IMG/VR virus record: IMGVR_UViG_3300035137_000026
Location: 62,001 to 126,000 of that record
Source: a virus
DNA: 64,000 bases
Direction: 5' to 3' (one strand)
Position 1 is the first letter of the stretch. Each line of letters starts with the position of its first letter. The notes under the pieces were generated by a model that made no database searches, was not told where the DNA came from, and saw only the letters and a program-made list of their open reading frames with translations. Both the position numbers and the translations under genes were made by a program. Of the stretch, positions 1 to 64,000 are shown one piece after another.

Positions 1-33
1 GTCAAAACATTACGAATAACACAGGAGTTTTAC

Positions 34-429
34 ATGAAGGACATTAAAGTCATTGAGGAGTGGATTCTGGTCAAGCCTGAAGAAGAGGGTGAAAAGATCA
101 CCAAGGGAGGTATTGTTATCCCAGAGAAGGCTAATAAGCCCCAAGTGAAGCGAGCCCAGGTTATTCAGATTAGTGATGATGTGCCTCGGCTTCTGAGAGA
201 AGAAAAGGGACCTGATGCTAAGATGGAGTATGGTGTTGGTGACACAGTACTCTTCTATGGCAAGACGGGTATTCCTATCGAAGAAGGCAAAGATAAGTAC
301 ATGTTCCTGAAATGGGACGGTATGTTGGCTATTAGTCTGGTTCCAGTCGATGAGCCGCATATGTTAATCCCAATCTCAGACGAGATAGACGATTTGCGTC
401 CACCGGAGGAAGAGGATGAAGAGGATTAG
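34..429 (+). CDS. GroES-like (Cpn10) co-chaperonin
   Basis: A 131-residue protein that aligns by eye with GroES/Cpn10 along about residues 5-105. It has the opening strand with WILVKPEE, a mobile-loop segment whose GGIVI (residues 25-29) matches the GGIVL that docks on GroEL, and a barrel part with YGVGDTVLFYG and a closing KWDGMLAI. The C-terminus after about residue 105 is an added acidic tail (RPPEEEDEED). In the family a heptamer caps a chaperonin ring; T4 gp31 is the phage example needed to fold the capsid protein. No GroEL-like gene is visible, so the likely partner is host GroEL (inference). The start is fixed by an AGGAG site about 8 bases upstream. It opens the head region, which suits a role in folding capsid or other virion proteins. 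Confidence 0.85.
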   Translation: MKDIKVIEEWILVKPEEEGEKITKGGIVIPEKANKPQVKRAQVIQISDDVPRLLREEKGPDAKMEYGVGDTVLFYGKTGIPIEEGKDKYMFLKWDGMLAISLVPVDEPHMLIPISDEIDDLRPPEEEDEED

Positions 430-835
430 AATCGATCCCATGGAGTATCCCTTGAAGAAGGGGGAGTTGTGGTGGATAGTTCATCCGAACGTTGCCACAG
501 CTGAGTTCCGTGTACCTCATGGTGGAATTACGCTCTGCACGAAAGATTTTCTTACCTTTAGGCAGAATGTAGTTTACTCTGTTGTGGGGGCTGACAATCA
601 CAATGGTTGGGTGACAGTAGTTGAGGATGGCAATCTGTATGATATGCCACAGTACTTGTTTGCCAGGTACTTTGATGCTGAAGCATTCGTGGTTGGGATT
701 ATGGATCAGGTCGAGTTTGAAAAGGCCAAGCCGTTCAATTATAGATCTACCATTCCTGGAAAACCTAAGGAAATGGAAGTCTTCACGGACGGGCCAGTGA
801 AACAGTCTACGACTACTTTGGGAGATGATAGTTAA
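416..835 (+). CDS. Conserved-looking hypothetical protein, head-region operon
   Basis: A 139-residue protein I do not recognise. It overlaps the end of the co-chaperonin gene by 14 bases and has a good GGAGG site six bases before its ATG, so it looks genuinely translated and coupled. The sequence is rich in beta-forming and aromatic residues (GELWWIVHP, VVYSVVGADNHNGW, MPQYLFARYFDAEAFVVG) and has a polar tail. There is no signal peptide, membrane segment or catalytic motif. Its last base is the first base of the next gene's ATG (TAATG). Operon position suggests a head-assembly or packaging accessory role, but that is guilt by association only. Confidence 0.75.
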   Translation: MKRIRIDPMEYPLKKGELWWIVHPNVATAEFRVPHGGITLCTKDFLTFRQNVVYSVVGADNHNGWVTVVEDGNLYDMPQYLFARYFDAEAFVVGIMDQVEFEKAKPFNYRSTIPGKPKEMEVFTDGPVKQSTTTLGDDS

Positions 836-1656
836 TGGGCGGTAAAGGTTCAGGTACACCGAAAGCTGCATTATTGAAGCTAGACGGTACACAGATTGAT
901 AAGTATGGCCAGGTAAGCCAGTCTACCTTCTTTGAATTCCTTGATACTCCTGTGGAGCAGATGAGGAATCTAGAGAAGACGATGACTCCAGAGCAGGCCC
1001 TTAAGTTCCGCAATCATATTAACAGGATGGGTGTTGGAACCTCAGCAATCATGCCTATGCTCTGTGGTGGCAAGAAGTGTCCTATGAAGCTGTGTCCTTT
1101 CCACGAGGGTAGCGGCGGGTATCCGATAGGTGATCCGTGTCCTCTCGAGGCCAATCTTATTGCCAACTGGACAAAGAGCTATATCGAGGATTTATCTGTA
1201 GATATTGAGAGCCGTTCTGAGATGATCTTGGTGAATAAACTGGTAGAGTGTGACATAATTGATATGAGAGCCAATATTGGTCTTGGAGCCGACGAAGAAG
1301 GCTGGACCTTACTGAAGGTTGATATTACTGTCAGCGACAAGGGAACCGCCGAGATGACGAATGCTCATCCACTTCTTGAAGTAAAGGATAGAGTACAGCG
1401 ATCAAGGGAAAGAGTTCTTGAGTCATTAGCTGCTACACGTAAAGAGAAGTACAAGCGTGCTGCGGCTCTCAAGAAGCGTGAGGACGAGGATATTGGTACT
1501 CACTTCGACAACCTTAAAAAAGCCCTTGGTGTGGCCAGTAGTAGAGCTAAGGGAGCCTCTATCGAGCAGCTCAAGGCTGATGCCGATAAGATGACCAAAG
1601 AAGATAAAGAAAAGAATATTGAGGATGCTGACTGGACCACCGAAGAAGAATTGTAG
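835..1656 (+). CDS. Cys-cluster protein, candidate small terminase subunit
   Basis: A 273-residue protein with a striking cysteine cluster at about residues 76-102 (MLCGGKKCPMKLCPFHEG, then DPCPLEA). The four spaced cysteines and one histidine suggest a zinc or Fe-S site. The cluster is followed by a helical stretch (NLIANWTKSYIEDL) and a long charged Lys/Glu-rich helical C-terminus (about 180-273). I recall this Cys-cluster-plus-helix layout from phage proteins lying near TerL that are sometimes labelled small terminase. The gene lies upstream of the large terminase but is separated from it by four genes. No clear helix-turn-helix can be read by eye. The start is TAATG-coupled to the upstream gene with a GGGAG site. 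The small-terminase role is an inference; it could equally be a packaging or head-maturation factor. Confidence 0.5.
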   Translation: MGGKGSGTPKAALLKLDGTQIDKYGQVSQSTFFEFLDTPVEQMRNLEKTMTPEQALKFRNHINRMGVGTSAIMPMLCGGKKCPMKLCPFHEGSGGYPIGDPCPLEANLIANWTKSYIEDLSVDIESRSEMILVNKLVECDIIDMRANIGLGADEEGWTLLKVDITVSDKGTAEMTNAHPLLEVKDRVQRSRERVLESLAATRKEKYKRAAALKKREDEDIGTHFDNLKKALGVASSRAKGASIEQLKADADKMTKEDKEKNIEDADWTTEEEL

Positions 1657-1666
1657 GTGATCCCTT

Positions 1667-3892
1667 GTGGCTATTTCACAACTGGAGGAAAAACTTCTAG
1701 AGAAAGACTATCTTCGCTGGCAGGCTAGAGAAATTGAAGCCGGCCGGATGAAGCGACCTCCAGCCCCTCCCTATGACCCTTCTAAGAAGTACGTATCTCC
1801 TCTATTAGAGTCCAACCGTAGAAAGCTTGGAGTTCCCCTCGAGGAATTACAGGATGAACTTGACCAAATTAGGCGTGCTAGATCCACGGGTCAAACTGTC
1901 GATTATAGTAAAGCACTTCGGGTGGGCGATGAAATTGCTCGGCTAAAGCAGCAAGAGGCAGACATGGCCTGGGCTCTTCGAGAGCAGGCAGAATATGAAG
2001 AATTTGTCCGAGGCCCTCGGGGCACCACCTTCACCCAACCAGCTACCAAGCCACATCCTTTGAAACGAGCAAAAGGCTGGTGGAAGAAGCTCGGTACACG
2101 AAAGAAACTCCTCTTTGGTGGCGCTGGTATTGTAGCAGCTACCCTGGCCTTTGGTGGCAAGGAAAACCATAATACTATTGAAGGGTTGCATCCATTCTCT
2201 GATGGTATGGGTACTGAGATGCTCCGTGAAATCTCTGACTTCGGTTCTGGCTTTGTTGGTCTTCGTGGAATGCTGATAGGTGAGATTACTGCCATAATGA
2301 GGGCAGGCCAGGAACAGATGTACAAGGAGGGTTTTGGAGCCTATCAGCTATATGAATGGGAGAGAACTAGAGGTGCTAGAGAGACTTTAAGCCGCTTTAC
2401 CGAGCACAAGGAGAATCAGCTGAAGTTTCCTGCTATGGGTGATAGAACTAGCTTTGCTGCTCATATGAGAGGCGAAATTACTGAGTTTAAAGAAGACTTT
2501 GCTTCTAGATGGGATCCTCTTAGAAAGCTGGCTACTAAGCTTTATGGCAAGACAAGCAATGATGCTCTTGAGACGTTAACAACTAGACCTGAGTTTAGGA
2601 CTGCTGTAAGCACAGCTCTAAAGGGAGAAGGCAAGTTACTTGGGAGAGGTCAGATGGGTGAGGCTCGAGCTTATGTAGGAGAAATGGTTCTCGAAGGGCA
2701 AAAACATAAGTTTGAGTTTGTGGCCAAGCGTACTTTGCAGCAAGGAGCCAGAACTGCTTCGGCTATCGAAAGAGAATCTGACCTTCTAGGTAAGTATGCT
2801 GTGGCTGAGGCTCAAGCCATGAGAAAGCTTGGTGCTGAGCGGACACCATCTCTCTATGGTACAGGATTGTCTTTCTGTGTAGATAGAAACACACTTATCA
2901 TGGAGAAGTTCCAGCTGACTAAGCCTCTAATAGAGACAAAGAAGATAAAACTACCGAGTGGTCTGGAAGTTACCAAGGATGTTGCAGAGAATCCACTATC
3001 AGCTGATGAGCTAGTAGACTTAAAGTCTTTCATGAAGTCAGCACACAAAAAGGGTATTACGCATACCGATATGCATGCTGACAACGTAGTTCGTGTTATC
3101 AATCCAGAAACAGGTAAAGCTGAAGTTGCTGTGCTTGACTGGGGTATGGCCAACAGGTTTGAAGCCGTTGGCGGAATTGGTGGCACGCAGGCTCATGTTA
3201 TGGAAACTGGCGCTGCGGCAGTACTCGAATCACTAGTATCCAGGAAACTTGGTCGACAGGTCGGAGCAACTGAGTTTTCACAAGTAGCTGATATGCTTAG
3301 GGTTGAGGCTCATGCTGTTGGCACTAAGGCTAGCAGATCTTCTCGTCAAGCAGTTAATGCTGTTTATCAGTTTGCTAACAAGCAAACCGAACTGAAAAAT
3401 GCTATTGACGAGTTGAACCACCTGAAACACTTGGCAGATGATACGTCTCCAGCATTCATCGACGCAGCTGAAAAAGCAGTAGTACAGAAGCAGGCTGCCA
3501 TGGATGAAGCCAGTAATCTTCTTCACGAGGTAGCTGATACTGTCTCTGGCTATATCCTCAAGGGCGAACGTGCACCATCTGTTGTCAGGAAAACAGTGGC
3601 AGATATCTTGCCTGATAATACTACTGGCTTGAAAAAAACTTTTGACAGGGTTGTTAAGCGAGAGGAGACTGCATATGCTCGGACTGAGCTGATGACAGCC
3701 ATGAGAGATACAGAAGTGGCTCCTGGTACTACAGCTTCGACAATGGCACTTAGAGCAAAGAAAGCTGCTGTTGAAAGAAACCGGAGATTTGAGGAACTTA
3801 CACGTAGAACTGTCGGTGCTGGGCTTAGAAAATCAGCTACTGCTACCAAGGGACACACTGACTTCGGATCAACTCGCTCGACAGTGGTTTAA
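1667..3892 (+). CDS. Large protein with complete protein-kinase-like core
   Basis: 741 residues, GTG start preceded by AGGTGA at six bases. Residues 1-135 are charged and helical. A short hydrophobic segment (LLFGGAGIVAATLAFGG, about 149-165) could cross a membrane, and it is followed by a segment containing NTIEGLHP and SDFGSG. The kinase core spans about 320-500: Gly-rich loop GRGQMGEA (G326-G331), VAK lysine K354, an ERE helix near 368-372 that could supply the alpha-C glutamate, catalytic loop HTDMHADN with D468 and N473, and metal-binding DWG at D491. The HxDxHxxN form resembles ABC1/APH/LPS-kinase-like families more than typical eukaryotic Ser/Thr kinases. After 510 the protein is helical and coiled. 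All key residues are present, so activity is plausible; the substrate is unknown. Position beside hydrophobic Gly-rich genes suggests a virion or ejected protein (inference). Confidence 0.7.
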   Translation: MAISQLEEKLLEKDYLRWQAREIEAGRMKRPPAPPYDPSKKYVSPLLESNRRKLGVPLEELQDELDQIRRARSTGQTVDYSKALRVGDEIARLKQQEADMAWALREQAEYEEFVRGPRGTTFTQPATKPHPLKRAKGWWKKLGTRKKLLFGGAGIVAATLAFGGKENHNTIEGLHPFSDGMGTEMLREISDFGSGFVGLRGMLIGEITAIMRAGQEQMYKEGFGAYQLYEWERTRGARETLSRFTEHKENQLKFPAMGDRTSFAAHMRGEITEFKEDFASRWDPLRKLATKLYGKTSNDALETLTTRPEFRTAVSTALKGEGKLLGRGQMGEARAYVGEMVLEGQKHKFEFVAKRTLQQGARTASAIERESDLLGKYAVAEAQAMRKLGAERTPSLYGTGLSFCVDRNTLIMEKFQLTKPLIETKKIKLPSGLEVTKDVAENPLSADELVDLKSFMKSAHKKGITHTDMHADNVVRVINPETGKAEVAVLDWGMANRFEAVGGIGGTQAHVMETGAAAVLESLVSRKLGRQVGATEFSQVADMLRVEAHAVGTKASRSSRQAVNAVYQFANKQTELKNAIDELNHLKHLADDTSPAFIDAAEKAVVQKQAAMDEASNLLHEVADTVSGYILKGERAPSVVRKTVADILPDNTTGLKKTFDRVVKREETAYARTELMTAMRDTEVAPGTTASTMALRAKKAAVERNRRFEELTRRTVGAGLRKSATATKGHTDFGSTRSTVV

Positions 3893-3906
3893 TAACATAT
3901 TATAAT
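3878..3906 (+). promoter_or_regulatory. Sigma70-like promoter
   Basis: TCGACA (5/6 match to the -35 consensus), a 17-base spacer and a perfect TATAAT. The -35 box overlaps the end of the kinase gene and the -10 lies in the 50-base gap before the Gly-rich genes. It would give the following terminase/head genes their own transcription start. The run TATAATAAATA also resembles a T4-type late box, so which polymerase form uses it is open. Confidence 0.6.
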
Positions 3907-3942
3907 AAATACGTATAACTCTATCTAGGAGAGTGATCAAAT

Positions 3943-4407
3943 ATGGGATTTTTCGGAATGAGTATGCTGGGTAGAGCTGGCATTGGTGCTGTTGGTGGCG
4001 GTGTTCTAGGAGGTATGACCGAGGGCGGAAGTGTTCTTGGTGGTGCACTCGGCGGAGCTGCTGCTGGAGCAGCTATGACACCCGGTAATATCGGCCGGCT
4101 AAGAGGTCGTTTGGGTTCTGTTGCTGGCGCACTACGAGGCGGCTTAGGTCGAGCCGGTACTTTGTCTACCAGAATGGCTAATCGAGGTTTCGGCATGCTA
4201 GATGGTGGACCAATTGCTTCTAATCTAGGAGCGGGCATGGCCTTTGTGGGTCAGCGTGGTGCCGGCCTGGCAGGAAGAGCAGCTAGTTTTATCGGTCAGA
4301 ACTCGGTAGCCATCAACAAATATGGCCCAGCCGCCCTAGCTGGTTTGGGCATGGGCTCGATAGCTATGATTGGCTCTAGTGTCCTTGGTTCAAATAGGGG
4401 GTACTAA
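3943..4407 (+). CDS. Gly/Ala-rich hydrophobic protein, paralogue A
   Basis: 154 residues, extremely rich in Gly and Ala, starting MGFFGMSMLGRAGIGAVGGG and ending NKYGPAALAGLGMG...GSSVLGSNRGY. Two long hydrophobic, glycine-zipper-like stretches (about 8-50 and 120-150) could insert in or line a membrane. The first and last segments match those of the next gene, so the two are tandem duplicates. An AGGAG site lies upstream. Function unknown. Candidate roles are a virion protein used in membrane passage, or a partner of the hydrophobic segment of the kinase-like protein just upstream. A holin is possible but less likely given the position inside the head region and the lack of a nearby endolysin. 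Confidence 0.7.
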   Translation: MGFFGMSMLGRAGIGAVGGGVLGGMTEGGSVLGGALGGAAAGAAMTPGNIGRLRGRLGSVAGALRGGLGRAGTLSTRMANRGFGMLDGGPIASNLGAGMAFVGQRGAGLAGRAASFIGQNSVAINKYGPAALAGLGMGSIAMIGSSVLGSNRGY

Positions 4408-4824
4408 ATGGGCTTCTTTGGTAGGACATTAGCAGGAGCTGCTGGTGGTGCTATCATTGGTGGCACAACTACACAAAGTTGGGGTGGCGCTGGATATGGT
4501 GCTGCTTTTGGAGCTGGCACTGCAGGCATGGGTCCTATGGTTGGTCGTCGTATAATGGCTGGGCGCACAGGACCTGTGGGCATAGCAGCAAGCGGACTCG
4601 GTATGCTAGGCGATGCTGCTTTGCGTGGCACCTCTAGACTAGGTAACCGAACGCTGTTCAATGCTGCCAGAGGAATGGACAGAGGACTTACCCAGGCGGC
4701 TGCCTTCCTAGGGAAGAACCAAGTCTTCATCAATAAATATGGAGGTGCAGCTCTTCTTGGCCTGGGCACCGCAGCCAGCGCACACATTGGCTCGTCGGTA
4801 CTCGCATCTAATAGAGGCTACTAA
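4408..4824 (+). CDS. Gly/Ala-rich hydrophobic protein, paralogue B
   Basis: 138 residues. It begins immediately after the stop of paralogue A and shares its start (MGFFG), its Gly-rich first half (LAGAAGGAIIGG), the INKYG-AALxGLG segment and the C-terminal GSSVLASNRGY. The shared ends with a divergent middle suggest an old tandem duplication and retention of both copies. It has the same predicted membrane-active character as paralogue A. The last base of its stop overlaps the next ATG (TAATG), so the three Gly-rich genes are translationally linked. No enzymatic motif is visible. Confidence 0.7.
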   Translation: MGFFGRTLAGAAGGAIIGGTTTQSWGGAGYGAAFGAGTAGMGPMVGRRIMAGRTGPVGIAASGLGMLGDAALRGTSRLGNRTLFNAARGMDRGLTQAAAFLGKNQVFINKYGGAALLGLGTAASAHIGSSVLASNRGY

Positions 4825-5591
4825 TGGCATATAACAACTGGTTCAATCAGAACCCGACACCTAATGCGGGTTATTTACAGCGAAGTATGTGGAATGCTCA
4901 TGTCTTCGGCAGACAGCAGTTTGCTAAGAGTTTTGCCAGAGGCGGTATTGCCGCTACTATGTTTGCCCCAACCAGGAAGGAAATGCTACTAAGTCCTTGG
5001 CGTCTGAAGCATGCTGAAGGGAGTTCGCAATATATTAACAATCTTAGGAAGTTACAGAAACTGCACCCCAATAATCCAGGAATCAATAAGGCTTTAGGGG
5101 CAGCTGAGAAGGGTGCAACTAGGGGGATAGGTCGTGGTTTAGCTGGTGGTGCTCTTGGAGCAGCCATGGTTGCAATGCCAGCATTTATGGAAGAAGGGCC
5201 TGCTCACGAGAAAGCTCGAGCTGTTACTAAGGGAATTGGTGGATTAGCTGGTTTTGCAGCTGGAGCCAAGGTTGGAGCTGGTGTGGGTGCTGTTGTTGGT
5301 AGTTATGTGCCAGTAATTGGTACTGCTATCGGTGCAGCTGTTGGCGCAATTGTTGGTGGTATTGGGGGATCAATGACTGGAGAGAGTGTAACTGATTTTC
5401 TAACTAGAATCCCAGACAGAATGGTCGATAGAGAGAGGGCTCGGCGTGGATTTAATTGGGGGCAGCACAAGGCTGCTTTCCAGACTCAGCGAGCGTATAC
5501 AATGAGACAGCAGTCTCTTGCTTTAATGAACAGAGGCGCTATGTCCTCTAGATCTCTCCTAGGCCAGGAGGCTATGTTTGTGCATAGATAG
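4824..5591 (+). CDS. Gly-rich hydrophobic protein, probable virion component
   Basis: 255 residues. The N-terminal half is polar, with a repeated aromatic/Arg composition. Residues about 92-190 form long Gly/Ala/Val hydrophobic runs (GGALGAAMVAMPAF; GAGVGAVVGSYVPVIGTAIGAAVGAIVGGIGG) like glycine-zipper membrane segments. The C-terminus is Arg/Gln-rich and ends in SLLGQEAMFVHR. It follows the two smaller Gly-rich paralogues with coupled translation and directly precedes the large terminase. The composition fits a membrane-interacting virion or ejection protein; no family was recognised with certainty. Confidence 0.65.
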   Translation: MAYNNWFNQNPTPNAGYLQRSMWNAHVFGRQQFAKSFARGGIAATMFAPTRKEMLLSPWRLKHAEGSSQYINNLRKLQKLHPNNPGINKALGAAEKGATRGIGRGLAGGALGAAMVAMPAFMEEGPAHEKARAVTKGIGGLAGFAAGAKVGAGVGAVVGSYVPVIGTAIGAAVGAIVGGIGGSMTGESVTDFLTRIPDRMVDRERARRGFNWGQHKAAFQTQRAYTMRQQSLALMNRGAMSSRSLLGQEAMFVHR

Positions 5592-5594
5592 AAT

Positions 5595-7532
5595 ATGGTA
5601 GATACTCACGCAGAAGATGCTTATGCAGATTTAAAAGATGTCCACCTTCCGTTCGACTTAGATGAAGTTAACGAGGACTGTGTGGAGTGTGTCCGCAAGC
5701 AGCTTGATAAATACAAAAAGCATATGGATGAGAACAGTAGAAAGACCGAAGGTCGATTTGTTGTTCCATGCCGTGGCATTCCAAAAGACTACATCGATCC
5801 TATTCTGAAGGAGACTGTCAGCGAAGAAGTCTGGGAGGAAATGGAATCTGTAGTTGATATTGTTAAGTGGGCAGCTAAGTACTTGAAGCTTCCAACCGGC
5901 AACCCATGGATTGCTAGGTGGTATCAGGAGAAGGTTCTTAGATGCAGTTCTAGACGAAAGATGCTCCGTATTGCTCGACGAACTGGCAAGACTGATTTGG
6001 TTTGTGTAGAGATTTGCTACTACATGTTCACCGAGCCGAATATCAAGATTGTTGTAGCTGGGCCTCAGAAGTCACATACAGAAGAGATTATCACTAGAGT
6101 AAGAGGATTTATTCAGAGCAATCCTGCTCTCTCGAGTATGGTTACTCGTGACGTGTCTGCACCATGGTACGAAATTAAGCTTACCAATGGTGCTAGACTC
6201 AGAGGTTTTGCGGCTGGTACCAAGGGTAAAGGAGAGGGTGTAGGTATCCGTGGCCAGGATGCTGACAGACTTTATCTCGAGGAAATGGACTATGTTGACG
6301 AGAAGGCTATTACGGGTGCTGTAATTCCCATCCTACAGACAACACCTGATACAGCTCTAGTGGGTTTTTCCACGCCCTCAGGGTTCCAGACTCCGTACTT
6401 CAAGTTCTGTACGGACAATCCTCACTATATAGAATTCCACTACAACTACAAAGTCCTTCCGCACTGGAAGAATGTAGAGATGGAGAGGTCTTCATTTACG
6501 GAAGAGGACTGGACTCATGAGTACCTTGCAGAGTGGGGCTCTTCTGAGGAAGGCGTATACAAACCGGCTTATGTTGATGAGGCTCTGCAGACTTATGTAT
6601 ATGGTGATCATGTAAGAAGTCCATCATGGAGATATTGTATTGGTACCGACTGGAATGAGAAACATGGTACGGAAATTGTAGTTGTTGGCTACAATACGCT
6701 GAACGGACTTTATAAGGTCGTAGAATCTGTTCTGGTTCCTAAATCTGAATTCACACAACTGTCTGGTGTTCAGAAGCTAATTGAGATGAACAAGAAGTGG
6801 AGACCGTCCTTTATCTATATTGATGCTGGCAATGGGAGTACTAACTATGAGTTGCTACGTAAAACAGCCTATGAGCAGAGAACAAAGGATGGAGACAGAG
6901 ACACAGCTAGATTGTTAGACATCCTCAAGAAGTATGATGCTGGTTCCTCGCTGAAGATCAAGGATCCTATCACAGGGCAGGAAGTACGCTCACCAGCTAA
7001 ACCATTTATGGTGAATGCCTCTGTTAGAATGTTCGAGCAGAAACGAATCACTATCTCTGCCAACGATCAGGTTCTAGAAAAACAGCTGCGCAACTACATT
7101 ATCGATCGGATGACGCCCACCAAGGTGCCTGTATATGGTCTTGCTAACCCTACTGTTGGTGATCACCGTCTAGATGCACTCAATCTTGCACTGGTAGCGT
7201 TTCAGTTAGAATTTAATGACTTGCATACTGTGAATGTTCTTACTACTGTTGCCGCCGTTCCAGATCCAAGAACCAAGACCACGCACATGAGAGAAGATAC
7301 TAAGCTCTACAATAAAGAGCACCAGCCTTCTGATAGGCGTCTTGAAGAGGTTAATAGAAACTCGGTATTTGGTATAATGCCTGCAAGGCTAGATACTGTT
7401 CGAAGTACAGTCAAAACTAACCGTCCAGGTTGGGAGACAGACCAAGAGCCAGAGCGTTGGCAGCAATATTTGCAAAGAAAACGTAATAGGGGTACTGTAT
7501 CTAGAGGCCGACCCAGCCGCAGCAATTTCTAG
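5595..7532 (+). CDS. terL: Terminase large subunit (packaging ATPase/nuclease)
   Basis: 645 residues, the normal size for TerL. The ATPase part has a terminase-type deviant Walker A, ARRTGKT (127-133), a Walker B ending in catalytic Glu (RLYLEEMD, E229/E230) and an STPSG coupling-type motif near 258. The C-terminal RNase-H-like nuclease has its acidic residues in GTDWN (D352), YIDAGNGS (D410) and VGDHRLDALNL (D523, D527). It cuts concatemeric DNA and drives it through the portal using ATP. The ribosome site before the ATG is weak, so coupling to the upstream gene four bases away may matter. A basic tail (RKRNRGTVSRGRPSRSNF) may bind DNA. Confidence 0.96.
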   Translation: MVDTHAEDAYADLKDVHLPFDLDEVNEDCVECVRKQLDKYKKHMDENSRKTEGRFVVPCRGIPKDYIDPILKETVSEEVWEEMESVVDIVKWAAKYLKLPTGNPWIARWYQEKVLRCSSRRKMLRIARRTGKTDLVCVEICYYMFTEPNIKIVVAGPQKSHTEEIITRVRGFIQSNPALSSMVTRDVSAPWYEIKLTNGARLRGFAAGTKGKGEGVGIRGQDADRLYLEEMDYVDEKAITGAVIPILQTTPDTALVGFSTPSGFQTPYFKFCTDNPHYIEFHYNYKVLPHWKNVEMERSSFTEEDWTHEYLAEWGSSEEGVYKPAYVDEALQTYVYGDHVRSPSWRYCIGTDWNEKHGTEIVVVGYNTLNGLYKVVESVLVPKSEFTQLSGVQKLIEMNKKWRPSFIYIDAGNGSTNYELLRKTAYEQRTKDGDRDTARLLDILKKYDAGSSLKIKDPITGQEVRSPAKPFMVNASVRMFEQKRITISANDQVLEKQLRNYIIDRMTPTKVPVYGLANPTVGDHRLDALNLALVAFQLEFNDLHTVNVLTTVAAVPDPRTKTTHMREDTKLYNKEHQPSDRRLEEVNRNSVFGIMPARLDTVRSTVKTNRPGWETDQEPERWQQYLQRKRNRGTVSRGRPSRSNF

Positions 7533-7540
7533 GAGGACTT

Positions 7541-8002
7541 ATGGGGCTTCACTTGTATTATAAAGAAGATGATGGCTTTGTTGAGATCACCGATACTGGA
7601 GATCTTACACAGCCACTAACAACAGTGCATGACGGGAAGACAGGGGACATCCAAACAGTTCAGGTCTATCTACGGAATGATGATAGCTCTAAGTGGTTTT
7701 CAAATGTTGTTATCAAGCCTGTAGACTTAGTAGATGCAAACCCATATGGAGATATTATCTATACAGAGACTGGCTGGGGTGTAAAACTTAGTAAAGGTTC
7801 AGAAGAGCCTACAAAGGGAGAATGGGAAGATATTGACTGGGGCGACTCGATCAACATGGACGATATTGGTGCTGATATTGGTGCTGATATAGCTACCTAT
7901 TATCCTTTCTGGTTTTTAATCACCTGTCCTCCGAACACGGATGCAAAAATCAAAACCGATATAGTGCTCAACGTAGCCTATACAGAGAATTCGGTAATAT
8001 AA
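7541..8002 (+). CDS. Hypothetical beta-rich protein after terminase
   Basis: 153 residues, with strong GGAGG just upstream. The pattern of short strands separated by turns (LYYKEDDGFVEITDTGD; VQVYLRNDDSSKWFSNVVIKPVD; FWFLITCPPNTDAKIKTDIVLNVAY) looks like a single beta-sandwich or Ig-like domain, as found in small virion or decoration proteins. It contains an exact short repeat, GADIGADIA, encoded by a 12-base tandem repeat. I do not recognise a family. Location between terminase and portal suggests a minor head protein. Confidence 0.7.
   Translation: MGLHLYYKEDDGFVEITDTGDLTQPLTTVHDGKTGDIQTVQVYLRNDDSSKWFSNVVIKPVDLVDANPYGDIIYTETGWGVKLSKGSEEPTKGEWEDIDWGDSINMDDIGADIGADIATYYPFWFLITCPPNTDAKIKTDIVLNVAYTENSVI
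7862..7890 (+). repeat. 12-base in-frame tandem repeat
   Basis: Two exact copies of GATATTGGTGCT followed by a partial third (GATAT), inside the small beta-rich gene. It encodes DIGA-DIGA-DI. Being in frame it changes only repeat number in the protein, and it is the kind of site where slippage could vary length. Confidence 0.8.
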
Positions 8003-8004
8003 CT

Positions 8005-8430
8005 ATGACGCAGCCAACAGTATCCAAACTAAGAGACTTGCTGAAGCCTCGAGATAGGCAGATTATTGATGCCACAGCTGGGACTAATTGGATACCCAAG
8101 AATCCTCGAGAGCTTATTTTGCCTTATACAGAGGAAGACGAGGAAGTAGATCGTACTTCTGTCGAATTCCGTCGCAAGAAGGCTAAGGAAGTCTACGACG
8201 GCTATGGTGTTCTTATCGAAGAGTGTCAACAGCTCGAAGAGGAGATCATTGAACAAAGTAAGGACGTCGAGGTTACTCTTAATCCCGCTACACATCTTCG
8301 GGTGATAGAGGCAGTACAGAGAGTATTTCCAGGATCTGATGGCAAGACGATTACCTTTGAGATGTATCAGAAATGCATCCAGGCGCTGGCAAAGGTAAGT
8401 AACGAAAACATCCCGAAGCCGTATAGGTGA
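8005..8430 (+). CDS. Hypothetical protein, acidic helical
   Basis: 141 residues, two bases after the previous stop, with only a weak ribosome site, suggesting coupled translation. The sequence is charged and helical (VEFRRKKAKEVYDGYGVLIEECQQLEEEIIEQ may form a coiled coil at about 51-83). The C-terminal part has alternating hydrophobics (LRVIEAVQRVFPG; TFEMYQKCIQALAKV). No domain is recognised. In this position between TerL and portal a packaging or head accessory role is possible but not shown. Confidence 0.7.
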   Translation: MTQPTVSKLRDLLKPRDRQIIDATAGTNWIPKNPRELILPYTEEDEEVDRTSVEFRRKKAKEVYDGYGVLIEECQQLEEEIIEQSKDVEVTLNPATHLRVIEAVQRVFPGSDGKTITFEMYQKCIQALAKVSNENIPKPYR

Positions 8431-8451
8431 GAACAATGGCAGGTGACAGTT

Positions 8452-8811
8452 ATGATGGTATTTAGTCCTATTAATGATCAGGCATATGATGAGGCAGCAA
8501 TACAGATAACATACTGTAAGTTGTTTCCCTTACTAACAGAGGATTTTCTTACACGACTAGATTCCAAAGAGATGATGTTGGCTTCTAACCTGATTGTGCA
8601 AACAGATGCTGGTCAGGCAGTTTCTACAACTGGTAGTCCAGTAGCACAATCTGGCTCAACTACTTCGCCTGGACAAGGTCGTGTTAATGCTACTTATCTG
8701 GGCGATTACAAGAAGCCTGGCACCTTGGGGCTTGAGCAAGAGAAGAAAGCTATTAAGGAGGCCGGAGGGCAGGTAACTGGTTCTGTCCTTGAGGCTGGAC
8801 TGGGTGAATAG
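8452..8811 (+). CDS. Small hypothetical protein before portal cluster
   Basis: 119 residues from the ATG at 8452, which has AGGTGA five bases upstream. A GTG at 8443 in the same frame would add three residues and has its own AGGTGAG eleven bases back. The N-terminal 60 residues are mixed and helical (YCKLFPLLTEDFLTRLDSKEMM). The C-terminal half is low-complexity and Ser/Thr/Gly-rich (STTGSPVAQSGSTTSPGQG), probably disordered. The gene abuts the next ATG. No recognised function. Confidence 0.65.
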   Translation: MMVFSPINDQAYDEAAIQITYCKLFPLLTEDFLTRLDSKEMMLASNLIVQTDAGQAVSTTGSPVAQSGSTTSPGQGRVNATYLGDYKKPGTLGLEQEKKAIKEAGGQVTGSVLEAGLGE

Positions 8812-10812
8812 ATGTCGTTTACACAAGATACACATACGCAAGTGGATACTAGCCCTAAAGAGCTGTATCGTGCTGGTCCAGTAAAAGTGGATGTAAATCC
8901 GGCGAATCCATTTAGTCAAGTAGATTATGGCGTGATCATTAAGGCTTTTGAGTTTGAGGCTTCTAATATCGAGACAGAAGAAGCTGCTAAGGCCCATCAC
9001 TATAGAGATGTCTATTCTACAAAGAACTTTTCCTATCGTGTTCGTGAACAGATGAATTATTATCCTGGCATGCATCAGACTACTGGTGGTGTGCCTGGTG
9101 AAGATCCATTCTATACAAATGCCAAGAAGATAGCCGACGACAGGCTCAACTTCTGGGACAATGCAATGGATAATCCAGAGTCTTTTATGGACGGTCTACG
9201 AGATAGACAAGCGGACTTTGATTACACCAAAATCTTTGGATCAGATCTATCAGCTAAGAAAAGAGCTGAAGAGATTGGTAAGATGCTTACCGAGTGTGTT
9301 CCTTGCTTTGATAGGTTGCTGGATGGTATGCAGCTATTGCCTGATGGAGATCTTCTCGAGATACACGCTCTTAATATCAAAATCCGTACAGACTTACTTG
9401 ATAAGATTCGTGAGCTGTTTAAAGACCCAGGAGCATTTATTGATATCTGTGAACTACTCAAGATGCTGTCTCACTTGTGTCCACAAGATCTCCTGGCAAT
9501 CCTAGCTCTCTTAACACAGTACCTAGCTAAACTGAACCTGGATTTCCGATTCAACTTGGATTTCATTATTCAGCTGGTTGGGCCGATCCTCAGCCCATTC
9601 CTAGATGCTCTGTCTGCATGGTTAGACAAGTGGATACAGCTTATTCTGACTCCCATCATCTGTGTGGTAGACCACATCAATGAGACTATTCTTTTGGCTC
9701 AAAGCATGAAGATTCCATTTTCTGATGTGAGTGCCAATGTAGGTATGGATTTAGGTGTCGCAGCACCAGCACACGAGAATGCTGCTGGTAGTTTCGGTTT
9801 TGGTGGAAATACTGGTGTCGGAGATGCCTCTGGAACGAATATGGATCCACATGCTTCAGCGTGGACGGGTTGGCAGTGGGAAGAATTTAATACTCCCGAT
9901 GAGGAAAAATACAACCCCGTAGTTCCGACTCCTCCAGCAGAAGAGACCCAGATGGCGAAAGAGGAGATAGTAGAAGCCTGGAGTCCATCATTCTCAGAAG
10001 CTGAAAGAGAAGAGCGGAATGCGAGATGGAGAGAGTTGCAAGCTCGAGAAAGAGCAAAGAGAGATAGAGTACCTCCGCCTGAACAATACCGAAATACCGA
10101 TGGTACTCGTTGGAGTAAGGATGATATTCCCAATTCTGAGAAATATCAGACTGGTGGTGGCTGGGAAGGTGGCTATAATCCACCCGAAGACCAAACTGCC
10201 CCCAGTGAAGGTACGGCTTATCTAGACGCTTCTCCTCTGGTGAACTCTATCGTTCAAATGCGCAATATTCTCCAGGGTGGCATTCAGTATATCAAGGACT
10301 GGTTTACCTATATCACCCAAATGATTTATGATTTGTTGGGTACAGATTTTGGCTGGATGAGTACAAAGGCTGATAACACAATGTTGAGGTCTAGAATCAT
10401 TCAGCTTATTCTAATGGTTAAGTCCATAATCGAAGCCATCGCTAAGAATGGTTTAGAATGTGGCACGCATAGTAACTTTAATCCAGCTCAGCTGAAATAT
10501 ATTCTTGAGGATGAGCTGAATGGTAGAACAAATACAGACTTTGAGGTTAGACCAGATGGAACGATTGTTGTTCGCCCTCCCACAACTACGTGGCCCAGCG
10601 ACCAGACTGAGGAAGATTTACCTAAAGAACCTGGTCAGATTCCTGGACCGCTGCCTGGCGTTGTTATCGAAGAGCCAATACCTAGTGGAGACAAGCAAAA
10701 TTACGTAGAATCGGGTATTATTATCAAAGACTGTTTCAAGAGCATATCCGCTACAGAGCTTGAACAGGCCAGAGCATGGATTGCTGATTTTGAGAAGAAG
10801 GGTGCTGTTTAA
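8812..10812 (+). CDS. Large hypothetical virion-region protein
   Basis: 666 residues I do not recognise. The N-terminal 200 residues are polar with many aromatic residues. Residues about 206-296 are strongly hydrophobic and helical (LLAILALLTQYLAKLNL; IIQLVGPILSPFLDAL; WIQLILTPIICVVDHI), like stacked amphipathic or membrane-associated helices. A Pro/Glu/Trp-rich low-complexity region (about 330-470) follows, then another helical block (WFTYITQMIYDLLG; IIQLILMVKSIIEAIAKNG) and a Pro-rich tail. The gene begins immediately after the previous stop and is TAATG-coupled to the portal gene. The two hydrophobic helical blocks suggest a head-vertex or internal virion protein that may interact with portal; this is inference from position. 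Confidence 0.7.
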   Translation: MSFTQDTHTQVDTSPKELYRAGPVKVDVNPANPFSQVDYGVIIKAFEFEASNIETEEAAKAHHYRDVYSTKNFSYRVREQMNYYPGMHQTTGGVPGEDPFYTNAKKIADDRLNFWDNAMDNPESFMDGLRDRQADFDYTKIFGSDLSAKKRAEEIGKMLTECVPCFDRLLDGMQLLPDGDLLEIHALNIKIRTDLLDKIRELFKDPGAFIDICELLKMLSHLCPQDLLAILALLTQYLAKLNLDFRFNLDFIIQLVGPILSPFLDALSAWLDKWIQLILTPIICVVDHINETILLAQSMKIPFSDVSANVGMDLGVAAPAHENAAGSFGFGGNTGVGDASGTNMDPHASAWTGWQWEEFNTPDEEKYNPVVPTPPAEETQMAKEEIVEAWSPSFSEAEREERNARWRELQARERAKRDRVPPPEQYRNTDGTRWSKDDIPNSEKYQTGGGWEGGYNPPEDQTAPSEGTAYLDASPLVNSIVQMRNILQGGIQYIKDWFTYITQMIYDLLGTDFGWMSTKADNTMLRSRIIQLILMVKSIIEAIAKNGLECGTHSNFNPAQLKYILEDELNGRTNTDFEVRPDGTIVVRPPTTTWPSDQTEEDLPKEPGQIPGPLPGVVIEEPIPSGDKQNYVESGIIIKDCFKSISATELEQARAWIADFEKKGAV

Positions 10813-13037
10813 TGGGAGTCAAAACTGAACAACTAGAATTCTTCGATCAGCAGGCACCGAATAACGGTTTCGGCAATACTAAAACTGGTCAGGCCAAGAG
10901 AGTGACTATTCCACGGATCATTCCGTCATCTGTCAAGGCCTTTACGGCTAATCTTGGCCGAGGCCGAGTGAATTCTATCCGTTGGGAGTTGCCCGAGTGG
11001 GATCTAGCTGAGTGCGGCCGAATCCTAGATACAGAAGCTTATGTTCGTAGAGCCTTTCGCAATAAGAAAAACCTCTTCATGAAAGAAGGCTGTCAGTTCG
11101 TAGGTGCTAAGCCTGAACGAGTAAGTTACATCAAACGTCGCTTCCAGCAAATAGAAGAAGCCACTCAAATTCCATTCAAGATTTGGCTGGGTCAGATCGT
11201 TTGGTCTTTGGTTCGGACAAATAATGCATTCTTAGCGAAGGTTCGAAATGAGAAGTCTTCTGGTGGCAGAATCCGGACTAGCGCTAATGGCAAACAACTT
11301 AAGCCGGTAGCAGGCTATTTCCCTATCTCTCCAGAGACACTTCGTTTCAAACGAGATGAATACGGTAAAATACTTAAGTATTCTCAAGAGGTTTATGGTA
11401 AGACGGCGGTAGAATTCCGCCCAGAGGACATTATCCACTTCTACTTTGATAAGCGTGAGGGCTTTGCTGTTGGTACTCCAGACCTGGTGCCTGTGAAAGA
11501 TGATATTCGTGCTCTCAGACGGATTGAAGAGAACGTGGAACTACTTGTATATCAACACCTTTTCCCACTATTCCACTACACAGTGGGTACACAGAATGAG
11601 CCAGCCAAGGTATATGCTGATGGCCGGGATGAGGTTCAGGAAGTACAGTTAAAGGTAGCTCAGATGCCGTCTGATGGTTGCTGGGTAACACCTGAACGGC
11701 ACAAGATTGAGGCAATCAGTGCTTCGAGTTCTCCTGTGGCAGTTGAAAAAGTAATTGCACATTTCAAGCAGCGTATCTATACGGGTTTGGGAGTAAGCTC
11801 TGTAGATATGGGTGAAGGCGATACGGCTAACAAGTCTACAGCTCAAACTATGTCTCGGAACCTTATTGATGATACGAAGGCCAACCAGAAAGAATTTGCA
11901 GCTCAGTTTGAAGCATTCATAATCAGAGAGCTACTCCTCGAGAGTACATTCTCTGACGCTACTTTGCTGGATGAAGAGAACGAAGTCTACCTCCAATTTA
12001 ATGAGATCGACTTTGAATCTCGTCAGGCGAAAGAGAACCATCTGGTTGATATCTTTCTTAAAAACGCCATCACACATGACGAATTACGTACTGGAATGGG
12101 CAAAGAGCCGTTCCAGGGTGAAGGTTGGCCAACATCTAGAAACAAGTCTGTTATATTCACTAAGGGCGACGGTGATTGGGCTAGAACCAATTATGGCCTA
12201 ATTGAACGTGACAAGATGCTCATTACAGCTGTAGACGAACCTCAGTCCGAGCAGGCTAAAGCAGAATCTAAATCTCGAACCACAGCCAACACGGCTAAGA
12301 CATTATCTTCTAGTGGCGGGAACTCAGTCTCCAATAAGAATACACCTAGCAACCAGCACGGAACACGCAGTACTACTAAGGTAAACAAAGACAACTTTGG
12401 TGTCCACAATACTATTCCTTCTCTAAGTGTGATATATATGCAGGGCGCTCCTCTACAGAATATGTATGATACGCTGTCTGATGACTTGGGTCGACATATT
12501 CGCACTCGAGGAGTGGTGATGTCTGAGCTAAGAGTACTAATTGACTCAGCTTTTGGACATGCTAAGGAAAGATTGATATCCTTATGTCAACGAGCTTATA
12601 GGCTAGGCCTGCAGGATGCTGGGGCTGAAGTTTGGGAAGTCCGTTCTGATGTGGCAGATAATAAGATCAATGACCATATTTCAAGATATGTGGACAAGTT
12701 AAGGAAAGATGTAGTGTCACAGCTAAATCGCCACACCCTCAAATCTAGGGATATTACTGATGCCAATGCCGTGTTTGTTAGTCTAATCATGGATTCTCTT
12801 AGACACAGAGCAACTATGATTGATAATAGTGAAGTTATGCGGGCATATAACTACGGCAAGGTTAGCGGGTTCCGGATTAGAGGCTTTGAGCGGATCGCCA
12901 GCCGTAGACATAATGCTCGAGATTGTGATATCTGTGACAGGCATATTTTGAAATACGAAAACAGTGATGTTATAATTTTTGAAGACTTACCCCCTCTGCA
13001 TCCAAATTGCACATGCACAATGGAGCGAGAGGCTTAA
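10812..13037 (+). CDS. Portal protein fused to C-terminal MuF-like domain
   Basis: 741 residues. Residues about 60-470 read as a portal (SPP1/HK97-type): EWDLAECGRILDTEAYVRRAF, a stem/clip region with PISPETLRFKRDEYGK and FRPEDIIHFYFDKREG, and a crown with YTGLGVSSVDMGEG and FEAFIIRELLLES. A Ser/Thr/Asn-rich linker (about 480-530) leads to a second, helical domain ending in the MuF/SPP1-gp7 signature DCDIC...LPPLHPNCTCTME (about 704-738). The portal is the dodecameric DNA channel and motor dock. MuF-type proteins are minor head proteins carried in a few copies. Fusion would place the MuF part on every portal subunit. No separate MuF gene is seen nearby. The reading frame is uninterrupted, so the fusion is real in this sequence. 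Confidence 0.9.
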   Translation: MGVKTEQLEFFDQQAPNNGFGNTKTGQAKRVTIPRIIPSSVKAFTANLGRGRVNSIRWELPEWDLAECGRILDTEAYVRRAFRNKKNLFMKEGCQFVGAKPERVSYIKRRFQQIEEATQIPFKIWLGQIVWSLVRTNNAFLAKVRNEKSSGGRIRTSANGKQLKPVAGYFPISPETLRFKRDEYGKILKYSQEVYGKTAVEFRPEDIIHFYFDKREGFAVGTPDLVPVKDDIRALRRIEENVELLVYQHLFPLFHYTVGTQNEPAKVYADGRDEVQEVQLKVAQMPSDGCWVTPERHKIEAISASSSPVAVEKVIAHFKQRIYTGLGVSSVDMGEGDTANKSTAQTMSRNLIDDTKANQKEFAAQFEAFIIRELLLESTFSDATLLDEENEVYLQFNEIDFESRQAKENHLVDIFLKNAITHDELRTGMGKEPFQGEGWPTSRNKSVIFTKGDGDWARTNYGLIERDKMLITAVDEPQSEQAKAESKSRTTANTAKTLSSSGGNSVSNKNTPSNQHGTRSTTKVNKDNFGVHNTIPSLSVIYMQGAPLQNMYDTLSDDLGRHIRTRGVVMSELRVLIDSAFGHAKERLISLCQRAYRLGLQDAGAEVWEVRSDVADNKINDHISRYVDKLRKDVVSQLNRHTLKSRDITDANAVFVSLIMDSLRHRATMIDNSEVMRAYNYGKVSGFRIRGFERIASRRHNARDCDICDRHILKYENSDVIIFEDLPPLHPNCTCTMEREA

Positions 13038-13051
13038 GGAGTGTTAGCAAT

Positions 13052-15151
13052 ATGACGCTAAATTTCAACTTTACAGATTACTTTAGGCTTACACAGCCTA
13101 GTGATCAGCAGGTAGAAGAGTGGAAGGATTATCTGGGTGGCATGACTGCTAGTCAGGGTCTTCGTATTATCATGGAGGCTACCCACGCTGCATATCTGAA
13201 TCGTAATGACAGAGTGTATATCCCATCTCGCATGGCTGAGGGTGTTTCTACTTTCAGAACTGGCGAGAAACCAACCAAGCTTCTCAAGCATCACCGCCCA
13301 GACGAAGATCCTGTTGGTGTTATTCGTGGGGCTAGATTTGTACCTACCGTACCCGATGAACTTGCATACAACCCTGATGTTATCAACTTGATGAGCAGCA
13401 GTGCTCCCATTAAGGATCAGCTAAAGTCTATGAGAAATCTATGGCGTTCTGGAGTCTTTCATCAGGAAGGCTGGAGAGGCCTAGGTTACATCGAACTTAT
13501 CGGTGACGTGTATGACAAGACAACGATTGAGCAGATTCAGGATGGACGTTTTGACGCTGTGTCTACTAGCTTCCGTTCCCCTGGACATGTATACTGCTTT
13601 ATCTGTGGACAGAACTGGGCCAAAGATGGCTACTGTGATCACGATCATAGCGAACTCTATACAGAAGATGGAGCAGAAGAAGATGATATGAAGTTTCCAG
13701 CAATGGCAATTGCAGGGCTTCATGACTATATAGAAACCAGCTTTATTACATTTGAAGGCGATGCATTAGCAACGGTTAAAGTAATGGATGAAGCTAATGC
13801 TGATAACAATATTACGTTCTTCTTGCCAGATACTTGGAAGGAAGAGCCAACCACTTGTGAACCCACTTTTGAGTTTAAGGACTTCAAGGAGGACGATATG
13901 GCAAAGCCAGCAACGAAAGATGAAATTACTCTTTCCGACGCCGAGCAGAAAGTTCTCGATATCATTAAGAAACTTCGTGCGGATGCTAAGGATGAAGACC
14001 TTATTCCGTTGGCCCAGAAGATTGTGGTCCTTCGGGATGAGGAAGGATTCCTTCCATTCCAGCAGGAAGCGGAGATTGATGAAGAGACGGCTATCCAGTA
14101 CGCTCTTGAAGACTTAGAGACATCCGATCAGGAAGTGGACGCAGATGCAGTGTATATGGAGATGGAGAAAGAATTAGACGAACTAGATCTTGCAGATGCT
14201 AAGCTTAGTACTAAGACTCGTAAGGGCCTACCTAGCTCAGCATTCTGTGGTCCAGATCGTTCTTTCCCAGTACCGGACTGTGCACATGTTACTGCTGCCC
14301 GCCGCCTAATTGGTCGTTACAAAGGTCCAGGCAACAAATCTTCGATTCTTGCTTGTGTATCTCGTAAGGCCAAGTCTCTAGGTTGCAACAGCAGCGATAG
14401 CGGTGAGGAACAGGGTACCAACAACGACTCTACCAACACGAACCTACTCCCATGTGAGGAAAACAGCCTAAAGAATATGGAAGACAACGATCTCCGTAAT
14501 GTTTATATGGCTGCTGAGCTAGAGCTTGTATCTCGAGGCCAGAAGATGGCATTTGAGTGCAAGGAGTGCGCTCTTCACGAGGAGAAGGTCAAGAAGGCCG
14601 AGAAATCAGTCGCAAAGGCTGAAGCTAAGGTCGAAAAACTCAATGATACTCTAGGTATTCTACGTGAGGAACTTCAGCGTGCATATGCAGATTATGCTGC
14701 TCAGGTTGACATCACAGTAGAAGCTAAGGCATCATTACACGCAGAACAGGTTGAAAATCTTGCGCTAATTGGAGTTTTGAATAAGAAGTATGATACTCTT
14801 GATGCAGCAAAAGTTGAAATCAAGGATAAAGACCTTGGTAAACTAGGAGAGGCCATCAAAGATGGCTTTGACCTTGAAAGCGTGACAGCGAAACTTAATG
14901 ACGGTATGGCTAGAGAGCCAGAGGGTATAGTGAAGGATCCCACGGTAAATCCGGATGGAGATAATCCACGGCTTCCAGAGGAACTTACAGGCCCAGCTCT
15001 GATGGCTATTGACAACATTAAAGAATTAGTCTCGGATGGCAAGATTTCTGATGCGAAGCACATTTATGCTACAATGAAGAAGTTGAAGTTGTTCCATGAT
15101 GAATTAACATTTGAAAGCCTTTCAGTGGAAGACGAAAACACCACTGAGTAG
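13052..15151 (+). CDS. Prohead protease fused to scaffolding protein
   Basis: 699 residues from ATG 13052, chosen for its AAGGAG site; the ATG at 13007 lies inside the portal gene and lacks one. Residues about 1-225 are an HK97-type Ser prohead protease: LLKHHRPDEDPVG supplies His80/81, and GRFDAVSTSF supplies Ser171/173. A small Cys/His knuckle follows (C182, C185, then YCDHDHS), as in many phage proteases of this type. From about 283 the protein is acidic and helical. It includes a module with FPVPDCAHVTAARRLIG (near 393-448), which I recall from phage head proteases and scaffolds, and a long coiled coil (about 505-600). The protease matures the capsid and destroys the scaffold; fusion ensures both are packaged inside the prohead. 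Confidence 0.88.
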   Translation: MTLNFNFTDYFRLTQPSDQQVEEWKDYLGGMTASQGLRIIMEATHAAYLNRNDRVYIPSRMAEGVSTFRTGEKPTKLLKHHRPDEDPVGVIRGARFVPTVPDELAYNPDVINLMSSSAPIKDQLKSMRNLWRSGVFHQEGWRGLGYIELIGDVYDKTTIEQIQDGRFDAVSTSFRSPGHVYCFICGQNWAKDGYCDHDHSELYTEDGAEEDDMKFPAMAIAGLHDYIETSFITFEGDALATVKVMDEANADNNITFFLPDTWKEEPTTCEPTFEFKDFKEDDMAKPATKDEITLSDAEQKVLDIIKKLRADAKDEDLIPLAQKIVVLRDEEGFLPFQQEAEIDEETAIQYALEDLETSDQEVDADAVYMEMEKELDELDLADAKLSTKTRKGLPSSAFCGPDRSFPVPDCAHVTAARRLIGRYKGPGNKSSILACVSRKAKSLGCNSSDSGEEQGTNNDSTNTNLLPCEENSLKNMEDNDLRNVYMAAELELVSRGQKMAFECKECALHEEKVKKAEKSVAKAEAKVEKLNDTLGILREELQRAYADYAAQVDITVEAKASLHAEQVENLALIGVLNKKYDTLDAAKVEIKDKDLGKLGEAIKDGFDLESVTAKLNDGMAREPEGIVKDPTVNPDGDNPRLPEELTGPALMAIDNIKELVSDGKISDAKHIYATMKKLKLFHDELTFESLSVEDENTTE
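13886..13892 (+). promoter_or_regulatory. Internal ribosome binding site for free scaffold
   Basis: AAGGAGG followed by a five-base spacer and an in-frame ATG at 13898. It is one of the best Shine-Dalgarno sites in the window yet lies in the middle of the protease-scaffold gene, exactly at the junction between protease and helical scaffold parts. This mirrors the nested scaffold start of lambda Nu3 within C. Confidence 0.7.
13898..15151 (+). CDS. Nested scaffolding protein (internal start)
   Basis: 417 residues, the C-terminal part of the protease-scaffold gene, starting MAKPATKDEITLSDAEQ. It is acidic and helical, contains the FPVPDCAHVTAARR module near residues 110-165 and a Lys/Ala/Glu coiled coil around 225-320, and ends in short helices, as expected of a capsid scaffold that is later digested. 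Independent translation is inferred from the strong internal ribosome site at 13886-13892. That would allow many scaffold copies per protease-scaffold fusion copy. Confidence 0.65.
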   Translation: MAKPATKDEITLSDAEQKVLDIIKKLRADAKDEDLIPLAQKIVVLRDEEGFLPFQQEAEIDEETAIQYALEDLETSDQEVDADAVYMEMEKELDELDLADAKLSTKTRKGLPSSAFCGPDRSFPVPDCAHVTAARRLIGRYKGPGNKSSILACVSRKAKSLGCNSSDSGEEQGTNNDSTNTNLLPCEENSLKNMEDNDLRNVYMAAELELVSRGQKMAFECKECALHEEKVKKAEKSVAKAEAKVEKLNDTLGILREELQRAYADYAAQVDITVEAKASLHAEQVENLALIGVLNKKYDTLDAAKVEIKDKDLGKLGEAIKDGFDLESVTAKLNDGMAREPEGIVKDPTVNPDGDNPRLPEELTGPALMAIDNIKELVSDGKISDAKHIYATMKKLKLFHDELTFESLSVEDENTTE

Positions 15152-15177
15152 AATTTGATACTAGGAGGTAACCAACT

Positions 15178-16572
15178 ATGGCTATTGATAGAGGATATGT
15201 TCCGAATCACAAAGTGTGGGACAGAATGGGTCGAGTTACTCCCAATGTGGAGCACTCCCACTCCGAGCGTCCTAGCTTTGAAAGTTTTGCTGCGCCATGG
15301 CTGCCAACTCAGCGGTATGATATGGAATATGAATATTACATCACAGTCTCCGCTGGTAAGGTAGTGGCTGAGGATCGCAATGGACACATCGTTCCAGCCG
15401 GTCTCCGCAAAGCCTGGAATAAGGCAGGCGGCACGACTGTTCTTAGCTACACGGCCACAGATGCTGCAGAAAACGTAATTGACCTCACAACCGGTGTGGT
15501 CGTAGCAGGTGTAGTTTCTTACAACCAGACTCAGCTTACCGAGGCTCTTAGAACTCGTGGTCTGATTAAAGAAACAGAATATGCTATGGACTTCATTTCG
15601 AAGCCTATCGGCGTAGCATCTTACAACTACTGGAAAGCCGCAGGCGAAGATCATTACGATCCAGCTAAGCTTTATCAGCACAACTTCCGTCCACAGGCTC
15701 TCGTAGCTGTTACTTGTGACTACTGCATCACGGTGCCAGTAGTTCCAAACGTTGCTACTACAGAGGCTATGGCCAACGACAATACGGCTGGTGCAGCCAA
15801 TCTATTGTCCGACCAGCTCGACGGTACGACACCTCGTGCCAAAGGTTGGTTCAGCTCAGCACAGATTAATGCTGTAACCAAGTATGCTAGCCAGGTTGCT
15901 TCAGGTGACGACCTTGTTTGTTATCTGTTTGATGCTTATCCACTAGCACACGTTACGGACGACACTCCAATGACAGCTTCTGTAGCTGGTCTTGTAGCAA
16001 AGAAAACATCTCTCAGTGCTGTAAGTGCTGCAGGCGATTACTACATTGACCACGATCTTGGTTTGCTGTTTGTGTATGAATCTGGCGGAAACGCAATCCC
16101 GTCTCCATGGACTACAAGTTCCACAATCACATATTACAACTACGAGTCTGTCGTAAGCGGTGCTGGTAATAGTTATATGTGTGCAACGGGCGACCTGAAT
16201 TTCGGCGACTTCCTCACATATGATGAGGATAGTAACCTAATCAAGGCTAATCTAGATATTGGTACTGCAGAAGGCTACAATGCCTCCGGTACAATTTATA
16301 CTGGTGATCCTGCTTATGATTCAGGTAGCAACGATGTTATTTCGCTTCAGCTTGAGCAGGCTATTAGCAACCACTGCGCTGGTATTGTTGGCCAGATCAT
16401 TGGTGAAACAAATTACCCACGTGATTATCTTGACAGAGTAAAGACAGCCTACCATGGCTATTCCGCTGCCAACATGAGAACTCCTGGTTCTGCTACCGGC
16501 GGACGTAGTGATCAGTTGACATACACTGGCGCTGCTGAGAAGATGATCATCGTTAACCTTATCATGCGATAA
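15178..16572 (+). CDS. Probable capsid decoration/minor head protein
   Basis: 464 residues between scaffold and major capsid genes, behind a strong AGGAGGT site. The sequence is beta-rich and uncharged, without enzymatic motifs. The N-terminal part has repeated short strands (YYITVSAGKVVAEDRNGHIVPAG). Residues about 287-297 read YYIDHDLGLLF, a hairpin motif that recurs in baseplate and fibre proteins of this window. The C-terminus ends in helices. A gene in this slot is often the decoration or cement protein, but this one is larger than classical ones. The role is inferred from position and abundance-type ribosome site. Confidence 0.65.
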   Translation: MAIDRGYVPNHKVWDRMGRVTPNVEHSHSERPSFESFAAPWLPTQRYDMEYEYYITVSAGKVVAEDRNGHIVPAGLRKAWNKAGGTTVLSYTATDAAENVIDLTTGVVVAGVVSYNQTQLTEALRTRGLIKETEYAMDFISKPIGVASYNYWKAAGEDHYDPAKLYQHNFRPQALVAVTCDYCITVPVVPNVATTEAMANDNTAGAANLLSDQLDGTTPRAKGWFSSAQINAVTKYASQVASGDDLVCYLFDAYPLAHVTDDTPMTASVAGLVAKKTSLSAVSAAGDYYIDHDLGLLFVYESGGNAIPSPWTTSSTITYYNYESVVSGAGNSYMCATGDLNFGDFLTYDEDSNLIKANLDIGTAEGYNASGTIYTGDPAYDSGSNDVISLQLEQAISNHCAGIVGQIIGETNYPRDYLDRVKTAYHGYSAANMRTPGSATGGRSDQLTYTGAAEKMIIVNLIMR

Positions 16573-16598
16573 TCATTAGTCGAGGAGGAATTACTAAA

Positions 16599-17867
16599 AT
16601 GACTAATCAGTTTGATCCAGCAAAAGTCTTCGGCGATAGTTACGAGCTGTACCGGGACACGTGGCACAACAATGGATTTAATGTTCCTGCGCAGACGCAG
16701 GTTACATTCTCCGACTTGATGGCCACTCCCCAGGCAGCAATCTGGATGCCGAAGATAATCGAAGAGATCGTGCGTGAGCCGGTTGAACCGATGCTCATCA
16801 TCCCATCTCTACTCGATAGAATCGCCTATACACCAGCTGCTCGCATTACGTTCCCAGCAATGGGTGCTATGATAGCGTTCGACCTTGCAGAAGGCCAGAC
16901 CTACAGAGAGCAGAGCCTGAACGTCGCTCCAGGTAGCATCACGATCAACGTTGGTAAAACAGGTATCATGTTCAAGATTACTGAAGAGATGCAGAAGTAC
17001 TCTCAGTATGACATCATGAATATGCATATCCGTGCTGGCCGACGTGGTCTTGACCGCCACAAAGAGAAGAAGGGTATGGACTTTGTCTCTGGTATGGGTG
17101 TCACGCTTTTTGATAATATTGACCCAACAAGTTCTGTATATGGTACGTGCACAGGTCGTAATATCACAGGTGCTGCAAACGGCTCCTGTCGTATGGAAGA
17201 CTTACTACGTGCATATAGCCATATCATGATGCAGGGTTACACACCTGACACAATTCTCCTTCACCCACTGGCATGGTCCATGTGGATGATTGATCCGTTC
17301 CTACAGACAATTGCCAAGAATACTGGCAACGGTCAGTGGTTCCAGCGTGTAAACATGCCTAAGCAGGGTCTCCCATGGAGTTCTGCTAACCAGAGCGGTA
17401 TGGGTATGCAGGGCGGAAGCGGACAGTACACACCTCCAGGTAATGCTGCTAGTGAGACTCCGACTGACCCAACTAACGCAGGAGAATTTGATCAGAACCT
17501 TAATACTCCGGCTGTAGTTCCAAGCTACTTCCCATATCCACTACGTGTAATCGTGTCCCCGTTCGTACCATTCGACGAGGATAACGAGACATGCGACATT
17601 ATGATCTTTGATTCTGCTAACCTTGGTGCGATGGTTGTGGATGAAGATGTCATTACGGATCAGATGGAAGACTGGAACGCAGACATTATTAAAGTGAAGC
17701 TGAGAGAACGCTATGGCTTCGCAGTTTATGAAGATGGCCTTGCTGTAGGTGTTATGCGTAACATCCCAATTAAGGCCAACGAGATTGCGCTCCCAGTTCA
17801 TCCGACAATCTCTGCTGCTGGTTCTCTAGATGAGATTGATGTAACGACTGCAATCGCTGGTCTATAA
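16599..17867 (+). CDS. Major capsid protein (HK97 fold)
   Basis: 422 residues with the layout of HK97-fold capsid proteins: a short N-arm, an E-loop-like stretch with MGAMIAFDLAEGQTYRE, a spine-helix region (FKITEEMQKYSQYDIMNMHIRAGRRGLDRHKEKKG), and a P-domain/A-domain part including TILLHPLAWSMWMIDPF and YPLRVIVSPFVPFD. A Gly/Ser/Thr-rich insert (about 262-300) probably forms a loop. No long delta domain is present, in line with scaffolding supplied by the upstream gene. It has a strong AGGAGG site and is followed directly by a strong terminator, as expected for the most abundant product. Confidence 0.93.
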   Translation: MTNQFDPAKVFGDSYELYRDTWHNNGFNVPAQTQVTFSDLMATPQAAIWMPKIIEEIVREPVEPMLIIPSLLDRIAYTPAARITFPAMGAMIAFDLAEGQTYREQSLNVAPGSITINVGKTGIMFKITEEMQKYSQYDIMNMHIRAGRRGLDRHKEKKGMDFVSGMGVTLFDNIDPTSSVYGTCTGRNITGAANGSCRMEDLLRAYSHIMMQGYTPDTILLHPLAWSMWMIDPFLQTIAKNTGNGQWFQRVNMPKQGLPWSSANQSGMGMQGGSGQYTPPGNAASETPTDPTNAGEFDQNLNTPAVVPSYFPYPLRVIVSPFVPFDEDNETCDIMIFDSANLGAMVVDEDVITDQMEDWNADIIKVKLRERYGFAVYEDGLAVGVMRNIPIKANEIALPVHPTISAAGSLDEIDVTTAIAGL

Positions 17868-17895
17868 GCATCGCTCGTCGTGATGTAGCTTTCAG

Positions 17896-17936
17896 AAGGG
17901 GAGGAGGAGTGCAGATTCCTCTTCCCCTTTTGTTTT
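17896..17936 (+). terminator. Rho-independent terminator after capsid gene
   Basis: A 13-base-pair stem (AAGGGGAGGAGGA pairing with TCCTCTTCCCCTT, with one G-U pair), an 8-base loop and a T-rich tail (TTTTGTTTT). It lies about 30 bases after the capsid stop codon and ends the head transcription block, or sets a high ratio of capsid to downstream mRNA if termination is partial. Confidence 0.9.
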
Positions 17937-17962
17937 ATAAACACCGAACCAAGGAGTTCTAA

Positions 17963-18490
17963 ATGAGACTCGTAAGATTGAAGCTAAGGGGATCTTGTCC
18001 GTTTTGGATGATGCCTCCTATTCGGCTTCACAGCAAGGAAACAACCAGTCCACTAATTGATGTTGATAAGCTAAATCATGCTCAGAAGGATATCATCAAT
18101 AAGTCTGTAAGATCACAGGAAATTATGCTAGTAGACCCTGATGGCATCAAGGTACTAGGTAGCCTAAATGATGTTGGCGTTTGTCCAGAGCCGCAGGTAA
18201 GCATCGAAGATATTGATATCGACCAAGATGTGATACCAGAGATGGTGTCTGTAACAGTAGATGATCTGCCGGAAGACAAGGACAACGAGTGGATTATGGA
18301 TCCCAAGTACTTTGATGATGCTAAACTTTTCTTGGATAAGCATTTCAGTACTGTGAAGAAAGATCTAAAAGCTCTTGAATTGACGGATGAAAACCTTATG
18401 CTGCTGCATGCATGCTTGCATGAAGAAGTAGAAGGCAAGAAGCGAAATAGTGTAATCAGTGCTATTCATACTCAGCTCGAGAGGTACTAA
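17963..18490 (+). CDS. Hypothetical neck-region protein
   Basis: 175 residues, first gene after the capsid terminator, with AAGGAG seven bases from the ATG. It has a basic N-terminus, an acidic middle (VSIEDIDIDQDVIPEMVSVTVDDLPEDKDNE) and a helical C-terminus (KLFLDKHFSTVKKDLKALEL). No recognised family. In other phages small genes between capsid and neck proteins are often connector or head-completion factors, so this is a candidate without further support. No obvious promoter precedes it; transcription may come by readthrough. Confidence 0.65.
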   Translation: MRLVRLKLRGSCPFWMMPPIRLHSKETTSPLIDVDKLNHAQKDIINKSVRSQEIMLVDPDGIKVLGSLNDVGVCPEPQVSIEDIDIDQDVIPEMVSVTVDDLPEDKDNEWIMDPKYFDDAKLFLDKHFSTVKKDLKALELTDENLMLLHACLHEEVEGKKRNSVISAIHTQLERY

Positions 18491-18491
18491 G

Positions 18492-18791
18492 ATGGGAAAT
18501 ACGAAGCTCGAACAAGTCAAAGAGAAGGCTAAGGAAGAAATAGAGCTGATTCCTGATAAGAGGACCAAGAAGAATCTTACTGTATTTGAGAAGATTTCTA
18601 GGAACATTTATATTAAGAATGGCTTCAGGTTTATTCGAAATCTTCGCAAGGAGGCCGCTAGACAAAAAGCCATGAAAGTAGCCAAAGACTTTGAAAAACA
18701 GACCCGACAAATTGAGTACGTACCAGATGTTCCATCCCATGCATACGAACGTGAGTTAGCTGATAGCTTTGAGATCTATGAGGAAGACTAA
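18492..18791 (+). CDS. Small basic helical protein
   Basis: 99 residues from ATG 18492, one base after the preceding stop. An upstream in-frame ATG at 18459 would overlap the previous gene and has no better ribosome site. The protein is highly charged and almost entirely helical (KLEQVKEKAKEEIELI; FRFIRNLRKEAARQKAMKVAKDFEKQ), with an acidic end (FEIYEED). Unknown function. Size and charge fit a DNA- or protein-binding assembly factor. Confidence 0.6.
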   Translation: MGNTKLEQVKEKAKEEIELIPDKRTKKNLTVFEKISRNIYIKNGFRFIRNLRKEAARQKAMKVAKDFEKQTRQIEYVPDVPSHAYERELADSFEIYEED

Positions 18792-18793
18792 CT

Positions 18794-20596
18794 ATGGCAA
18801 CAACTCCAAATATTGTTGATGTTTATCCGGCTAACGGAGCCAAGGGAATTCCTATTGGAGACCAGGTTACGGTGACATTTGATCAGGAGATGGATGAAGA
18901 TACCATCAATACTGGCACATTTGTTCTAACTGGCCCAGATGAGGCACCGGTATTTGGACCTGTAGATGTTACCCCATTCGATGTACCAGGATTTGAGGAC
19001 GAAGATATTCTATCATCTCCTTATTTTGCTGGTTATGTCAAAGGAACTATTAGCTTTTCTTGGGTGGATGCCTCAGGAGGTGTCGTAGATGACGACCTTG
19101 AGGATACCACGGGTGCGGGTGACCTTTGGCAGACAGTGGCTATATTTACACCAGACAAACCTCTTAAACCAAATGTAGAATACAAGGTCATACTATTGGG
19201 TGATGAAGCTCCTGCGGATGATTTTGATACTGGAATCAAGACAAGAACAGTCTTTGATACAGAATTCACAGGCTCCGGTACTGGTCGGCTTACGTTCCAT
19301 GGTGGTTACACAGGCGATGAAGACCGGACTTATGTGGTAGAAATTACTTCTGGTGGCTCTACTGGAGATGCAGAATATATTTGGTGGAAGACTAGTGATC
19401 CTCTTACAACTTATGCAGGCATCACATCTACTGGCGCTAGAGAGCTAGAAGATGGTGTCTATATCCTCTGCGATGCAGATGGCACCTTTACAACGGGAGA
19501 TCAATTTCAAGCTGTTGTGGTGCCTGCGCTTACTCTAGAAAACAACTACAACTGGTCATTCTTTACTGGCAGTGGTTCTATCCTGACACCGCCTTCTACA
19601 AGTCCTACAAGTGGCATTGAGAGCGTTGCAGGTAACATCGTTGGTTCTGGTACTTATTCATCTTTCTCTGTCACTGAGATTAGTCCAGAGGATGGAGAAT
19701 ATGGTATACCAATTAGCGAAGACCCTTATGCCGGAGAAACCATCACAGTTACATTCTCTGACGATCCTAATCCAGCCACTCTTGCAGGCGATGCTATTAG
19801 CGTTAAGAGTATACCAGCCAATGGTGATTGGGATACATTTGATGCGACTGGAGACTTAGAGTTTGTGGCAAGTCTTGTTGATAATGTTCTCACAATTGAT
19901 CTTGATCCTGGCCAACTACTTGAAAATAATATAGTTATCTTGGAGCTAGATAAATCAATTGCTGATGCAGATGGTGTCACCTTAGGCACAGATTTGGAAT
20001 TCTACTTTGGAACGACATATACACCTCTATATTCGAGCGAGAGACGTATTCGTTTGGATATTGGGCCACTTATTACTGATGTGCCTGAAGAGACAATAAT
20101 GCTAGCCATTCTCGAGGCTAGTCTCCAGGCAGAGGCCAATACCCTCAGCACAGTAATTCATAATTACACTTATTTTAAACAGGCTAGGTGGCAGTATACT
20201 ACTTGCCTGGCAGAAATGACCCTCGTGAAAGCACTTCTGGGCGATACTAGTCTCAGCGATGGCATGTCCAAGAGGCTCGGAGAGCTGAGTGTTACACGTA
20301 CAGGTGGAACCGATTATTTACTTAATCTGCTGGCTAAATTAGAAGACTGTGCTTTCGGGTGGGAAACGTCTATACAGACAGGTGGAGATGTTACTCGAGG
20401 TACTAGCTTAAGGCCTCGGGTTAGCGTGAAGGGTGCTTTAGCAGAGGATGCTATTGTTGTACATCGTCAGTGGGAGCCGACATCATCTCTCGGTCCTACA
20501 GACCGTATGGCGGCAGCCAATGCGAATGTCTATTCCTCTGGGCGAAGAGACCTAAAGACCTTCAGACGTAGGAATGGCAATACAAATGGCTGGTAA
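18794..20596 (+). CDS. Ig-like (SbsA/Big_5-type) plus head-tail adaptor-like protein
   Basis: 600 residues. The N-terminus is an SbsA-type Ig-like domain (VDVYPANGAKGIPIGDQVTVTFDQEMDEDTI in pieces; the V-x-P-x-x-G-x-x-x-x-P pattern and T-V-T-F-D-Q-E-M-D are typical of Big_5). A second copy begins near residue 293 (ISPEDGEYGIPI...TVTFSDDPNP). From about 415 the character changes to helical (LITDVPEETIMLAILEASLQAEA; QYTTCLAEMTLVKALLGD), which looks like the helical adaptor proteins that sit under the portal. The Ig-like domains could project outward at the neck. Coupled to the small helical gene upstream (ATG three bases after its stop) and overlapping the next gene by 23 bases. Confidence 0.7.
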   Translation: MATTPNIVDVYPANGAKGIPIGDQVTVTFDQEMDEDTINTGTFVLTGPDEAPVFGPVDVTPFDVPGFEDEDILSSPYFAGYVKGTISFSWVDASGGVVDDDLEDTTGAGDLWQTVAIFTPDKPLKPNVEYKVILLGDEAPADDFDTGIKTRTVFDTEFTGSGTGRLTFHGGYTGDEDRTYVVEITSGGSTGDAEYIWWKTSDPLTTYAGITSTGARELEDGVYILCDADGTFTTGDQFQAVVVPALTLENNYNWSFFTGSGSILTPPSTSPTSGIESVAGNIVGSGTYSSFSVTEISPEDGEYGIPISEDPYAGETITVTFSDDPNPATLAGDAISVKSIPANGDWDTFDATGDLEFVASLVDNVLTIDLDPGQLLENNIVILELDKSIADADGVTLGTDLEFYFGTTYTPLYSSERRIRLDIGPLITDVPEETIMLAILEASLQAEANTLSTVIHNYTYFKQARWQYTTCLAEMTLVKALLGDTSLSDGMSKRLGELSVTRTGGTDYLLNLLAKLEDCAFGWETSIQTGGDVTRGTSLRPRVSVKGALAEDAIVVHRQWEPTSSLGPTDRMAAANANVYSSGRRDLKTFRRRNGNTNGW

Positions 20597-21149
20597 TATC
20601 AGAAATCCCTATCGTAGCGGTGGTAGCAGTATAGAGATCGATCTTCGTGAGGAGATGGAACAGTTACTTTACGGCTCTGCTGGCGAGATAGCCAAAGGCA
20701 AGAAGGGATTGCTAAGGAAGATGCGTCGGGACTCCGAGGGCGAGCTAATTAGGTGTCCTTGCAGGAATAAAGTGACCGACGAACCTGACCGTGACTCCTT
20801 TTGCAGATACTGTCATGGTCATGGATATTTTTGGGATGAGTACGAAATAGTGTATTATAAGAATGATGACTCGTTTCGAACGATCGAGGGAAAAGTTCAA
20901 GAATATAAAGGCGATATGTTCTTCTTTCAGTACTTTGAAGATCTATCACCGTCTGACTTTATTATTGAACTAGCGCTTGACAATGATGGAGCGCCCGAGC
21001 AGCCAGTACAGAGATTGAAAGTATATGATATTATAAGTGCTGACCAGTTTAGGGCCGATTACGGCCGGGTGGAATTTTGGCAGGTTAGAGCTAAATTCCA
21101 GCGTAAATGGAGCGTGTGGTATGGTGTCAAAAATAGACAATATAACTAA
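20574..21149 (+). CDS. Zinc-knuckle neck/head-closure candidate
   Basis: 191 residues from ATG 20574; ATG 20586 is an equally possible start, dropping MAIQ. Residues about 60-90 hold RCPCRN...FCRYCHGHGYFW, a four-Cys DnaJ-like zinc knuckle. The rest is a beta-rich body with FFFQYFEDLSPSDFIIEL and RVEFWQVRAKFQRKW. Position between the adaptor-like and tail-completion-like genes suggests a head-closure (stopper) protein stabilised by zinc. It overlaps both neighbours, indicating tight co-translation. The family is not named with certainty. Confidence 0.6.
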   Translation: MAIQMAGNIRNPYRSGGSSIEIDLREEMEQLLYGSAGEIAKGKKGLLRKMRRDSEGELIRCPCRNKVTDEPDRDSFCRYCHGHGYFWDEYEIVYYKNDDSFRTIEGKVQEYKGDMFFFQYFEDLSPSDFIIELALDNDGAPEQPVQRLKVYDIISADQFRADYGRVEFWQVRAKFQRKWSVWYGVKNRQYN

Positions 21150-21828
21150 GCTACCTGAACTAGGTAGCAATAGTCGTTTGTCTGAGGCTGAAGTTACTCA
21201 GCAGATTGACAAGTATTTTCGAGATATTAGTGCAGTCAAACATCAGCAGCCAGCGCTCAATACTATTGTCGAATTTTTCGGCTTGGTACAGAAGGCTATT
21301 CGTTCTAGGGAAGTCTCAGAGAAGGTTCCCGAGGACAAGAGGCTTCTAGTTTTGGCAAATGACCCGCCAGAAGAGATTGATAGTGAGGCTATCACATTCT
21401 ATCTTCAGAGCAGAACGCCAGGACAGTTTAATAGGGGTTCACAAGGTAACATGAGAGTAAAAGAGGTTGTGCCCCACGTTAGAAGTATACAACAGCATCC
21501 AGAACATCTAGGTGAAAAGCTAGTGACTATGGGGCGGTTTTTCGATAACTATGTGGCATTCAATGTGTATGCCCGTGATGATTATGCAGCACTTAATAGA
21601 GTGTTGTGGCTTGAAAATGTAATGGACAGTTTCCGCTGGTACTTTGGCGTGCATGGAATAAGAAGAGTAATTGAAGAGGGTGTGGGAGACAAGGAGCGAC
21701 TCAAGATCGGCGAACTTACGTTAACTAAATATCCAATGTCCTACTTTGTTAGGACTGAAGATACATATCAGTTTGGCTCTCAGGAACTCAAGAATGTTGA
21801 GCTTAACACCTATGTATCGAGTAACTAG
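21121..21828 (+). CDS. Probable tail completion/terminator protein
   Basis: 235 residues from ATG 21121, which has GGAG eight bases upstream; the ATG at 21037 would lie deep in the previous gene. The middle contains FFDNYVAFNVYARDDYAAL and WLENVMDSFRWYFGVHG, and the end TKYPMSYFVRTEDTYQFG. This layout resembles proteins found just before the sheath gene in contractile-tail phages. Such proteins cap the tail tube and join it to the neck (T4 gp15/gp3-type role). Assigned mainly from position and general sequence character. Confidence 0.6.
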   Translation: MVSKIDNITKLPELGSNSRLSEAEVTQQIDKYFRDISAVKHQQPALNTIVEFFGLVQKAIRSREVSEKVPEDKRLLVLANDPPEEIDSEAITFYLQSRTPGQFNRGSQGNMRVKEVVPHVRSIQQHPEHLGEKLVTMGRFFDNYVAFNVYARDDYAALNRVLWLENVMDSFRWYFGVHGIRRVIEEGVGDKERLKIGELTLTKYPMSYFVRTEDTYQFGSQELKNVELNTYVSSN

Positions 21829-21840
21829 AGGAGGGTAATC

Positions 21841-23751
21841 ATGCCTGACACAAATGTTCAGTATGAGAATCTTGCTGGAGTCATTGTTTGGAAACAGGAC
21901 GGTAACCTAGTAGCCGAAGCACCGACGAGAGGCCCTGTGACACTTATTGTGGGTACGGCAGGCCGAGGTGTTGGAAGCACAGCTTACACCGTAGCCGATA
22001 CAGCAATAGCTAAGAATGAGTTTGGAACCGAAGGTACTCTGCTTCGTGGAATGTGGGAAGCTCGTAAGATGGGTGCCGACGATATGATGCTATATCGTAT
22101 TGGGGCAACCTCTGCTTCTGTCACAGGAATCGGTGACTCTTCTGGTAGTGGCGGTTATACGGTTGCTACAGTAGAGCAAGATGCAGATGCAGGTGGAAAC
22201 TATGCTCTGTATTACGACGACTCAGAAGATCGCCTTGTTGTTAAGCGGAATTCTGATGACCTGGTTGTTTATGACAATGATGAGACAACTCCAATCGATC
22301 TGTTTGAAGTTGTTGTAAGCGGATATCGAGCAAGTGTTGGTGGACCCGATATCGGTTCGCCCAGTGCTTATGTAAATCTAGAAGATATTGATTCAAGTTC
22401 ATATGCCGGCACTAGCTTTACTGCTGGTGACGATGGCCTTGGTCTTTCTCGTATGGAAATGTATGAGAAGCTCTATGTTGCATATGAAGACTTGAAACTA
22501 TCTAACTTTGACGTGATCGTTCCTATGGACGTGTATCTTGATGACTATAATGTTGTTAATCAGGGTCATTACTTGGGATCAGTTACTCCCGAGACTCTAA
22601 CTCTAAACACCTATCCGACACAGGGTCGTTTCCGCCCGGGCCAGGATGTAGACTCTCTCGGTAAAATATATGTAGAGGAGTATGAGGGGAACTATTACTT
22701 CTGGTGGTGGTTCAACGATGGTTCTGGCGTGTTTACAGCTGCGGACATTTATCCAGTAGATGCTCCAGGGTCTGGTTCTTCCACGACTAAGATCGACGGT
22801 ACTGCTCTCACGAAAGATGACTTCCACGAGGTAAACTTTGCTTACCAACTTGGTCGTTTTCTCTATGAGTACAGCACTAATATCGTAGATGCAACGGGTG
22901 TTATTGGTGTCCTACCACCAGTGTCTAATAGCCTTACAGATAAGGCTCGCTGGGTCGGTACATCTCCAACACTTACATTGGATACAACAAGTGGCCTTTA
23001 TTACATTGCAGCTGCAAGCGATAATGGTACGGGTCTTCTTGGTAACAAGTTCATGGGTGGTCGTTACGATCACAGATCTGGTATTGCCGGCGGTGGATTC
23101 ATTGCTACGGATACCAAGTTCATGGATGGTACGGAGATCGAAGATGACAACGAGATCGCAGTAGACCTGGGGAAATACATCAACATTACCCCAGACTATC
23201 CGCTGCTACGTAATAACTACAGCGCAACTACATATCCAGCCGCATTTGCAGCTTCATATGGTGGCTTCTACATTAACCGTGAGCCAAATAGCGCTCCAAC
23301 GAATAAGACAGTCAATAGCGCTGCTATCCTGTTCAAGTTTGGCCTCCAGACGCTAGATGATCTAGCTGGTGCTGGTTATACAGTGCTACGCCAGAAGACT
23401 ACAGGTCTGGTAATTGCCGATGCTCCAACAGCTGCTCTGGCAACTAGTGACTGGACACGCCTGTCGACGGTTCGTATCGTGAAGGCAATTATCGATGGAT
23501 GCCGTGATGCTGTAGATCGATTCCTCGGTGAAGGAATGTCCGATGCCACAAGAGCTAATATGAAGCAGTCCATTGAGAACGTTCTCATGGCAGCTAAGAA
23601 AGCTCACTACCTACAGGACTACAAGCCGTTTGAGATCATTCAGACGCCCGACATGGAGGTAGCCGGCCAGGCAACAGTCAATCTAACACTGATCCCAGCA
23701 TTCGAGCTGAGACAGGTAACATTCTCGATTTCGCTTTCGAAATCGGCGTAA
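21841..23751 (+). CDS. Tail sheath protein
   Basis: 636 residues with a strong AGGAGG site. The N-terminus has the sheath opening (LAGVIVWKQDG...APTRGPVTLIVGTAG, NEFGTEGTLLRGMWEARKMGADDMMLYRIG). The middle is a large variable insert (about 95-300). The C-terminus (VRIVKAIIDGCRDAVDRFLG through the closing beta strands AGQATVNLTLIPAFELRQVTF) is the conserved sheath core that links neighbouring subunits. Contraction of the sheath drives the tube into the cell. This gene defines the phage as a contractile-tail type. Confidence 0.93.
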   Translation: MPDTNVQYENLAGVIVWKQDGNLVAEAPTRGPVTLIVGTAGRGVGSTAYTVADTAIAKNEFGTEGTLLRGMWEARKMGADDMMLYRIGATSASVTGIGDSSGSGGYTVATVEQDADAGGNYALYYDDSEDRLVVKRNSDDLVVYDNDETTPIDLFEVVVSGYRASVGGPDIGSPSAYVNLEDIDSSSYAGTSFTAGDDGLGLSRMEMYEKLYVAYEDLKLSNFDVIVPMDVYLDDYNVVNQGHYLGSVTPETLTLNTYPTQGRFRPGQDVDSLGKIYVEEYEGNYYFWWWFNDGSGVFTAADIYPVDAPGSGSSTTKIDGTALTKDDFHEVNFAYQLGRFLYEYSTNIVDATGVIGVLPPVSNSLTDKARWVGTSPTLTLDTTSGLYYIAAASDNGTGLLGNKFMGGRYDHRSGIAGGGFIATDTKFMDGTEIEDDNEIAVDLGKYINITPDYPLLRNNYSATTYPAAFAASYGGFYINREPNSAPTNKTVNSAAILFKFGLQTLDDLAGAGYTVLRQKTTGLVIADAPTAALATSDWTRLSTVRIVKAIIDGCRDAVDRFLGEGMSDATRANMKQSIENVLMAAKKAHYLQDYKPFEIIQTPDMEVAGQATVNLTLIPAFELRQVTFSISLSKSA

Positions 23752-23772
23752 TTAAGGAGGTCGGAAAAGACT

Positions 23773-24450
23773 ATGGCACAGCAGTCTGAATTCACCAAAG
23801 GATATAATAGTTTTTCTGGTATAGACATCAAGGCGACCTTCGGCACAAAGGTCATTGGTAGTCTACAGGGAATCTCTTATTCTATCTCCAGAGAGAAAGC
23901 ACCTATCTACACGATGGGTAGCGCAGATCCACGATCCTTTGCTCGAGGTAAACGTGGTATCGCTGGATCGCTTGTATTCGTCCAGTTTGACGCTGATCCG
24001 CTTATGTGGGAGCTGGCAAACCCAGACGACGAGACAAGACGTCTATACTTCTTGTCTGATATCGATGATCTCAGACCGGAGTACAGCAGCGAAGGCGTTA
24101 TTGACGTCGCAACCACAGGAGTATCTGCAGCACCAGGTTCTTCCAACGCACCAGGCGTGAATATTACAGGGCAGGAAAGTAAGATTACGACAGCAGGTGG
24201 CGACCAGGCCAAAGCCATTCCATGGTATGCGGATCAGATTCCACCATTCGATATCGTTCTCGCAGCTGCAAACGAATATGGCGCACTTGCCATCATGAAG
24301 GTTCTTGGCGTTGAGCTAATGAACTCGGGTTATGGTGTATCCGTGGATGACATTGTTTCAGAGCACAGTTTTACGTATATCGCCCACGGTATGCTTCCTT
24401 GGACAAGCCAGGGTATGCATACTGATATGGAAGGCGTAAACCCACGCTAA
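23773..24450 (+). CDS. Tail tube protein, copy 1
   Basis: 225 residues directly after the sheath gene, the standard tube position. It is beta-rich, with SGIDIKATFGTKVIGSLQ, SREKAPIYTMGSADPRSFARG, GIAGSLVF and a closing PPFDIVLAAANEYGALA...GVELMNSGYGVSVDDI. These same blocks recur in the next two genes. The tube forms hexameric rings around the tape measure. An AAGGAGG site lies upstream with an unusually long spacer of about 12 bases. It is most likely the major tube because it is the shortest and lies next to the sheath. Confidence 0.88.
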   Translation: MAQQSEFTKGYNSFSGIDIKATFGTKVIGSLQGISYSISREKAPIYTMGSADPRSFARGKRGIAGSLVFVQFDADPLMWELANPDDETRRLYFLSDIDDLRPEYSSEGVIDVATTGVSAAPGSSNAPGVNITGQESKITTAGGDQAKAIPWYADQIPPFDIVLAAANEYGALAIMKVLGVELMNSGYGVSVDDIVSEHSFTYIAHGMLPWTSQGMHTDMEGVNPR

Positions 24451-24468
24451 ACTGTAGTTTCTGAACCC

Positions 24469-24484
24469 GCTAGCACTCGCTAGC
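24469..24484 (+). other. Short intergenic hairpin
   Basis: GCTAGC, a four-base ACTC loop, then GCTAGC again. The sequence can fold into a six-base-pair stem (possibly eight with one flanking pair). There is no T-run after it, so it is not a good terminator. It may stabilise or process the tube mRNA between tube copy 1 and copy 2. Confidence 0.45.
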
Positions 24485-24506
24485 ATCTCTCCCACGAGGT
24501 CATAAC

Positions 24507-25406
24507 ATGACTCAAAATCTTGGTACCAAAGCAGGCCCTCTGATTCCTTCCGGCGGACTTATTGCCGGTGATGTTCCACAATATGCACAGGTCTCAGAGT
24601 ATGCCAAATGGTACGGCACCTATAGTGGTGCTGATATTAAGGTAGTAGTGCACTACCCATATGACCCCTCTCTCGAGAAGGCGCTCAATGTTGTTAAGGC
24701 TGAATCCGAGGCAGAATTAGCGACTGAGGAAGCTTACTTTTGGGCCAATAGAGGCTCTATGAATACTAAAACTTTTGCTGACCAGATAGCCAAACTCCAG
24801 GCTTTGCGTGCCGATATTGATAGCCTGGATCAGGAGATAGCAAACGCCAGACTGTTACCGACTTCCAAAACTCTTGGTGAAATTCAGACAATTTCTATAG
24901 GTTCTTATCGAGACAAAGCACCGGTCAGGCCCCTGGGATCAGTGTATCCTAGGGGCTATGTCCGAGGTCCTAGATCAATCTCTGGCACCATGATTTTCAC
25001 GATCTTCCACGAGCATGTATTCTCGGATTTACTTAGACTCACTAATATGAGATATTATAGTACAGGGACTAGTGATTATGACAAATACCAGTACACGACA
25101 ATGCTATCAGACCAACTACCTCCTCTAGATATTAGTCTTGTTTTTGCCAATGAATATGGAGCAATATCTCATATGGGATTGTTTGGTGTTGAGTTCTTCC
25201 AGGAAGGCATGACTTTCTCCATCGAAGACATCTACTCTGAGAACATACTACAATATGTAGCCAGGGACTTTGATCCACTCCGCATTGTTGACCAGCGAGA
25301 AGTAGACACCCAGGGTGTTACAAAGACCTGGGCAAGCACAGCATCGGATATGCTTAGAGAGAAACAAATAGTTGCTTACAGAACACGAAGGAATCCCTTT
25401 ATCTAA
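24507..25406 (+). CDS. Tail tube-like protein, copy 2
   Basis: 299 residues. It shares blocks with copy 1: SIGSYRDKAPVRPLGSVYPR...RGPRSISGTMIF, then PPLDISLVFANEYGAISHMGLFGVEF and FSIEDIYSENILQYVAR. It differs by a helical insert at about 55-115 (EKALNVVKAESEAELATEEAYFWANRG in pieces). A longer tube-fold paralogue could form a terminal ring of the tube or the baseplate-tube junction, like T4 gp48/gp54. This is inference from order and homology. It is joined to copy 3 by an overlapping TAATG. Confidence 0.75.
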   Translation: MTQNLGTKAGPLIPSGGLIAGDVPQYAQVSEYAKWYGTYSGADIKVVVHYPYDPSLEKALNVVKAESEAELATEEAYFWANRGSMNTKTFADQIAKLQALRADIDSLDQEIANARLLPTSKTLGEIQTISIGSYRDKAPVRPLGSVYPRGYVRGPRSISGTMIFTIFHEHVFSDLLRLTNMRYYSTGTSDYDKYQYTTMLSDQLPPLDISLVFANEYGAISHMGLFGVEFFQEGMTFSIEDIYSENILQYVARDFDPLRIVDQREVDTQGVTKTWASTASDMLREKQIVAYRTRRNPFI

Positions 25407-26260
25407 TGACACTACGAGATCACAGAGGGAACATTATTACTCCTCCTCTTGCTGGAGCGACACGGTACGAGTATGACTGGTTTACTGGTTCGCAGATTGG
25501 CATCATGTTTGGTGATGTCTTAGTGGATAATATAGTGGCCATTGACTTTATAGTTAACCAGAACAAGACACCTGTTTACGGATACGCAAATCAGTACTAT
25601 ACTTTTGCTGCAGATGGTAAAGTATTAGTACAAGGGCGGCTAACCGTGGCATTTAAAGAAGCAGGATATCTACTGTGGCCTATTAAACGATTTGTAAACC
25701 AGAAGGCTGCTAGTGAATGGACTACTCCACGTTATGGCAGAGATAGCGACGGTAACCTAATCAAGGGTTACGACTACAATAATAGCAATGGTACGTTTAC
25801 TACTGCAGCCAAGAGAGCTAAGGATCAACGTGTCATGCGTGGTAATATAGAGCAGGTTCTAGAATACAGTGCTAGCGGACTCGAAAATAGAGCTAGTGGT
25901 TTCTGGAAGGAACTTGCTGCCCTTCCTGATGACAGGTTTGAGGAATGGGCTGAAGTATTTGAAGATGTTATCTGGTATGGTAGCGACCCAGAGAATGCCA
26001 TGATGAGAGATCGGCTATTCTCCGGAAACCTCCCAGAGAGGTTTGAACTAAATGATGAGGAAATCCTTTCCCATCGTAGAGCGGATCAATATCCCAACCT
26101 AGATATTTGGATTGTTTACGGGGATATGAATAGACCTGCCGCAAATCACACCGTTAAGAAACTCCTTGATGTTTCATTCACCGGCCAATCCCAGGTCATT
26201 GAAGTATCAGGAGAGCCCATATATGAGCAATATAGTTTTATAGCGAGAAATCTCGTATAA
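25406..26260 (+). CDS. Tail tube-like protein, copy 3
   Basis: 284 residues. The tube blocks are more diverged but readable: GSQIGIMFGDVLVDNIVAIDF, NQNKTPVYGYANQYYTFAADGKVLVQGRLTV, and an ending PNLDIWIVYGD...LLDVSFTGQSQVIEVSGEPIYEQYSFIAR. A large middle insert (about 95-220), with polar and aromatic residues, replaces the simple loop of copy 1. It probably forms a distinct ring at one tube end or a tube-baseplate adaptor. The start overlaps the stop of copy 2, so translation is coupled. Confidence 0.7.
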   Translation: MTLRDHRGNIITPPLAGATRYEYDWFTGSQIGIMFGDVLVDNIVAIDFIVNQNKTPVYGYANQYYTFAADGKVLVQGRLTVAFKEAGYLLWPIKRFVNQKAASEWTTPRYGRDSDGNLIKGYDYNNSNGTFTTAAKRAKDQRVMRGNIEQVLEYSASGLENRASGFWKELAALPDDRFEEWAEVFEDVIWYGSDPENAMMRDRLFSGNLPERFELNDEEILSHRRADQYPNLDIWIVYGDMNRPAANHTVKKLLDVSFTGQSQVIEVSGEPIYEQYSFIARNLV

Positions 26261-26276
26261 CCCCAAGGAGAAAATA

Positions 26277-27023
26277 ATGGGTAAGAAACGTCCGGTAGTC
26301 CAGAGTACTGAGGAAGCACAGCGTGCTGGTGTCGCTGAACAGCTCCTTAGTGCTGGCAAGAAAAACTTTGAAAGCGTGTATGGTCCTAAAGTTGGAGGTT
26401 CATTTGACCTCGGAGACGATATGAGAGCCATGCAAGGAGTGAAAATGATGACCGAAGAACAGGTACAACAGAACCTAGGTGCTGGTGCAGAAGCTGAGAT
26501 GTCTGAGGTACCAGATGGAGTAGACTTTACTCCTGAGTCCACTGTTCCACCTGAGCTAATACAGCCAGAGCTAACAAAGGATATGCTACCACCTGATCCT
26601 TCTCCACAGGAAGAACAGCAGGAAGAAGAAGGTCTGTCAGAGGATCCAGACAAGAGAGCACAGCAAGTTGCTGAGTTTTTGGCTTCTAAGTATCCAGGCG
26701 CACCAAATACCGATACCCTCAAAGAGTGGCGTCGCATTCACGGTGGTGCCTTTATGTTGCAGATTGCAGATAGAATCTTCATCTATCGCTACCTGAAGCG
26801 ACAGGAATGGATTCAGCTCAATGCTAATCCTAAAGCAGCAGAACTGTCTGAGGATGACGTAGAGAATGAAATCTTCAATCGATGTGTGCTGTGGCCAAAA
26901 TACAACCAGATCCAGAAGGCTGGTATGCCAGCTGGTGGTATCAGTATGGTCGTGCAGCAGATTCGCTTGCAGAGCTTGTTCCTTGATCCAGCTTATGTAG
27001 CAACACTAACAGTCAAGATCTAG
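26277..27023 (+). CDS. Tail assembly chaperone-like protein (first of pair)
   Basis: 248 residues. The N-terminal 130 are low-complexity and acidic (PPDPSPQEEQQEEEGLSEDP). The C-terminal half is a compact domain with LKEWRRIHGGAFMLQIADRIFIYRYLKRQEW, NRCVLWPKYNQIQKAGMPAGG and IRLQSLFLDP. This FIYR-L-R-EW...CVLWP pattern is what I recall from proteins preceding the tape measure in large phages (T4 gp26/tail-chaperone-like). The expected role is to keep the tape measure soluble until the tube assembles. An AAGGAGA site lies upstream. Confidence 0.6.
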   Translation: MGKKRPVVQSTEEAQRAGVAEQLLSAGKKNFESVYGPKVGGSFDLGDDMRAMQGVKMMTEEQVQQNLGAGAEAEMSEVPDGVDFTPESTVPPELIQPELTKDMLPPDPSPQEEQQEEEGLSEDPDKRAQQVAEFLASKYPGAPNTDTLKEWRRIHGGAFMLQIADRIFIYRYLKRQEWIQLNANPKAAELSEDDVENEIFNRCVLWPKYNQIQKAGMPAGGISMVVQQIRLQSLFLDPAYVATLTVKI

Positions 27024-27030
27024 GCTTGTT

Positions 27031-27747
27031 ATGAGCGGACTCTATCGTGCCCTCGAGGCAATACAACGAAAGTCGGATGACGTTTTCGCCGTCGAGATAG
27101 AAGGCATTGAAGTCGTGTTTCGCCTTCCTCCTGTACAGGCTGCACAACAATATTCATTACTCTTGAATATGGCCCAAACAGAGTCCGAGAGATTGATTAT
27201 TTACGAAACGATATTCCGTGATGTGGTCGAGGATGATCTGCTGGCTTCTGAAGATGGCGACATTATGGCTGGTGTGCCGGAGACAATCTCCAAACTAGTG
27301 CTCATGATGTCTGGGCTAGATAATTCTGCCAAGGAATATACTGCACAGCTATTTGGTTTGTACCGACAACAGTCAAGCTCGGTACTCATGTGTATGAAGA
27401 GGGCTATTTGTACTGCTTTTCCCGGATATACATTTGAGTCGCTTGGCCAGCTGAATTACCAGAATTTGGTTAATGTATTCATACAAGCAGAGAAGATACT
27501 CCTCGAACGGGGTATAATAGAAAGTGAATATGACTTTATGTCGTCAGAAGAGACTAAAGAAGCACCATTTGCTGTGGAGGATCTAATCAAGCAGGATAGA
27601 GATGCATATCATGATTATGAGTTTGTCGATCAGGAAGATCCACGCAAACTAGCTAGAATGAACAAGCTACGTGAGGCTGCTAGACGGCGTGCTGAAGAAG
27701 AAGAGAGAGTATTTAAGGAAAGATATCGACGGCGACAGCAAGGCTAG
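27031..27747 (+). CDS. Tail assembly chaperone-like protein (second of pair)
   Basis: 238 residues, seven bases after the preceding stop with only TAGG as ribosome site. It is helical throughout, with a conserved-looking core MKRAICTAFPGYTFESLGQL...LVNVFIQAEKILLERGII (about 121-170) and an Arg/Glu-rich tail (RRRAEEEERVFKERYRRRQQG). It sits directly before the giant tape-measure-position gene and pairs with the preceding chaperone-like gene. In many phages such pairs are made by frameshifting; here the second has its own ATG. Confidence 0.55.
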   Translation: MSGLYRALEAIQRKSDDVFAVEIEGIEVVFRLPPVQAAQQYSLLLNMAQTESERLIIYETIFRDVVEDDLLASEDGDIMAGVPETISKLVLMMSGLDNSAKEYTAQLFGLYRQQSSSVLMCMKRAICTAFPGYTFESLGQLNYQNLVNVFIQAEKILLERGIIESEYDFMSSEETKEAPFAVEDLIKQDRDAYHDYEFVDQEDPRKLARMNKLREAARRRAEEEERVFKERYRRRQQG

Positions 27748-30700
27748 GTGGTGTCTTTGGCAGGGCCTTACATTACAGCTACCGGACCTCAACCAGAACA
27801 GCCTGGAGAATCCGTATCAGGACTAGCGAAGCTTGGTTTTGCTAGTGCCGCTATTGCTGCCAGTGGCTTTATTTCTACTGGTCAGGGCGGACGTCTGTGG
27901 GATCATTACCTTAGAGGTATCCGCACAGCTGAGACTGCTTTCCCTGCCGCCATTCTGAGAACATTCAGAATCTCAGAGTCTCTATCTCCACTCGAGAGCT
28001 TTAAGCAAGTTGCAGTGCCAGCAGAACAGATGGCTGCTGGTGGTAAGTATGCAGAATTCTTGCGCTCTACCTTTGGTTCGAGTATTGACGAGATCAGTTT
28101 GCTGTCTAAAGGAGCTGTCTTCGGTGAAGTTCGAGCTGGCGGCAAAGCTGTAGGTATTGGTGTCCAGATGAAGGCCGGCACTCAGAAGGGTGCTGCTATT
28201 GCTGACTATTATGCCAGAATTACAGGTACACCACTATCTGCCAGACAGTCTCTCAATGAAGCTTTGCTGAAAGCTGAGTATTTTGCCACATCTCCTGGTG
28301 TCCCATACGGTCAGTGGATCGAGGCTATGGACCCCAGCCAACGAACAAGAAGACTCATCTTGGGGGCTAAGTATAGAGAAAAGCTAAGAATACTTGGCAA
28401 AGACTTTGCTCTTAGCAAGAGTATACAGCAGAAGGTAGCCAAGTTAGAGACTCTGGGTCAGCTAATGAGAGCCAAGGCTGCGTCTACAGTCGGCCGTCTA
28501 AATACCCTACTCTCTAAGCCATTTGAGTTTCTGCCAGAGCGTGTGCAGCAGTGGCCAATCATCAAGACCATGGCTGTTAAGCCTGGGTCAGCTACTCAGA
28601 TGTTTGGTCGCTTCATTAAGAAGGCTGTAATCGCTGGAGCTGCCTATAAGGGCCTAGAGTACTATGACTACCTAAGACATCAAGGAAGCCCTTGGGCGAC
28701 CGCTCTAGGGGTCTCTGGTGGAACTCTGGCCGGTGGTGCGTTGTTTAAGGGCGTAGGACGCCGTTTCTCGCCTCTTGGAATGGCTGTGGGTGCTGGTATA
28801 GGCCTCTATACCTCAATAGCTCCTAGATTCGACGAGGGGCTCTTCTATGGCGTTGCATCTATCTTTACAGATGCAAGCCTGGCTCGAGCTAGAATCTCTA
28901 GGTCAGTAGGCCTCACAGAGTCTCTACAGCGACAGGAAGCTATTACTCCTGGCTTAGTATCCGTCAAGACAGCCTTAGGCTTCACAGGCGTAGGTGCTAT
29001 GGCTGCGGGTCTTTATGGCTATGGTGGATTGATTGGCGCATCTATACGAGAGAAGTTTGGTAAGGGTGGACTAACAGCCGACATTATCGAGAATATGCGA
29101 GAGACTCGAGCCGGCAAGATGGGGAAGAGGCTTTGGGGAACTAAATTTGGTCAGAGAGTGGCTAAGACTCCAATCCTTAAGCATCTAACCAAGATTAAGA
29201 GCCCGATGGCTCTAGGAGCCCTGGGTGGTCTGGCTGCTTACGGAGTCCTGTCTACGGGCCTAAGCTTGCTGTCTGGTAACTTCGGCGCAGCCATGCCATT
29301 TGCTAGCCTTCTTGGCACCACAGAAACACCAGAAGAACTAGAGGCTCTCTACTCAGGTGAACAAGAGGTAGCTATTCGAAAGGGTAGATGGTGGGAGTTT
29401 GGTCGCAGTACGCCTTATGAAGGCGGGCGAATTGAATACTATCGCTCACACATGATACATCGTCTCAGAACCAGAGCCTACCAGAAGGGTATCTATGGCT
29501 CTGAGGAAGAGCGTTGGGAATACGATCCGCTAATGAATCCTCTCAAGGCTCTCTTTGGTTCTGACGAGTGGAAGTACCACTATGAGATGAAGTATCAGTA
29601 TGAGAGACCTGCTCCGTTGACCGGTACTTATTTCGAAGACGTGCCATTCGTAGGGCCTGCGCTAGCAGCTACAGCCGGTAAACTACTTAAGCCTCGCAAG
29701 CTGGTACGTCCAGACGAATGGAAGTATGGGGCGGGAGAATACAGGCATCTTCCAGATGTGCGTGGAGAGACAGAGCCAGCCTATGAACTAGGAGGACTAG
29801 GCCCAGGCAAGCCAGTTGAGCCCGATGAGGGCACACAGCTATTCAATGAGCTGATGTACCGTAGGCGTGAAGCTGTTGGTCTTGTAGGTTTTGCTGAGGG
29901 TGCTATCGAGAAAGCCCTGACTGGCAGAGAAGAAGTCTTCCAGAACCTGCAGATGCTCGGTGTTATGGGTAGAGAGACCGGCTCTGAGTATTGGCTATGG
30001 AGTCACCTGAATGTTGGTGGTGCTCTAGGTACATCTGAGCCTATCAGACGTTTCATCCCACGTACTAGAAGTTACCTTGAGGAATATAACCCTCTTGACA
30101 ATACAATGCCTTCTTGGATACCACAGGACTACTTCCTAGACCTGACACATGGAAATCCATTCAAGAAGATTAAGGAGGCTGAGATTAGACTCCCAGGTCC
30201 AGGATATGCTGCTCGATACCCTGAGGTCGTAGGATTGCAACCAGAAGAGTATCCATTAGTCCACAGACTCAAGATTCTTGGTGATGTGGCTATGTGGAGT
30301 GATGAATACAAGCAGGCTCTGTCTAGGGCTAAAAGAAATATGAACAGACTATCCGACCAGGAGAAACAGATGGTTCGGACAATAGAGGCACAGGTCAAGA
30401 GTAAGAAGACACGTAGAGAAATCACTCCGTATCGTTTCAGACCTGAACTACTTGCAGAAGAAGAAGTTACAGTTACAGACGTACTAGATCCTCGCAGAAT
30501 TAAGACAGTAGAATATGGAGATGCTGTTATTGAGTTACAAGGTGTTGGCGCTGTGACTAATATGGCTGGTGCGTTAGAGTTTGCTCGAGAGAAACTTGTT
30601 GGTAATAAGGTTACCATCAGAACGCCTATTCTAGAATCTAGAAAGTATGATGTTACCAAGCGTGGTAGCAGAGTTAAGGCTGTAGCAATGCTTGGAGATA

Positions 30701-31920
30701 CTGACTACGGTCAGGTATTGGTCGAGAATGAGCTAACAGCATACAAGGATCTGAGAGATGAGTTTGAACAGTTGAGATTCACACAAAGAGAGCAGCTTGC
30801 TGGTAGATTGGGCGAGGCTGCACTACACGGCATTGAAACTCCTCTGGAGATGCTAACACCTATGTCGCCAGCATCTAAACTAATCAGACAACGTTCTCCT
30901 CTTGAGGAGTACATGGCTACAGAGGCTATCGGTACTAGTAACGCTTTCTGGGATAGACCGGTAGAGAACTTCTTGAAGCCGGCAGCTAATATGGCTCTTG
31001 CTGAGATTGGCTTTGATGATATTCCAGAAGATATTCGCCAGCGAAGAGACATCAACGAATACTTTGACATGCTAGCCTGGACTAAGTCTCGCCAAGCTGA
31101 GATGGCAGCTAGACAAATAGATGACTGGAAGGCTGTTAAAGAAGCTCAGGCAGCACAGCACGAGACTCTATTTGGACTGGATGTATTTGGCTCTCCTGTA
31201 GCGGCCATGAAAGCCCTACCACGTAGAGAACGTGATTTTTTTAATGCCTTTGTGAACGCTCATTCTGCAAATGAGAGACAGAGAATCTTAGAACTTATTC
31301 CTGAGAATGAGCAGAGAATCTATATGGCTCAGTGGCTAAGACAGGAAGAAGCTGCTGCTCGAGCTAAGAAGGAAGCAGGGTTGTCCACAAAGTACGATGA
31401 GAATACTTTAGCAGCAGCTATGATGATGAGACGTTCTGAAGGCTTTGGTATTACACCAGAACTGGAAGAACTATGGATGGCTGAGACTGATGGCAAGATT
31501 CCGTTTGATGAGTGGGTTAGAGAGAAGAAGGCTGAAGAGTATTTTGCTACACACTCATTGCCAGGAGCTGACTGGTTGGGCTGGCACCCGTCTGTAGATC
31601 TGGATGATGTCAAACTAAAATACGTTGAGATGGCCGGGCTAGACCATCATGACTTTGATCTTTGGGGCGCACGCCGTAGGTCATTAGCTAGGAAGCCATA
31701 CATTGCCGATGAGCTTATTGCCGATATGTCTGCACAGACAGACTTAGAAAATCTGGCTATCTCAAGAGCAAATGCTAAGGCGATTGCTAAGATGCACGAG
31801 GAGTCAAATGTCTCTTTCTCTAATATTGGAGCAAACTTGCCTCCACGCTATGATATTGAGATAGTAGATAAGAGAGATGGATTAGTACAAGAAGCACATA
31901 AGCGTTTAGGAGCTAGATAA
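27748..31920 (+). CDS. Giant tape-measure-position protein with SNase-like domain
   Basis: 1390 residues. Possible starts are GTG 27748, GTG 27751 and TTG 27757; the TTG has AGGTGG at six bases and may be the real one. Gly/Ala hydrophobic segments lie near 25-43, 290-355, 408-432 and 484-512, as in tape measure and DNA-ejection proteins. At about 905-1005 a domain reads like staphylococcal nuclease: ...GDAVIELQGVG, AGALEFAREKLVGNKVTIRT, then DTDYGQVLVENELTAYKD. The catalytic RLxxxDxPE is missing, so it is probably not an active nuclease. The C-terminal 400 residues are helical and charged, with LPRRERDFFNAF and LIPENEQRIYMAQW. It lies after the tail chaperones, so a tape measure or an ejected virion protein is most likely. 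Confidence 0.7.
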   Translation: MVSLAGPYITATGPQPEQPGESVSGLAKLGFASAAIAASGFISTGQGGRLWDHYLRGIRTAETAFPAAILRTFRISESLSPLESFKQVAVPAEQMAAGGKYAEFLRSTFGSSIDEISLLSKGAVFGEVRAGGKAVGIGVQMKAGTQKGAAIADYYARITGTPLSARQSLNEALLKAEYFATSPGVPYGQWIEAMDPSQRTRRLILGAKYREKLRILGKDFALSKSIQQKVAKLETLGQLMRAKAASTVGRLNTLLSKPFEFLPERVQQWPIIKTMAVKPGSATQMFGRFIKKAVIAGAAYKGLEYYDYLRHQGSPWATALGVSGGTLAGGALFKGVGRRFSPLGMAVGAGIGLYTSIAPRFDEGLFYGVASIFTDASLARARISRSVGLTESLQRQEAITPGLVSVKTALGFTGVGAMAAGLYGYGGLIGASIREKFGKGGLTADIIENMRETRAGKMGKRLWGTKFGQRVAKTPILKHLTKIKSPMALGALGGLAAYGVLSTGLSLLSGNFGAAMPFASLLGTTETPEELEALYSGEQEVAIRKGRWWEFGRSTPYEGGRIEYYRSHMIHRLRTRAYQKGIYGSEEERWEYDPLMNPLKALFGSDEWKYHYEMKYQYERPAPLTGTYFEDVPFVGPALAATAGKLLKPRKLVRPDEWKYGAGEYRHLPDVRGETEPAYELGGLGPGKPVEPDEGTQLFNELMYRRREAVGLVGFAEGAIEKALTGREEVFQNLQMLGVMGRETGSEYWLWSHLNVGGALGTSEPIRRFIPRTRSYLEEYNPLDNTMPSWIPQDYFLDLTHGNPFKKIKEAEIRLPGPGYAARYPEVVGLQPEEYPLVHRLKILGDVAMWSDEYKQALSRAKRNMNRLSDQEKQMVRTIEAQVKSKKTRREITPYRFRPELLAEEEVTVTDVLDPRRIKTVEYGDAVIELQGVGAVTNMAGALEFAREKLVGNKVTIRTPILESRKYDVTKRGSRVKAVAMLGDTDYGQVLVENELTAYKDLRDEFEQLRFTQREQLAGRLGEAALHGIETPLEMLTPMSPASKLIRQRSPLEEYMATEAIGTSNAFWDRPVENFLKPAANMALAEIGFDDIPEDIRQRRDINEYFDMLAWTKSRQAEMAARQIDDWKAVKEAQAAQHETLFGLDVFGSPVAAMKALPRRERDFFNAFVNAHSANERQRILELIPENEQRIYMAQWLRQEEAAARAKKEAGLSTKYDENTLAAAMMMRRSEGFGITPELEELWMAETDGKIPFDEWVREKKAEEYFATHSLPGADWLGWHPSVDLDDVKLKYVEMAGLDHHDFDLWGARRRSLARKPYIADELIADMSAQTDLENLAISRANAKAIAKMHEESNVSFSNIGANLPPRYDIEIVDKRDGLVQEAHKRLGAR

Positions 31921-34900
31921 TGGCTAAAAACTTTCCATGGAACGTAGAGGAGCGTTCAGACTTTTGGGGATATGGTGCCACAGCAGCTGTTGCTGGTGGC
32001 GTTGGCTATGGTCTGTATCGTGCTAATCCTGCAGTTAGAGCAGCAATGTCAGTAGGCACCAGAGATGTAGCTCATGATGTGGCTGCTGAGCTTAGAACTA
32101 TGGGTAGATTTAATGTCGCTCGAAGAGGCGCTAGATCTGCTATTGACGATATTGGAGAGAATATCCTAACTAACCTTGCTGCATCCAGTAGCCCAGGCAC
32201 AGTTAAAGCAGACATTGCCCAGGCCACATATGAAGCAGCTCTCAGAGGCGGAAGAAGCACACATACAGAAGCTTATAGTGTCTATCAGAAAATCATGCAC
32301 CAAACTACTGTGAGGAATGCCTATGAGCAGGCTAAGGCTGCTATCGGTGAGCTTCAGGGTGATGTGAGCTTGTTGACCAGCCGTATAAGCGATCTGGGAG
32401 AAGGTGGTTTTTATGGTCGATTCATGGGGCAAGAGGGTGGCCGTCTTACCGAGATAGCTAAGGCTGCTACTGCCACAGGAGAATTTGTTGGTAGCAGGGT
32501 AGCTCGTGAAGAGGCTGCATGGATGTCTGGTGCTGTTGCTGATAGAGCAAAGGCAATTCAGGCACGCTTAGACGCTGCTGCTTCTCAAGCCGGCGGTAAA
32601 ATTCAATGGACCGGCATCCAAGACGTTGAAGATATTCTTGAAGGACAGAGAGTTACTACTCCTATGCTGCGTGGTCGTGTCGGTGGTGAGGCTATTAATA
32701 TTCCTCTCAAGGCTACTGGCATGACATATGGTGGCGACCAGCTAACCGCAAGGTATGTTACACGTGGAGCTTTCGGCACAACAGGCGATATTAGAGATTA
32801 CACTACTGAGTACGTTAGTAGATTAGAAGAGATGATGGGTGCTCAGAAGACTAAGACTAGTCTGAAGAATGCTGTTATTGATGCCAACCACGAGATTGTT
32901 AATGCTATGAGGAATAGAGATGCTGCTCATAGATCAATGGCTATCTGGAAAATGCCTGAAGCTATGCTACCTGCGGGTGGTAGAGTAAAGTCTAGAATGA
33001 ATCAGATGGAAGCCGTGTTTGTAGGTCAGATGACAGAAGGCTATCGCAGCAAGGTGATTGCAGAATCTCTGGCTGGCGGGCGTCAACTCTATCCAATCGG
33101 TAGCCCAGAGACGGTAGCTAAAGGAACATTCGTTCGAGGTGACATAGCAGAGCAGCTGTTTGGTCCTATGGGCAGGCTAATGGGTGTGGAGCAGAGACCT
33201 ACTCAGTTCATTCGTGAGAAGTTTGGCGTTACCGCAGAAGCCAAGGCTGCTGCTAGAGGATTCCGTGGTGAGTTTGGTAGACACTTTAGTAGGCTGGAGC
33301 GGAAGATTCAAGGTACTGAATACCAGGGTCTTCTCTATGGCGGCTATGCACCAACCGCAGCACAAGCATATACTGCACCACAGCTAACCGCATTCTATGC
33401 TAAACCTTCTCGTCTAGAAACTGGGCCACTAGCACAACAGATGTTCGCAGAAGAAGCTATCATTTCACGTAGGGTAGCTCCTATGATGGAGTATGAGCGT
33501 ACAGTACAGAAGAAGATTGCTCTTAATGAAGGCTTTAGAGTCAACAAGCAGGTGCTAGATGCTCTAAAGGCTAGAAAGGTTGGAGAGCTTGCAGAGCTTG
33601 GCGAAGTTGGCAGAGGAGGTTTCTTGGGTGTCGAGTTTGGTACGGGTAAAGAACTATGGGTAGAAGGCGCTGGTGGTGCTCGAGCAGATATTATTGGAGC
33701 ACAGCTTACAGGAGAGAACCAAGCTACCGTATTCCTTAAAGAGAGACATCGTTTGTCAGATGAGAAGTGGTGGAAGTTCTTCAGTGAGGATGTAAAGTTC
33801 CTAGGCAAGCAGGCTGATGATGTCCGCATGAGACGTCTAGCTGAGGCTGCTGGTATTGGTACTCAGGTTGCCGGTCAAGACCTTGAGGCTATTGTTAGTG
33901 GTAAGCTTGTTGGCCGTAATCGCATGGCTCTCATGACGCAGCAGATCGAAGCTTTGTCAATGATTACCGCTGGTAAGATGGAAGATAGAGCACTATCGCT
34001 TCGTAGACAGGTGCTGGCCAAAGAGTTCATGACAGACCCAGCTCACTATCTGAAGATTGATAGACTGATGGGCGATCATATGGCAGATGCAGAATACCGA
34101 ATTCAGAAGAACATGGTAGCCTTGGCTAAGAAGTTCAAGTTCTCACCAGAAGAGATGGGACTTACCTTTGGCCTTATGGATGCTAAGAGAGCTGCTGAGC
34201 TGGGTATTGCTGCAGAAGTAGAAGCAGCACCTGGTGTCGTCGGTCTATTCAAGGGACGTCTGGGAGATCTGGCATTTGAAGGCGGAGCTGGCGGACTGGG
34301 TAAGTTTGAGCAGACAGGCTTCCGTCTCTTGGCTATGAAGGGTGAGGAGGGACAGAGGTTCGCTGCTGAGCTGGCTACTAGAATCCGTGGCAAAGATGAA
34401 TTGATTCCTGCTAATCGGATGATGGCTAGTGTGCTCAATGAGATGGAGCTTACAGAACGACTATCTAAGATAGCAGGCAAGGCTCCTATTGACGAGCGTA
34501 CTCTAGCTCAGATGACAGCTGGCGACTTACTCAGAGAAGAGGGTCGGTATGTCACTATCGGTCGGAAGATTCAAGCTTTCGGCGGGGCCAAACAAATCTA
34601 TATTCCTGGCATTAAGGAAGCTCAGGGAATGATGCTCCCTACTATTACAGACAAGGGACAGAGAATCCCATCTGATATTAGTAGAGGACTAGAGGATTTA
34701 CGTGGCTTGGTAGCCAAGGGCGCAGCCCAAGAAGAGATTGAAGATGTAGCTGCTAGACTCAGAACATCTATCGTCCAGCAAACAGAACTACAAGCCTCGG
34801 CTACAGGGAAAATCCTTGGAACTCGGTATCTTACAGGTATTCGACAAACTGCTGCTCAGACAGCACAATCTAATGCTGCATTCAGAATCTCTCCTCGCAC

Positions 34901-36389
34901 AGCCAACAGAATGTTTGAGGACTTGATTGACCGTGCACAAGGCACAGAGCAGAAAGCCTTCCTCAATATGCAGAAACGTAAGCTTCTGGATGAGGGAGAG
35001 CAACTTATAGGTGGTGTGTGGCGTCATCCAACCACAGGACCAGAAAGCTTCCAGTTTGTTCGCTATCAGGTAGACAGAAATCTAGCCGATGAGCTTATTG
35101 CCGCTCCCTACCAAATGGGAGAGATTGTTCTGGGTGGCAAGCGTCATAAGGTAGATGTTTCGGCAATGGTTGGTATGAAGGGCGACTTTGACAAAGATAT
35201 GTTCAATATCGCTGCTATTTCCGACAGAGATACGGTTAAGCGTCTAACAGCCAAGATGAAGAATGAGGTCGCTGAAGGTTATACAGGCTACTTGTTTAAC
35301 CATTACGCTATGAAGGATCTGATTGATCAACGTAAGGGACCGATCAGTGATCTTGTTAACCTAACTAGACAGGAAGCTCTTGAGCAGGGTGCACGCAATC
35401 TGACGACAGCCAAAGTTGCTACTCCACAAGTTAACCTAGCTCTGCAGAAACTCAAGCTTGGCCTGCAATATGCAGCTCCGAAAGAGTATCGTCCTATGGC
35501 TGAGCTGTTCTGGCATCTTGAGGAGGTTGCTATTGGTGGTAAACACGGTGCTCAACAGAGTAGAATGTATCAGGATATTGCTCATGCCGTAAGACAGAGA
35601 GATGCTTCAACCCTCGAAAGTGTTATCAAGACATTAATGGGCGAGAAAGACAAAGTCATCTCGGGTCAGATAACAGGTCCTACAGGAGACCTTGTGCCTC
35701 AGACCATGAAGTATAGCCCAAAGCGGTGGGCTGATCAGGCTATGCAGGCGGCAGTATCTGCTAGTGAGGATGTAGAGATTGCATACAAGTCTGCTCGGGC
35801 AGCTAAGGGTATAGTGCCACAGGATATGTCCACATTGGTTGAGATGTATTATAAGCGTAGAACAGGCTCGTTAGATGTGGCTCAATCTGTAATGCATTCC
35901 AAGTCTTATGGTATGCCAGGATTTACAGAGAGAGCTAATAGAGTATTGCGTCAGGCCGGCACAAAGACTCGAGCTATTCTTGGTGCTCTAAGTAAAGCTA
36001 AGGCTCCAGCTCTTGTTGGAGCAGCAATTGGAGCCGGCATGATGCTGTCTGCTCCTTCTGTGTCGGGCGCACTACAAGCACCCAGAGAAGGCCCTGCTGG
36101 TGGAAGAAATATAAATAACATAGATCTAGGTCCTCCGGCTGGTGTTGGAGTCAATCCTCCACCTCCAAGGATTATGGTATCGCCCAAGGCTTATGATATG
36201 GGTGGAATTAAGATGTCATCTCGTGCTAATATTAGAATGTCTATGCCGGATGCACAGCAGTCTGGTGGAGACTTCATGCGAAACGCTAGAACTTTAGCTA
36301 GTGGCGGAAATGTCAGAGTCCGGACAACAGATGATCGAGAGGCTCTTAGTCCCCACCGATTGGCGAATAAGATACATGAGAGACTGTAA
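31920..36389 (+). CDS. Giant virion protein with RNA-polymerase beta-prime-like motifs
   Basis: 1489 residues, TAATG-coupled to the previous giant. The N-terminus has a Gly/Ala hydrophobic segment (GYGATAAVAGGVGYGLY). Three motifs appear in the order found in RNA polymerase beta-prime: GKILGTRYLTGIR (963-975; compare GKRVDYSGR), R-H-P-T (1035-1038; compare R-A-P-T) and GDFDKDMFN (1088-1096; compare ADFDGDQM). All three metal-binding Asp positions (1089, 1091, 1093) are kept, but the usual Gly is Lys. Near 1170-1215 come KVATPQVNLALQKL and HLEEVAIGGKHG. The C-terminus has a hydrophobic segment (ALVGAAIGAGMMLSAPSV) and a Pro-rich tail. I infer a diverged two-barrel RNA polymerase carried in the virion; the beta-like barrel and its lysines were not found. 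Otherwise it is a tape measure or ejection protein. Confidence 0.55.
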   Translation: MAKNFPWNVEERSDFWGYGATAAVAGGVGYGLYRANPAVRAAMSVGTRDVAHDVAAELRTMGRFNVARRGARSAIDDIGENILTNLAASSSPGTVKADIAQATYEAALRGGRSTHTEAYSVYQKIMHQTTVRNAYEQAKAAIGELQGDVSLLTSRISDLGEGGFYGRFMGQEGGRLTEIAKAATATGEFVGSRVAREEAAWMSGAVADRAKAIQARLDAAASQAGGKIQWTGIQDVEDILEGQRVTTPMLRGRVGGEAINIPLKATGMTYGGDQLTARYVTRGAFGTTGDIRDYTTEYVSRLEEMMGAQKTKTSLKNAVIDANHEIVNAMRNRDAAHRSMAIWKMPEAMLPAGGRVKSRMNQMEAVFVGQMTEGYRSKVIAESLAGGRQLYPIGSPETVAKGTFVRGDIAEQLFGPMGRLMGVEQRPTQFIREKFGVTAEAKAAARGFRGEFGRHFSRLERKIQGTEYQGLLYGGYAPTAAQAYTAPQLTAFYAKPSRLETGPLAQQMFAEEAIISRRVAPMMEYERTVQKKIALNEGFRVNKQVLDALKARKVGELAELGEVGRGGFLGVEFGTGKELWVEGAGGARADIIGAQLTGENQATVFLKERHRLSDEKWWKFFSEDVKFLGKQADDVRMRRLAEAAGIGTQVAGQDLEAIVSGKLVGRNRMALMTQQIEALSMITAGKMEDRALSLRRQVLAKEFMTDPAHYLKIDRLMGDHMADAEYRIQKNMVALAKKFKFSPEEMGLTFGLMDAKRAAELGIAAEVEAAPGVVGLFKGRLGDLAFEGGAGGLGKFEQTGFRLLAMKGEEGQRFAAELATRIRGKDELIPANRMMASVLNEMELTERLSKIAGKAPIDERTLAQMTAGDLLREEGRYVTIGRKIQAFGGAKQIYIPGIKEAQGMMLPTITDKGQRIPSDISRGLEDLRGLVAKGAAQEEIEDVAARLRTSIVQQTELQASATGKILGTRYLTGIRQTAAQTAQSNAAFRISPRTANRMFEDLIDRAQGTEQKAFLNMQKRKLLDEGEQLIGGVWRHPTTGPESFQFVRYQVDRNLADELIAAPYQMGEIVLGGKRHKVDVSAMVGMKGDFDKDMFNIAAISDRDTVKRLTAKMKNEVAEGYTGYLFNHYAMKDLIDQRKGPISDLVNLTRQEALEQGARNLTTAKVATPQVNLALQKLKLGLQYAAPKEYRPMAELFWHLEEVAIGGKHGAQQSRMYQDIAHAVRQRDASTLESVIKTLMGEKDKVISGQITGPTGDLVPQTMKYSPKRWADQAMQAAVSASEDVEIAYKSARAAKGIVPQDMSTLVEMYYKRRTGSLDVAQSVMHSKSYGMPGFTERANRVLRQAGTKTRAILGALSKAKAPALVGAAIGAGMMLSAPSVSGALQAPREGPAGGRNINNIDLGPPAGVGVNPPPPRIMVSPKAYDMGGIKMSSRANIRMSMPDAQQSGGDFMRNARTLASGGNVRVRTTDDREALSPHRLANKIHERL

Positions 36390-36394
36390 AAACT

Positions 36395-39300
36395 ATGCCT
36401 AAAACTATATACGATCAGCTCCCCGAGTACCAAGATCAGACAACAGAGGCTACTCTCCCAGGAGAGAATGGTCAGGATGTGCCCGCAGGTTCAATCTATG
36501 ACCAGCTACCCAATGGTTTTGGAGAGGGGCCTATTCCTGATGAATGGGTTCCAGGAGCAAAACAAGATCGCCAGAAAGCAGCGGATTTCTTCCGTCAGGA
36601 AGTAGATTTCCGTGGCTTTCCAGATGACTTCTTGATCATCAACGATGTTGTTATCTCTGGAATTCCCACCACAGCTGTATCGATTGAATCTAGTAATGAT
36701 GTTGTTGTAGCAGAGACTCTTAGATCTCGCTCGCCAGTGGTGTCTACTAAGGGTACTCAGAGTATCATGGTAAACATCTCTTTGGTGTTTCCTCCAGGAC
36801 AAGAGCAGTCATATAAACTTCGCCGGTTGATTTCAGAGCTACAGCATCATCCGTTACTTTATGTATACAATGGTAAGATTCGCAAGTCCTTAAATATAGT
36901 CGACCCATCTGAGAATACAATCTTTGTTCTCGAGACGGCTACAATGCGTAGTGACTCCGAGCATACTGGTTCAATTATACTAGATATGACTCTACACTAT
37001 TTCAACTATAAGCCATTCTCACACCACTTCTGGTACAACACAGAATTGCCGTGGACTAAGCCAACGAAAGAACAGGCTGGTGATGATACAGAGCCTAATG
37101 AGCTATATCTAGGTGATCTCATAGGATATGAGGCATCATCTCATTCTATGGATAGAGAGTCTGAGAAGATGGCACGTGATTTGTACAATGGCACAATTGC
37201 TTTGTTTGGCGAAAAGCCAAATGCACCAGTCAATATGCCAATGGCTTCTAAGTCCTGGATGTACTATGCCTCGCATATGTATATGAAAACATGGGCTGTC
37301 AAGGAGACTACCAGTGACTACGTAGGTATCCATCTAAGACAGTATGAGTATAGAACACCAGATAGTGATGAGGCTCGGGCGGGTCGTGGTGCTATTAAGG
37401 ATATATTTAGAGAAGTGACCGAGGATGATCTGCCAAAATTCAACTACCATTATAAATCTCAAGTAGATATACCAAAGGAACAGTATGCAGACCTGACTGC
37501 CACTGAGCGACAGGCACATCATGCGATTGACAAAGAACATGCTCCGCCACCCAAACCAACTGGAATAGATTGGCTAGATACCCGCAATGAACTTGTTTCT
37601 ACATATGGTATTTCAGTATTCGCCGTAAAGAATGGTTTAACACCTGGTGTCTTGAGTCCAGTATTAGCTAATGCTGATGGGTCATATCGAAGCTTCCAGA
37701 ATGCCAGCAAGTGTAACATTCACTTTTTTGAAGTTCTGTATCGCAGCGGTTACGAAGTCTCAGTGGTGAAGACTAAATATGGAAAAGGCTATCCACAGAT
37801 TGGTGGTATGCTTCGTCAGATCCGGAGTCCTAGACTTAAGTGGGGTATTCGTATTTCTACTAAGACAAAGTCTCAGATTAATAAGATCATCCAGACTGGT
37901 GTGCCATGTGGTTTGTTAAACAACTTTCACGTTGTTATTCTGACCAAGGTACACGAGGTAGAGCATGCATCAGATGGAAGAATTACTCGTATCAGATTTG
38001 CTGGCTATGATCAAAAGAAGCTTGGCGAATATAAATCTTGGACATGGACAGACAAAAAGACTCCTGGGGGCCTAGAGATTGTACAAGCTATTCCATCTGG
38101 TACGAGACCGCCATATCGTAATCCTCTTGGCCCGATCAAGAAGAAAGATGCGGTTGTTGAATTTGTTAACAAGGTTAATAAGGCCGAGACCAAACAGACT
38201 GGCGGTAAGCAGGACGGCAAGATACTTAAGGACAATAGAAGCGCAACCAAGCGAATGAACTGGATCAAGAAGATATACTTCAACGAAGGCCTTGAATATT
38301 ATACTGATGATCAGAAAGTACGAAACGTATTCTTTAGAGATATTAGCTGTCATGTTTCTAGCGATCCGATTAATGTTGAACTGATTAACAGACAGAATAT
38401 TGTGATTGCAGAAGACATGGTAACATCTGCTGTGTCGGTAACATTCGGCAATCGCCTTGCTAAGCAAAAATTGCTAAGTCAGGATACTCATACATGGCAG
38501 TTCTTGGGTGCCGGCAATAAAACTGGCACCCTAGTCTTCACATTTGCTGGCGATACAGGCCGTAGGTCAGCTGATAATATCAAGAAGATAATCTATGAGT
38601 CTCGTCGCAATGCTAGGAAGTTTGGTTCTGTTATTCCTGATGCTGGCACAATCAAACTATCATGGGAGGCTCCAGATGGTCGGCAATCTCCAAATACAAT
38701 TTTAGCTTTGTTTGCTGGCAGAACAGGTGAGCATCCACAGAAGGATATGAGTGTAATCGTCACTGATTTCTCAGAGCAGAGCGATCCAAATAACTCAGAC
38801 CTGCACCAGCTAGTAGTCAACTTTATTGTTCAGGACTTTGCAGAAGAGAAGCTAGACAGAAATGTCTTTACTTCTCTGGATCAGAAGAAGCGTGTTCTTA
38901 GTGTTATCATGGATAAGTTTGTCTCTTCTGGTTGGGTTACACCCCAAGAAGATTATGAAGATAAAGACAAGCTTGAGGAAGATGGTAGACTTTGGTTTGT
39001 TGCTGCCAATCCAGAATATATTCTTTATCGAGATACCAAGACAGTTCGTGAGGAGTATCTTATACAGAAACACGTAGAGGGTACAGGTGTTGTCGGTGGT
39101 GGTGCTCGCCCATTTAAGATTGTTGGTAATAAAATCCCAGCATGGCTTGCACCTATTATCATTGAAGCTGTGGCTTATACAGTTAGAGCAAACGATAAGC
39201 TTCCGAGATGGGATACTACTATTTTTGATACTTTTGCCGCTGAACGTCACATGAAAGGTTATAGAGACAATAACGAAACCAAGCGATTGCCAGGCCGTTC

Positions 39301-42300
39301 TTCTTCTGGGCCTGCTGGTAATGTGACACATCCTGGTGAAGAGGTTAATGATCGTGAAGCAAACAACAGGCTGGTGGATCAGATCTTTAATGAGTGGAGT
39401 ACTAATATGGATATTGTATTCCAGAAGATCATGCAACATGCTACTGCTTCTGACTTCAAAAATCACTTTGGTGAGATCGGAGACGAACTTGTAGATGCAT
39501 TAGTGTCTCAGATGGGCGAATGCTACGATGATTTGATGCTACCGCCTACACCTGAGTATAACGTACCTCTACCACCAGACTTCTATGTGTATGATGACTC
39601 GCATGAAGATCCGGCGCTATCCACACTGACAGATGATGGCAATATCGAATTGCTTCTGCGACAGCATTTGCGTAACGAGCGCAAGTCTGTAGCTCGCTAT
39701 CTAGAGGACTATACACTCGGTGGCTCTTATATGTCTAGAAACGTAGAGTTCATCAAGTCTACTCGAGATCATTATGTTTCTCAGATGGACAACGAGATAA
39801 AGTTCATTAACTTTAGTCAAATGTTGGCTGAGGGTTGCTCTACTTGGGAGCCAGTATTTTATAGAAATACAGACCCTGTCTACAATGAAGCTACGGTGAA
39901 GAAGTGGACAGATCACGTTCTTAGTAAGGGTGGCGGCTCAGAAGATGAGAGCCGTCAGACCTTTATGGAGAATCTTGTCAAGCTCAGTCCTTATCTAGGT
40001 GGAGAAGCACGACATTGGATGGCAGACAAGGATCAGCCATATAGTGAAGTTGTAAATCAGATCTATGAAGAGAACTGGAAGCGTCTTGCCTTTGGTCCTA
40101 ATCCTGACTATCAGGCTGCTGATACTGTCATGAATGGTAATCCAATTGATCCTCAAGCTGAGGCTTCACGTCAGGCTATTAAGAAGACAGAATCGGAAGA
40201 GCAGGCCGAAGCGCAACAGAATGCTGAGACATATGGGCCGCATCAAACTAAGATGGAAGATGGTTCCATTACATTCGGCCAGAGCCAGAATGAACGAGAC
40301 GCAGCAGGTTCTGGTATCGGCGGAGCCATTATGGAAGCCTTAGGCACGGTTGGATCATTCTTCTTGGCCACAGCAGAGGCCACAAACCCTGTGATTAGTT
40401 TAGCTAGCAAGGGTATCTCGGCTCTCGTGCAGACAATGAATCACGAAGATGTCAAGAATGTATTCAAGGAAGAGAATGAAGACAACGTCCGTTCTAAGAC
40501 TGCAGCATCTACAGCACTTGGTACAAAGTGGAAAGATCTAAGTATTAGACGTGTGTTCCCTACATTTAAGATATACTTCATTGAAGACGACGAATCAGGA
40601 ACAGAGATCTTACAAGGGCGTACAATCAGAGCATTCGATGACTTTTATTCCTACTCGGCTGTACAAGAGATTAGGGTAATTCGCTCTCGCAAGGTAGCTG
40701 CAGACTTGGCTATTATTCGAATTACCAATGTCGGTGGCAAGTTGCTGCGTAGGCGCTTTGGTGAAGAATCGCAGTATGAGAAAGACCAGAAAGCAAAGTT
40801 TGGTATTGAAGCTGAATATGAAACAGGTATTTTTGCTGATACCGAGAAGGAGAACCCATTTGAGAGAATGGTTCTTCAAGATGGTGTGAAAGTTCAGATT
40901 CGTTTGGGATATGCTAGCAATCCGGACCATTTGGAAACCGTATTCCTAGGTAGCATTGTGGAAATGTCACCTCGGGAAGATGGAAAGATCATAGAGCTGG
41001 TGTGTCAAGGATTCGGAGCTGAGCTAGAAGGTGTAGAGTTGGGGCCTCTGGAGGATGGCCCAATCTTCTATTCCTCACAGCAGGTTCTGTCTGGAGCTAT
41101 TATCCAAGATAGTATTGTTAACTTTGGTCGCCGCTCTAGATGGAATAGAACTCCATCGGCTGAGCAGAGACATCAGTTCACCGGTGGTGAAGGAACTGGC
41201 ACTCTTGGGCAGGTAGGGCCAAGTTCAGTACTAAGAGCTTGGGCTGAAGCACGACAAGGTCGCATGAGCTTCAAGTACCCCTTTAGGAACTACCCACAGG
41301 ACGACAACATTTTTGCGCCTCCTCCAGCTCAGTATGCTACTAAGTGGATGAGGTTCTGGAATAATGCTTGTACCTACCGGCCGCTCAAACAGACACCGTG
41401 GCAGGTATTCAAAGAGCACGAGCTTAGACATCCAGGATATATCTCTCTAGCGGTACCATATGGTCACTCGCCTCGTATGACTATGTTCTTCGGAGCTAAG
41501 GGTCAGCACTATTGGAAGGAACCACCTACAGGACTAGAAATGTTCTTAGCTGAGAGTGCAGAGGAAGAGATCATCAGACTGCGTGGACTGAACAAGGCTC
41601 AGCGTAACCAGGCTCAGTTTAGACAGAACCTGGAGAAGATCGCTAAAGAGAATACGGCTTTGGCAAATGCTATTCTGAAGGGTGTCTCTTCATTCTCTCA
41701 TCCACTTGATGTAGGCACGAAGCTTGGTGAGATTTTTGGTCGCTACAGACCATTCAGAAACTATCATTACTTCGATTCTTCGCACCATATCCTTAAGAAC
41801 TCCATCAGCACAAACCGTGATGGTACATTCAATGAGGTTGAAGTTCTATACTTCTCAGATGAGAATGACATTGAAGAAGACGATATTGATGAACTCGTCA
41901 CCAACCTTGAGCAGCTATCTCGAGGCGAAGCTGGCCTGATGGCTTGTCAGCTGGACGAGAATATGCCTGAAGAGTATATCCGCTCTTACAGAGAAGAGTT
42001 CCCCTCTTGTGTGACGGATGACATGGCTAGACGATACGTCCAGGGTCTGTTTGCACGGCTGCTTAGAGACAGCTACAAGGGTGAGCTTATTGTTCTAGGT
42101 GAGCCGACACTCAAGCCATACGATGTATGCTATCTCAATGACTCGAGTATCAACATGACTGGGCCTATTGAAGTAGAGCAGGTAGAACAGATTTTCAATA
42201 GAGATTTCGGGTACATATCAATCATTACACCTGACATGTGTCTTGATATCAATGACTACTACAGCGCAACGACATTTGACCTAACAGCTGCTAGTATGGC

Positions 42301-42673
42301 TTATACATTTGGTCTGGACAACCCCGACACAGCATTATCTTTGGGTATGTTGGCTTCGCCTCTTGGAACCTTAGCTTGGGCTGGTGGCGTAAAGCTGATA
42401 AAACATACACAGGATGGTGTTCCTGTAATAGCTACGCCATTAGTGCTAAATGGCAAGCCTATGATGAGTGTAGCTATGGGACAGAAGAGGGGCTCACTAT
42501 TGCTTAAGTGGCATGGCCAATGGAAGCAGTATAGAGATGATCTGGCAACTGCTTGGAGTAAGTTTGATATTGCTGAGTCGATGTTCCAGGATGGTCTTGA
42601 TCGACAAGAAAGTCTATTTGGCTTCTTTGGAGCTGAGATAGGCGAATCTATACCAACCGCCGAACCTGACTAG
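36395..42673 (+). CDS. Giant baseplate hub protein (gp27-like, possible Cys amidase)
   Basis: 2092 residues with no clear ribosome site, six bases after the previous stop, so probably coupled. The N-terminal 240 residues form beta domains (INDVVISGIPTTAVSIESS...). At about 425-545 a segment looks like a papain-type amidase: KCNIHFFEVLYRSGY with Cys440, then FHVVILTKV with His512 and a following GYDQ. A second beta domain resembling the first lies near 640-830. A helical Glu-rich linker spans about 1010-1370. At about 1386-1555 a gp27/gpD-type hub domain is recognisable (KVQIRLGYASNPDHLETVFLG...IIELVCQGFG). The final part includes PFRNYHYFDSSHHILKN and LGEPTLKPYDVCYL. It would form the central hub around the tube tip and may carry its own peptidoglycan-cutting domain. 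Most of it remains unassigned. Confidence 0.8.
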   Translation: MPKTIYDQLPEYQDQTTEATLPGENGQDVPAGSIYDQLPNGFGEGPIPDEWVPGAKQDRQKAADFFRQEVDFRGFPDDFLIINDVVISGIPTTAVSIESSNDVVVAETLRSRSPVVSTKGTQSIMVNISLVFPPGQEQSYKLRRLISELQHHPLLYVYNGKIRKSLNIVDPSENTIFVLETATMRSDSEHTGSIILDMTLHYFNYKPFSHHFWYNTELPWTKPTKEQAGDDTEPNELYLGDLIGYEASSHSMDRESEKMARDLYNGTIALFGEKPNAPVNMPMASKSWMYYASHMYMKTWAVKETTSDYVGIHLRQYEYRTPDSDEARAGRGAIKDIFREVTEDDLPKFNYHYKSQVDIPKEQYADLTATERQAHHAIDKEHAPPPKPTGIDWLDTRNELVSTYGISVFAVKNGLTPGVLSPVLANADGSYRSFQNASKCNIHFFEVLYRSGYEVSVVKTKYGKGYPQIGGMLRQIRSPRLKWGIRISTKTKSQINKIIQTGVPCGLLNNFHVVILTKVHEVEHASDGRITRIRFAGYDQKKLGEYKSWTWTDKKTPGGLEIVQAIPSGTRPPYRNPLGPIKKKDAVVEFVNKVNKAETKQTGGKQDGKILKDNRSATKRMNWIKKIYFNEGLEYYTDDQKVRNVFFRDISCHVSSDPINVELINRQNIVIAEDMVTSAVSVTFGNRLAKQKLLSQDTHTWQFLGAGNKTGTLVFTFAGDTGRRSADNIKKIIYESRRNARKFGSVIPDAGTIKLSWEAPDGRQSPNTILALFAGRTGEHPQKDMSVIVTDFSEQSDPNNSDLHQLVVNFIVQDFAEEKLDRNVFTSLDQKKRVLSVIMDKFVSSGWVTPQEDYEDKDKLEEDGRLWFVAANPEYILYRDTKTVREEYLIQKHVEGTGVVGGGARPFKIVGNKIPAWLAPIIIEAVAYTVRANDKLPRWDTTIFDTFAAERHMKGYRDNNETKRLPGRSSSGPAGNVTHPGEEVNDREANNRLVDQIFNEWSTNMDIVFQKIMQHATASDFKNHFGEIGDELVDALVSQMGECYDDLMLPPTPEYNVPLPPDFYVYDDSHEDPALSTLTDDGNIELLLRQHLRNERKSVARYLEDYTLGGSYMSRNVEFIKSTRDHYVSQMDNEIKFINFSQMLAEGCSTWEPVFYRNTDPVYNEATVKKWTDHVLSKGGGSEDESRQTFMENLVKLSPYLGGEARHWMADKDQPYSEVVNQIYEENWKRLAFGPNPDYQAADTVMNGNPIDPQAEASRQAIKKTESEEQAEAQQNAETYGPHQTKMEDGSITFGQSQNERDAAGSGIGGAIMEALGTVGSFFLATAEATNPVISLASKGISALVQTMNHEDVKNVFKEENEDNVRSKTAASTALGTKWKDLSIRRVFPTFKIYFIEDDESGTEILQGRTIRAFDDFYSYSAVQEIRVIRSRKVAADLAIIRITNVGGKLLRRRFGEESQYEKDQKAKFGIEAEYETGIFADTEKENPFERMVLQDGVKVQIRLGYASNPDHLETVFLGSIVEMSPREDGKIIELVCQGFGAELEGVELGPLEDGPIFYSSQQVLSGAIIQDSIVNFGRRSRWNRTPSAEQRHQFTGGEGTGTLGQVGPSSVLRAWAEARQGRMSFKYPFRNYPQDDNIFAPPPAQYATKWMRFWNNACTYRPLKQTPWQVFKEHELRHPGYISLAVPYGHSPRMTMFFGAKGQHYWKEPPTGLEMFLAESAEEEIIRLRGLNKAQRNQAQFRQNLEKIAKENTALANAILKGVSSFSHPLDVGTKLGEIFGRYRPFRNYHYFDSSHHILKNSISTNRDGTFNEVEVLYFSDENDIEEDDIDELVTNLEQLSRGEAGLMACQLDENMPEEYIRSYREEFPSCVTDDMARRYVQGLFARLLRDSYKGELIVLGEPTLKPYDVCYLNDSSINMTGPIEVEQVEQIFNRDFGYISIITPDMCLDINDYYSATTFDLTAASMAYTFGLDNPDTALSLGMLASPLGTLAWAGGVKLIKHTQDGVPVIATPLVLNGKPMMSVAMGQKRGSLLLKWHGQWKQYRDDLATAWSKFDIAESMFQDGLDRQESLFGFFGAEIGESIPTAEPD

Positions 42674-42682
42674 GAGGACTAG

Positions 42683-43114
42683 ATGCCACGTCGATTTGGA
42701 GGAAATACCCCACTGGGGAGCGAGCTTAACAGTATGGGCAGCCGCCAAGAAGGCCTTCGTGTGGCTCGTCGGCGAGTGAGATATGGTATTATCAAGGATG
42801 TAGTTGGCCGCAAAACACAACAGAGTGTATACGTGGTTATCCTCAACCTGCTGAATCCTGATGGCTCGCCAGCTGGAATCTCAGGTCCTATACCTCTACA
42901 AGAGCATCCTTCAATGATTGCGGCTAATTATGGATCTCCTGACGAGCTTGTTGGGCGCTATGTAGTGAAGGTAGAGTATATGGGTACCTCGGTTAATAGA
43001 GGCGTAGGCACAATCGTTAAGCCTATTACCGATGATAAAGAGATCACAGAACAGACAAATCAGGTCCAGATTACTGGTGCGGCATTCGCTCCACCAGGAA
43101 GCGGTCTGATATAA
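42683..43114 (+). CDS. Small baseplate/spike-associated protein, OB-fold-like
   Basis: 143 residues, strong AGGAGG site. The N-terminus is basic (RRFGGNTPLGSELNS...RVARRRVRYG). The body is beta-rich with YVVILNLLNPDGSPAG, ELVGRYVVKVEYMGTSVNRG and GTIVKPITDD, spaced like a small OB-fold barrel. Placed between the hub and the gp25-like wedge, it is a candidate for the gp5/gpV-type spike base or a hub plug. There is no lysozyme domain. Assigned from position and strand pattern only. Confidence 0.5.
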   Translation: MPRRFGGNTPLGSELNSMGSRQEGLRVARRRVRYGIIKDVVGRKTQQSVYVVILNLLNPDGSPAGISGPIPLQEHPSMIAANYGSPDELVGRYVVKVEYMGTSVNRGVGTIVKPITDDKEITEQTNQVQITGAAFAPPGSGLI

Positions 43115-43133
43115 TACCGACAGGAGTTTTACA

Positions 43134-43472
43134 ATGCCAACAAAAACAATCAAATCAGAACCTGATGGCGAAGCTGGAATCGTTGCTGCTAAGAATGCCG
43201 TAAGGATCAATGGTAACAAAGACAACTATGTGTTGGCTGATGAGCGGGGGGTTACAGTCAATGGACCAGTCAGTTTTGTCAGCGGTTCCGGGCAAATACG
43301 CTTCGGTGGACTCTGGGTAATGCAGAACGAGATGATGCTGTCTCTTCCATCCACCATGGCCACACCAACTCCTGTAATGACCATTAATCCCCCGGTAGGA
43401 CAGCTTGCAGCCATTATGAAAGATGCTGCAGTAATGATGTCTCTGCTGGCTACATTTGCAGGTGGTTTCTAA
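43134..43472 (+). CDS. Candidate tail-spike tip/baseplate protein
   Basis: 112 residues. The upstream CAGGAGTTTTAC is almost the same as that of the co-chaperonin gene. Short alternating strands (AVRINGNKDNYVLADERGVTVNGPVSFVSGSGQIRFGG in pieces) suggest a narrow trimeric beta-helix, as in spike proteins. A hydrophobic C-terminus (QLAAIMKDAAVMMSLLATFAGGF) follows. The last base overlaps the next ATG (TAATG). The spike role is an inference from strand pattern and neighbours. Confidence 0.5.
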   Translation: MPTKTIKSEPDGEAGIVAAKNAVRINGNKDNYVLADERGVTVNGPVSFVSGSGQIRFGGLWVMQNEMMLSLPSTMATPTPVMTINPPVGQLAAIMKDAAVMMSLLATFAGGF

Positions 43473-43912
43473 TGGCTCAGATTTACGATAAGGTCGATTG
43501 CTTTTGGACCTCTCGAGGCGACATGATGATCGGTGGCAAGGGGGACATCCTCACCACAGAGTTTGATCCACTTCGTTCGCTTGTACAGGAAATTCAGACA
43601 CGCATTGAATCAGATCAGGGAGACTGGGTTGTCTTTCCAGCGACTGGCACCAATCTGCGAGACTATGTCGGAGAAGCAAATAACCCTTATGTAGCTGAAG
43701 CTATTAAGACTAGGATCCACGGAGCACTTACTAGAGACGGCTTCATTAACAACCGTGATATAAACATACAGTATATGCCTATTGATCGTGACAAGTTGCT
43801 TGTTCGGCTCACTATCACAGTGGCACCTACTGCCTTGAACAATAATTCTCAGACATTAACACTGAATTCGATATACAATTATTCAGATAACAATGTATAC
43901 TTTTTTGCATAG
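43472..43912 (+). CDS. Baseplate wedge protein, gp25-like
   Basis: 146 residues, the usual gp25 size. Recognisable features are GDILTTEFDPLRSLVQEIQTRI, FPATGTNLRDYVGEANN and a long helix followed by strands (LLVRLTITVAP). In T4 gp25 and Mu/P2 W-type proteins this subunit forms the wedge-core bundle with gp6 and gp7 and starts sheath polymerisation. It directly precedes the gpJ/gp6-like gene, as in other contractile systems. Confidence 0.82.
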   Translation: MAQIYDKVDCFWTSRGDMMIGGKGDILTTEFDPLRSLVQEIQTRIESDQGDWVVFPATGTNLRDYVGEANNPYVAEAIKTRIHGALTRDGFINNRDINIQYMPIDRDKLLVRLTITVAPTALNNNSQTLTLNSIYNYSDNNVYFFA

Positions 43913-43923
43913 GAGTGTAGTCA

Positions 43924-45177
43924 ATGCCATTTTTTCCACGTGAAGAGAAAGACATAGTCTCTGAAGCATTACAGAGAATGAGTCGCTCTACTAATATCAC
44001 TCAGCTGGCTCCGGGTGGTAAGGCGAGATTCTTCCTTACAACCGTTGCTCGAGAGCAGGCCCGTCAGCAGGCTCTATTCGATGCCAATTTACTTCAACCA
44101 TACATCAAGTATTCTGAAGGTAAGTTCTTAGACTTCTTTGGTGACATGCTCAATCTTCCTCGGGTAGAGGCGACACACGCAGGAGCAGCCAACGAGAACT
44201 TTATGTTCTATGTACAGAGTGGTCGGTTTACTGATTTAAATTCAGGCTCACCATTTACTGTTCCTGTTGGTACGGTGGTCGGAACAGTTCCGTTTGACGG
44301 CACTACCGTTACTCCAGGTCTTGAAGTTCAGGATACTATTGAGTACAGAACTACAGAGTCTGTGGTGTGTGAACCGACAGCCTCTTATGTGTATGCTCCA
44401 GTTAGGGCCACAGTAGAAGGTGCTTATGCTTCTGTGCCTCGTAATGCGCTGACACAACACGGCTTTGATGGCTATGCACTGGCCGGCACCAACCTCCTGA
44501 AATGTACTAACAAATATGCAATTGATAATGGTGTAGATAGAGAGAGCAATGAGTCTTATCGCTATAGGTTGGCCAATATCTTTACGGCTCGGAGTCAAGC
44601 AATGTATGTCAGTATTCGTCTGGCAGCGTTGAGTATTGCAGGAGTAGCAGATGTTGTTATGGTGAATGCAGAACAGGGGCCTGGCACGTTTGCCTTATAT
44701 ATTCGCAGCATTACGCCATCTGTTAGTCCAGAGCTGGTGACTGCAGTATCTACGGCTGTGAATGAAGTGGTTGCTTATGGTATCCGTCCATTTATTTCGG
44801 CACCTAGAACTCTAGGTATGGAGATGGTTGCTGCGGTGAACTGGTCTCCTCGAGCAAGCAAAGAAGAGATTGCAATCGGTTATACAAATATGCGGAATAT
44901 AGTTGAAGAAACCATCAACGAACTAGATATTGGAGAGGCATTAAATTTGACGGACTTGATTGTCGCAATGCTAGACGTTGCTCCGAAGGCAAATAGGATT
45001 GGTCAGAATATGGTGAACACATTTGAAGAAGTATATGTACATCGATCTAATCCGACTGCTGAGAGCGTGACCACACGCAATCTTGTTTTCTCTGATTATA
45101 TTGAGCCGCTATACAATGAAAGAATTCTACTAGAAACATCTACCCGCTATCGTGGTATTCAGTTCATAACATTCTAA
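43924..45177 (+). CDS. Baseplate wedge protein, gpJ/gp6-like
   Basis: 417 residues with a TAGGAGTG site. It has the layout of the baseplate J family (Mu gp47, P2 J, T4 gp6): an N-terminal helix bundle (KARFFLTTVAREQARQQALFDANLLQPY), a beta domain with FTVPVGTVVGTVPFDGT and YAPVRATVEGAYASVP, and a C-terminal alpha/beta domain (GVADVVMVNAEQGPGTFALYIR). It would dimerise to make the baseplate ring around the hub with the gp25-like product upstream. Confidence 0.85.
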   Translation: MPFFPREEKDIVSEALQRMSRSTNITQLAPGGKARFFLTTVAREQARQQALFDANLLQPYIKYSEGKFLDFFGDMLNLPRVEATHAGAANENFMFYVQSGRFTDLNSGSPFTVPVGTVVGTVPFDGTTVTPGLEVQDTIEYRTTESVVCEPTASYVYAPVRATVEGAYASVPRNALTQHGFDGYALAGTNLLKCTNKYAIDNGVDRESNESYRYRLANIFTARSQAMYVSIRLAALSIAGVADVVMVNAEQGPGTFALYIRSITPSVSPELVTAVSTAVNEVVAYGIRPFISAPRTLGMEMVAAVNWSPRASKEEIAIGYTNMRNIVEETINELDIGEALNLTDLIVAMLDVAPKANRIGQNMVNTFEEVYVHRSNPTAESVTTRNLVFSDYIEPLYNERILLETSTRYRGIQFITF

Positions 45178-45187
45178 GGAGTCTGCT

Positions 45188-46837
45188 ATGGCAACATTAG
45201 GCACCTGGCCCCAGGATATATATTACCTGTCGTGGATGACACAGAGGCTAACCAACCGTGCGCCAGATTGGACTCATGCACGCAGATGGTCTTGGTCTGT
45301 ATTCCAGCAGATGTTGAATCCCACAGCTGCAGATCTAGAGCGTGTAAACAAGCAGTTGGTTGAAGAGCGAAATAATATTTATCTCAGTGCCACCAATATA
45401 AACCTGATTGACAGACTCTACTTTGTTGAGCTTGGTGTCGGCATGGAGTTTTCTTATTCAGATGGTGGAGATGGAATCATAGTCTTCGACACTCCTGCGG
45501 TATATGTTGACATAGAAGATACTGAGCATCAGATTACGATTGCCAAAGATAATGATATTGAATCTCTCTGTTACACAGCGGTACCATCTCGAATTGAAGA
45601 CGGAGAGATGGTTTGTTCGTATCTTGAGGTAATTCCACGGACAGAAGTTTCTGAGCTTGGTGACGTAGCCCCTAATTCTTTGCCAATTCCAGGCCATCTG
45701 TATGTCACGCTGCGCAACAATAATACTTGGCAGTATGAGGTTGTTAACAAATACTTCTATCCAAAGATCCACATCCGAGGGACTACTCGCAAGGGTGTAG
45801 AGATGGAAGAAGCTGTTCCTCTTAGATATAACGGTACTTTTAAGACGATTAATGAGTGGGATGAGGTAACCGAGGTTTTTGTTAGCTATCTTGACGCCGA
45901 AGCCGAGATCACAGTTGAGGTTCTTCCATTCGACCGGGATACACAACTGGACACACACAACCTTGTTGTGCCAGCTACCGGAATAGAATCCTGGCGATTT
46001 GTGCGCCTTGAAGAGAAGATATGGGGTAGTGCTTTAGTATCAGAAGGCTTCACGGTGAGCAGCTTTGATGTTATCCGTAAAGGCTTTGATACTCTCGACC
46101 ACGAGTGGGAGATGGAACTTCATAATACTAGCGGCACGCCTGTAGATCTGACAGCTATGGTTCTCAAGCCCAATACAGACTATATGCTAGCTATCGATGA
46201 TAACTATCTGTATGTCTACAACACAAAGCTTCCATACCCAGATCTGACAGTACTGGGTTCAGAGAGTGCAGATACCAAGATGGATCTGTGGTCTGACAGA
46301 TGGATTTATGCCAGAGGTGATTCTGTAAGAATCTTTACTGATATTCTAGATGTAAGTGTGGTGCCCTGGCGAGTCAGATGGAGTGTTGTTGACCCAGATG
46401 GTCAAGAATACTATTTACTAGCTAATGGCTCTAAGGTCTTAACTGACAGCGGTGTGGATGCTTGGATTGGCAATACTCGCTGGGAGTACGGAACTTGGAA
46501 AGAGATATATATGGATTTTCTAGTTGAGCAAACTGGAGTTCATGTAGTCACCCTCGAGACACTCTATGCTGACGCCGATAAACAAGGAAACAATGTTACT
46601 TTGACTACGAAGTTTCTTTACTATGTTCCATCAGCCACTCCAGAGAATGTTATTGAGCTTCCTAATGCATTAAAGAATGCGACAGATATAGGCTTTGATT
46701 CTGATGGCAAACTCTGGTTCTCAACTGGCGATGATATTCTGCTGGCCGATCTATACTACGACTACTTTATGGTGGACTATGAGCTGAATAGAGTTTGGTT
46801 GCGGGAGAATTACTCTTCTGTTAGGGTGGTACTATGA
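45188..46837 (+). CDS. Baseplate/wedge-associated structural protein
   Basis: 549 residues with AAGGAG upstream. The N-terminal 80 residues are helical and aromatic (WPQDIYYLSWMTQRLTNRAPDWTHARRWSW) and resemble a baseplate-docking region. The rest is a string of beta domains, one of which (about 385-500) has the look of an Ig-like fold. No enzyme motif. Following gp25- and gpJ-like genes, it may be the tail protein I/gp7-type wedge arm or a fibre connector. It overlaps the next gene as ATGA. Confidence 0.6.
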   Translation: MATLGTWPQDIYYLSWMTQRLTNRAPDWTHARRWSWSVFQQMLNPTAADLERVNKQLVEERNNIYLSATNINLIDRLYFVELGVGMEFSYSDGGDGIIVFDTPAVYVDIEDTEHQITIAKDNDIESLCYTAVPSRIEDGEMVCSYLEVIPRTEVSELGDVAPNSLPIPGHLYVTLRNNNTWQYEVVNKYFYPKIHIRGTTRKGVEMEEAVPLRYNGTFKTINEWDEVTEVFVSYLDAEAEITVEVLPFDRDTQLDTHNLVVPATGIESWRFVRLEEKIWGSALVSEGFTVSSFDVIRKGFDTLDHEWEMELHNTSGTPVDLTAMVLKPNTDYMLAIDDNYLYVYNTKLPYPDLTVLGSESADTKMDLWSDRWIYARGDSVRIFTDILDVSVVPWRVRWSVVDPDGQEYYLLANGSKVLTDSGVDAWIGNTRWEYGTWKEIYMDFLVEQTGVHVVTLETLYADADKQGNNVTLTTKFLYYVPSATPENVIELPNALKNATDIGFDSDGKLWFSTGDDILLADLYYDYFMVDYELNRVWLRENYSSVRVVL

Positions 46838-47781
46838 GCGGACGTAAACTACAAGGGTTTTCAATATATATCGAGCTTCCTACACAGGTAGAAGGCACTC
46901 CTGGAGTCCGCAATGTTGTCAATAATTTTGACTATCACGGTGACTTGGTGTCTCTCCGTAGGCTGCATGGTGAAAGTAATGCAAAGTACAAGCAGAGGCT
47001 TATGGATGTCTCGGTGCATCCAGGTGGACCACTATACGAGCAGGTAGTGAGCGGCCTAGCTAGAGATCTAGGATACCTCCGAAAGAATGCTCTTGAGATT
47101 AACATCAAGTATAATAGTGCAGGCGACCCAATAGCGCAGAATCCTCTAGTTGATGTTCTCGCCAATAGAGTTGTTCTCTATAGTGATTGGCGACCAGATG
47201 GCACAGAAGTCATTGACATGGAGATTCGAACCTATCAGTTGGGCGATCCTGGATATTATCTAGATGACCTGGTGGTAGAGATCAATAAGTCGGAGTACTT
47301 TTCGGCTTCGCTAGTGGACGACATCAGACCAAATACTATTACTTCTACTTTGGTTCGAACTAACTCAAGACACATTGTTCCCGAGGCATATATCCGCTCA
47401 GATCAGCTGCAAGTGCTTGATAATCAAAACATTATCGATGGTACTCTGGTCTTCTTTGAGAAGATAATCTTTGAGACAGAAGTAACCGGAACTCCTTCCG
47501 CTGACGGTGAATATGCGGTAAATTACGTATCTGGAGAGATTCAGTCATATCTCCAGCCATCCGGTCAGAGCTATTGCTCATATCAGTATAATGAGTTCCC
47601 ACTGATAGTTGATGCTGTACCAATTCAGGTGTTTGCATTCCAAGATGACGACTTTCAGTATGAGCTGTTCCAGCATGAAACTCTAGATTCCGGTGAGGTT
47701 GTAAATAGCCTGCCCAACGGAGAGGGCTCAGAAATCTATCATCAGCTGTTCACGCAGACTGAAGTATTCTGGGGCGAGTAA
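46834..47781 (+). CDS. Structural protein, baseplate-fibre connector candidate
   Basis: 315 residues, start overlapping the previous stop (ATGA). The N-terminal third is mixed (LHGESNAKYKQRLMDVSVHPGGPLYEQVV, of the type seen in wedge-docking regions). The rest is beta-rich and contains EYAVNYVSGEIQSY, a version of the hairpin motif repeated in other virion proteins here. No catalytic motif. Probably part of the baseplate rim or an adaptor for the following fibre proteins. Confidence 0.6.
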   Translation: MSGRKLQGFSIYIELPTQVEGTPGVRNVVNNFDYHGDLVSLRRLHGESNAKYKQRLMDVSVHPGGPLYEQVVSGLARDLGYLRKNALEINIKYNSAGDPIAQNPLVDVLANRVVLYSDWRPDGTEVIDMEIRTYQLGDPGYYLDDLVVEINKSEYFSASLVDDIRPNTITSTLVRTNSRHIVPEAYIRSDQLQVLDNQNIIDGTLVFFEKIIFETEVTGTPSADGEYAVNYVSGEIQSYLQPSGQSYCSYQYNEFPLIVDAVPIQVFAFQDDDFQYELFQHETLDSGEVVNSLPNGEGSEIYHQLFTQTEVFWGE

Positions 47782-47783
47782 TT

Positions 47784-50063
47784 ATGGCAGTAACCAGACC
47801 AAGTATAAATTTTAGTACTAAGCAGACGGTGTATCATCGTGAGAGCATGAAGCCTTATGTTGGCTTCGAGAACATAGATGATATGCCTGATGGATGGCGT
47901 TTTGACATCAAACGCTGGTGTAGTCCTTTCGACCTAAGACTGCCAAAAATGCCTCGTCTATCTGATACCTCTACTCAAGGTGTATCTGAGTCGATATACT
48001 TCAAATCTGGTGTTGGATCTGTAGATGCTGGTGATGTCTACATGAAGAGTATAGACGAGTTGTTCCGTGACCACGAGAGACACTGGATTCCTATTCTCCG
48101 TACAGGCCAGTATTTTCGCTACAAGACGCCATGGTATCTATATGGCGACAACAGTAGAGTACAGTATATTAGCTCAAGTGAGAATCGTGATGGACGCAAT
48201 TATCTAAAATTAGATGAAGAACCTGACATGTCTTCACCTATCTTGGCTTCTTCTTTCCGACGAGTCACTGCGACAAGAACTCCTATGCATGACACTGTCG
48301 TACAGCAGATGTATGAGTTTTCGGGTGTCTATGTAGATGAAGAAGAGCAATCAACTGTTACAGTGATGGGCAATATCAACTGGAATAATGTTGACTATAA
48401 CAAGCGTGAATTCATTGTTGACACCAGTATCGAAGGCACAACCAGACTATTCTTCAATAAAGACTACACTGAGACTGTAGGTGTAGTTCCAACATACTAT
48501 CAGGATTTAGCAGCCTGTGAGGTCCTTGGCTTATCTAATGGTTCTAACTACCAGGTCTATTATCTCAAACGATTCCCAGTGCTTGCAGACAATTCCTTCC
48601 ATTTGTATGTAGCGGACGTCTCTACTTGGGAAGAGTGGACTCGAGTTGATACATGGTTCGAACTGATTAATTCCACAGCTCAGAAGCAATATTTCGTCGA
48701 CAAGGACTTGGGGATTATTTATCTTGGCTCGTCTGTTAATGGCGGATGCCCACCGTTGGGTCGCTATATTGTTTGTAGCTACGATGTAACTCTAAGAGTA
48801 GAGTATGAAGAGTCAGAACGGAAGATGGAAGTTAAGGCCTGGGAGGCAGACACTAGCCCGGTGACACAATATATCAACCAGGGCTTTGTGTGTATTACGC
48901 ATGACCAGCTCGAGGCCGCTATTCTCAAACTTGAGATTGACAAGGCTATGATTCCATTTACTCATGCCCCTCGAGAGTACGGGCCTATCTACGTTGGCTC
49001 TGACTATGGAATCCTTAAGGCTACTGTGACCACAATTGGCGGAACAGTTGTGCCTGGTATTGAGGTTGGCTTCGAGATGACACCATCAACCATCGGATAC
49101 CTGGCCGGGTCAGCAACTTCCACATCTGTGACTAACGGTAGAGGAGAAGCATACACCTCTTACCAGCCACCAGTATCTGCTGATACGCTAGGTTTCTATA
49201 CTGTCACAGTAAGAGCATCTACTAATCCGTACTACCCAAATCACAAAGAACTGATTATCAAAGAGACTGAGACTGGACTAGAAGGCCGAGAAGAAGAAGT
49301 CTATACATTCCAGGTACTTAAGGATGACATTCTGCTGGGATATGCTACTGTTGACGATTGGATTTACTACAATCTGGATGCTCCGTCTTGGGTAGTAGAT
49401 GCGACTACATATGCACAGTGGAAGTCTGAGATAATCATCGACTACGAGTTGGAAGATTGGGCTGGCGTACAGGCAGATGGTACAATTGTAGGAAGAAAGG
49501 TTGTTATCTACAAGCTTGATCCTAGTACTGAAAACTATGATTCTTCGGCTGTACATCCAGCCATAGGCGATATGGGGGCTGTTGTTCCTCTCCGGCCTGA
49601 GCTAGTAGAGAAAATCACGGATAGTGGTGATGATTATTATGGTTATTGGCGAGTTATCTATCCAGAAGATGCTATCGCTGATTGTGATCCCGATGACAAC
49701 AATAACAACATTGGTGGTTACTGGCTGTGCTCAAGCAGAGTAATAACTTTCAAGGCACATTGCTGGAGCCCCTACTATAATCGTATAATATATAGCAATG
49801 ATCTTGTGGTGAGGATTTCACTGCCAGACTACTTGCTTGGCGAATACACAAATGATTATCTGCAGAAAGTCCCATTTGGCTGGAAGCTACCAACGGATAC
49901 AGACAATGTGGCTGCAGGGCTCAATGGAGCCACCTTTATAACTGTGAATCCTCACTCTGGACCATATAAGATTGTAGATCTCGTGAACGAGACCACAAGC
50001 GATGACTGGGCATCGGCTCCATTTAAGAGTATCGGATTCCAGATGTACATCGAAGAATCTTAA
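47784..50063 (+). CDS. Tail fibre/adhesin-like protein with Big_1-type Ig domain
   Basis: 759 residues. The first 300 residues are beta-rich with YFVDKDLGIIYLGSS, closely matching a hairpin in the decoration-like protein at 15178-16572. At about 400-480 there is an invasin-type Ig-like domain (ILKATVTTIGGTVVPGIEVGF, then SVTNGRGEAYTSYQPP). The C-terminal end carries LPDYLLGEYTNDYLQKVPFG, which recurs near the end of the 747-residue protein at 53665. These modules are typical of surface-projecting virion proteins that bind host structures. Receptor unknown. Confidence 0.7.
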   Translation: MAVTRPSINFSTKQTVYHRESMKPYVGFENIDDMPDGWRFDIKRWCSPFDLRLPKMPRLSDTSTQGVSESIYFKSGVGSVDAGDVYMKSIDELFRDHERHWIPILRTGQYFRYKTPWYLYGDNSRVQYISSSENRDGRNYLKLDEEPDMSSPILASSFRRVTATRTPMHDTVVQQMYEFSGVYVDEEEQSTVTVMGNINWNNVDYNKREFIVDTSIEGTTRLFFNKDYTETVGVVPTYYQDLAACEVLGLSNGSNYQVYYLKRFPVLADNSFHLYVADVSTWEEWTRVDTWFELINSTAQKQYFVDKDLGIIYLGSSVNGGCPPLGRYIVCSYDVTLRVEYEESERKMEVKAWEADTSPVTQYINQGFVCITHDQLEAAILKLEIDKAMIPFTHAPREYGPIYVGSDYGILKATVTTIGGTVVPGIEVGFEMTPSTIGYLAGSATSTSVTNGRGEAYTSYQPPVSADTLGFYTVTVRASTNPYYPNHKELIIKETETGLEGREEEVYTFQVLKDDILLGYATVDDWIYYNLDAPSWVVDATTYAQWKSEIIIDYELEDWAGVQADGTIVGRKVVIYKLDPSTENYDSSAVHPAIGDMGAVVPLRPELVEKITDSGDDYYGYWRVIYPEDAIADCDPDDNNNNIGGYWLCSSRVITFKAHCWSPYYNRIIYSNDLVVRISLPDYLLGEYTNDYLQKVPFGWKLPTDTDNVAAGLNGATFITVNPHSGPYKIVDLVNETTSDDWASAPFKSIGFQMYIEES

Positions 50064-50072
50064 GGAGGCACT

Positions 50073-53000
50073 ATGGCCAACACAATTGATCAGATGCAGG
50101 ACGTCTTTCCTGTTTCCTTTGAGTTTGTAAAGGGTGAGCAGCCTTCGGCTACTAAGCTAACTGGCTGGGTCAAGCAAACCAATACTGCTTTTGCTAGAAT
50201 GACCAAGGCTGTCGGTGACCCTTGGGAATATACGGCACACAGCGGAACAAGCGGAATTTACTTTCTGAGTCCTGACAGACTAGCACAGGCTAGTCTTGCT
50301 CGATTCATGGGTCCGTCAGACTATACTTCTCCTCGAGGCGCATCATTCCAGGAGCCTATCAGTACAGCCTTAGAAGTAAGGTTGCCATCCTATCGGAATA
50401 CGTGGAATCTAGGCTACCCACTTGTCAAACTTACCAGTGATCATCTACCTAGTGATGCTGGTATGGATAAAGTAGAGAAGCTGAACTGGAGTTCTGACGT
50501 TACATATATTAGCGGACCAGTGTCGTATTTTGATACCGAGGTGGCGTCTGCTGACCTTGTAACAGAATATGGTGAGTTCTATGTTGACTACTACACAGGA
50601 ACTATTACAGCCTACACCACAGCAACATCTGAAATAATACTGCAGATTGATAACCTTCATATGTTTGGTCCTGGCCCGGCGTGGGGCACATCCAACATAA
50701 TTCCCCACTGGAATGATGACGCAACTCTCTGTTGGGTAACAATCAATAGTACATCTGGCGGCACTACGCTCTATGATGTGGCCCTGCCACAAGTACAGAG
50801 TACATCTCGGGATACAGATCCAGATGCAGCTCTGCTTGGAGCAGTGTACCATCCAGATATAGCTATTGCTTCTGTCGTACAGTGGAATGCTACGGTATCA
50901 GGAGCTACGGCATATTATAGACTGCCAGTATCACTGACCAACAACTTGACTGCTGGCGACCAAATTCCAGATGGCTTTATGTATGTCTGGGACGAGTCTA
51001 CTGGGCGCATTGTTCCACAGACAGAATTCTTCTATGTAGACGAGCATAATGTTCAGGTACAAACGCCAGAAGGTTGGCTAACCGAGGGTGGCTCGATTAG
51101 ACTTATTGTTACAGGCACAAGTCTGGCAGAAGCGGTTCACCACCTGATGATGGTACAGCGTGAAGGTCGCCATGCGGGCCTCTCAACTGGCCAGCACCAG
51201 GACACTCTGCACTATATGGTTCCTATCTCCCATGATGAGATCGTAGACTCCTTCAGCGGCCCGATTGGTAGTACAATAACAGAGCCCACGAAGTTCTATT
51301 TCCGTGAGTCAACTGCTCCTGTTAATCCACATCCACAGTATATCCATAGAGCTGGATATCTTGATGATGATGAAGAGGGTAACTCTGCTAATGCTATGAG
51401 AGGGTGGCTTGCTTTTGCGGGCCGCTATGACATTGACAGCGCCTATACGATTGGTGCAGGTACTGCTAGTGGCACTATGGGTGCTACCTATGGTCTTATC
51501 TTTGGCGGTGGAACCATAACCACATCTTCCCAGAATGCTCGACTCGCCTGGGAGGGTGGAGAGAATGTGGACACATGGAGTGGTTCTGGAGACACAGCAA
51601 AGAAACTAGGTTTCGGCATAGACGAGCTTGGTGCTCAACGTGTGGGCAGCGAGCGATTCGGCGCTCTTACTTATACCCCATGGTATGGAATGCCTCTGTA
51701 TCTTAGAGGTCAGGTAGATACAGTATTGGTAGAAGCAGTGGGTGCAGTACTAGGCTTTGACTTCGGCGACTGGGGTGAGATGAACTACATCAAACTCACC
51801 AAAGCATTCCGAAGTGGGAGCTGGGACATGCCCAACCAGGCATGCTGGATTGAACAAGCCACAACATCAGCATTGTCGATTACACCAGGTCTTATCGGTG
51901 GAACAACAAGCAACCGTCTGGCAGCTGAACAAATTCGTGAGTTCAGATTCCGAGCCGGTTCATACAATCCAGACACCAGAAATGCAAATGATGGTCTTGG
52001 AAACACAACACAGCCACTGACATTTGATTCGAGTCTCTCTCATGACGCTATTGAAGCAAATGGTGCTAGTAAGTATTTCGTTGTAGATGGAGAATGCGCC
52101 TCAGATTTCCGTGTTGGCGATACAATTACGTGTGCTGGATTTAGCAATAGCGGCAACAATGATGACTTCACAATTACGGCAGTTTCTCAGATCGGCGGGA
52201 ATACACATGTTAGCGTATCAGAGTCTGTAGTTACAGAGCCTTCTCCAACCAGTGCAACGGTGACGTCATCTACAAACGAATTCAATCCCTATTTCACATC
52301 ACCCGGCATGGTTGGAGCTGACTTCTTTAATGTTTATAGCAATGCTATCTTCTTCTCTGATACTGGCGATGGCAAGACCACGTCGTTTACCGACCGTGGT
52401 AACCTTTGGATGAATACTGGAAGTTCTGATAGTATGCCGTCTGGTATCTACTACGTCCCACAAGCCACTCAGGGTCCAGCCATGGCTCTGTCGCTGTATG
52501 ACTCATCCCTAAGTGCCAGCAGCCAGCCATTGTATGTTGGTGACAGATATGGTTTCTGGTATATTTCCGAGGAAGATGGTCCAGTAGGGCTCATAACTAC
52601 AGATTCAGTGTTGATTTCATCTGGACATGATACTGGAAACCTAGCAACCATAGTGAGTAATATCAGAACCTATGGTGATTCTGGACAATTAGGAATCGCT
52701 GCTGGTGACTATGCAGCAGTTCAGGCATCTTACGGATTGGCTGGCTCGTCTATGGGGCTACAGCTCTATGCAAGCGATGACTATCCAGACATTAGAATAA
52801 CTTCATGGCATGGCGATATAGCCATTAGGACATATACATCAGGCTATATTGCTATCGATTCAACCGAATATCTCACAATAGATGCCAATGACGACATAAA
52901 CATCAATGCAGATAATATCTATCTGGATGCAAAAAGCTACATCTTCCTGGATGCTCCAGGCATCAATGTAACCTCAGAGGACTACAGCGTAACTATTAAC

Positions 53001-53663
53001 ACAAATCTAGATTTCATTGTGAACTGTGGAGACGAGATTGAAATGGAAGCCGATGGCACAGGCGACAATTGGCTCGAGGCAACCAACGGCAATCTCTACC
53101 TCCGATCTGGAACAAGTTTTAATTCAAATGCTGTATTGGGACTGCAAGCAACCGGTCGAGCCTATATCTTGGCAGATGAAATTGAGCTATTAACGAATAC
53201 TACCGGTAGTGGGGATATTGCGATTAAGAATCGGCATGGTGGGAATATCGAATTGTATTGCTCTGGTTCAGGCGAGGTACAGTCAGCTACTATCTATGGT
53301 GAAGTGGCCGCATCTCCAAGGCGAGCAGTATATGTTAGCGATAGCTCAAGTAACTATACTGTAGCCACAACATCGTCCAGCAAGAAATACAAGACTGATA
53401 TCTCTAGCCTAGAAGAGCCACCTACTTGGTTATATGATTTGAATCCAGTAAGCTTCCGGTTCAAGAAGAATAAGAAGTACCTCGAGTGGGGCTTGATTGC
53501 AGAAGAAGTACATGAGGTATTGAAAGCTGCTGAGGTTTCAGATAACGCTATGGTGTTGTATGAAGATGGAAAACCAGATGGTATTCTGTATGATCAGCTA
53601 ATTCCACTTCTTCTAAGTGCAGTGAAAGATCTCAAAACTCGCCTGGATAAACTAGAGGGATAA
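50073..53663 (+). CDS. Long tail fibre with C-terminal S74 intramolecular chaperone
   Basis: 1196 residues, AAGGAGG site. The N-terminal region (about 1-350) has short beta modules including FYVDYYTGTITAY. A Gly/Ser/Thr-rich shaft follows, with aspartate/asparagine-rich short strands near 925-1000 (YLTIDANDDININADNIYLDAKSY) suggesting a triple beta-helix. The end is a peptidase S74 chaperone. Ser1102 and Lys1107 (SSKKYK) match the known catalytic spacing, and they are followed by LYDLNPVSFRFKK and WGLIAEEVHEVL. In this family the domain trimerises the fibre and then cuts itself off just before the Ser. The mature fibre would therefore lose about 95 residues. Confidence 0.88.
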   Translation: MANTIDQMQDVFPVSFEFVKGEQPSATKLTGWVKQTNTAFARMTKAVGDPWEYTAHSGTSGIYFLSPDRLAQASLARFMGPSDYTSPRGASFQEPISTALEVRLPSYRNTWNLGYPLVKLTSDHLPSDAGMDKVEKLNWSSDVTYISGPVSYFDTEVASADLVTEYGEFYVDYYTGTITAYTTATSEIILQIDNLHMFGPGPAWGTSNIIPHWNDDATLCWVTINSTSGGTTLYDVALPQVQSTSRDTDPDAALLGAVYHPDIAIASVVQWNATVSGATAYYRLPVSLTNNLTAGDQIPDGFMYVWDESTGRIVPQTEFFYVDEHNVQVQTPEGWLTEGGSIRLIVTGTSLAEAVHHLMMVQREGRHAGLSTGQHQDTLHYMVPISHDEIVDSFSGPIGSTITEPTKFYFRESTAPVNPHPQYIHRAGYLDDDEEGNSANAMRGWLAFAGRYDIDSAYTIGAGTASGTMGATYGLIFGGGTITTSSQNARLAWEGGENVDTWSGSGDTAKKLGFGIDELGAQRVGSERFGALTYTPWYGMPLYLRGQVDTVLVEAVGAVLGFDFGDWGEMNYIKLTKAFRSGSWDMPNQACWIEQATTSALSITPGLIGGTTSNRLAAEQIREFRFRAGSYNPDTRNANDGLGNTTQPLTFDSSLSHDAIEANGASKYFVVDGECASDFRVGDTITCAGFSNSGNNDDFTITAVSQIGGNTHVSVSESVVTEPSPTSATVTSSTNEFNPYFTSPGMVGADFFNVYSNAIFFSDTGDGKTTSFTDRGNLWMNTGSSDSMPSGIYYVPQATQGPAMALSLYDSSLSASSQPLYVGDRYGFWYISEEDGPVGLITTDSVLISSGHDTGNLATIVSNIRTYGDSGQLGIAAGDYAAVQASYGLAGSSMGLQLYASDDYPDIRITSWHGDIAIRTYTSGYIAIDSTEYLTIDANDDININADNIYLDAKSYIFLDAPGINVTSEDYSVTINTNLDFIVNCGDEIEMEADGTGDNWLEATNGNLYLRSGTSFNSNAVLGLQATGRAYILADEIELLTNTTGSGDIAIKNRHGGNIELYCSGSGEVQSATIYGEVAASPRRAVYVSDSSSNYTVATTSSSKKYKTDISSLEEPPTWLYDLNPVSFRFKKNKKYLEWGLIAEEVHEVLKAAEVSDNAMVLYEDGKPDGILYDQLIPLLLSAVKDLKTRLDKLEG

Positions 53664-53664
53664 T

Positions 53665-55908
53665 ATGACAGCTTTTAGTGGACAGCAACATTTCCAGGTT
53701 CGCATCACCAGTGTGGGTGGCAACGATTTCGATGCTAGCACCAAGCAGAATGTGAAGAAGCGTGTGGAGAAGATTCTCTACTTAGAAAATCCTCCGGATG
53801 ACGCAGTCCGTCTGACCTATGTCGGATCTAAGGAGCTATCGCCTGCAAACAATCTGTTCATTGGTGACCGTAGCGATAGCCTTTATGCCAACTCCCGTAC
53901 TGGCCGTATTCAAGAATTTGTTGGTGATGTTTCGCCTATTACTGTGAAGAACACAAACTTTATTGTCACTCAGATGTTCAATGAGGCTGACTCTGGTTCT
54001 ATCCCATTGTACTTCAAGCATATATTGCCGTTAGCCATAGTGGCTGAGTCGGTGCGCATCTACGACCAGGATTTTAATGAAGTCAGCACTGACAAACACA
54101 AGCTTCAACTTCAGGCTGTATATGATGAGGACACCGGCTATCCGACAGATGAATATACAGAGTATCATCTATACAATAACCTTAAAAGTTCCTATAATGA
54201 AAGCACAGGTGAATACGTAGTCTATTTTGTCCAGTATACAGATACCTCCGGTACCACCGACGTTACTGTTACGGAGCTGTTAAGCAATGAGCTGGCATAT
54301 ACAGAAGCAACATTTGAAGACATTTGGTATGCGACCCTCGAGTTAAAGCCTTGGGTTAAGGCATACCAGTGGGATCCAATTACTTTGTCAATTAAGATGC
54401 CGGCTTCTGGCGAGTATGCAGTTCAATATCAGGAGAGTAAAAGGATCAGTGTTAAAGATCCTGTGGCTCTAGATGACATTCATCCGTGGTTCCCTCGAGT
54501 TGTGAATGGGCAACTGGTTACAGGATACGATGGTTTGGCACTCAACTATTCAATTCCTGAGTTTGAGAATCAGGCATTCAATCCTCTTGAGCCATACAAG
54601 GTTGCAGTCCGAGTTGGTTGTGTGAAGATAGATGACCATCTTGTAAAGCTCCCACATGAAGACCTACAGAGTGGCTCGCTATTCTCGTACTTCTACTTAC
54701 TATTTGAGAGTGAAGAGGGTGTCATAGTCTATGCTGTGACTAATGATCCATATATGGCTGGTACAGAATACCGAGACTTTGACAATAATACAGTGCTCGA
54801 TGATAACGGTGATGAAATCCTGTGGGCATCTGATACACTATTAGGACTAGATAGCATGAGCGGAATTGCTCATGTTAGCTTTGAGATCAGTGACTCGTAT
54901 GATGTCTGGGCCACATATTCATACAAGGAATACCAGTATGAGGTGACAAGTCTCAACATGAATCCTGTCTTTGATGGAGACGCCGCCAAGGAACTAAGAT
55001 CCGTATACTTGGTTCCGGAGTCTTTGGCTAACTCAAACCTAGGCTTACAAACACAGGGTATCCACTGGATAAAGACTAGCCCCTCTGGTCTTATTACAGG
55101 TATCAGTCAGAACGGAGATGGAGGCAACGAGAATATTGCTTTTGATGCTGAGCTTAAGACCGCAGCTGGCTATGGATTAAATGGCGTATTAGACATGCAT
55201 TATAGCTGGCGGGCAACAACCATGACAGCTTCCTCACAGGAAGTCATTGATGGCCAGCATATAAACGTTTCATCTACTAACAGCTTTCCATACAAGGGCT
55301 GGATCCGCTTCTTGGACGGAAGCGGATATTATAGATATGCACGGTTTGTAGAAAAAACAGATACTTCTCTAATACTGTCCTCAGATGAGAACCAGGTGGC
55401 CTACGAGTCCAGCGGGCTTGTCATAGCAGGGAATACCACAATAGAACTAGTCAATTTCTTGGATGAGCGCACAACGCTAAGCACTCGCACTACAGATGAG
55501 ACAAATCATATCCCTAGTGGATATCCACCATCGTACTCGAAATACTTTATGCTTGCAGAGCTATCCATTAATCCACCACACAGCCAAAAGGATGCTGTTG
55601 TGATTGATGTCAGAGAGAATGGCGGTGGCGTAGATAAAGGCAAATATGAGGATGCTAAAGGCCTAAACCCACAGGTTCAGTGGCTCTCAGACTTTGGAGA
55701 CTATGATGGCCAGGTCTATCCTGGCAATTCAGTGCTAGTTATTAAGCTGCCGATTAAACTGTTGGACACCTATACAGAGAATCAGCTATATGATATTGTT
55801 TTGCAGAACATTCCATTTGGTGTAAAGCCACTTATCAGATATTACGGCTATAAGCCAAACATCTTGTACGTAGGCCCAGAAGAATCAGAAGGAGCCGTAA
55901 TGGGTTAG
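53665..55908 (+). CDS. Beta-rich fibre/adhesin-like structural protein
   Basis: 747 residues, starting two bases after the fibre stop. It is a chain of beta domains with no enzyme motif. The N-terminus has SDSLYANSRTGRIQEF, a weak form of the recurrent hairpin motif. The C-terminus has LPIKLLDTYTENQLYDIVLQ and IPFGVKPLI, paralleling the end of the 759-residue protein upstream, so the two share a terminal module. It probably assembles next to the fibre as a second adhesin or collar. Confidence 0.65.
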   Translation: MTAFSGQQHFQVRITSVGGNDFDASTKQNVKKRVEKILYLENPPDDAVRLTYVGSKELSPANNLFIGDRSDSLYANSRTGRIQEFVGDVSPITVKNTNFIVTQMFNEADSGSIPLYFKHILPLAIVAESVRIYDQDFNEVSTDKHKLQLQAVYDEDTGYPTDEYTEYHLYNNLKSSYNESTGEYVVYFVQYTDTSGTTDVTVTELLSNELAYTEATFEDIWYATLELKPWVKAYQWDPITLSIKMPASGEYAVQYQESKRISVKDPVALDDIHPWFPRVVNGQLVTGYDGLALNYSIPEFENQAFNPLEPYKVAVRVGCVKIDDHLVKLPHEDLQSGSLFSYFYLLFESEEGVIVYAVTNDPYMAGTEYRDFDNNTVLDDNGDEILWASDTLLGLDSMSGIAHVSFEISDSYDVWATYSYKEYQYEVTSLNMNPVFDGDAAKELRSVYLVPESLANSNLGLQTQGIHWIKTSPSGLITGISQNGDGGNENIAFDAELKTAAGYGLNGVLDMHYSWRATTMTASSQEVIDGQHINVSSTNSFPYKGWIRFLDGSGYYRYARFVEKTDTSLILSSDENQVAYESSGLVIAGNTTIELVNFLDERTTLSTRTTDETNHIPSGYPPSYSKYFMLAELSINPPHSQKDAVVIDVRENGGGVDKGKYEDAKGLNPQVQWLSDFGDYDGQVYPGNSVLVIKLPIKLLDTYTENQLYDIVLQNIPFGVKPLIRYYGYKPNILYVGPEESEGAVMG

Positions 55909-55946
55909 CGTTTGGATTGACTGTGTTCTTACTTAAGGAGTAGACC

Positions 55947-56453
55947 GTGGCCAGAATGATAGTAAGATGGGACAAGATGGGTCCTGAATTTACGTACATG
56001 GTATGGTATGCCAAGCAACCAAAGGGTCCGTGGATTCGTCACAACGAGATTCGTTTAACAGACGAGATTGTGGATTATCTGCGTGGTTTTGATATTGATA
56101 CCGGCGAGTATTACGAAACCTTTAGCTATAATGAGTACTACATCGATGGCCTAGATGAACAGACTAACTATTCTGTGAAGGTGACCTGCCACGATAGGTA
56201 CGATGCTTGGTGGTACAGTCAGACAGATTACGATAGCGTTGGTGGTGGCATGAGAAGTGCTTATTCTATGCCTAGCCCAGATGGTGGTAATAGACTTGGT
56301 TTTCAGTTTTATGTTGACCTGCCAGTCCTTGGAGCTTTCTTTGTCTTAGTCGGATCAAATGCTCCTTCTGTCGGTCCAACATCGTGGCGATATGACGCCG
56401 ATACCGACATGTGGATTCAAACAGCAATACCACAGATAGACATTCCTAAATAA
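55947..56453 (+). CDS. Small fibronectin-III-like virion protein
   Basis: 168 residues, GTG start fixed by AAGGAG six bases upstream. Residues 1-95 look like one FnIII-type domain: TYMVWYAKQPKGPWIRH, then EYYIDGLDEQTNYSVKVTCHDRYD, with the characteristic YxVxV strand before the end. The remainder is Trp/Tyr-rich. FnIII-like domains in phage tails bind surface glycans weakly and help adhesion. Lies among fibre genes and before the Asp-box gene. Confidence 0.6.
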   Translation: MARMIVRWDKMGPEFTYMVWYAKQPKGPWIRHNEIRLTDEIVDYLRGFDIDTGEYYETFSYNEYYIDGLDEQTNYSVKVTCHDRYDAWWYSQTDYDSVGGGMRSAYSMPSPDGGNRLGFQFYVDLPVLGAFFVLVGSNAPSVGPTSWRYDADTDMWIQTAIPQIDIPK

Positions 56454-56464
56454 AGGGGTTCATA

Positions 56465-57523
56465 ATGGGCAGCACTCTTGATAACGTAGTCCGGGCGACA
56501 ATAAAGACTCATGACGATATTATACTAGCGGGTCATGGCAGGGTAACACCTACTAGGATTGCATATATTGCTCGGTCAAATGATTTCGGACAAACCTGGA
56601 CCACACCGTGGTATGAAAGCATCGCTAACGCTGAGTGGCCGTTAGGTTTTGGTATTAGCACAGACGACGAACATCTATATTACTTTGGCCGCATGAGCGA
56701 CATGTTGTATAGCTGGTATAAGACTAGTGACGATTCATCCGGGAATGTTGTGGCGCACTCTTATCCTGCATGGAGATATGATACCTATCTAGAAGGCGTC
56801 ACAAAGATTGGCGGATATTACTATGCTGGGATGACACCCGACGTGAATGGTTCGATTTCAGGCTTAGACATCGGTTGCTCAAGTGATGGCATCAATTGGT
56901 CTACTGCCATGGAATGGCACAACGACCGTGTTTACAGAGAATACTGGTGGCCATGGACTCAGTTCAAATATCATTCAGGAACTGACACACTGTGGGCTTA
57001 TAACTGGCAGTACAATGTAGACCATACAACCAAATCAGCTATTGTATACAATCCAACGCCTAGAACCAATCCAACCAATTGGATTGATTGGACGTTTGAT
57101 ACAGAGTACTTTAGTGGTTTGCGACCGTATCAAGTTTTTAGTTTAATGCTGAATGAGAATACAGGCCAGCCCCAGTCGTTTTGTGCCAGAGCAGATGTTG
57201 CAGGAGAAGGGGTTCCTCAGCGTCAATGTGTCTTTGGACTGCTGGACAATGGAACATATGATGTTTGGCACCAGAGTACGCAATACACCATTGTCGCAGA
57301 ATGGGATCATCGCAACAACACAATACTTAGGCCAGAGGTTCGCAAAATGTATTGCTTGGCCTGGCATAGCGGAGGCAAGTACATGGCTCAAGAAAGTGAA
57401 GCCACGCAAAATTTCAATGGATATGATATAAAAATGTTAGAACTGCTTACTACACCAGTTCCGACGACAGATGTGTATCCCGTACCATTGTGGGGATACT
57501 ACACTCCAGAAGAAGGACGATAG
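56465..57523 (+). CDS. Asp-box beta-propeller-like protein
   Basis: 352 residues with AAAGGGG upstream. It has a clear Asp-box, SNDFGQTW (near residue 36), and a second weaker one, SSDGINW (near residue 142). These sit at turns in sialidase-type propellers. Repeated Trp/Tyr-rich blade-like segments (YYFGRMSDMLYSWYKTSDD; YYYAGMTPDV) are spaced as in a six- to seven-blade propeller. Sialidase-like catalytic Arg-triad residues cannot be assigned by eye. It may bind or cleave surface glycans, or only use the fold as an adhesin. Sits among the tail adhesin genes. Confidence 0.6.
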   Translation: MGSTLDNVVRATIKTHDDIILAGHGRVTPTRIAYIARSNDFGQTWTTPWYESIANAEWPLGFGISTDDEHLYYFGRMSDMLYSWYKTSDDSSGNVVAHSYPAWRYDTYLEGVTKIGGYYYAGMTPDVNGSISGLDIGCSSDGINWSTAMEWHNDRVYREYWWPWTQFKYHSGTDTLWAYNWQYNVDHTTKSAIVYNPTPRTNPTNWIDWTFDTEYFSGLRPYQVFSLMLNENTGQPQSFCARADVAGEGVPQRQCVFGLLDNGTYDVWHQSTQYTIVAEWDHRNNTILRPEVRKMYCLAWHSGGKYMAQESEATQNFNGYDIKMLELLTTPVPTTDVYPVPLWGYYTPEEGR

Positions 57524-57532
57524 GAGAGACAA

Positions 57533-58060
57533 ATGACTGTAAATATTACATTTTCCAACGTGTCTGGTGGAGACTCCCTGTCCGACACAGTGGACCTGGG
57601 TTCTGTAGAGCCTGGAAACGAGTCTTCCTGGCAAGACATCTTCATTCGCCATGATGCTGTGGTTAATGAGATTACAGATTGTGCCTGGTATCTCCAGCGA
57701 TATGTAGGCTCTAGCTATCTTGGCGAGAATGAAGATGATGACTTAACAGAGCTGATGTCATGGGGAGACGCTGCTACTGGTGGATTCATTATCAATCAGG
57801 TAATCCCACCTAGCTGGACATACGGCGAACAGTTTAACACTGGCGATGATCAGCTGATCAAGAATGGATATGGTGATATCAACAACCAGTTGATTCTAGA
57901 TGAGGACGCAATAAACATCGGTACGCCAGCTGGAGATGGAGTAATTCCTGTGGCCGGCGAGGCACATATCCAGGCCCGCTTCAAAGTTCCTAGCTCGGTA
58001 CCTAATGGTGCTGGTTATAGAGCCGCCACACTAGTCTTCTCGTACTCAGCTACATCCTAG
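57533..58060 (+). CDS. Small beta-rich virion protein
   Basis: 175 residues, GGAGA site. It begins with an Ig-like strand pattern (VNITFSNVSGGDSLSDTVDLGSVEPGNESSW) and ends HIQARFKVPSSVPNGAGYRAATLVFSY, which is a typical last pair of strands of a beta sandwich. The middle is Asp/Asn-rich. No recognised family. Its position suggests a head- or fibre-decorating protein or fibre tip subunit. Confidence 0.55.
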   Translation: MTVNITFSNVSGGDSLSDTVDLGSVEPGNESSWQDIFIRHDAVVNEITDCAWYLQRYVGSSYLGENEDDDLTELMSWGDAATGGFIINQVIPPSWTYGEQFNTGDDQLIKNGYGDINNQLILDEDAINIGTPAGDGVIPVAGEAHIQARFKVPSSVPNGAGYRAATLVFSYSATS

Positions 58061-58069
58061 GAGGCAATG

Positions 58070-58165
58070 ATGAGTGATACAAATTCTCCAGGAACCGTAG
58101 ACTCTGAAGTTTGGACAGCCAACACGGATCGTGAATACTCTACCCCAATAGAGGAAGAAGAGTAG
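58070..58165 (+). CDS. Tiny acidic protein (31 residues)
   Basis: TAGGAGG at 58058-58064, then a five-base spacer and ATG 58070, give a complete small frame ending in TAG: 31 residues with an acidic C-terminus (TPIEEEE). An ATG three bases earlier is too close to the ribosome site. The excellent site supports real translation; the function is unknown. It closes the fibre operon just before a new set of promoters. Confidence 0.5.
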   Translation: MSDTNSPGTVDSEVWTANTDREYSTPIEEEE

Positions 58166-58194
58166 TTGTCGCCTGCTGGTATATACAGTATAAT
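58166..58194 (+). promoter_or_regulatory. Sigma70-like promoter P1
   Basis: TTGTCG, 17-base spacer and a perfect TATAAT, beginning directly after the stop of the tiny gene. It would start transcription about 40-45 bases before the 113-residue gene. It stands just upstream of a second, different promoter-like element (58202-58230). Confidence 0.6.
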
Positions 58195-58201
58195 GTACAA
58201 G

Positions 58202-58230
58202 TCGATAGTGAATGTCACTTGTATCATATT
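58202..58230 (+). promoter_or_regulatory. Promoter-like element P2, repeated at 58593
   Basis: TCGATA, 17-base spacer and CATATT. The spacer and flank near the -10 (TCACTTGTATCATATTGAGG) match 17 of 20 bases of the element at 58606-58625. Repetition of both boxes and spacer bases suggests a true promoter with a sequence-specific activator or phage-modified polymerase. Confidence 0.5.
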
Positions 58231-58243
58231 GAGGAACTAAGAT

Positions 58244-58585
58244 ATGGAAATTACAAGACTTTATAACAATTCGGACAGCGAGTTGCTGAGGATTGACACA
58301 ATCACGGTCGACGTCCAGCCACCGACCTATAAAGACTTACGGATCGGTAATGATCCTAGCCTTCAGATGAAGGTTGGGCCACAAAGGATAAAGACACGGA
58401 TCATGACAGGGGGAAATACGATAACCAACCGCACGGTTGCCACCATCGAGATCACTGGAGATTTTGACAGTTACGACACTTCTGGACCAAATTATGACTT
58501 CACCTGGGCCATTAAAGATCTGGGTAATGGTCAGAAGGTTCGCTTCGATATGTCCAATCTCCCTATTGTCGGAAGCAGTGTGTAA
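58244..58585 (+). CDS. Small beta-rich hypothetical protein
   Basis: 113 residues with GAGGA eight bases before the ATG. It is predicted to be mostly strands (LLRIDTITVDVQPPTY; VATIEITGDFDSYD; VRFDMSNLPIVGSSV). It sits alone between two promoter regions, so it may be made at a level different from the fibre genes. No family recognised; it could be a small decoration or adhesin subunit. Confidence 0.6.
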   Translation: MEITRLYNNSDSELLRIDTITVDVQPPTYKDLRIGNDPSLQMKVGPQRIKTRIMTGGNTITNRTVATIEITGDFDSYDTSGPNYDFTWAIKDLGNGQKVRFDMSNLPIVGSSV

Positions 58586-58592
58586 ACAGTCC

Positions 58593-58621
58593 TTGACATC
58601 AAATATCACCTGTAGCATATT
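58593..58621 (+). promoter_or_regulatory. Promoter P3 with consensus -35
   Basis: TTGACA (perfect -35), 17-base spacer and CATATT. Its -10 region and neighbouring spacer bases repeat those of P2 (TGTAKCATATTRAGG). It lies in the gap before the DUF1617-like gene and should drive that gene and the following adhesin-like genes. Confidence 0.6.
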
Positions 58622-58673
58622 AAGGTTTGTGCTACGAGGAGAGTACGTAACGTTAACCTTATAGGAGTAACCA

Positions 58674-59162
58674 ATGAAAGTTAAGAGAGAAAAACTTGTT
58701 GCCATGTGGGGCCTGATCAATCGCCTTCAGGGACAGAAGACTGCGGTCAAATTCCACTATCTCCTGCTCAAGAATCGAAAGCTTCTCGAGCCTGAGATTA
58801 CTGCCTTGCAGGAAGCACAGACTGCAGATCCACCCGAAGGACACGAGGAGTTCAACAAGAAACGCCTTGCCGTGTGCAACGAATTTGCCGAGAAGGATGA
58901 TAACGGTGAAGTTAAAATTGTGAATAACAATTTTGTCATCCCGCCAGATCAAAAGGAAAAGTTCGAGGCAAAGTTAGATAAGGTGAAGGAAGAGTACAAG
59001 GAAGTCCTGGAGATCATGGATAAGCGCCAGGAAGACTTCATCAGCCTGCTTCAGGAAGAAGTAGAGGTTGATTTGGCTACCATTCCCCTGTCCATTATGC
59101 CCGACAATCTTGTTGGCAATGAAGTTGAGACCCTCTTTGAGATCATCGATGGTGACAAGTAA
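58674..59162 (+). CDS. DUF1617-like phage protein
   Basis: 162 residues behind TAGGAGT. It opens KVKREKLVAMWGLINRLQGQKTAVKFHYLLLKNRKLLEPEI (in pieces), the pattern I recall for DUF1617 phage proteins. It continues as charged helices (KEKFEAKLDKVKEEYKEVLEIM) and ends in an acidic segment. The biochemical role of the family is unknown to me. In other phages it lies among structural or early-middle genes. It overlaps the next ATG by one base (TAATG). Confidence 0.6.
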   Translation: MKVKREKLVAMWGLINRLQGQKTAVKFHYLLLKNRKLLEPEITALQEAQTADPPEGHEEFNKKRLAVCNEFAEKDDNGEVKIVNNNFVIPPDQKEKFEAKLDKVKEEYKEVLEIMDKRQEDFISLLQEEVEVDLATIPLSIMPDNLVGNEVETLFEIIDGDK

Positions 59163-59644
59163 TGGGAGCATGGCTGAAGCTATTCACTGATGGTACGCTG
59201 GAACATGGTAGTGATGAGCTGATTGCCAAGAGAGAAGCTTCGTGGACTCGTGGCCGGCTAGATGGAATAGAGAAAGTCCGACTATTCAATAGACGGCGAA
59301 CCTGTTCTTTGATTGTTCCCAACACCAACTGGCATCAGTTTGATAGATTTTCAGTTATAGTCTCAGAGGGCACACAGCAGCCCACAATTACTCATCGTGT
59401 GGTACAGGCCGAGATTCAGTCTCATCACGTAGGTCTCTACCTAGTATGCTCAGACTCTGGAGCAAATTATGCTTGGACAGTCGTTCGAGAATTAAGGGAT
59501 GCTGATAGGAATCGTTTTCACAAGAAGCTTACAGATAAACATGTAAGCCAGTGGCTCACCGTTATCTTGCCCGACCGAGATTATCCAGGTATAACCTTCT
59601 CAACTAAGGGTAAGATGAATGACAACCAGCACATATCTAAATAG
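59162..59644 (+). CDS. Hypothetical phage protein (WLKLFTDG-type)
   Basis: 160 residues. The opening MGAWLKLFTDGTLEHGSDE and the following SWTRGRLDGIEKVRLFNRRR are of a type I have seen next to DUF1617-like genes, but I cannot name a function. Strands in the middle (TCSLIVPNTNWHQFDRFSVIV) and a basic, charged C-terminus follow. It may be a small dimeric structural or nucleic-acid-associated protein. It overlaps the next gene by 26 bases. Confidence 0.55.
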   Translation: MGAWLKLFTDGTLEHGSDELIAKREASWTRGRLDGIEKVRLFNRRRTCSLIVPNTNWHQFDRFSVIVSEGTQQPTITHRVVQAEIQSHHVGLYLVCSDSGANYAWTVVRELRDADRNRFHKKLTDKHVSQWLTVILPDRDYPGITFSTKGKMNDNQHISK

Positions 59645-61604
59645 TGTATTAAAGATCCTTCCCGCCGTTCAGGCACGGAATATTACCGATCTTCTTAATG
59701 AGTTCCAAGCCGAGGGTGAGATTAAGGATGCTGACGAGTATAGAGCTAAGCTTCAAGAGCTAACTACTGCCGTCAACGATGCAAATCCTAAGCCTTCCTT
59801 CACGCAGATACGTTCTCTAATCTGGCACCTCACATCGTCTGATGCACACAACATCATGATGAGAGCTACACAGAAGGACCTATTTGCTATCTTCCAACAG
59901 GCTATTGAGCTGGGTGGCAAGGTGGACGACCATCACTTTCTTATTATGAAGAACTTAGCTGCTGATATGGAACGTGGTCTGGCTGACCAAGAAAATACTA
60001 TTCGTAGGCTTGAGTGGCTGGCCAATACATCTAATGAGTTTACGATGGCTATCGTGAATGCCTTTGTGTCGGCCTCGTTGTACAAAGTACCACGCAGCCA
60101 GACAGGTGCAGAGAATCTCTACTTCGACAACCGTACATATCAGAGTCGGACAGAAGCAGAACTTCCTAGTGCTGTTGTCTCAGAGCATGGCCAACGGCTG
60201 ATTTTGGATTCAACTAATGAACCCCAGCTGCTGCCTATCTCGGTTACAATGCACACAGACGAAAGCTCCTATGGTACACAGATTCAGACAGCAGTTAATA
60301 ACAATATTCTGAATCTAGTGGATGGCACCAGAGGAACCTTTTGGACACGCCATGTCTACTTGTCAGAAACAGTTCCCAAGGTAACAACTGTCCTTGAGTT
60401 CAATCTTGGTATGGCCCGTGACATCAATTACATGATCCTCGAGGGTGCAGCTGATACTGTGTTCAATGTCGAAAGTATTTATGGGATTGCGCCTGATGGC
60501 CATAAGATGGCTTTGCTTACAGATGTCACAGAAATTAATGGCAAAGAGCGTGTTGATTTTGACAGGACTCTGGTCCGTGGCGTCTACATTACATTCTCTA
60601 CTAACTCCTACGTGAAAGCAGATTATGTGACCGACCCCAAGTCTGCTATCTTTGATTACTTCGAAGAAGATATGATGTTTGATGAGGTAGACCTTATGGA
60701 GGCATTTGGACCACTAGCAGCCGAGGTCCTGTCGTCTAAGACTCTGGGCGATATACTTAATGTGCCTAGTGGCGACTCTGGCATGGTAGACGCCTATGTG
60801 TATCCGTTTGCACTGGACAATGTGTGGTTTGGGAATAGCCTTTATGAGGATAGTGGTATCTTTGTGTCGAAGCCTCTCAAGGGAGACAATCTTGGTGTGT
60901 GCGCCGTTCAGACAATAGAAACGACAGAGACAGATGAGGATGTGAGTAACTCTATTGAGTTTGAGATCATTAAACAGGATCTTATCCCAAAATTCGGCGA
61001 GACTAAATTTCCTATCCCTAAGCTCGGCCAGACAACAGTAGAATCCGAGCGGCTTATCCTCACAAAGAGAGAGTTGGATAGCACAATGGCTGATTCCGGT
61101 CACCTTAGGTTCTGCCCCTATGTAGATCCAGCATGGACATTTGGAGATGATCAGCCAGTTAAAGTTTATAAGAATGGAGAGCAGCTAACACTCGGAACGG
61201 ACTTCCAGATCGCTATCAAGCTGAATAGTGCTGGAGATGCTCTGTTATGGGTAGGCTCGTGGACAGCCTCGCTGTCTGATTCTACAGTCTTTGCCAACTA
61301 CACTCTAAGTCCAGCCAAAATGTGGGTCAGGATACTTGCACCAGATTCTACGGCAGTCTATACGGTGGATTACACAATCCGAACGAGTGACACGTATATC
61401 GACGATAACACAATGTGGCTTGATACAAACAAGCAAATCTTCCTGTCTGACGAGGGCAAGGTATATTTTAAAAGAGATAATCCAGATGTTACAATAAAAT
61501 CTGAGTTGTACCTGCAGATAACCCTGCGAAGAAATACGGCTTCTCAGTCTACAACTCCAAAGCTTCATGAATATGCATTGCTCGGTGCTTCATATTACAG
61601 CTAG
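59619..61604 (+). CDS. Large adhesin-like virion protein with jelly-roll-like domain
   Basis: 661 residues. The start lies inside the end of the previous gene, near AAGGG. Residues about 1-160 are helical (TYLNSVLKILPAVQARNITDLLN; HLTSSDAHNIMMRATQKDLF), likely a virion-docking part. After that it is beta-rich. About 230-330 contains a galactose-binding/discoidin-type layout (VTTVLEFNLGMARDINYMILEG, SIYGIAPDGHKM). The next gene has the same layout, so they seem to be paralogues or partners in one structure. Function by inference: host-surface binding. Confidence 0.6.
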   Translation: MTTSTYLNSVLKILPAVQARNITDLLNEFQAEGEIKDADEYRAKLQELTTAVNDANPKPSFTQIRSLIWHLTSSDAHNIMMRATQKDLFAIFQQAIELGGKVDDHHFLIMKNLAADMERGLADQENTIRRLEWLANTSNEFTMAIVNAFVSASLYKVPRSQTGAENLYFDNRTYQSRTEAELPSAVVSEHGQRLILDSTNEPQLLPISVTMHTDESSYGTQIQTAVNNNILNLVDGTRGTFWTRHVYLSETVPKVTTVLEFNLGMARDINYMILEGAADTVFNVESIYGIAPDGHKMALLTDVTEINGKERVDFDRTLVRGVYITFSTNSYVKADYVTDPKSAIFDYFEEDMMFDEVDLMEAFGPLAAEVLSSKTLGDILNVPSGDSGMVDAYVYPFALDNVWFGNSLYEDSGIFVSKPLKGDNLGVCAVQTIETTETDEDVSNSIEFEIIKQDLIPKFGETKFPIPKLGQTTVESERLILTKRELDSTMADSGHLRFCPYVDPAWTFGDDQPVKVYKNGEQLTLGTDFQIAIKLNSAGDALLWVGSWTASLSDSTVFANYTLSPAKMWVRILAPDSTAVYTVDYTIRTSDTYIDDNTMWLDTNKQIFLSDEGKVYFKRDNPDVTIKSELYLQITLRRNTASQSTTPKLHEYALLGASYYS

Positions 61605-61612
61605 GTGGTAAC

Positions 61613-64000
61613 ATGCCAAACAAACACTTATCTAGGCCGCCAACAGAAGTCATGAGAGCCAGACTGAAGGTTCTCTTAGAGAATGTTAACTATCTGTATA
61701 CAGCCAAAGAGACGGTTCTCGAGGAAGACCTGGTAAATGCTTACCACACAGCCATGAAGTTGTTCCTAACGTCATTAGACGGTTCTATCTGTGGCGCAGT
61801 GGCCAAGATTCTCAAAGGTTCTCCGGCCGATCCTTTCCACTACAATGTATTTACTAGTTCCATCAACAAGGACCTTGAGGCTCTCTACTCAGAAGCGGGC
61901 GCTCTTGATAAGCTGATTGTCTCAAACTTCAACTCTGTTATTGCCGAAAGGGAACAGGTACTCCAAGTATCCAGACGAGTAAGTGATAAGCTGGGAACCT
62001 ATTTGCTATATGCTGATCCTACTCTGGGTGGCGGGTACTTCTTTGGAGACTCCTTCAATAGTGCCGAGAAAATTGAGGTGGGTTCTGATCTACTAGACAC
62101 AGACGAGTGCTTTATCGGACAGAATGAGGGAGTTATTCTTCTTCCACTAGATGGAGATCCGGACGCACCGAGAATCAAATCCTATACAATAAACAAGCCT
62201 AGCAATGGAAGTGCTGGAAATAATTACGAAACTGATGTTTTGGGCAAAGATGAGATTGAGGCTATCGGAGATAGTGAGCCCAATACTTGGTATGAGTATG
62301 AGCGGGTGACAGCCTACGAGTCCGATACACCGCTTGTCTTTGACCTAACCATTACCCTCGACAAGATCTCAGTTATTAATCATATACATATTAACCCTAT
62401 TAACTTCGGAACGCCATCGCCGGTGTCCATCGTGACGCTCGAGACCTCTAAAGATGGCCTTGAGTATGTGTCGGTTAAGGACGAGGTGCCAATCAAAGAC
62501 TTCGTTTCAGAAGAGGAAGACAATGTATTTGATCTGTCGCCAGCTACCGCAAAGTATGCTGGTCAAGGGTTCTACTCCTTCCTGCCTCGGAAGGCTCAGT
62601 TTGTGCATGTCGTTCTGGAACAATACACACCTTATGCTATTAATACGATAGACGGTTCGCTTCTCCGCTATGCTATTGGCATCAGAGATATCAATATTCT
62701 GGGTCGCAGGTTCAAGACAGAAGGCTCTCTGATCTCTGTGCCAGTGAATATTGGCGAGGAAGCTCGTAAGATCGCCCTGTGGGCCTCTGAGAACCCCGTA
62801 GAGGTTAGCATGCTGTCTGATATCACTCATGCTATTTCAGAGAATGACGGAGCTACCTGGAGGCCCATACAGCCCCAGAGACGCTCTGGGTTCGATGTAC
62901 CTGAGGTGATTGACTATAACACCATTGCAAAAGGTGCCATTGAGACAGATATTGCAGTTAAAACTCTTCGTCATAAAATAAGCATGACTAGAAACACCGA
63001 TGCGTTCTCGGGTAACGTGACTCTCAAAGAAGAGAAAGAAACCAACATTGATGTGCTGAACGTACCTACAGGCGGAGACTTCTCCTTCACAACTACTCAG
63101 CCTCCTATCAGGGAAACTGTTAGGGTGATACTCCCGTTCTACGGAAGCTTCTCCTGTCCCACTGCAGCATATGGTCCTTCCATAGTTGGCCAATCACAGC
63201 CAATGGATCTAGACTTCCTCGAGTTCAATGTGGATGTACCGGCTATCGGCACTCTAAGATATAAGCTACCGTTTAAGAACATTCCTAATCTGCCTGAGCA
63301 TATTCGGGTATTTGTGAATGGCGAACAAATAGAATACTGCTCTAAGAGCGATGAAGGTATCGGCAGCGTGTCTGGCACACAGTCTTTTACCAGCTATGAT
63401 GTGGTGGATGAGAATAGCAAAGTCTATTTCCTGAATAAGGGTGGTGCAGAAATACAATTTGGCTGGACAGATGCGGCTGGTATTCTTAGAGGGTTTCTTC
63501 CTCCTACAGGTGCCAAGATTGAGGTATGTCTGGATGGAGACAACCCTCGTCTCGAGCTAACAGATGCAGGCTATGTTCTATTGCTCGCTGGAAGTAGCGA
63601 TGGCTTTAAGGAGAACGTCAGCTTAATATCTATGAACAATCTGTCAGACGAAGAAGCAGTTGATGTGGCTATTGAGATTCCAGCTGGGCGGGACAAGGTG
63701 GAAATCTCTAGTTCACAGCCGGTAAACACGAGTGCTTTGTCGTCCAAGAAGAGGCTAAAGTTTCCTGCCAAGGCAGGCTATAAAACCATGTATGATTCCA
63801 CCCAGGTAACCAGAACACTATCTCCAATTAATATTCCACAATCCCGTCTACTGGTTGATAGTTCTTCTGATCCTGTAGAGGAAGAACTAGATCAGGGCAT
63901 GCAGACTATCGTTCTAGAAGCTGAAGATGGCATGCTGCCTCCAGTCTTCCTTGAGGATATGGACACATGGCAGATTGTAGAATACGATATTGATACTGGA
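61613..64000 (+). CDS. Large adhesin-like virion protein, 3' end outside window
   Basis: The frame is open from ATG 61613 (AGGTGG upstream) to the window edge: at least 796 residues, incomplete at the C-terminus. The N-terminal 130 residues are helical (RARLKVLLENVNYLYTAKETV; REQVLQVSRRVSDKLGTYLLY). Then come beta domains including LTITLDKISVINHIHINPI, VTLETSKDGLEYVSVKDEV and FVHVVLEQYTPY, the same helical-then-discoidin-like pattern as the upstream gene. Later, FLNKGGAEIQFGWTDAAG suggests another sandwich domain. Probably a peripheral fibre or collar protein. Assignment to adhesion is inference. Confidence 0.65.
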   Translation, partial: MPNKHLSRPPTEVMRARLKVLLENVNYLYTAKETVLEEDLVNAYHTAMKLFLTSLDGSICGAVAKILKGSPADPFHYNVFTSSINKDLEALYSEAGALDKLIVSNFNSVIAEREQVLQVSRRVSDKLGTYLLYADPTLGGGYFFGDSFNSAEKIEVGSDLLDTDECFIGQNEGVILLPLDGDPDAPRIKSYTINKPSNGSAGNNYETDVLGKDEIEAIGDSEPNTWYEYERVTAYESDTPLVFDLTITLDKISVINHIHINPINFGTPSPVSIVTLETSKDGLEYVSVKDEVPIKDFVSEEEDNVFDLSPATAKYAGQGFYSFLPRKAQFVHVVLEQYTPYAINTIDGSLLRYAIGIRDINILGRRFKTEGSLISVPVNIGEEARKIALWASENPVEVSMLSDITHAISENDGATWRPIQPQRRSGFDVPEVIDYNTIAKGAIETDIAVKTLRHKISMTRNTDAFSGNVTLKEEKETNIDVLNVPTGGDFSFTTTQPPIRETVRVILPFYGSFSCPTAAYGPSIVGQSQPMDLDFLEFNVDVPAIGTLRYKLPFKNIPNLPEHIRVFVNGEQIEYCSKSDEGIGSVSGTQSFTSYDVVDENSKVYFLNKGGAEIQFGWTDAAGILRGFLPPTGAKIEVCLDGDNPRLELTDAGYVLLLAGSSDGFKENVSLISMNNLSDEEAVDVAIEIPAGRDKVEISSSQPVNTSALSSKKRLKFPAKAGYKTMYDSTQVTRTLSPINIPQSRLLVDSSSDPVEEELDQGMQTIVLEAEDGMLPPVFLEDMDTWQIVEYDIDTG

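Follow-up and report, generated by a model that had tools for sequence, protein, structure and literature searches.

The tail-slot protein encoded by a giant myophage related to 0305phi8-36 is probably a single-chain, two-barrel RNA polymerase that is delivered through the tail. We analysed a 64,000-nucleotide stretch of DNA (hereafter the window), which covers positions 62,001 to 126,000 of IMG/VR record IMGVR_UViG_3300035137_000026. The record is 197,730 bp long. By motif, the phage has a DnaE-type polymerase. The gene for this unannotated 1489-residue protein (positions 31920-36389) occupies the tape-measure slot and adjoins the baseplate hub gene on its upstream side. A tape-measure position had been proposed in an earlier note on this DNA. 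Consistent with this, the same slot in 0305phi8-36 holds orf146, which was assigned as tape measure on the basis of its length (PMC2147016). The length function of the slot protein is uncertain, because the lineage includes slot proteins as short as 749 and 822 residues.

Features of the window; positions are counted from its first nucleotide
Feature	Position	Strand	Basis
Gene of the 1489-residue tail-slot protein, two-barrel RNA polymerase core (predicted)	31920..36389	+	ORF; full-length homologues; 0 Cys
Upstream virion protein, 1390 aa, also without cysteine	27748..31920	+	Position kept in homologues; conserved block in KLEB27-3 gp033
Baseplate hub with peptidoglycan-hydrolase region	36395..42673	+	PHROG 20474, E 2.5e-40; matches ME3, KLEB27-3 and MTATph1 hubs
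Probable beta-type barrel (DPBB-B), residues ~560-680	33597..33959	+	Strand-rich in low-confidence AF2 model; lysine pair; motif order
Lysine pair K619/K626 (WKFFSEDVK), candidate beta-type catalytic lysines	33774..33797	+	22-row MAFFT alignment
Beta-prime-type catalytic barrel (DPBB-A), residues 945-1110	34752..35249	+	hhalign to KLEB27-3-type family, E 1.1e-11; Foldseek matches weak
GKILGTR	34806..34826	+	hhalign places it near SGRFRIQ of KLEB27-3 type (compare SGRSVI of beta-prime)
R-H-P-T-x6-Q motif, residues 1035-1045	35022..35054	+	Cellular counterpart RAPTLHRLGIQ; conservation in homologues
DFDKD metal-binding triad (predicted), D1089, D1091, D1093	35184..35198	+	Sole invariant residues when 27 slot proteins are aligned
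Conserved helical segments past the triad (FNHYAMKD ... TAKxATPxVN ... ELFWHLEE ... GGKHG)	35295..35549	+	Conservation
C-terminal hydrophobic helix, Pro-rich linker, conserved terminal module	35997..36386	+	Common to KLEB27-3 type (hhalign E 0.0025)

Three motifs, in the order found in RNA polymerase beta-prime, had been noticed in this protein. We located them where the earlier note had placed them: GKILGTR at residues 963-969, RHPT at 1035-1038 and DFDKD at 1089-1093. The spacing from the RHPT Arg to the DFDKD Asp is indeed 54 residues. Among all window ORFs of at least 60 residues, RxP(x7)Q followed by DxDxD occurred once, versus 0.0125 times per shuffled window. The order of all three motifs did not occur in 400 shuffles. 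A chance motif was rejected because the shuffles and conservation speak against it. Another polymerase in the rest of the record, which may be incomplete, was also considered and dropped; neither PF05183 nor PF00623 had a match, and RxP-DxDxD was not convincing in any other ORF.

Conservation of the three aspartates in homologues had been chosen beforehand as one of two tests of the polymerase reading. Nine IMG/VR homologues, 40-68% identical, keep the sequences WRHPxxGPESFQF and GDFD[KRN]D. Hence R1035, P1037 and all three aspartates (D1089, D1091 and D1093) are retained in 9 of 9, and the reading withstood the test. The proposed R-x-P-T motif stood in part: its Arg and Pro are kept in the nine, but T1038 varies (one homologue has RHPL). 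Using the hub gene as a syntenic anchor for the slot-protein family, we recovered 45 loci. Clusters of slot proteins were defined at 80% identity (n = 40). DxDxD was present in 36 of these, with RxP upstream in 35 of the 36, and the core was missing from 4. Counted by protein, RxP followed by DxDxD was found in 35 of 47 slot proteins versus 3 of 322 other ORFs. When 27 slot proteins were aligned, 10-47% identical to the first, the three aspartates were the only invariant residues and the Arg and Pro of RxP were nearly so. A MAFFT alignment retained R1035 in 21 of 22 homologues and P1037 in 20; across its 22 rows, no columns but K619, D1089 and D1093 were fully invariant. Iterative HMM searches joined the window family to loci L055, L056, L061, L062, L058, L069, L063-L067 and L059, with no step weaker than E 1e-8.

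In the nine close homologues, K, R or N occupies the fourth position of the triad loop, and never Gly. Across the lineage it is G, K, R, N, L, A, D, S, V or Q. The change from Gly to Lys had been read as marking either a new subtype or a fossil fold. It is not by itself a sign of decay, because the position varies across the lineage while the three aspartates stay fixed. In a fossil fold, the barrel of the window subfamily would descend from a polymerase but would have stopped making RNA, its role being purely structural or that of a tape-measure domain. The K, R or N in place of Gly, the drift of the window family past sequence detection and the loss of the domain from some relatives would fit this. 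Conversely, most of the chain has changed and conservation is strongest at the three aspartates, R1035 and K619, a pattern that points to selection for catalysis. The breadth of variation at the fourth position also counts against decay, and we consider a fossil fold unlikely. With some reserve, we favour a tail-delivered two-barrel polymerase that is ancestral and lineage-wide in the 0305phi8-36-like giant myophages and has so far passed for a tape measure or 'structural protein'. The window branch would then have stayed active with a basic or polar residue in the loop (DFD[K/R/N]D), and the loop Gly would be inessential for two-barrel catalysis.

On its own, the window family matched no RNA polymerase among Pfam or PDB sequences, and searches with the window protein itself gave no matches in Pfam, PHROGs or PDB. 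The link runs through the slot proteins of the Bacillus phage KLEB27-3 type. In hhalign, the two families matched at E 1.1e-11, and at 1.9e-9 with DxDxD masked. A shuffled control gave 0.66, and shuffled, reversed and hub controls were all 0.16 or worse. The best library matches of the KLEB27-3 type were to RNA polymerase (PHROG 2987 'RNA polymerase beta subunit', E 5.5e-4). Matches to Pfam PF00623 had E-values of 0.004-0.015, that at 0.004 falling short of the curated cut-off, and the best PDB match was phage AR9 beta-prime (E 0.18). With few sequences, hhalign set the motifs in register at a score that was not significant. An hhalign comparison of ME3 gp36 with the slot-protein family was not significant, and scans of genome contigs for relatives of the window protein found none. 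The other test proposed in the earlier note was a search for the barrel in a confident structure model; the two AF2 models obtained here were of low confidence (pLDDT 55-56, pTM 0.29 and 0.58) and so decide neither way. Among the 50 Foldseek matches listed for the low-confidence model of residues 455-1400, there were only RNA polymerase largest subunits. The low-confidence model of residues 945-1150 matched mostly double-psi barrel proteins, with weak E-values; against the PDB, no Foldseek match fell below E 1e-3. The earlier reading of a diverged beta-prime-type polymerase is supported by conservation, synteny, the profile link to a family matching RNA polymerase and the structure matches.

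The barrel could instead belong to a different double-barrel enzyme that acts on the incoming DNA, for instance a primase or a DNA polymerase resembling PolD. The two-barrel core is common to PolD (PMC10770324), and some relatives have an exonuclease-like N-terminal region (KLEB27-3 gp034, with a weak match to MTATph1). Nevertheless, the best matches of the KLEB27-3 type are to RNA polymerase models and AR9 beta-prime, RxP(T)x6Q is spaced as in beta-prime and the phage has, by motif, a DnaE-type enzyme. We regard such an activity as highly improbable, and an RNA polymerase as the preferred reading.

The lysine pair, together with the order of helices and strands, points to a probable beta-type barrel in the N-terminal direction from the triad. 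K619 is invariant in the 22-row alignment; K626 is present in most rows and absent from some relatives. The aligned site reads GDKVFGTKG in L064 and GDKVFHGAK in L069. K662 (SGKLVGRN) was rejected as a catalytic lysine since it is unconserved in L055, L056 and L061. The conserved helical segments past the triad are possible equivalents of the bridge helix and trigger loop. The C-terminal module is probably a virion anchor.

Slot proteins are almost devoid of cysteine (0.09 per 1000 residues versus 5.25), and the window protein contains none. P23-45 gp96 and lambda gpH are likewise cysteine-poor. Packaging is inferred from gene position, and the enzyme might be a two-barrel RNA polymerase that is expressed late or works outside the virion, lying among tail genes by chance. 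This is quite improbable given that the slot lies between virion genes throughout the lineage, that slot proteins are nearly cysteine-free and that the C-terminal module persists in short slot proteins that lack the polymerase. Furthermore, KLEB27-3 gp034 is annotated 'structural protein' and orf146 has been treated as a tape measure.

The mechanism that we propose for a virion polymerase is as follows. The beta-type barrel (lysine pair at about 619-626) and the beta-prime-type barrel (R1035-x-P and D1089-x-D-x-D) would form one active site, in which the triad would hold two Mg2+ ions. Order, conservation and homology of the beta-prime part are shown by the sequence comparisons; geometry and catalysis are predicted. 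The chain would lodge in the tail lumen, held by the C-terminal module, and be ejected either before the DNA or together with it. A cysteine-free chain would be easily unfolded. The ejected polymerase would then transcribe the first genes until host polymerase takes over. Delivery and early transcription are proposed because of the P23-45 gp96 precedent. A search of the phage intergenic regions for an early promoter motif common to them, made with 18-mers and allowing up to 4 mismatches, found nothing above shuffles. The active-site motifs also occur in most of the distant relatives, at the same genome place, which suggests that phages of this lineage inject a transcription enzyme of their own through the tail along with DNA.

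A 2024 study of one group of Thermus siphophages described the fusion of a polymerase to a tape measure, an association unsuspected until then (PMC10770324). If our reading is true, a large, old lineage of giant phages with contractile tails uses the same solution; relatives of these phages infect Bacillus and Acinetobacter. It would explain how transcription starts in these phages. The lineage would also offer a broad natural collection of two-barrel polymerases that differ at the active site, and the isolates KLEB27-3 and ME3 allow direct testing.

The known precedent is P23-45, and what is new is a lineage-wide variant of the tape-fused virion polymerase. P23-45 gp96 (PMC10770324) has a single-chain two-barrel core, as predicted for the window protein, and is a tape-measure protein, a role that the window protein may share. 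Both have DxDxD and no cysteine, and the polymerase part is absent from some relatives. However, gp96 is a siphovirus tape measure of 5002 residues with the polymerase at its N-terminus, whereas the window core lies in the C-terminal half of a 1489-residue protein of a contractile-tail phage. Sequence homology between them was not significant; the hhalign match, at E 0.26, covered just 14 columns at the triad. KLEB27-3 gp034 (Bacillus phage vB_BauM_KLEB27-3) and its relatives share the slot, a homologous catalytic barrel and the C-terminal module. They differ in the canonical NRYPTI...ADYDGD, and gp034 in its 2434 residues and exonuclease-like N-terminal region; its own record does not recognise a polymerase. 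In crAss-like phi14:2 gp66, YonO and QDE-1, a single chain also holds both barrels, with the metal site in the second, but not within a tail-slot protein. The YonO-like gp99 of 0305phi8-36 is a separate gene (PMC2147016, PMC7824862). Multisubunit virion RNA polymerases of the phiKZ/AR9 type share virion delivery, as inferred for the window protein, but have several subunits encoded outside the tail-slot gene. The AR9 beta-prime matched by the KLEB27-3 type belongs to the non-virion AR9 polymerase. Finally, 0305phi8-36 gp146 lies in the same position, just upstream of the hub gp147, and its C-terminus alone is conserved, as in the window lineage.

The window belongs to a viral record of 197,730 bases and encodes the major head protein, portal, large terminase and tail sheath, as well as baseplate and hub proteins. 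Matches to the portal, sheath and hub came from Bacillus phage KLEB27-3, Moorella phage MTATph1 and Acinetobacter phage ME3, the last of which has a record that refers to 0305phi8-36. The hub gene lies directly downstream of the gene studied here, whose product we call the slot protein. In 0305phi8-36, orf146 occupies the same slot. Its tape-measure assignment was based mainly on tail length, and alignment with the BtI1/BwK1 counterpart was limited to the last 60 residues (PMC2147016). The same pattern was seen between the slot proteins of the window and KLEB27-3; in a first full-length comparison, the C-termini alone matched (E 0.0025).

An earlier note had read three polymerase motifs in the 1489-residue protein. 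These are located where it placed them: GKILGTR (963-969), RHPT (1035-1038; RxP) and DFDKD (1089-1093; DxDxD). RxP(x7)Q followed by DxDxD occurs once among window ORFs, against 0.0125 times per shuffled window. The three-motif order was absent from 400 shuffles. Nine IMG/VR homologues (40-68% identity) retain WRHPxxGPESFQF and GDFDxD, with K, R or N at the fourth triad position.

A single hub-gene scan yielded 45 loci. Their slot proteins carry numerous versions of the site: NRYPTI..ADYDGD, IRYPSIDVGTTQ..GDFDGD, RYPAVGPYSVQ..DYDLD, RHPFTAAGSIQ..ADFDAD, ..ADFDDD and others. With a loose spacing limit, DxDxD was present in 36 of 40 clusters (80% identity), 35 of them also having RxP upstream. 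A tight limit gave 35/47 slot proteins versus 3/322 other ORFs, one of which may be the L062 slot protein, misassigned by the counting script. Iterative HMM searches joined the window family to loci L055, L056, L058, L059, L061, L062, L063-L067 and L069. In a 22-row alignment only K619, D1089 and D1093 were invariant, followed by D1091 and R1035 (21 rows each) and P1037 (20); the L071 row lacks the polymerase core and matches at the C-terminus alone, so its agreement elsewhere carries no meaning. When 27 slot proteins were aligned with MAFFT, leaving out the motif-less L068, L071 and MTATph1 CDS0027, the three Asp were precisely the columns without variation. The RxP Arg and Pro were among five nearly invariant columns.

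In hhalign, the window's extended family (21 rows) aligned with the KLEB27-3 type at E 1.1e-11 (probability 97.4), and both RxP and DxDxD fell in register. Masking the triad left E 1.9e-9; controls gave 0.66 (column-shuffled, best of 20), 0.16 (reversed) and 0.83 (hub). The best matches of the KLEB27-3 type were PHROG 2987, 'RNA polymerase beta subunit' (E 5.5e-4), PF00623 RNA_pol_Rpb1_2 (E 0.004-0.015, below the curated cut-off) and, in PDB, AR9 beta-prime (E 0.18). Up to E 1, 6/7 PDB matches were RNA polymerase largest subunits. Taken singly, each library makes this second link suggestive, and the three agree.

AF2 models were of low confidence (residues 455-1400, pLDDT 55, pTM 0.29; residues 945-1150, pLDDT 56, pTM 0.58). 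Among the Foldseek matches listed for the former, 50/50 were RNA polymerase largest subunits (E 6.6e-3 at best, with probabilities reaching 0.96), which count as one observation because the PDB is redundant. In BFVD this longer model gave one match below 1e-3, an unnamed protein. Many of the Foldseek matches listed for the shorter model are double-psi barrel proteins, such as formate dehydrogenase, FwdD, p97/Cdc48, NSF and Pex6 (E 0.2-2).

K619 and K626 (WKFFSEDVK) lie downstream of a strand-rich region and upstream of the beta-prime-type barrel. The aligned site reads GDKVFGTKG in L064 and GDKVFHGAK in L069, resembling GDKxxGRHGNKG of beta. The KLEB27-3 type has an invariant lysine, K1362, with GxR or GxK after it. 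These lysines are consistent with a putative beta-type barrel in the same chain.

Across the 27 slot proteins (about 43,600 residues) there are 4 Cys, a rate of 0.09 per 1000; other ORFs have 5.25 per 1000, and the window's slot protein has 0. Cys is also absent from P23-45 gp96 (5002 aa) and from lambda gpH (853 aa), so its scarcity is a mark of proteins that are ejected or lie in the tail lumen, not of polymerases. For N4-like virion polymerases, the absence of Cys has been connected with their entry into the cell (PMC5795418). The upstream virion protein likewise lacks Cys, and could therefore be another protein of the tail lumen or of the ejected set, or else the true tape measure. Its L001 homologue contains an intein with a LAGLIDADG-like domain (PF14890 E 4.2e-8, PF14528 E 3.7e-5).

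Coordinates of the slot-protein gene and associated features
Feature	Position	Remark
Slot-protein gene	31920-36389	1489 residues
Upstream virion protein	27748-31920	1390 residues
Intein in homologue of upstream virion protein	L001:1348-2481	~378 residues
DnaE-type polymerase, DnaG-like primase and RecA (by motif)	G000:C1 158418-163207, 146935-149484, 166804-167871	outside window
L068 slot protein	L068:4674-6920	749 residues
L071 slot protein	L071:4325-6790	822 residues
MTATph1 CDS0027 (slot protein)	L008:12513-16439	
KLEB27-3 gp034, exonuclease-like N-terminal region	L009:13004-14003	
L080-type relative, plasmid pN497-ZHONG	L098:5607-12857	full length

Judged by their motifs, phage genes outside the window code for RecA, a DnaG-like primase and a DnaE-type polymerase that has a PHP domain. 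A promoter motif shared within the record was looked for and not found. A second two-barrel polymerase was sought in the rest of the record and none was found, whereas 0305phi8-36 has YonO-like gp99 (PMC7824862). MTATph1 CDS0027 has an exonuclease domain (PF00929 E 5.4e-5, PHROG 192 E 5.3e-11), and a transposase gene separates it from the hub. A similar region (tblastn E 2e-3) precedes the polymerase core of KLEB27-3 gp034. The 240-kb Cytobacillus oceanisediminis plasmid pN497-ZHONG, probably a phage-plasmid of the same lineage, encodes an L080-type relative (63.6% identity) annotated hypothetical.

Homology and selective conservation of active-site residues support the earlier proposal of a diverged polymerase in a tail-region protein; for these reasons, a predicted two-barrel RNA polymerase core in the slot protein is well supported. 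None of the sequence records and papers searched recognises this family as a polymerase. The L068 and L071 slot proteins keep the C-terminal module but have neither cysteine nor polymerase core, resembling P23-45 relatives without a fused polymerase. A virion two-barrel polymerase in the tape-measure position is already known from P23-45; the giant-myophage proteins would constitute a separate, lineage-wide family of that kind, with a variable triad loop.
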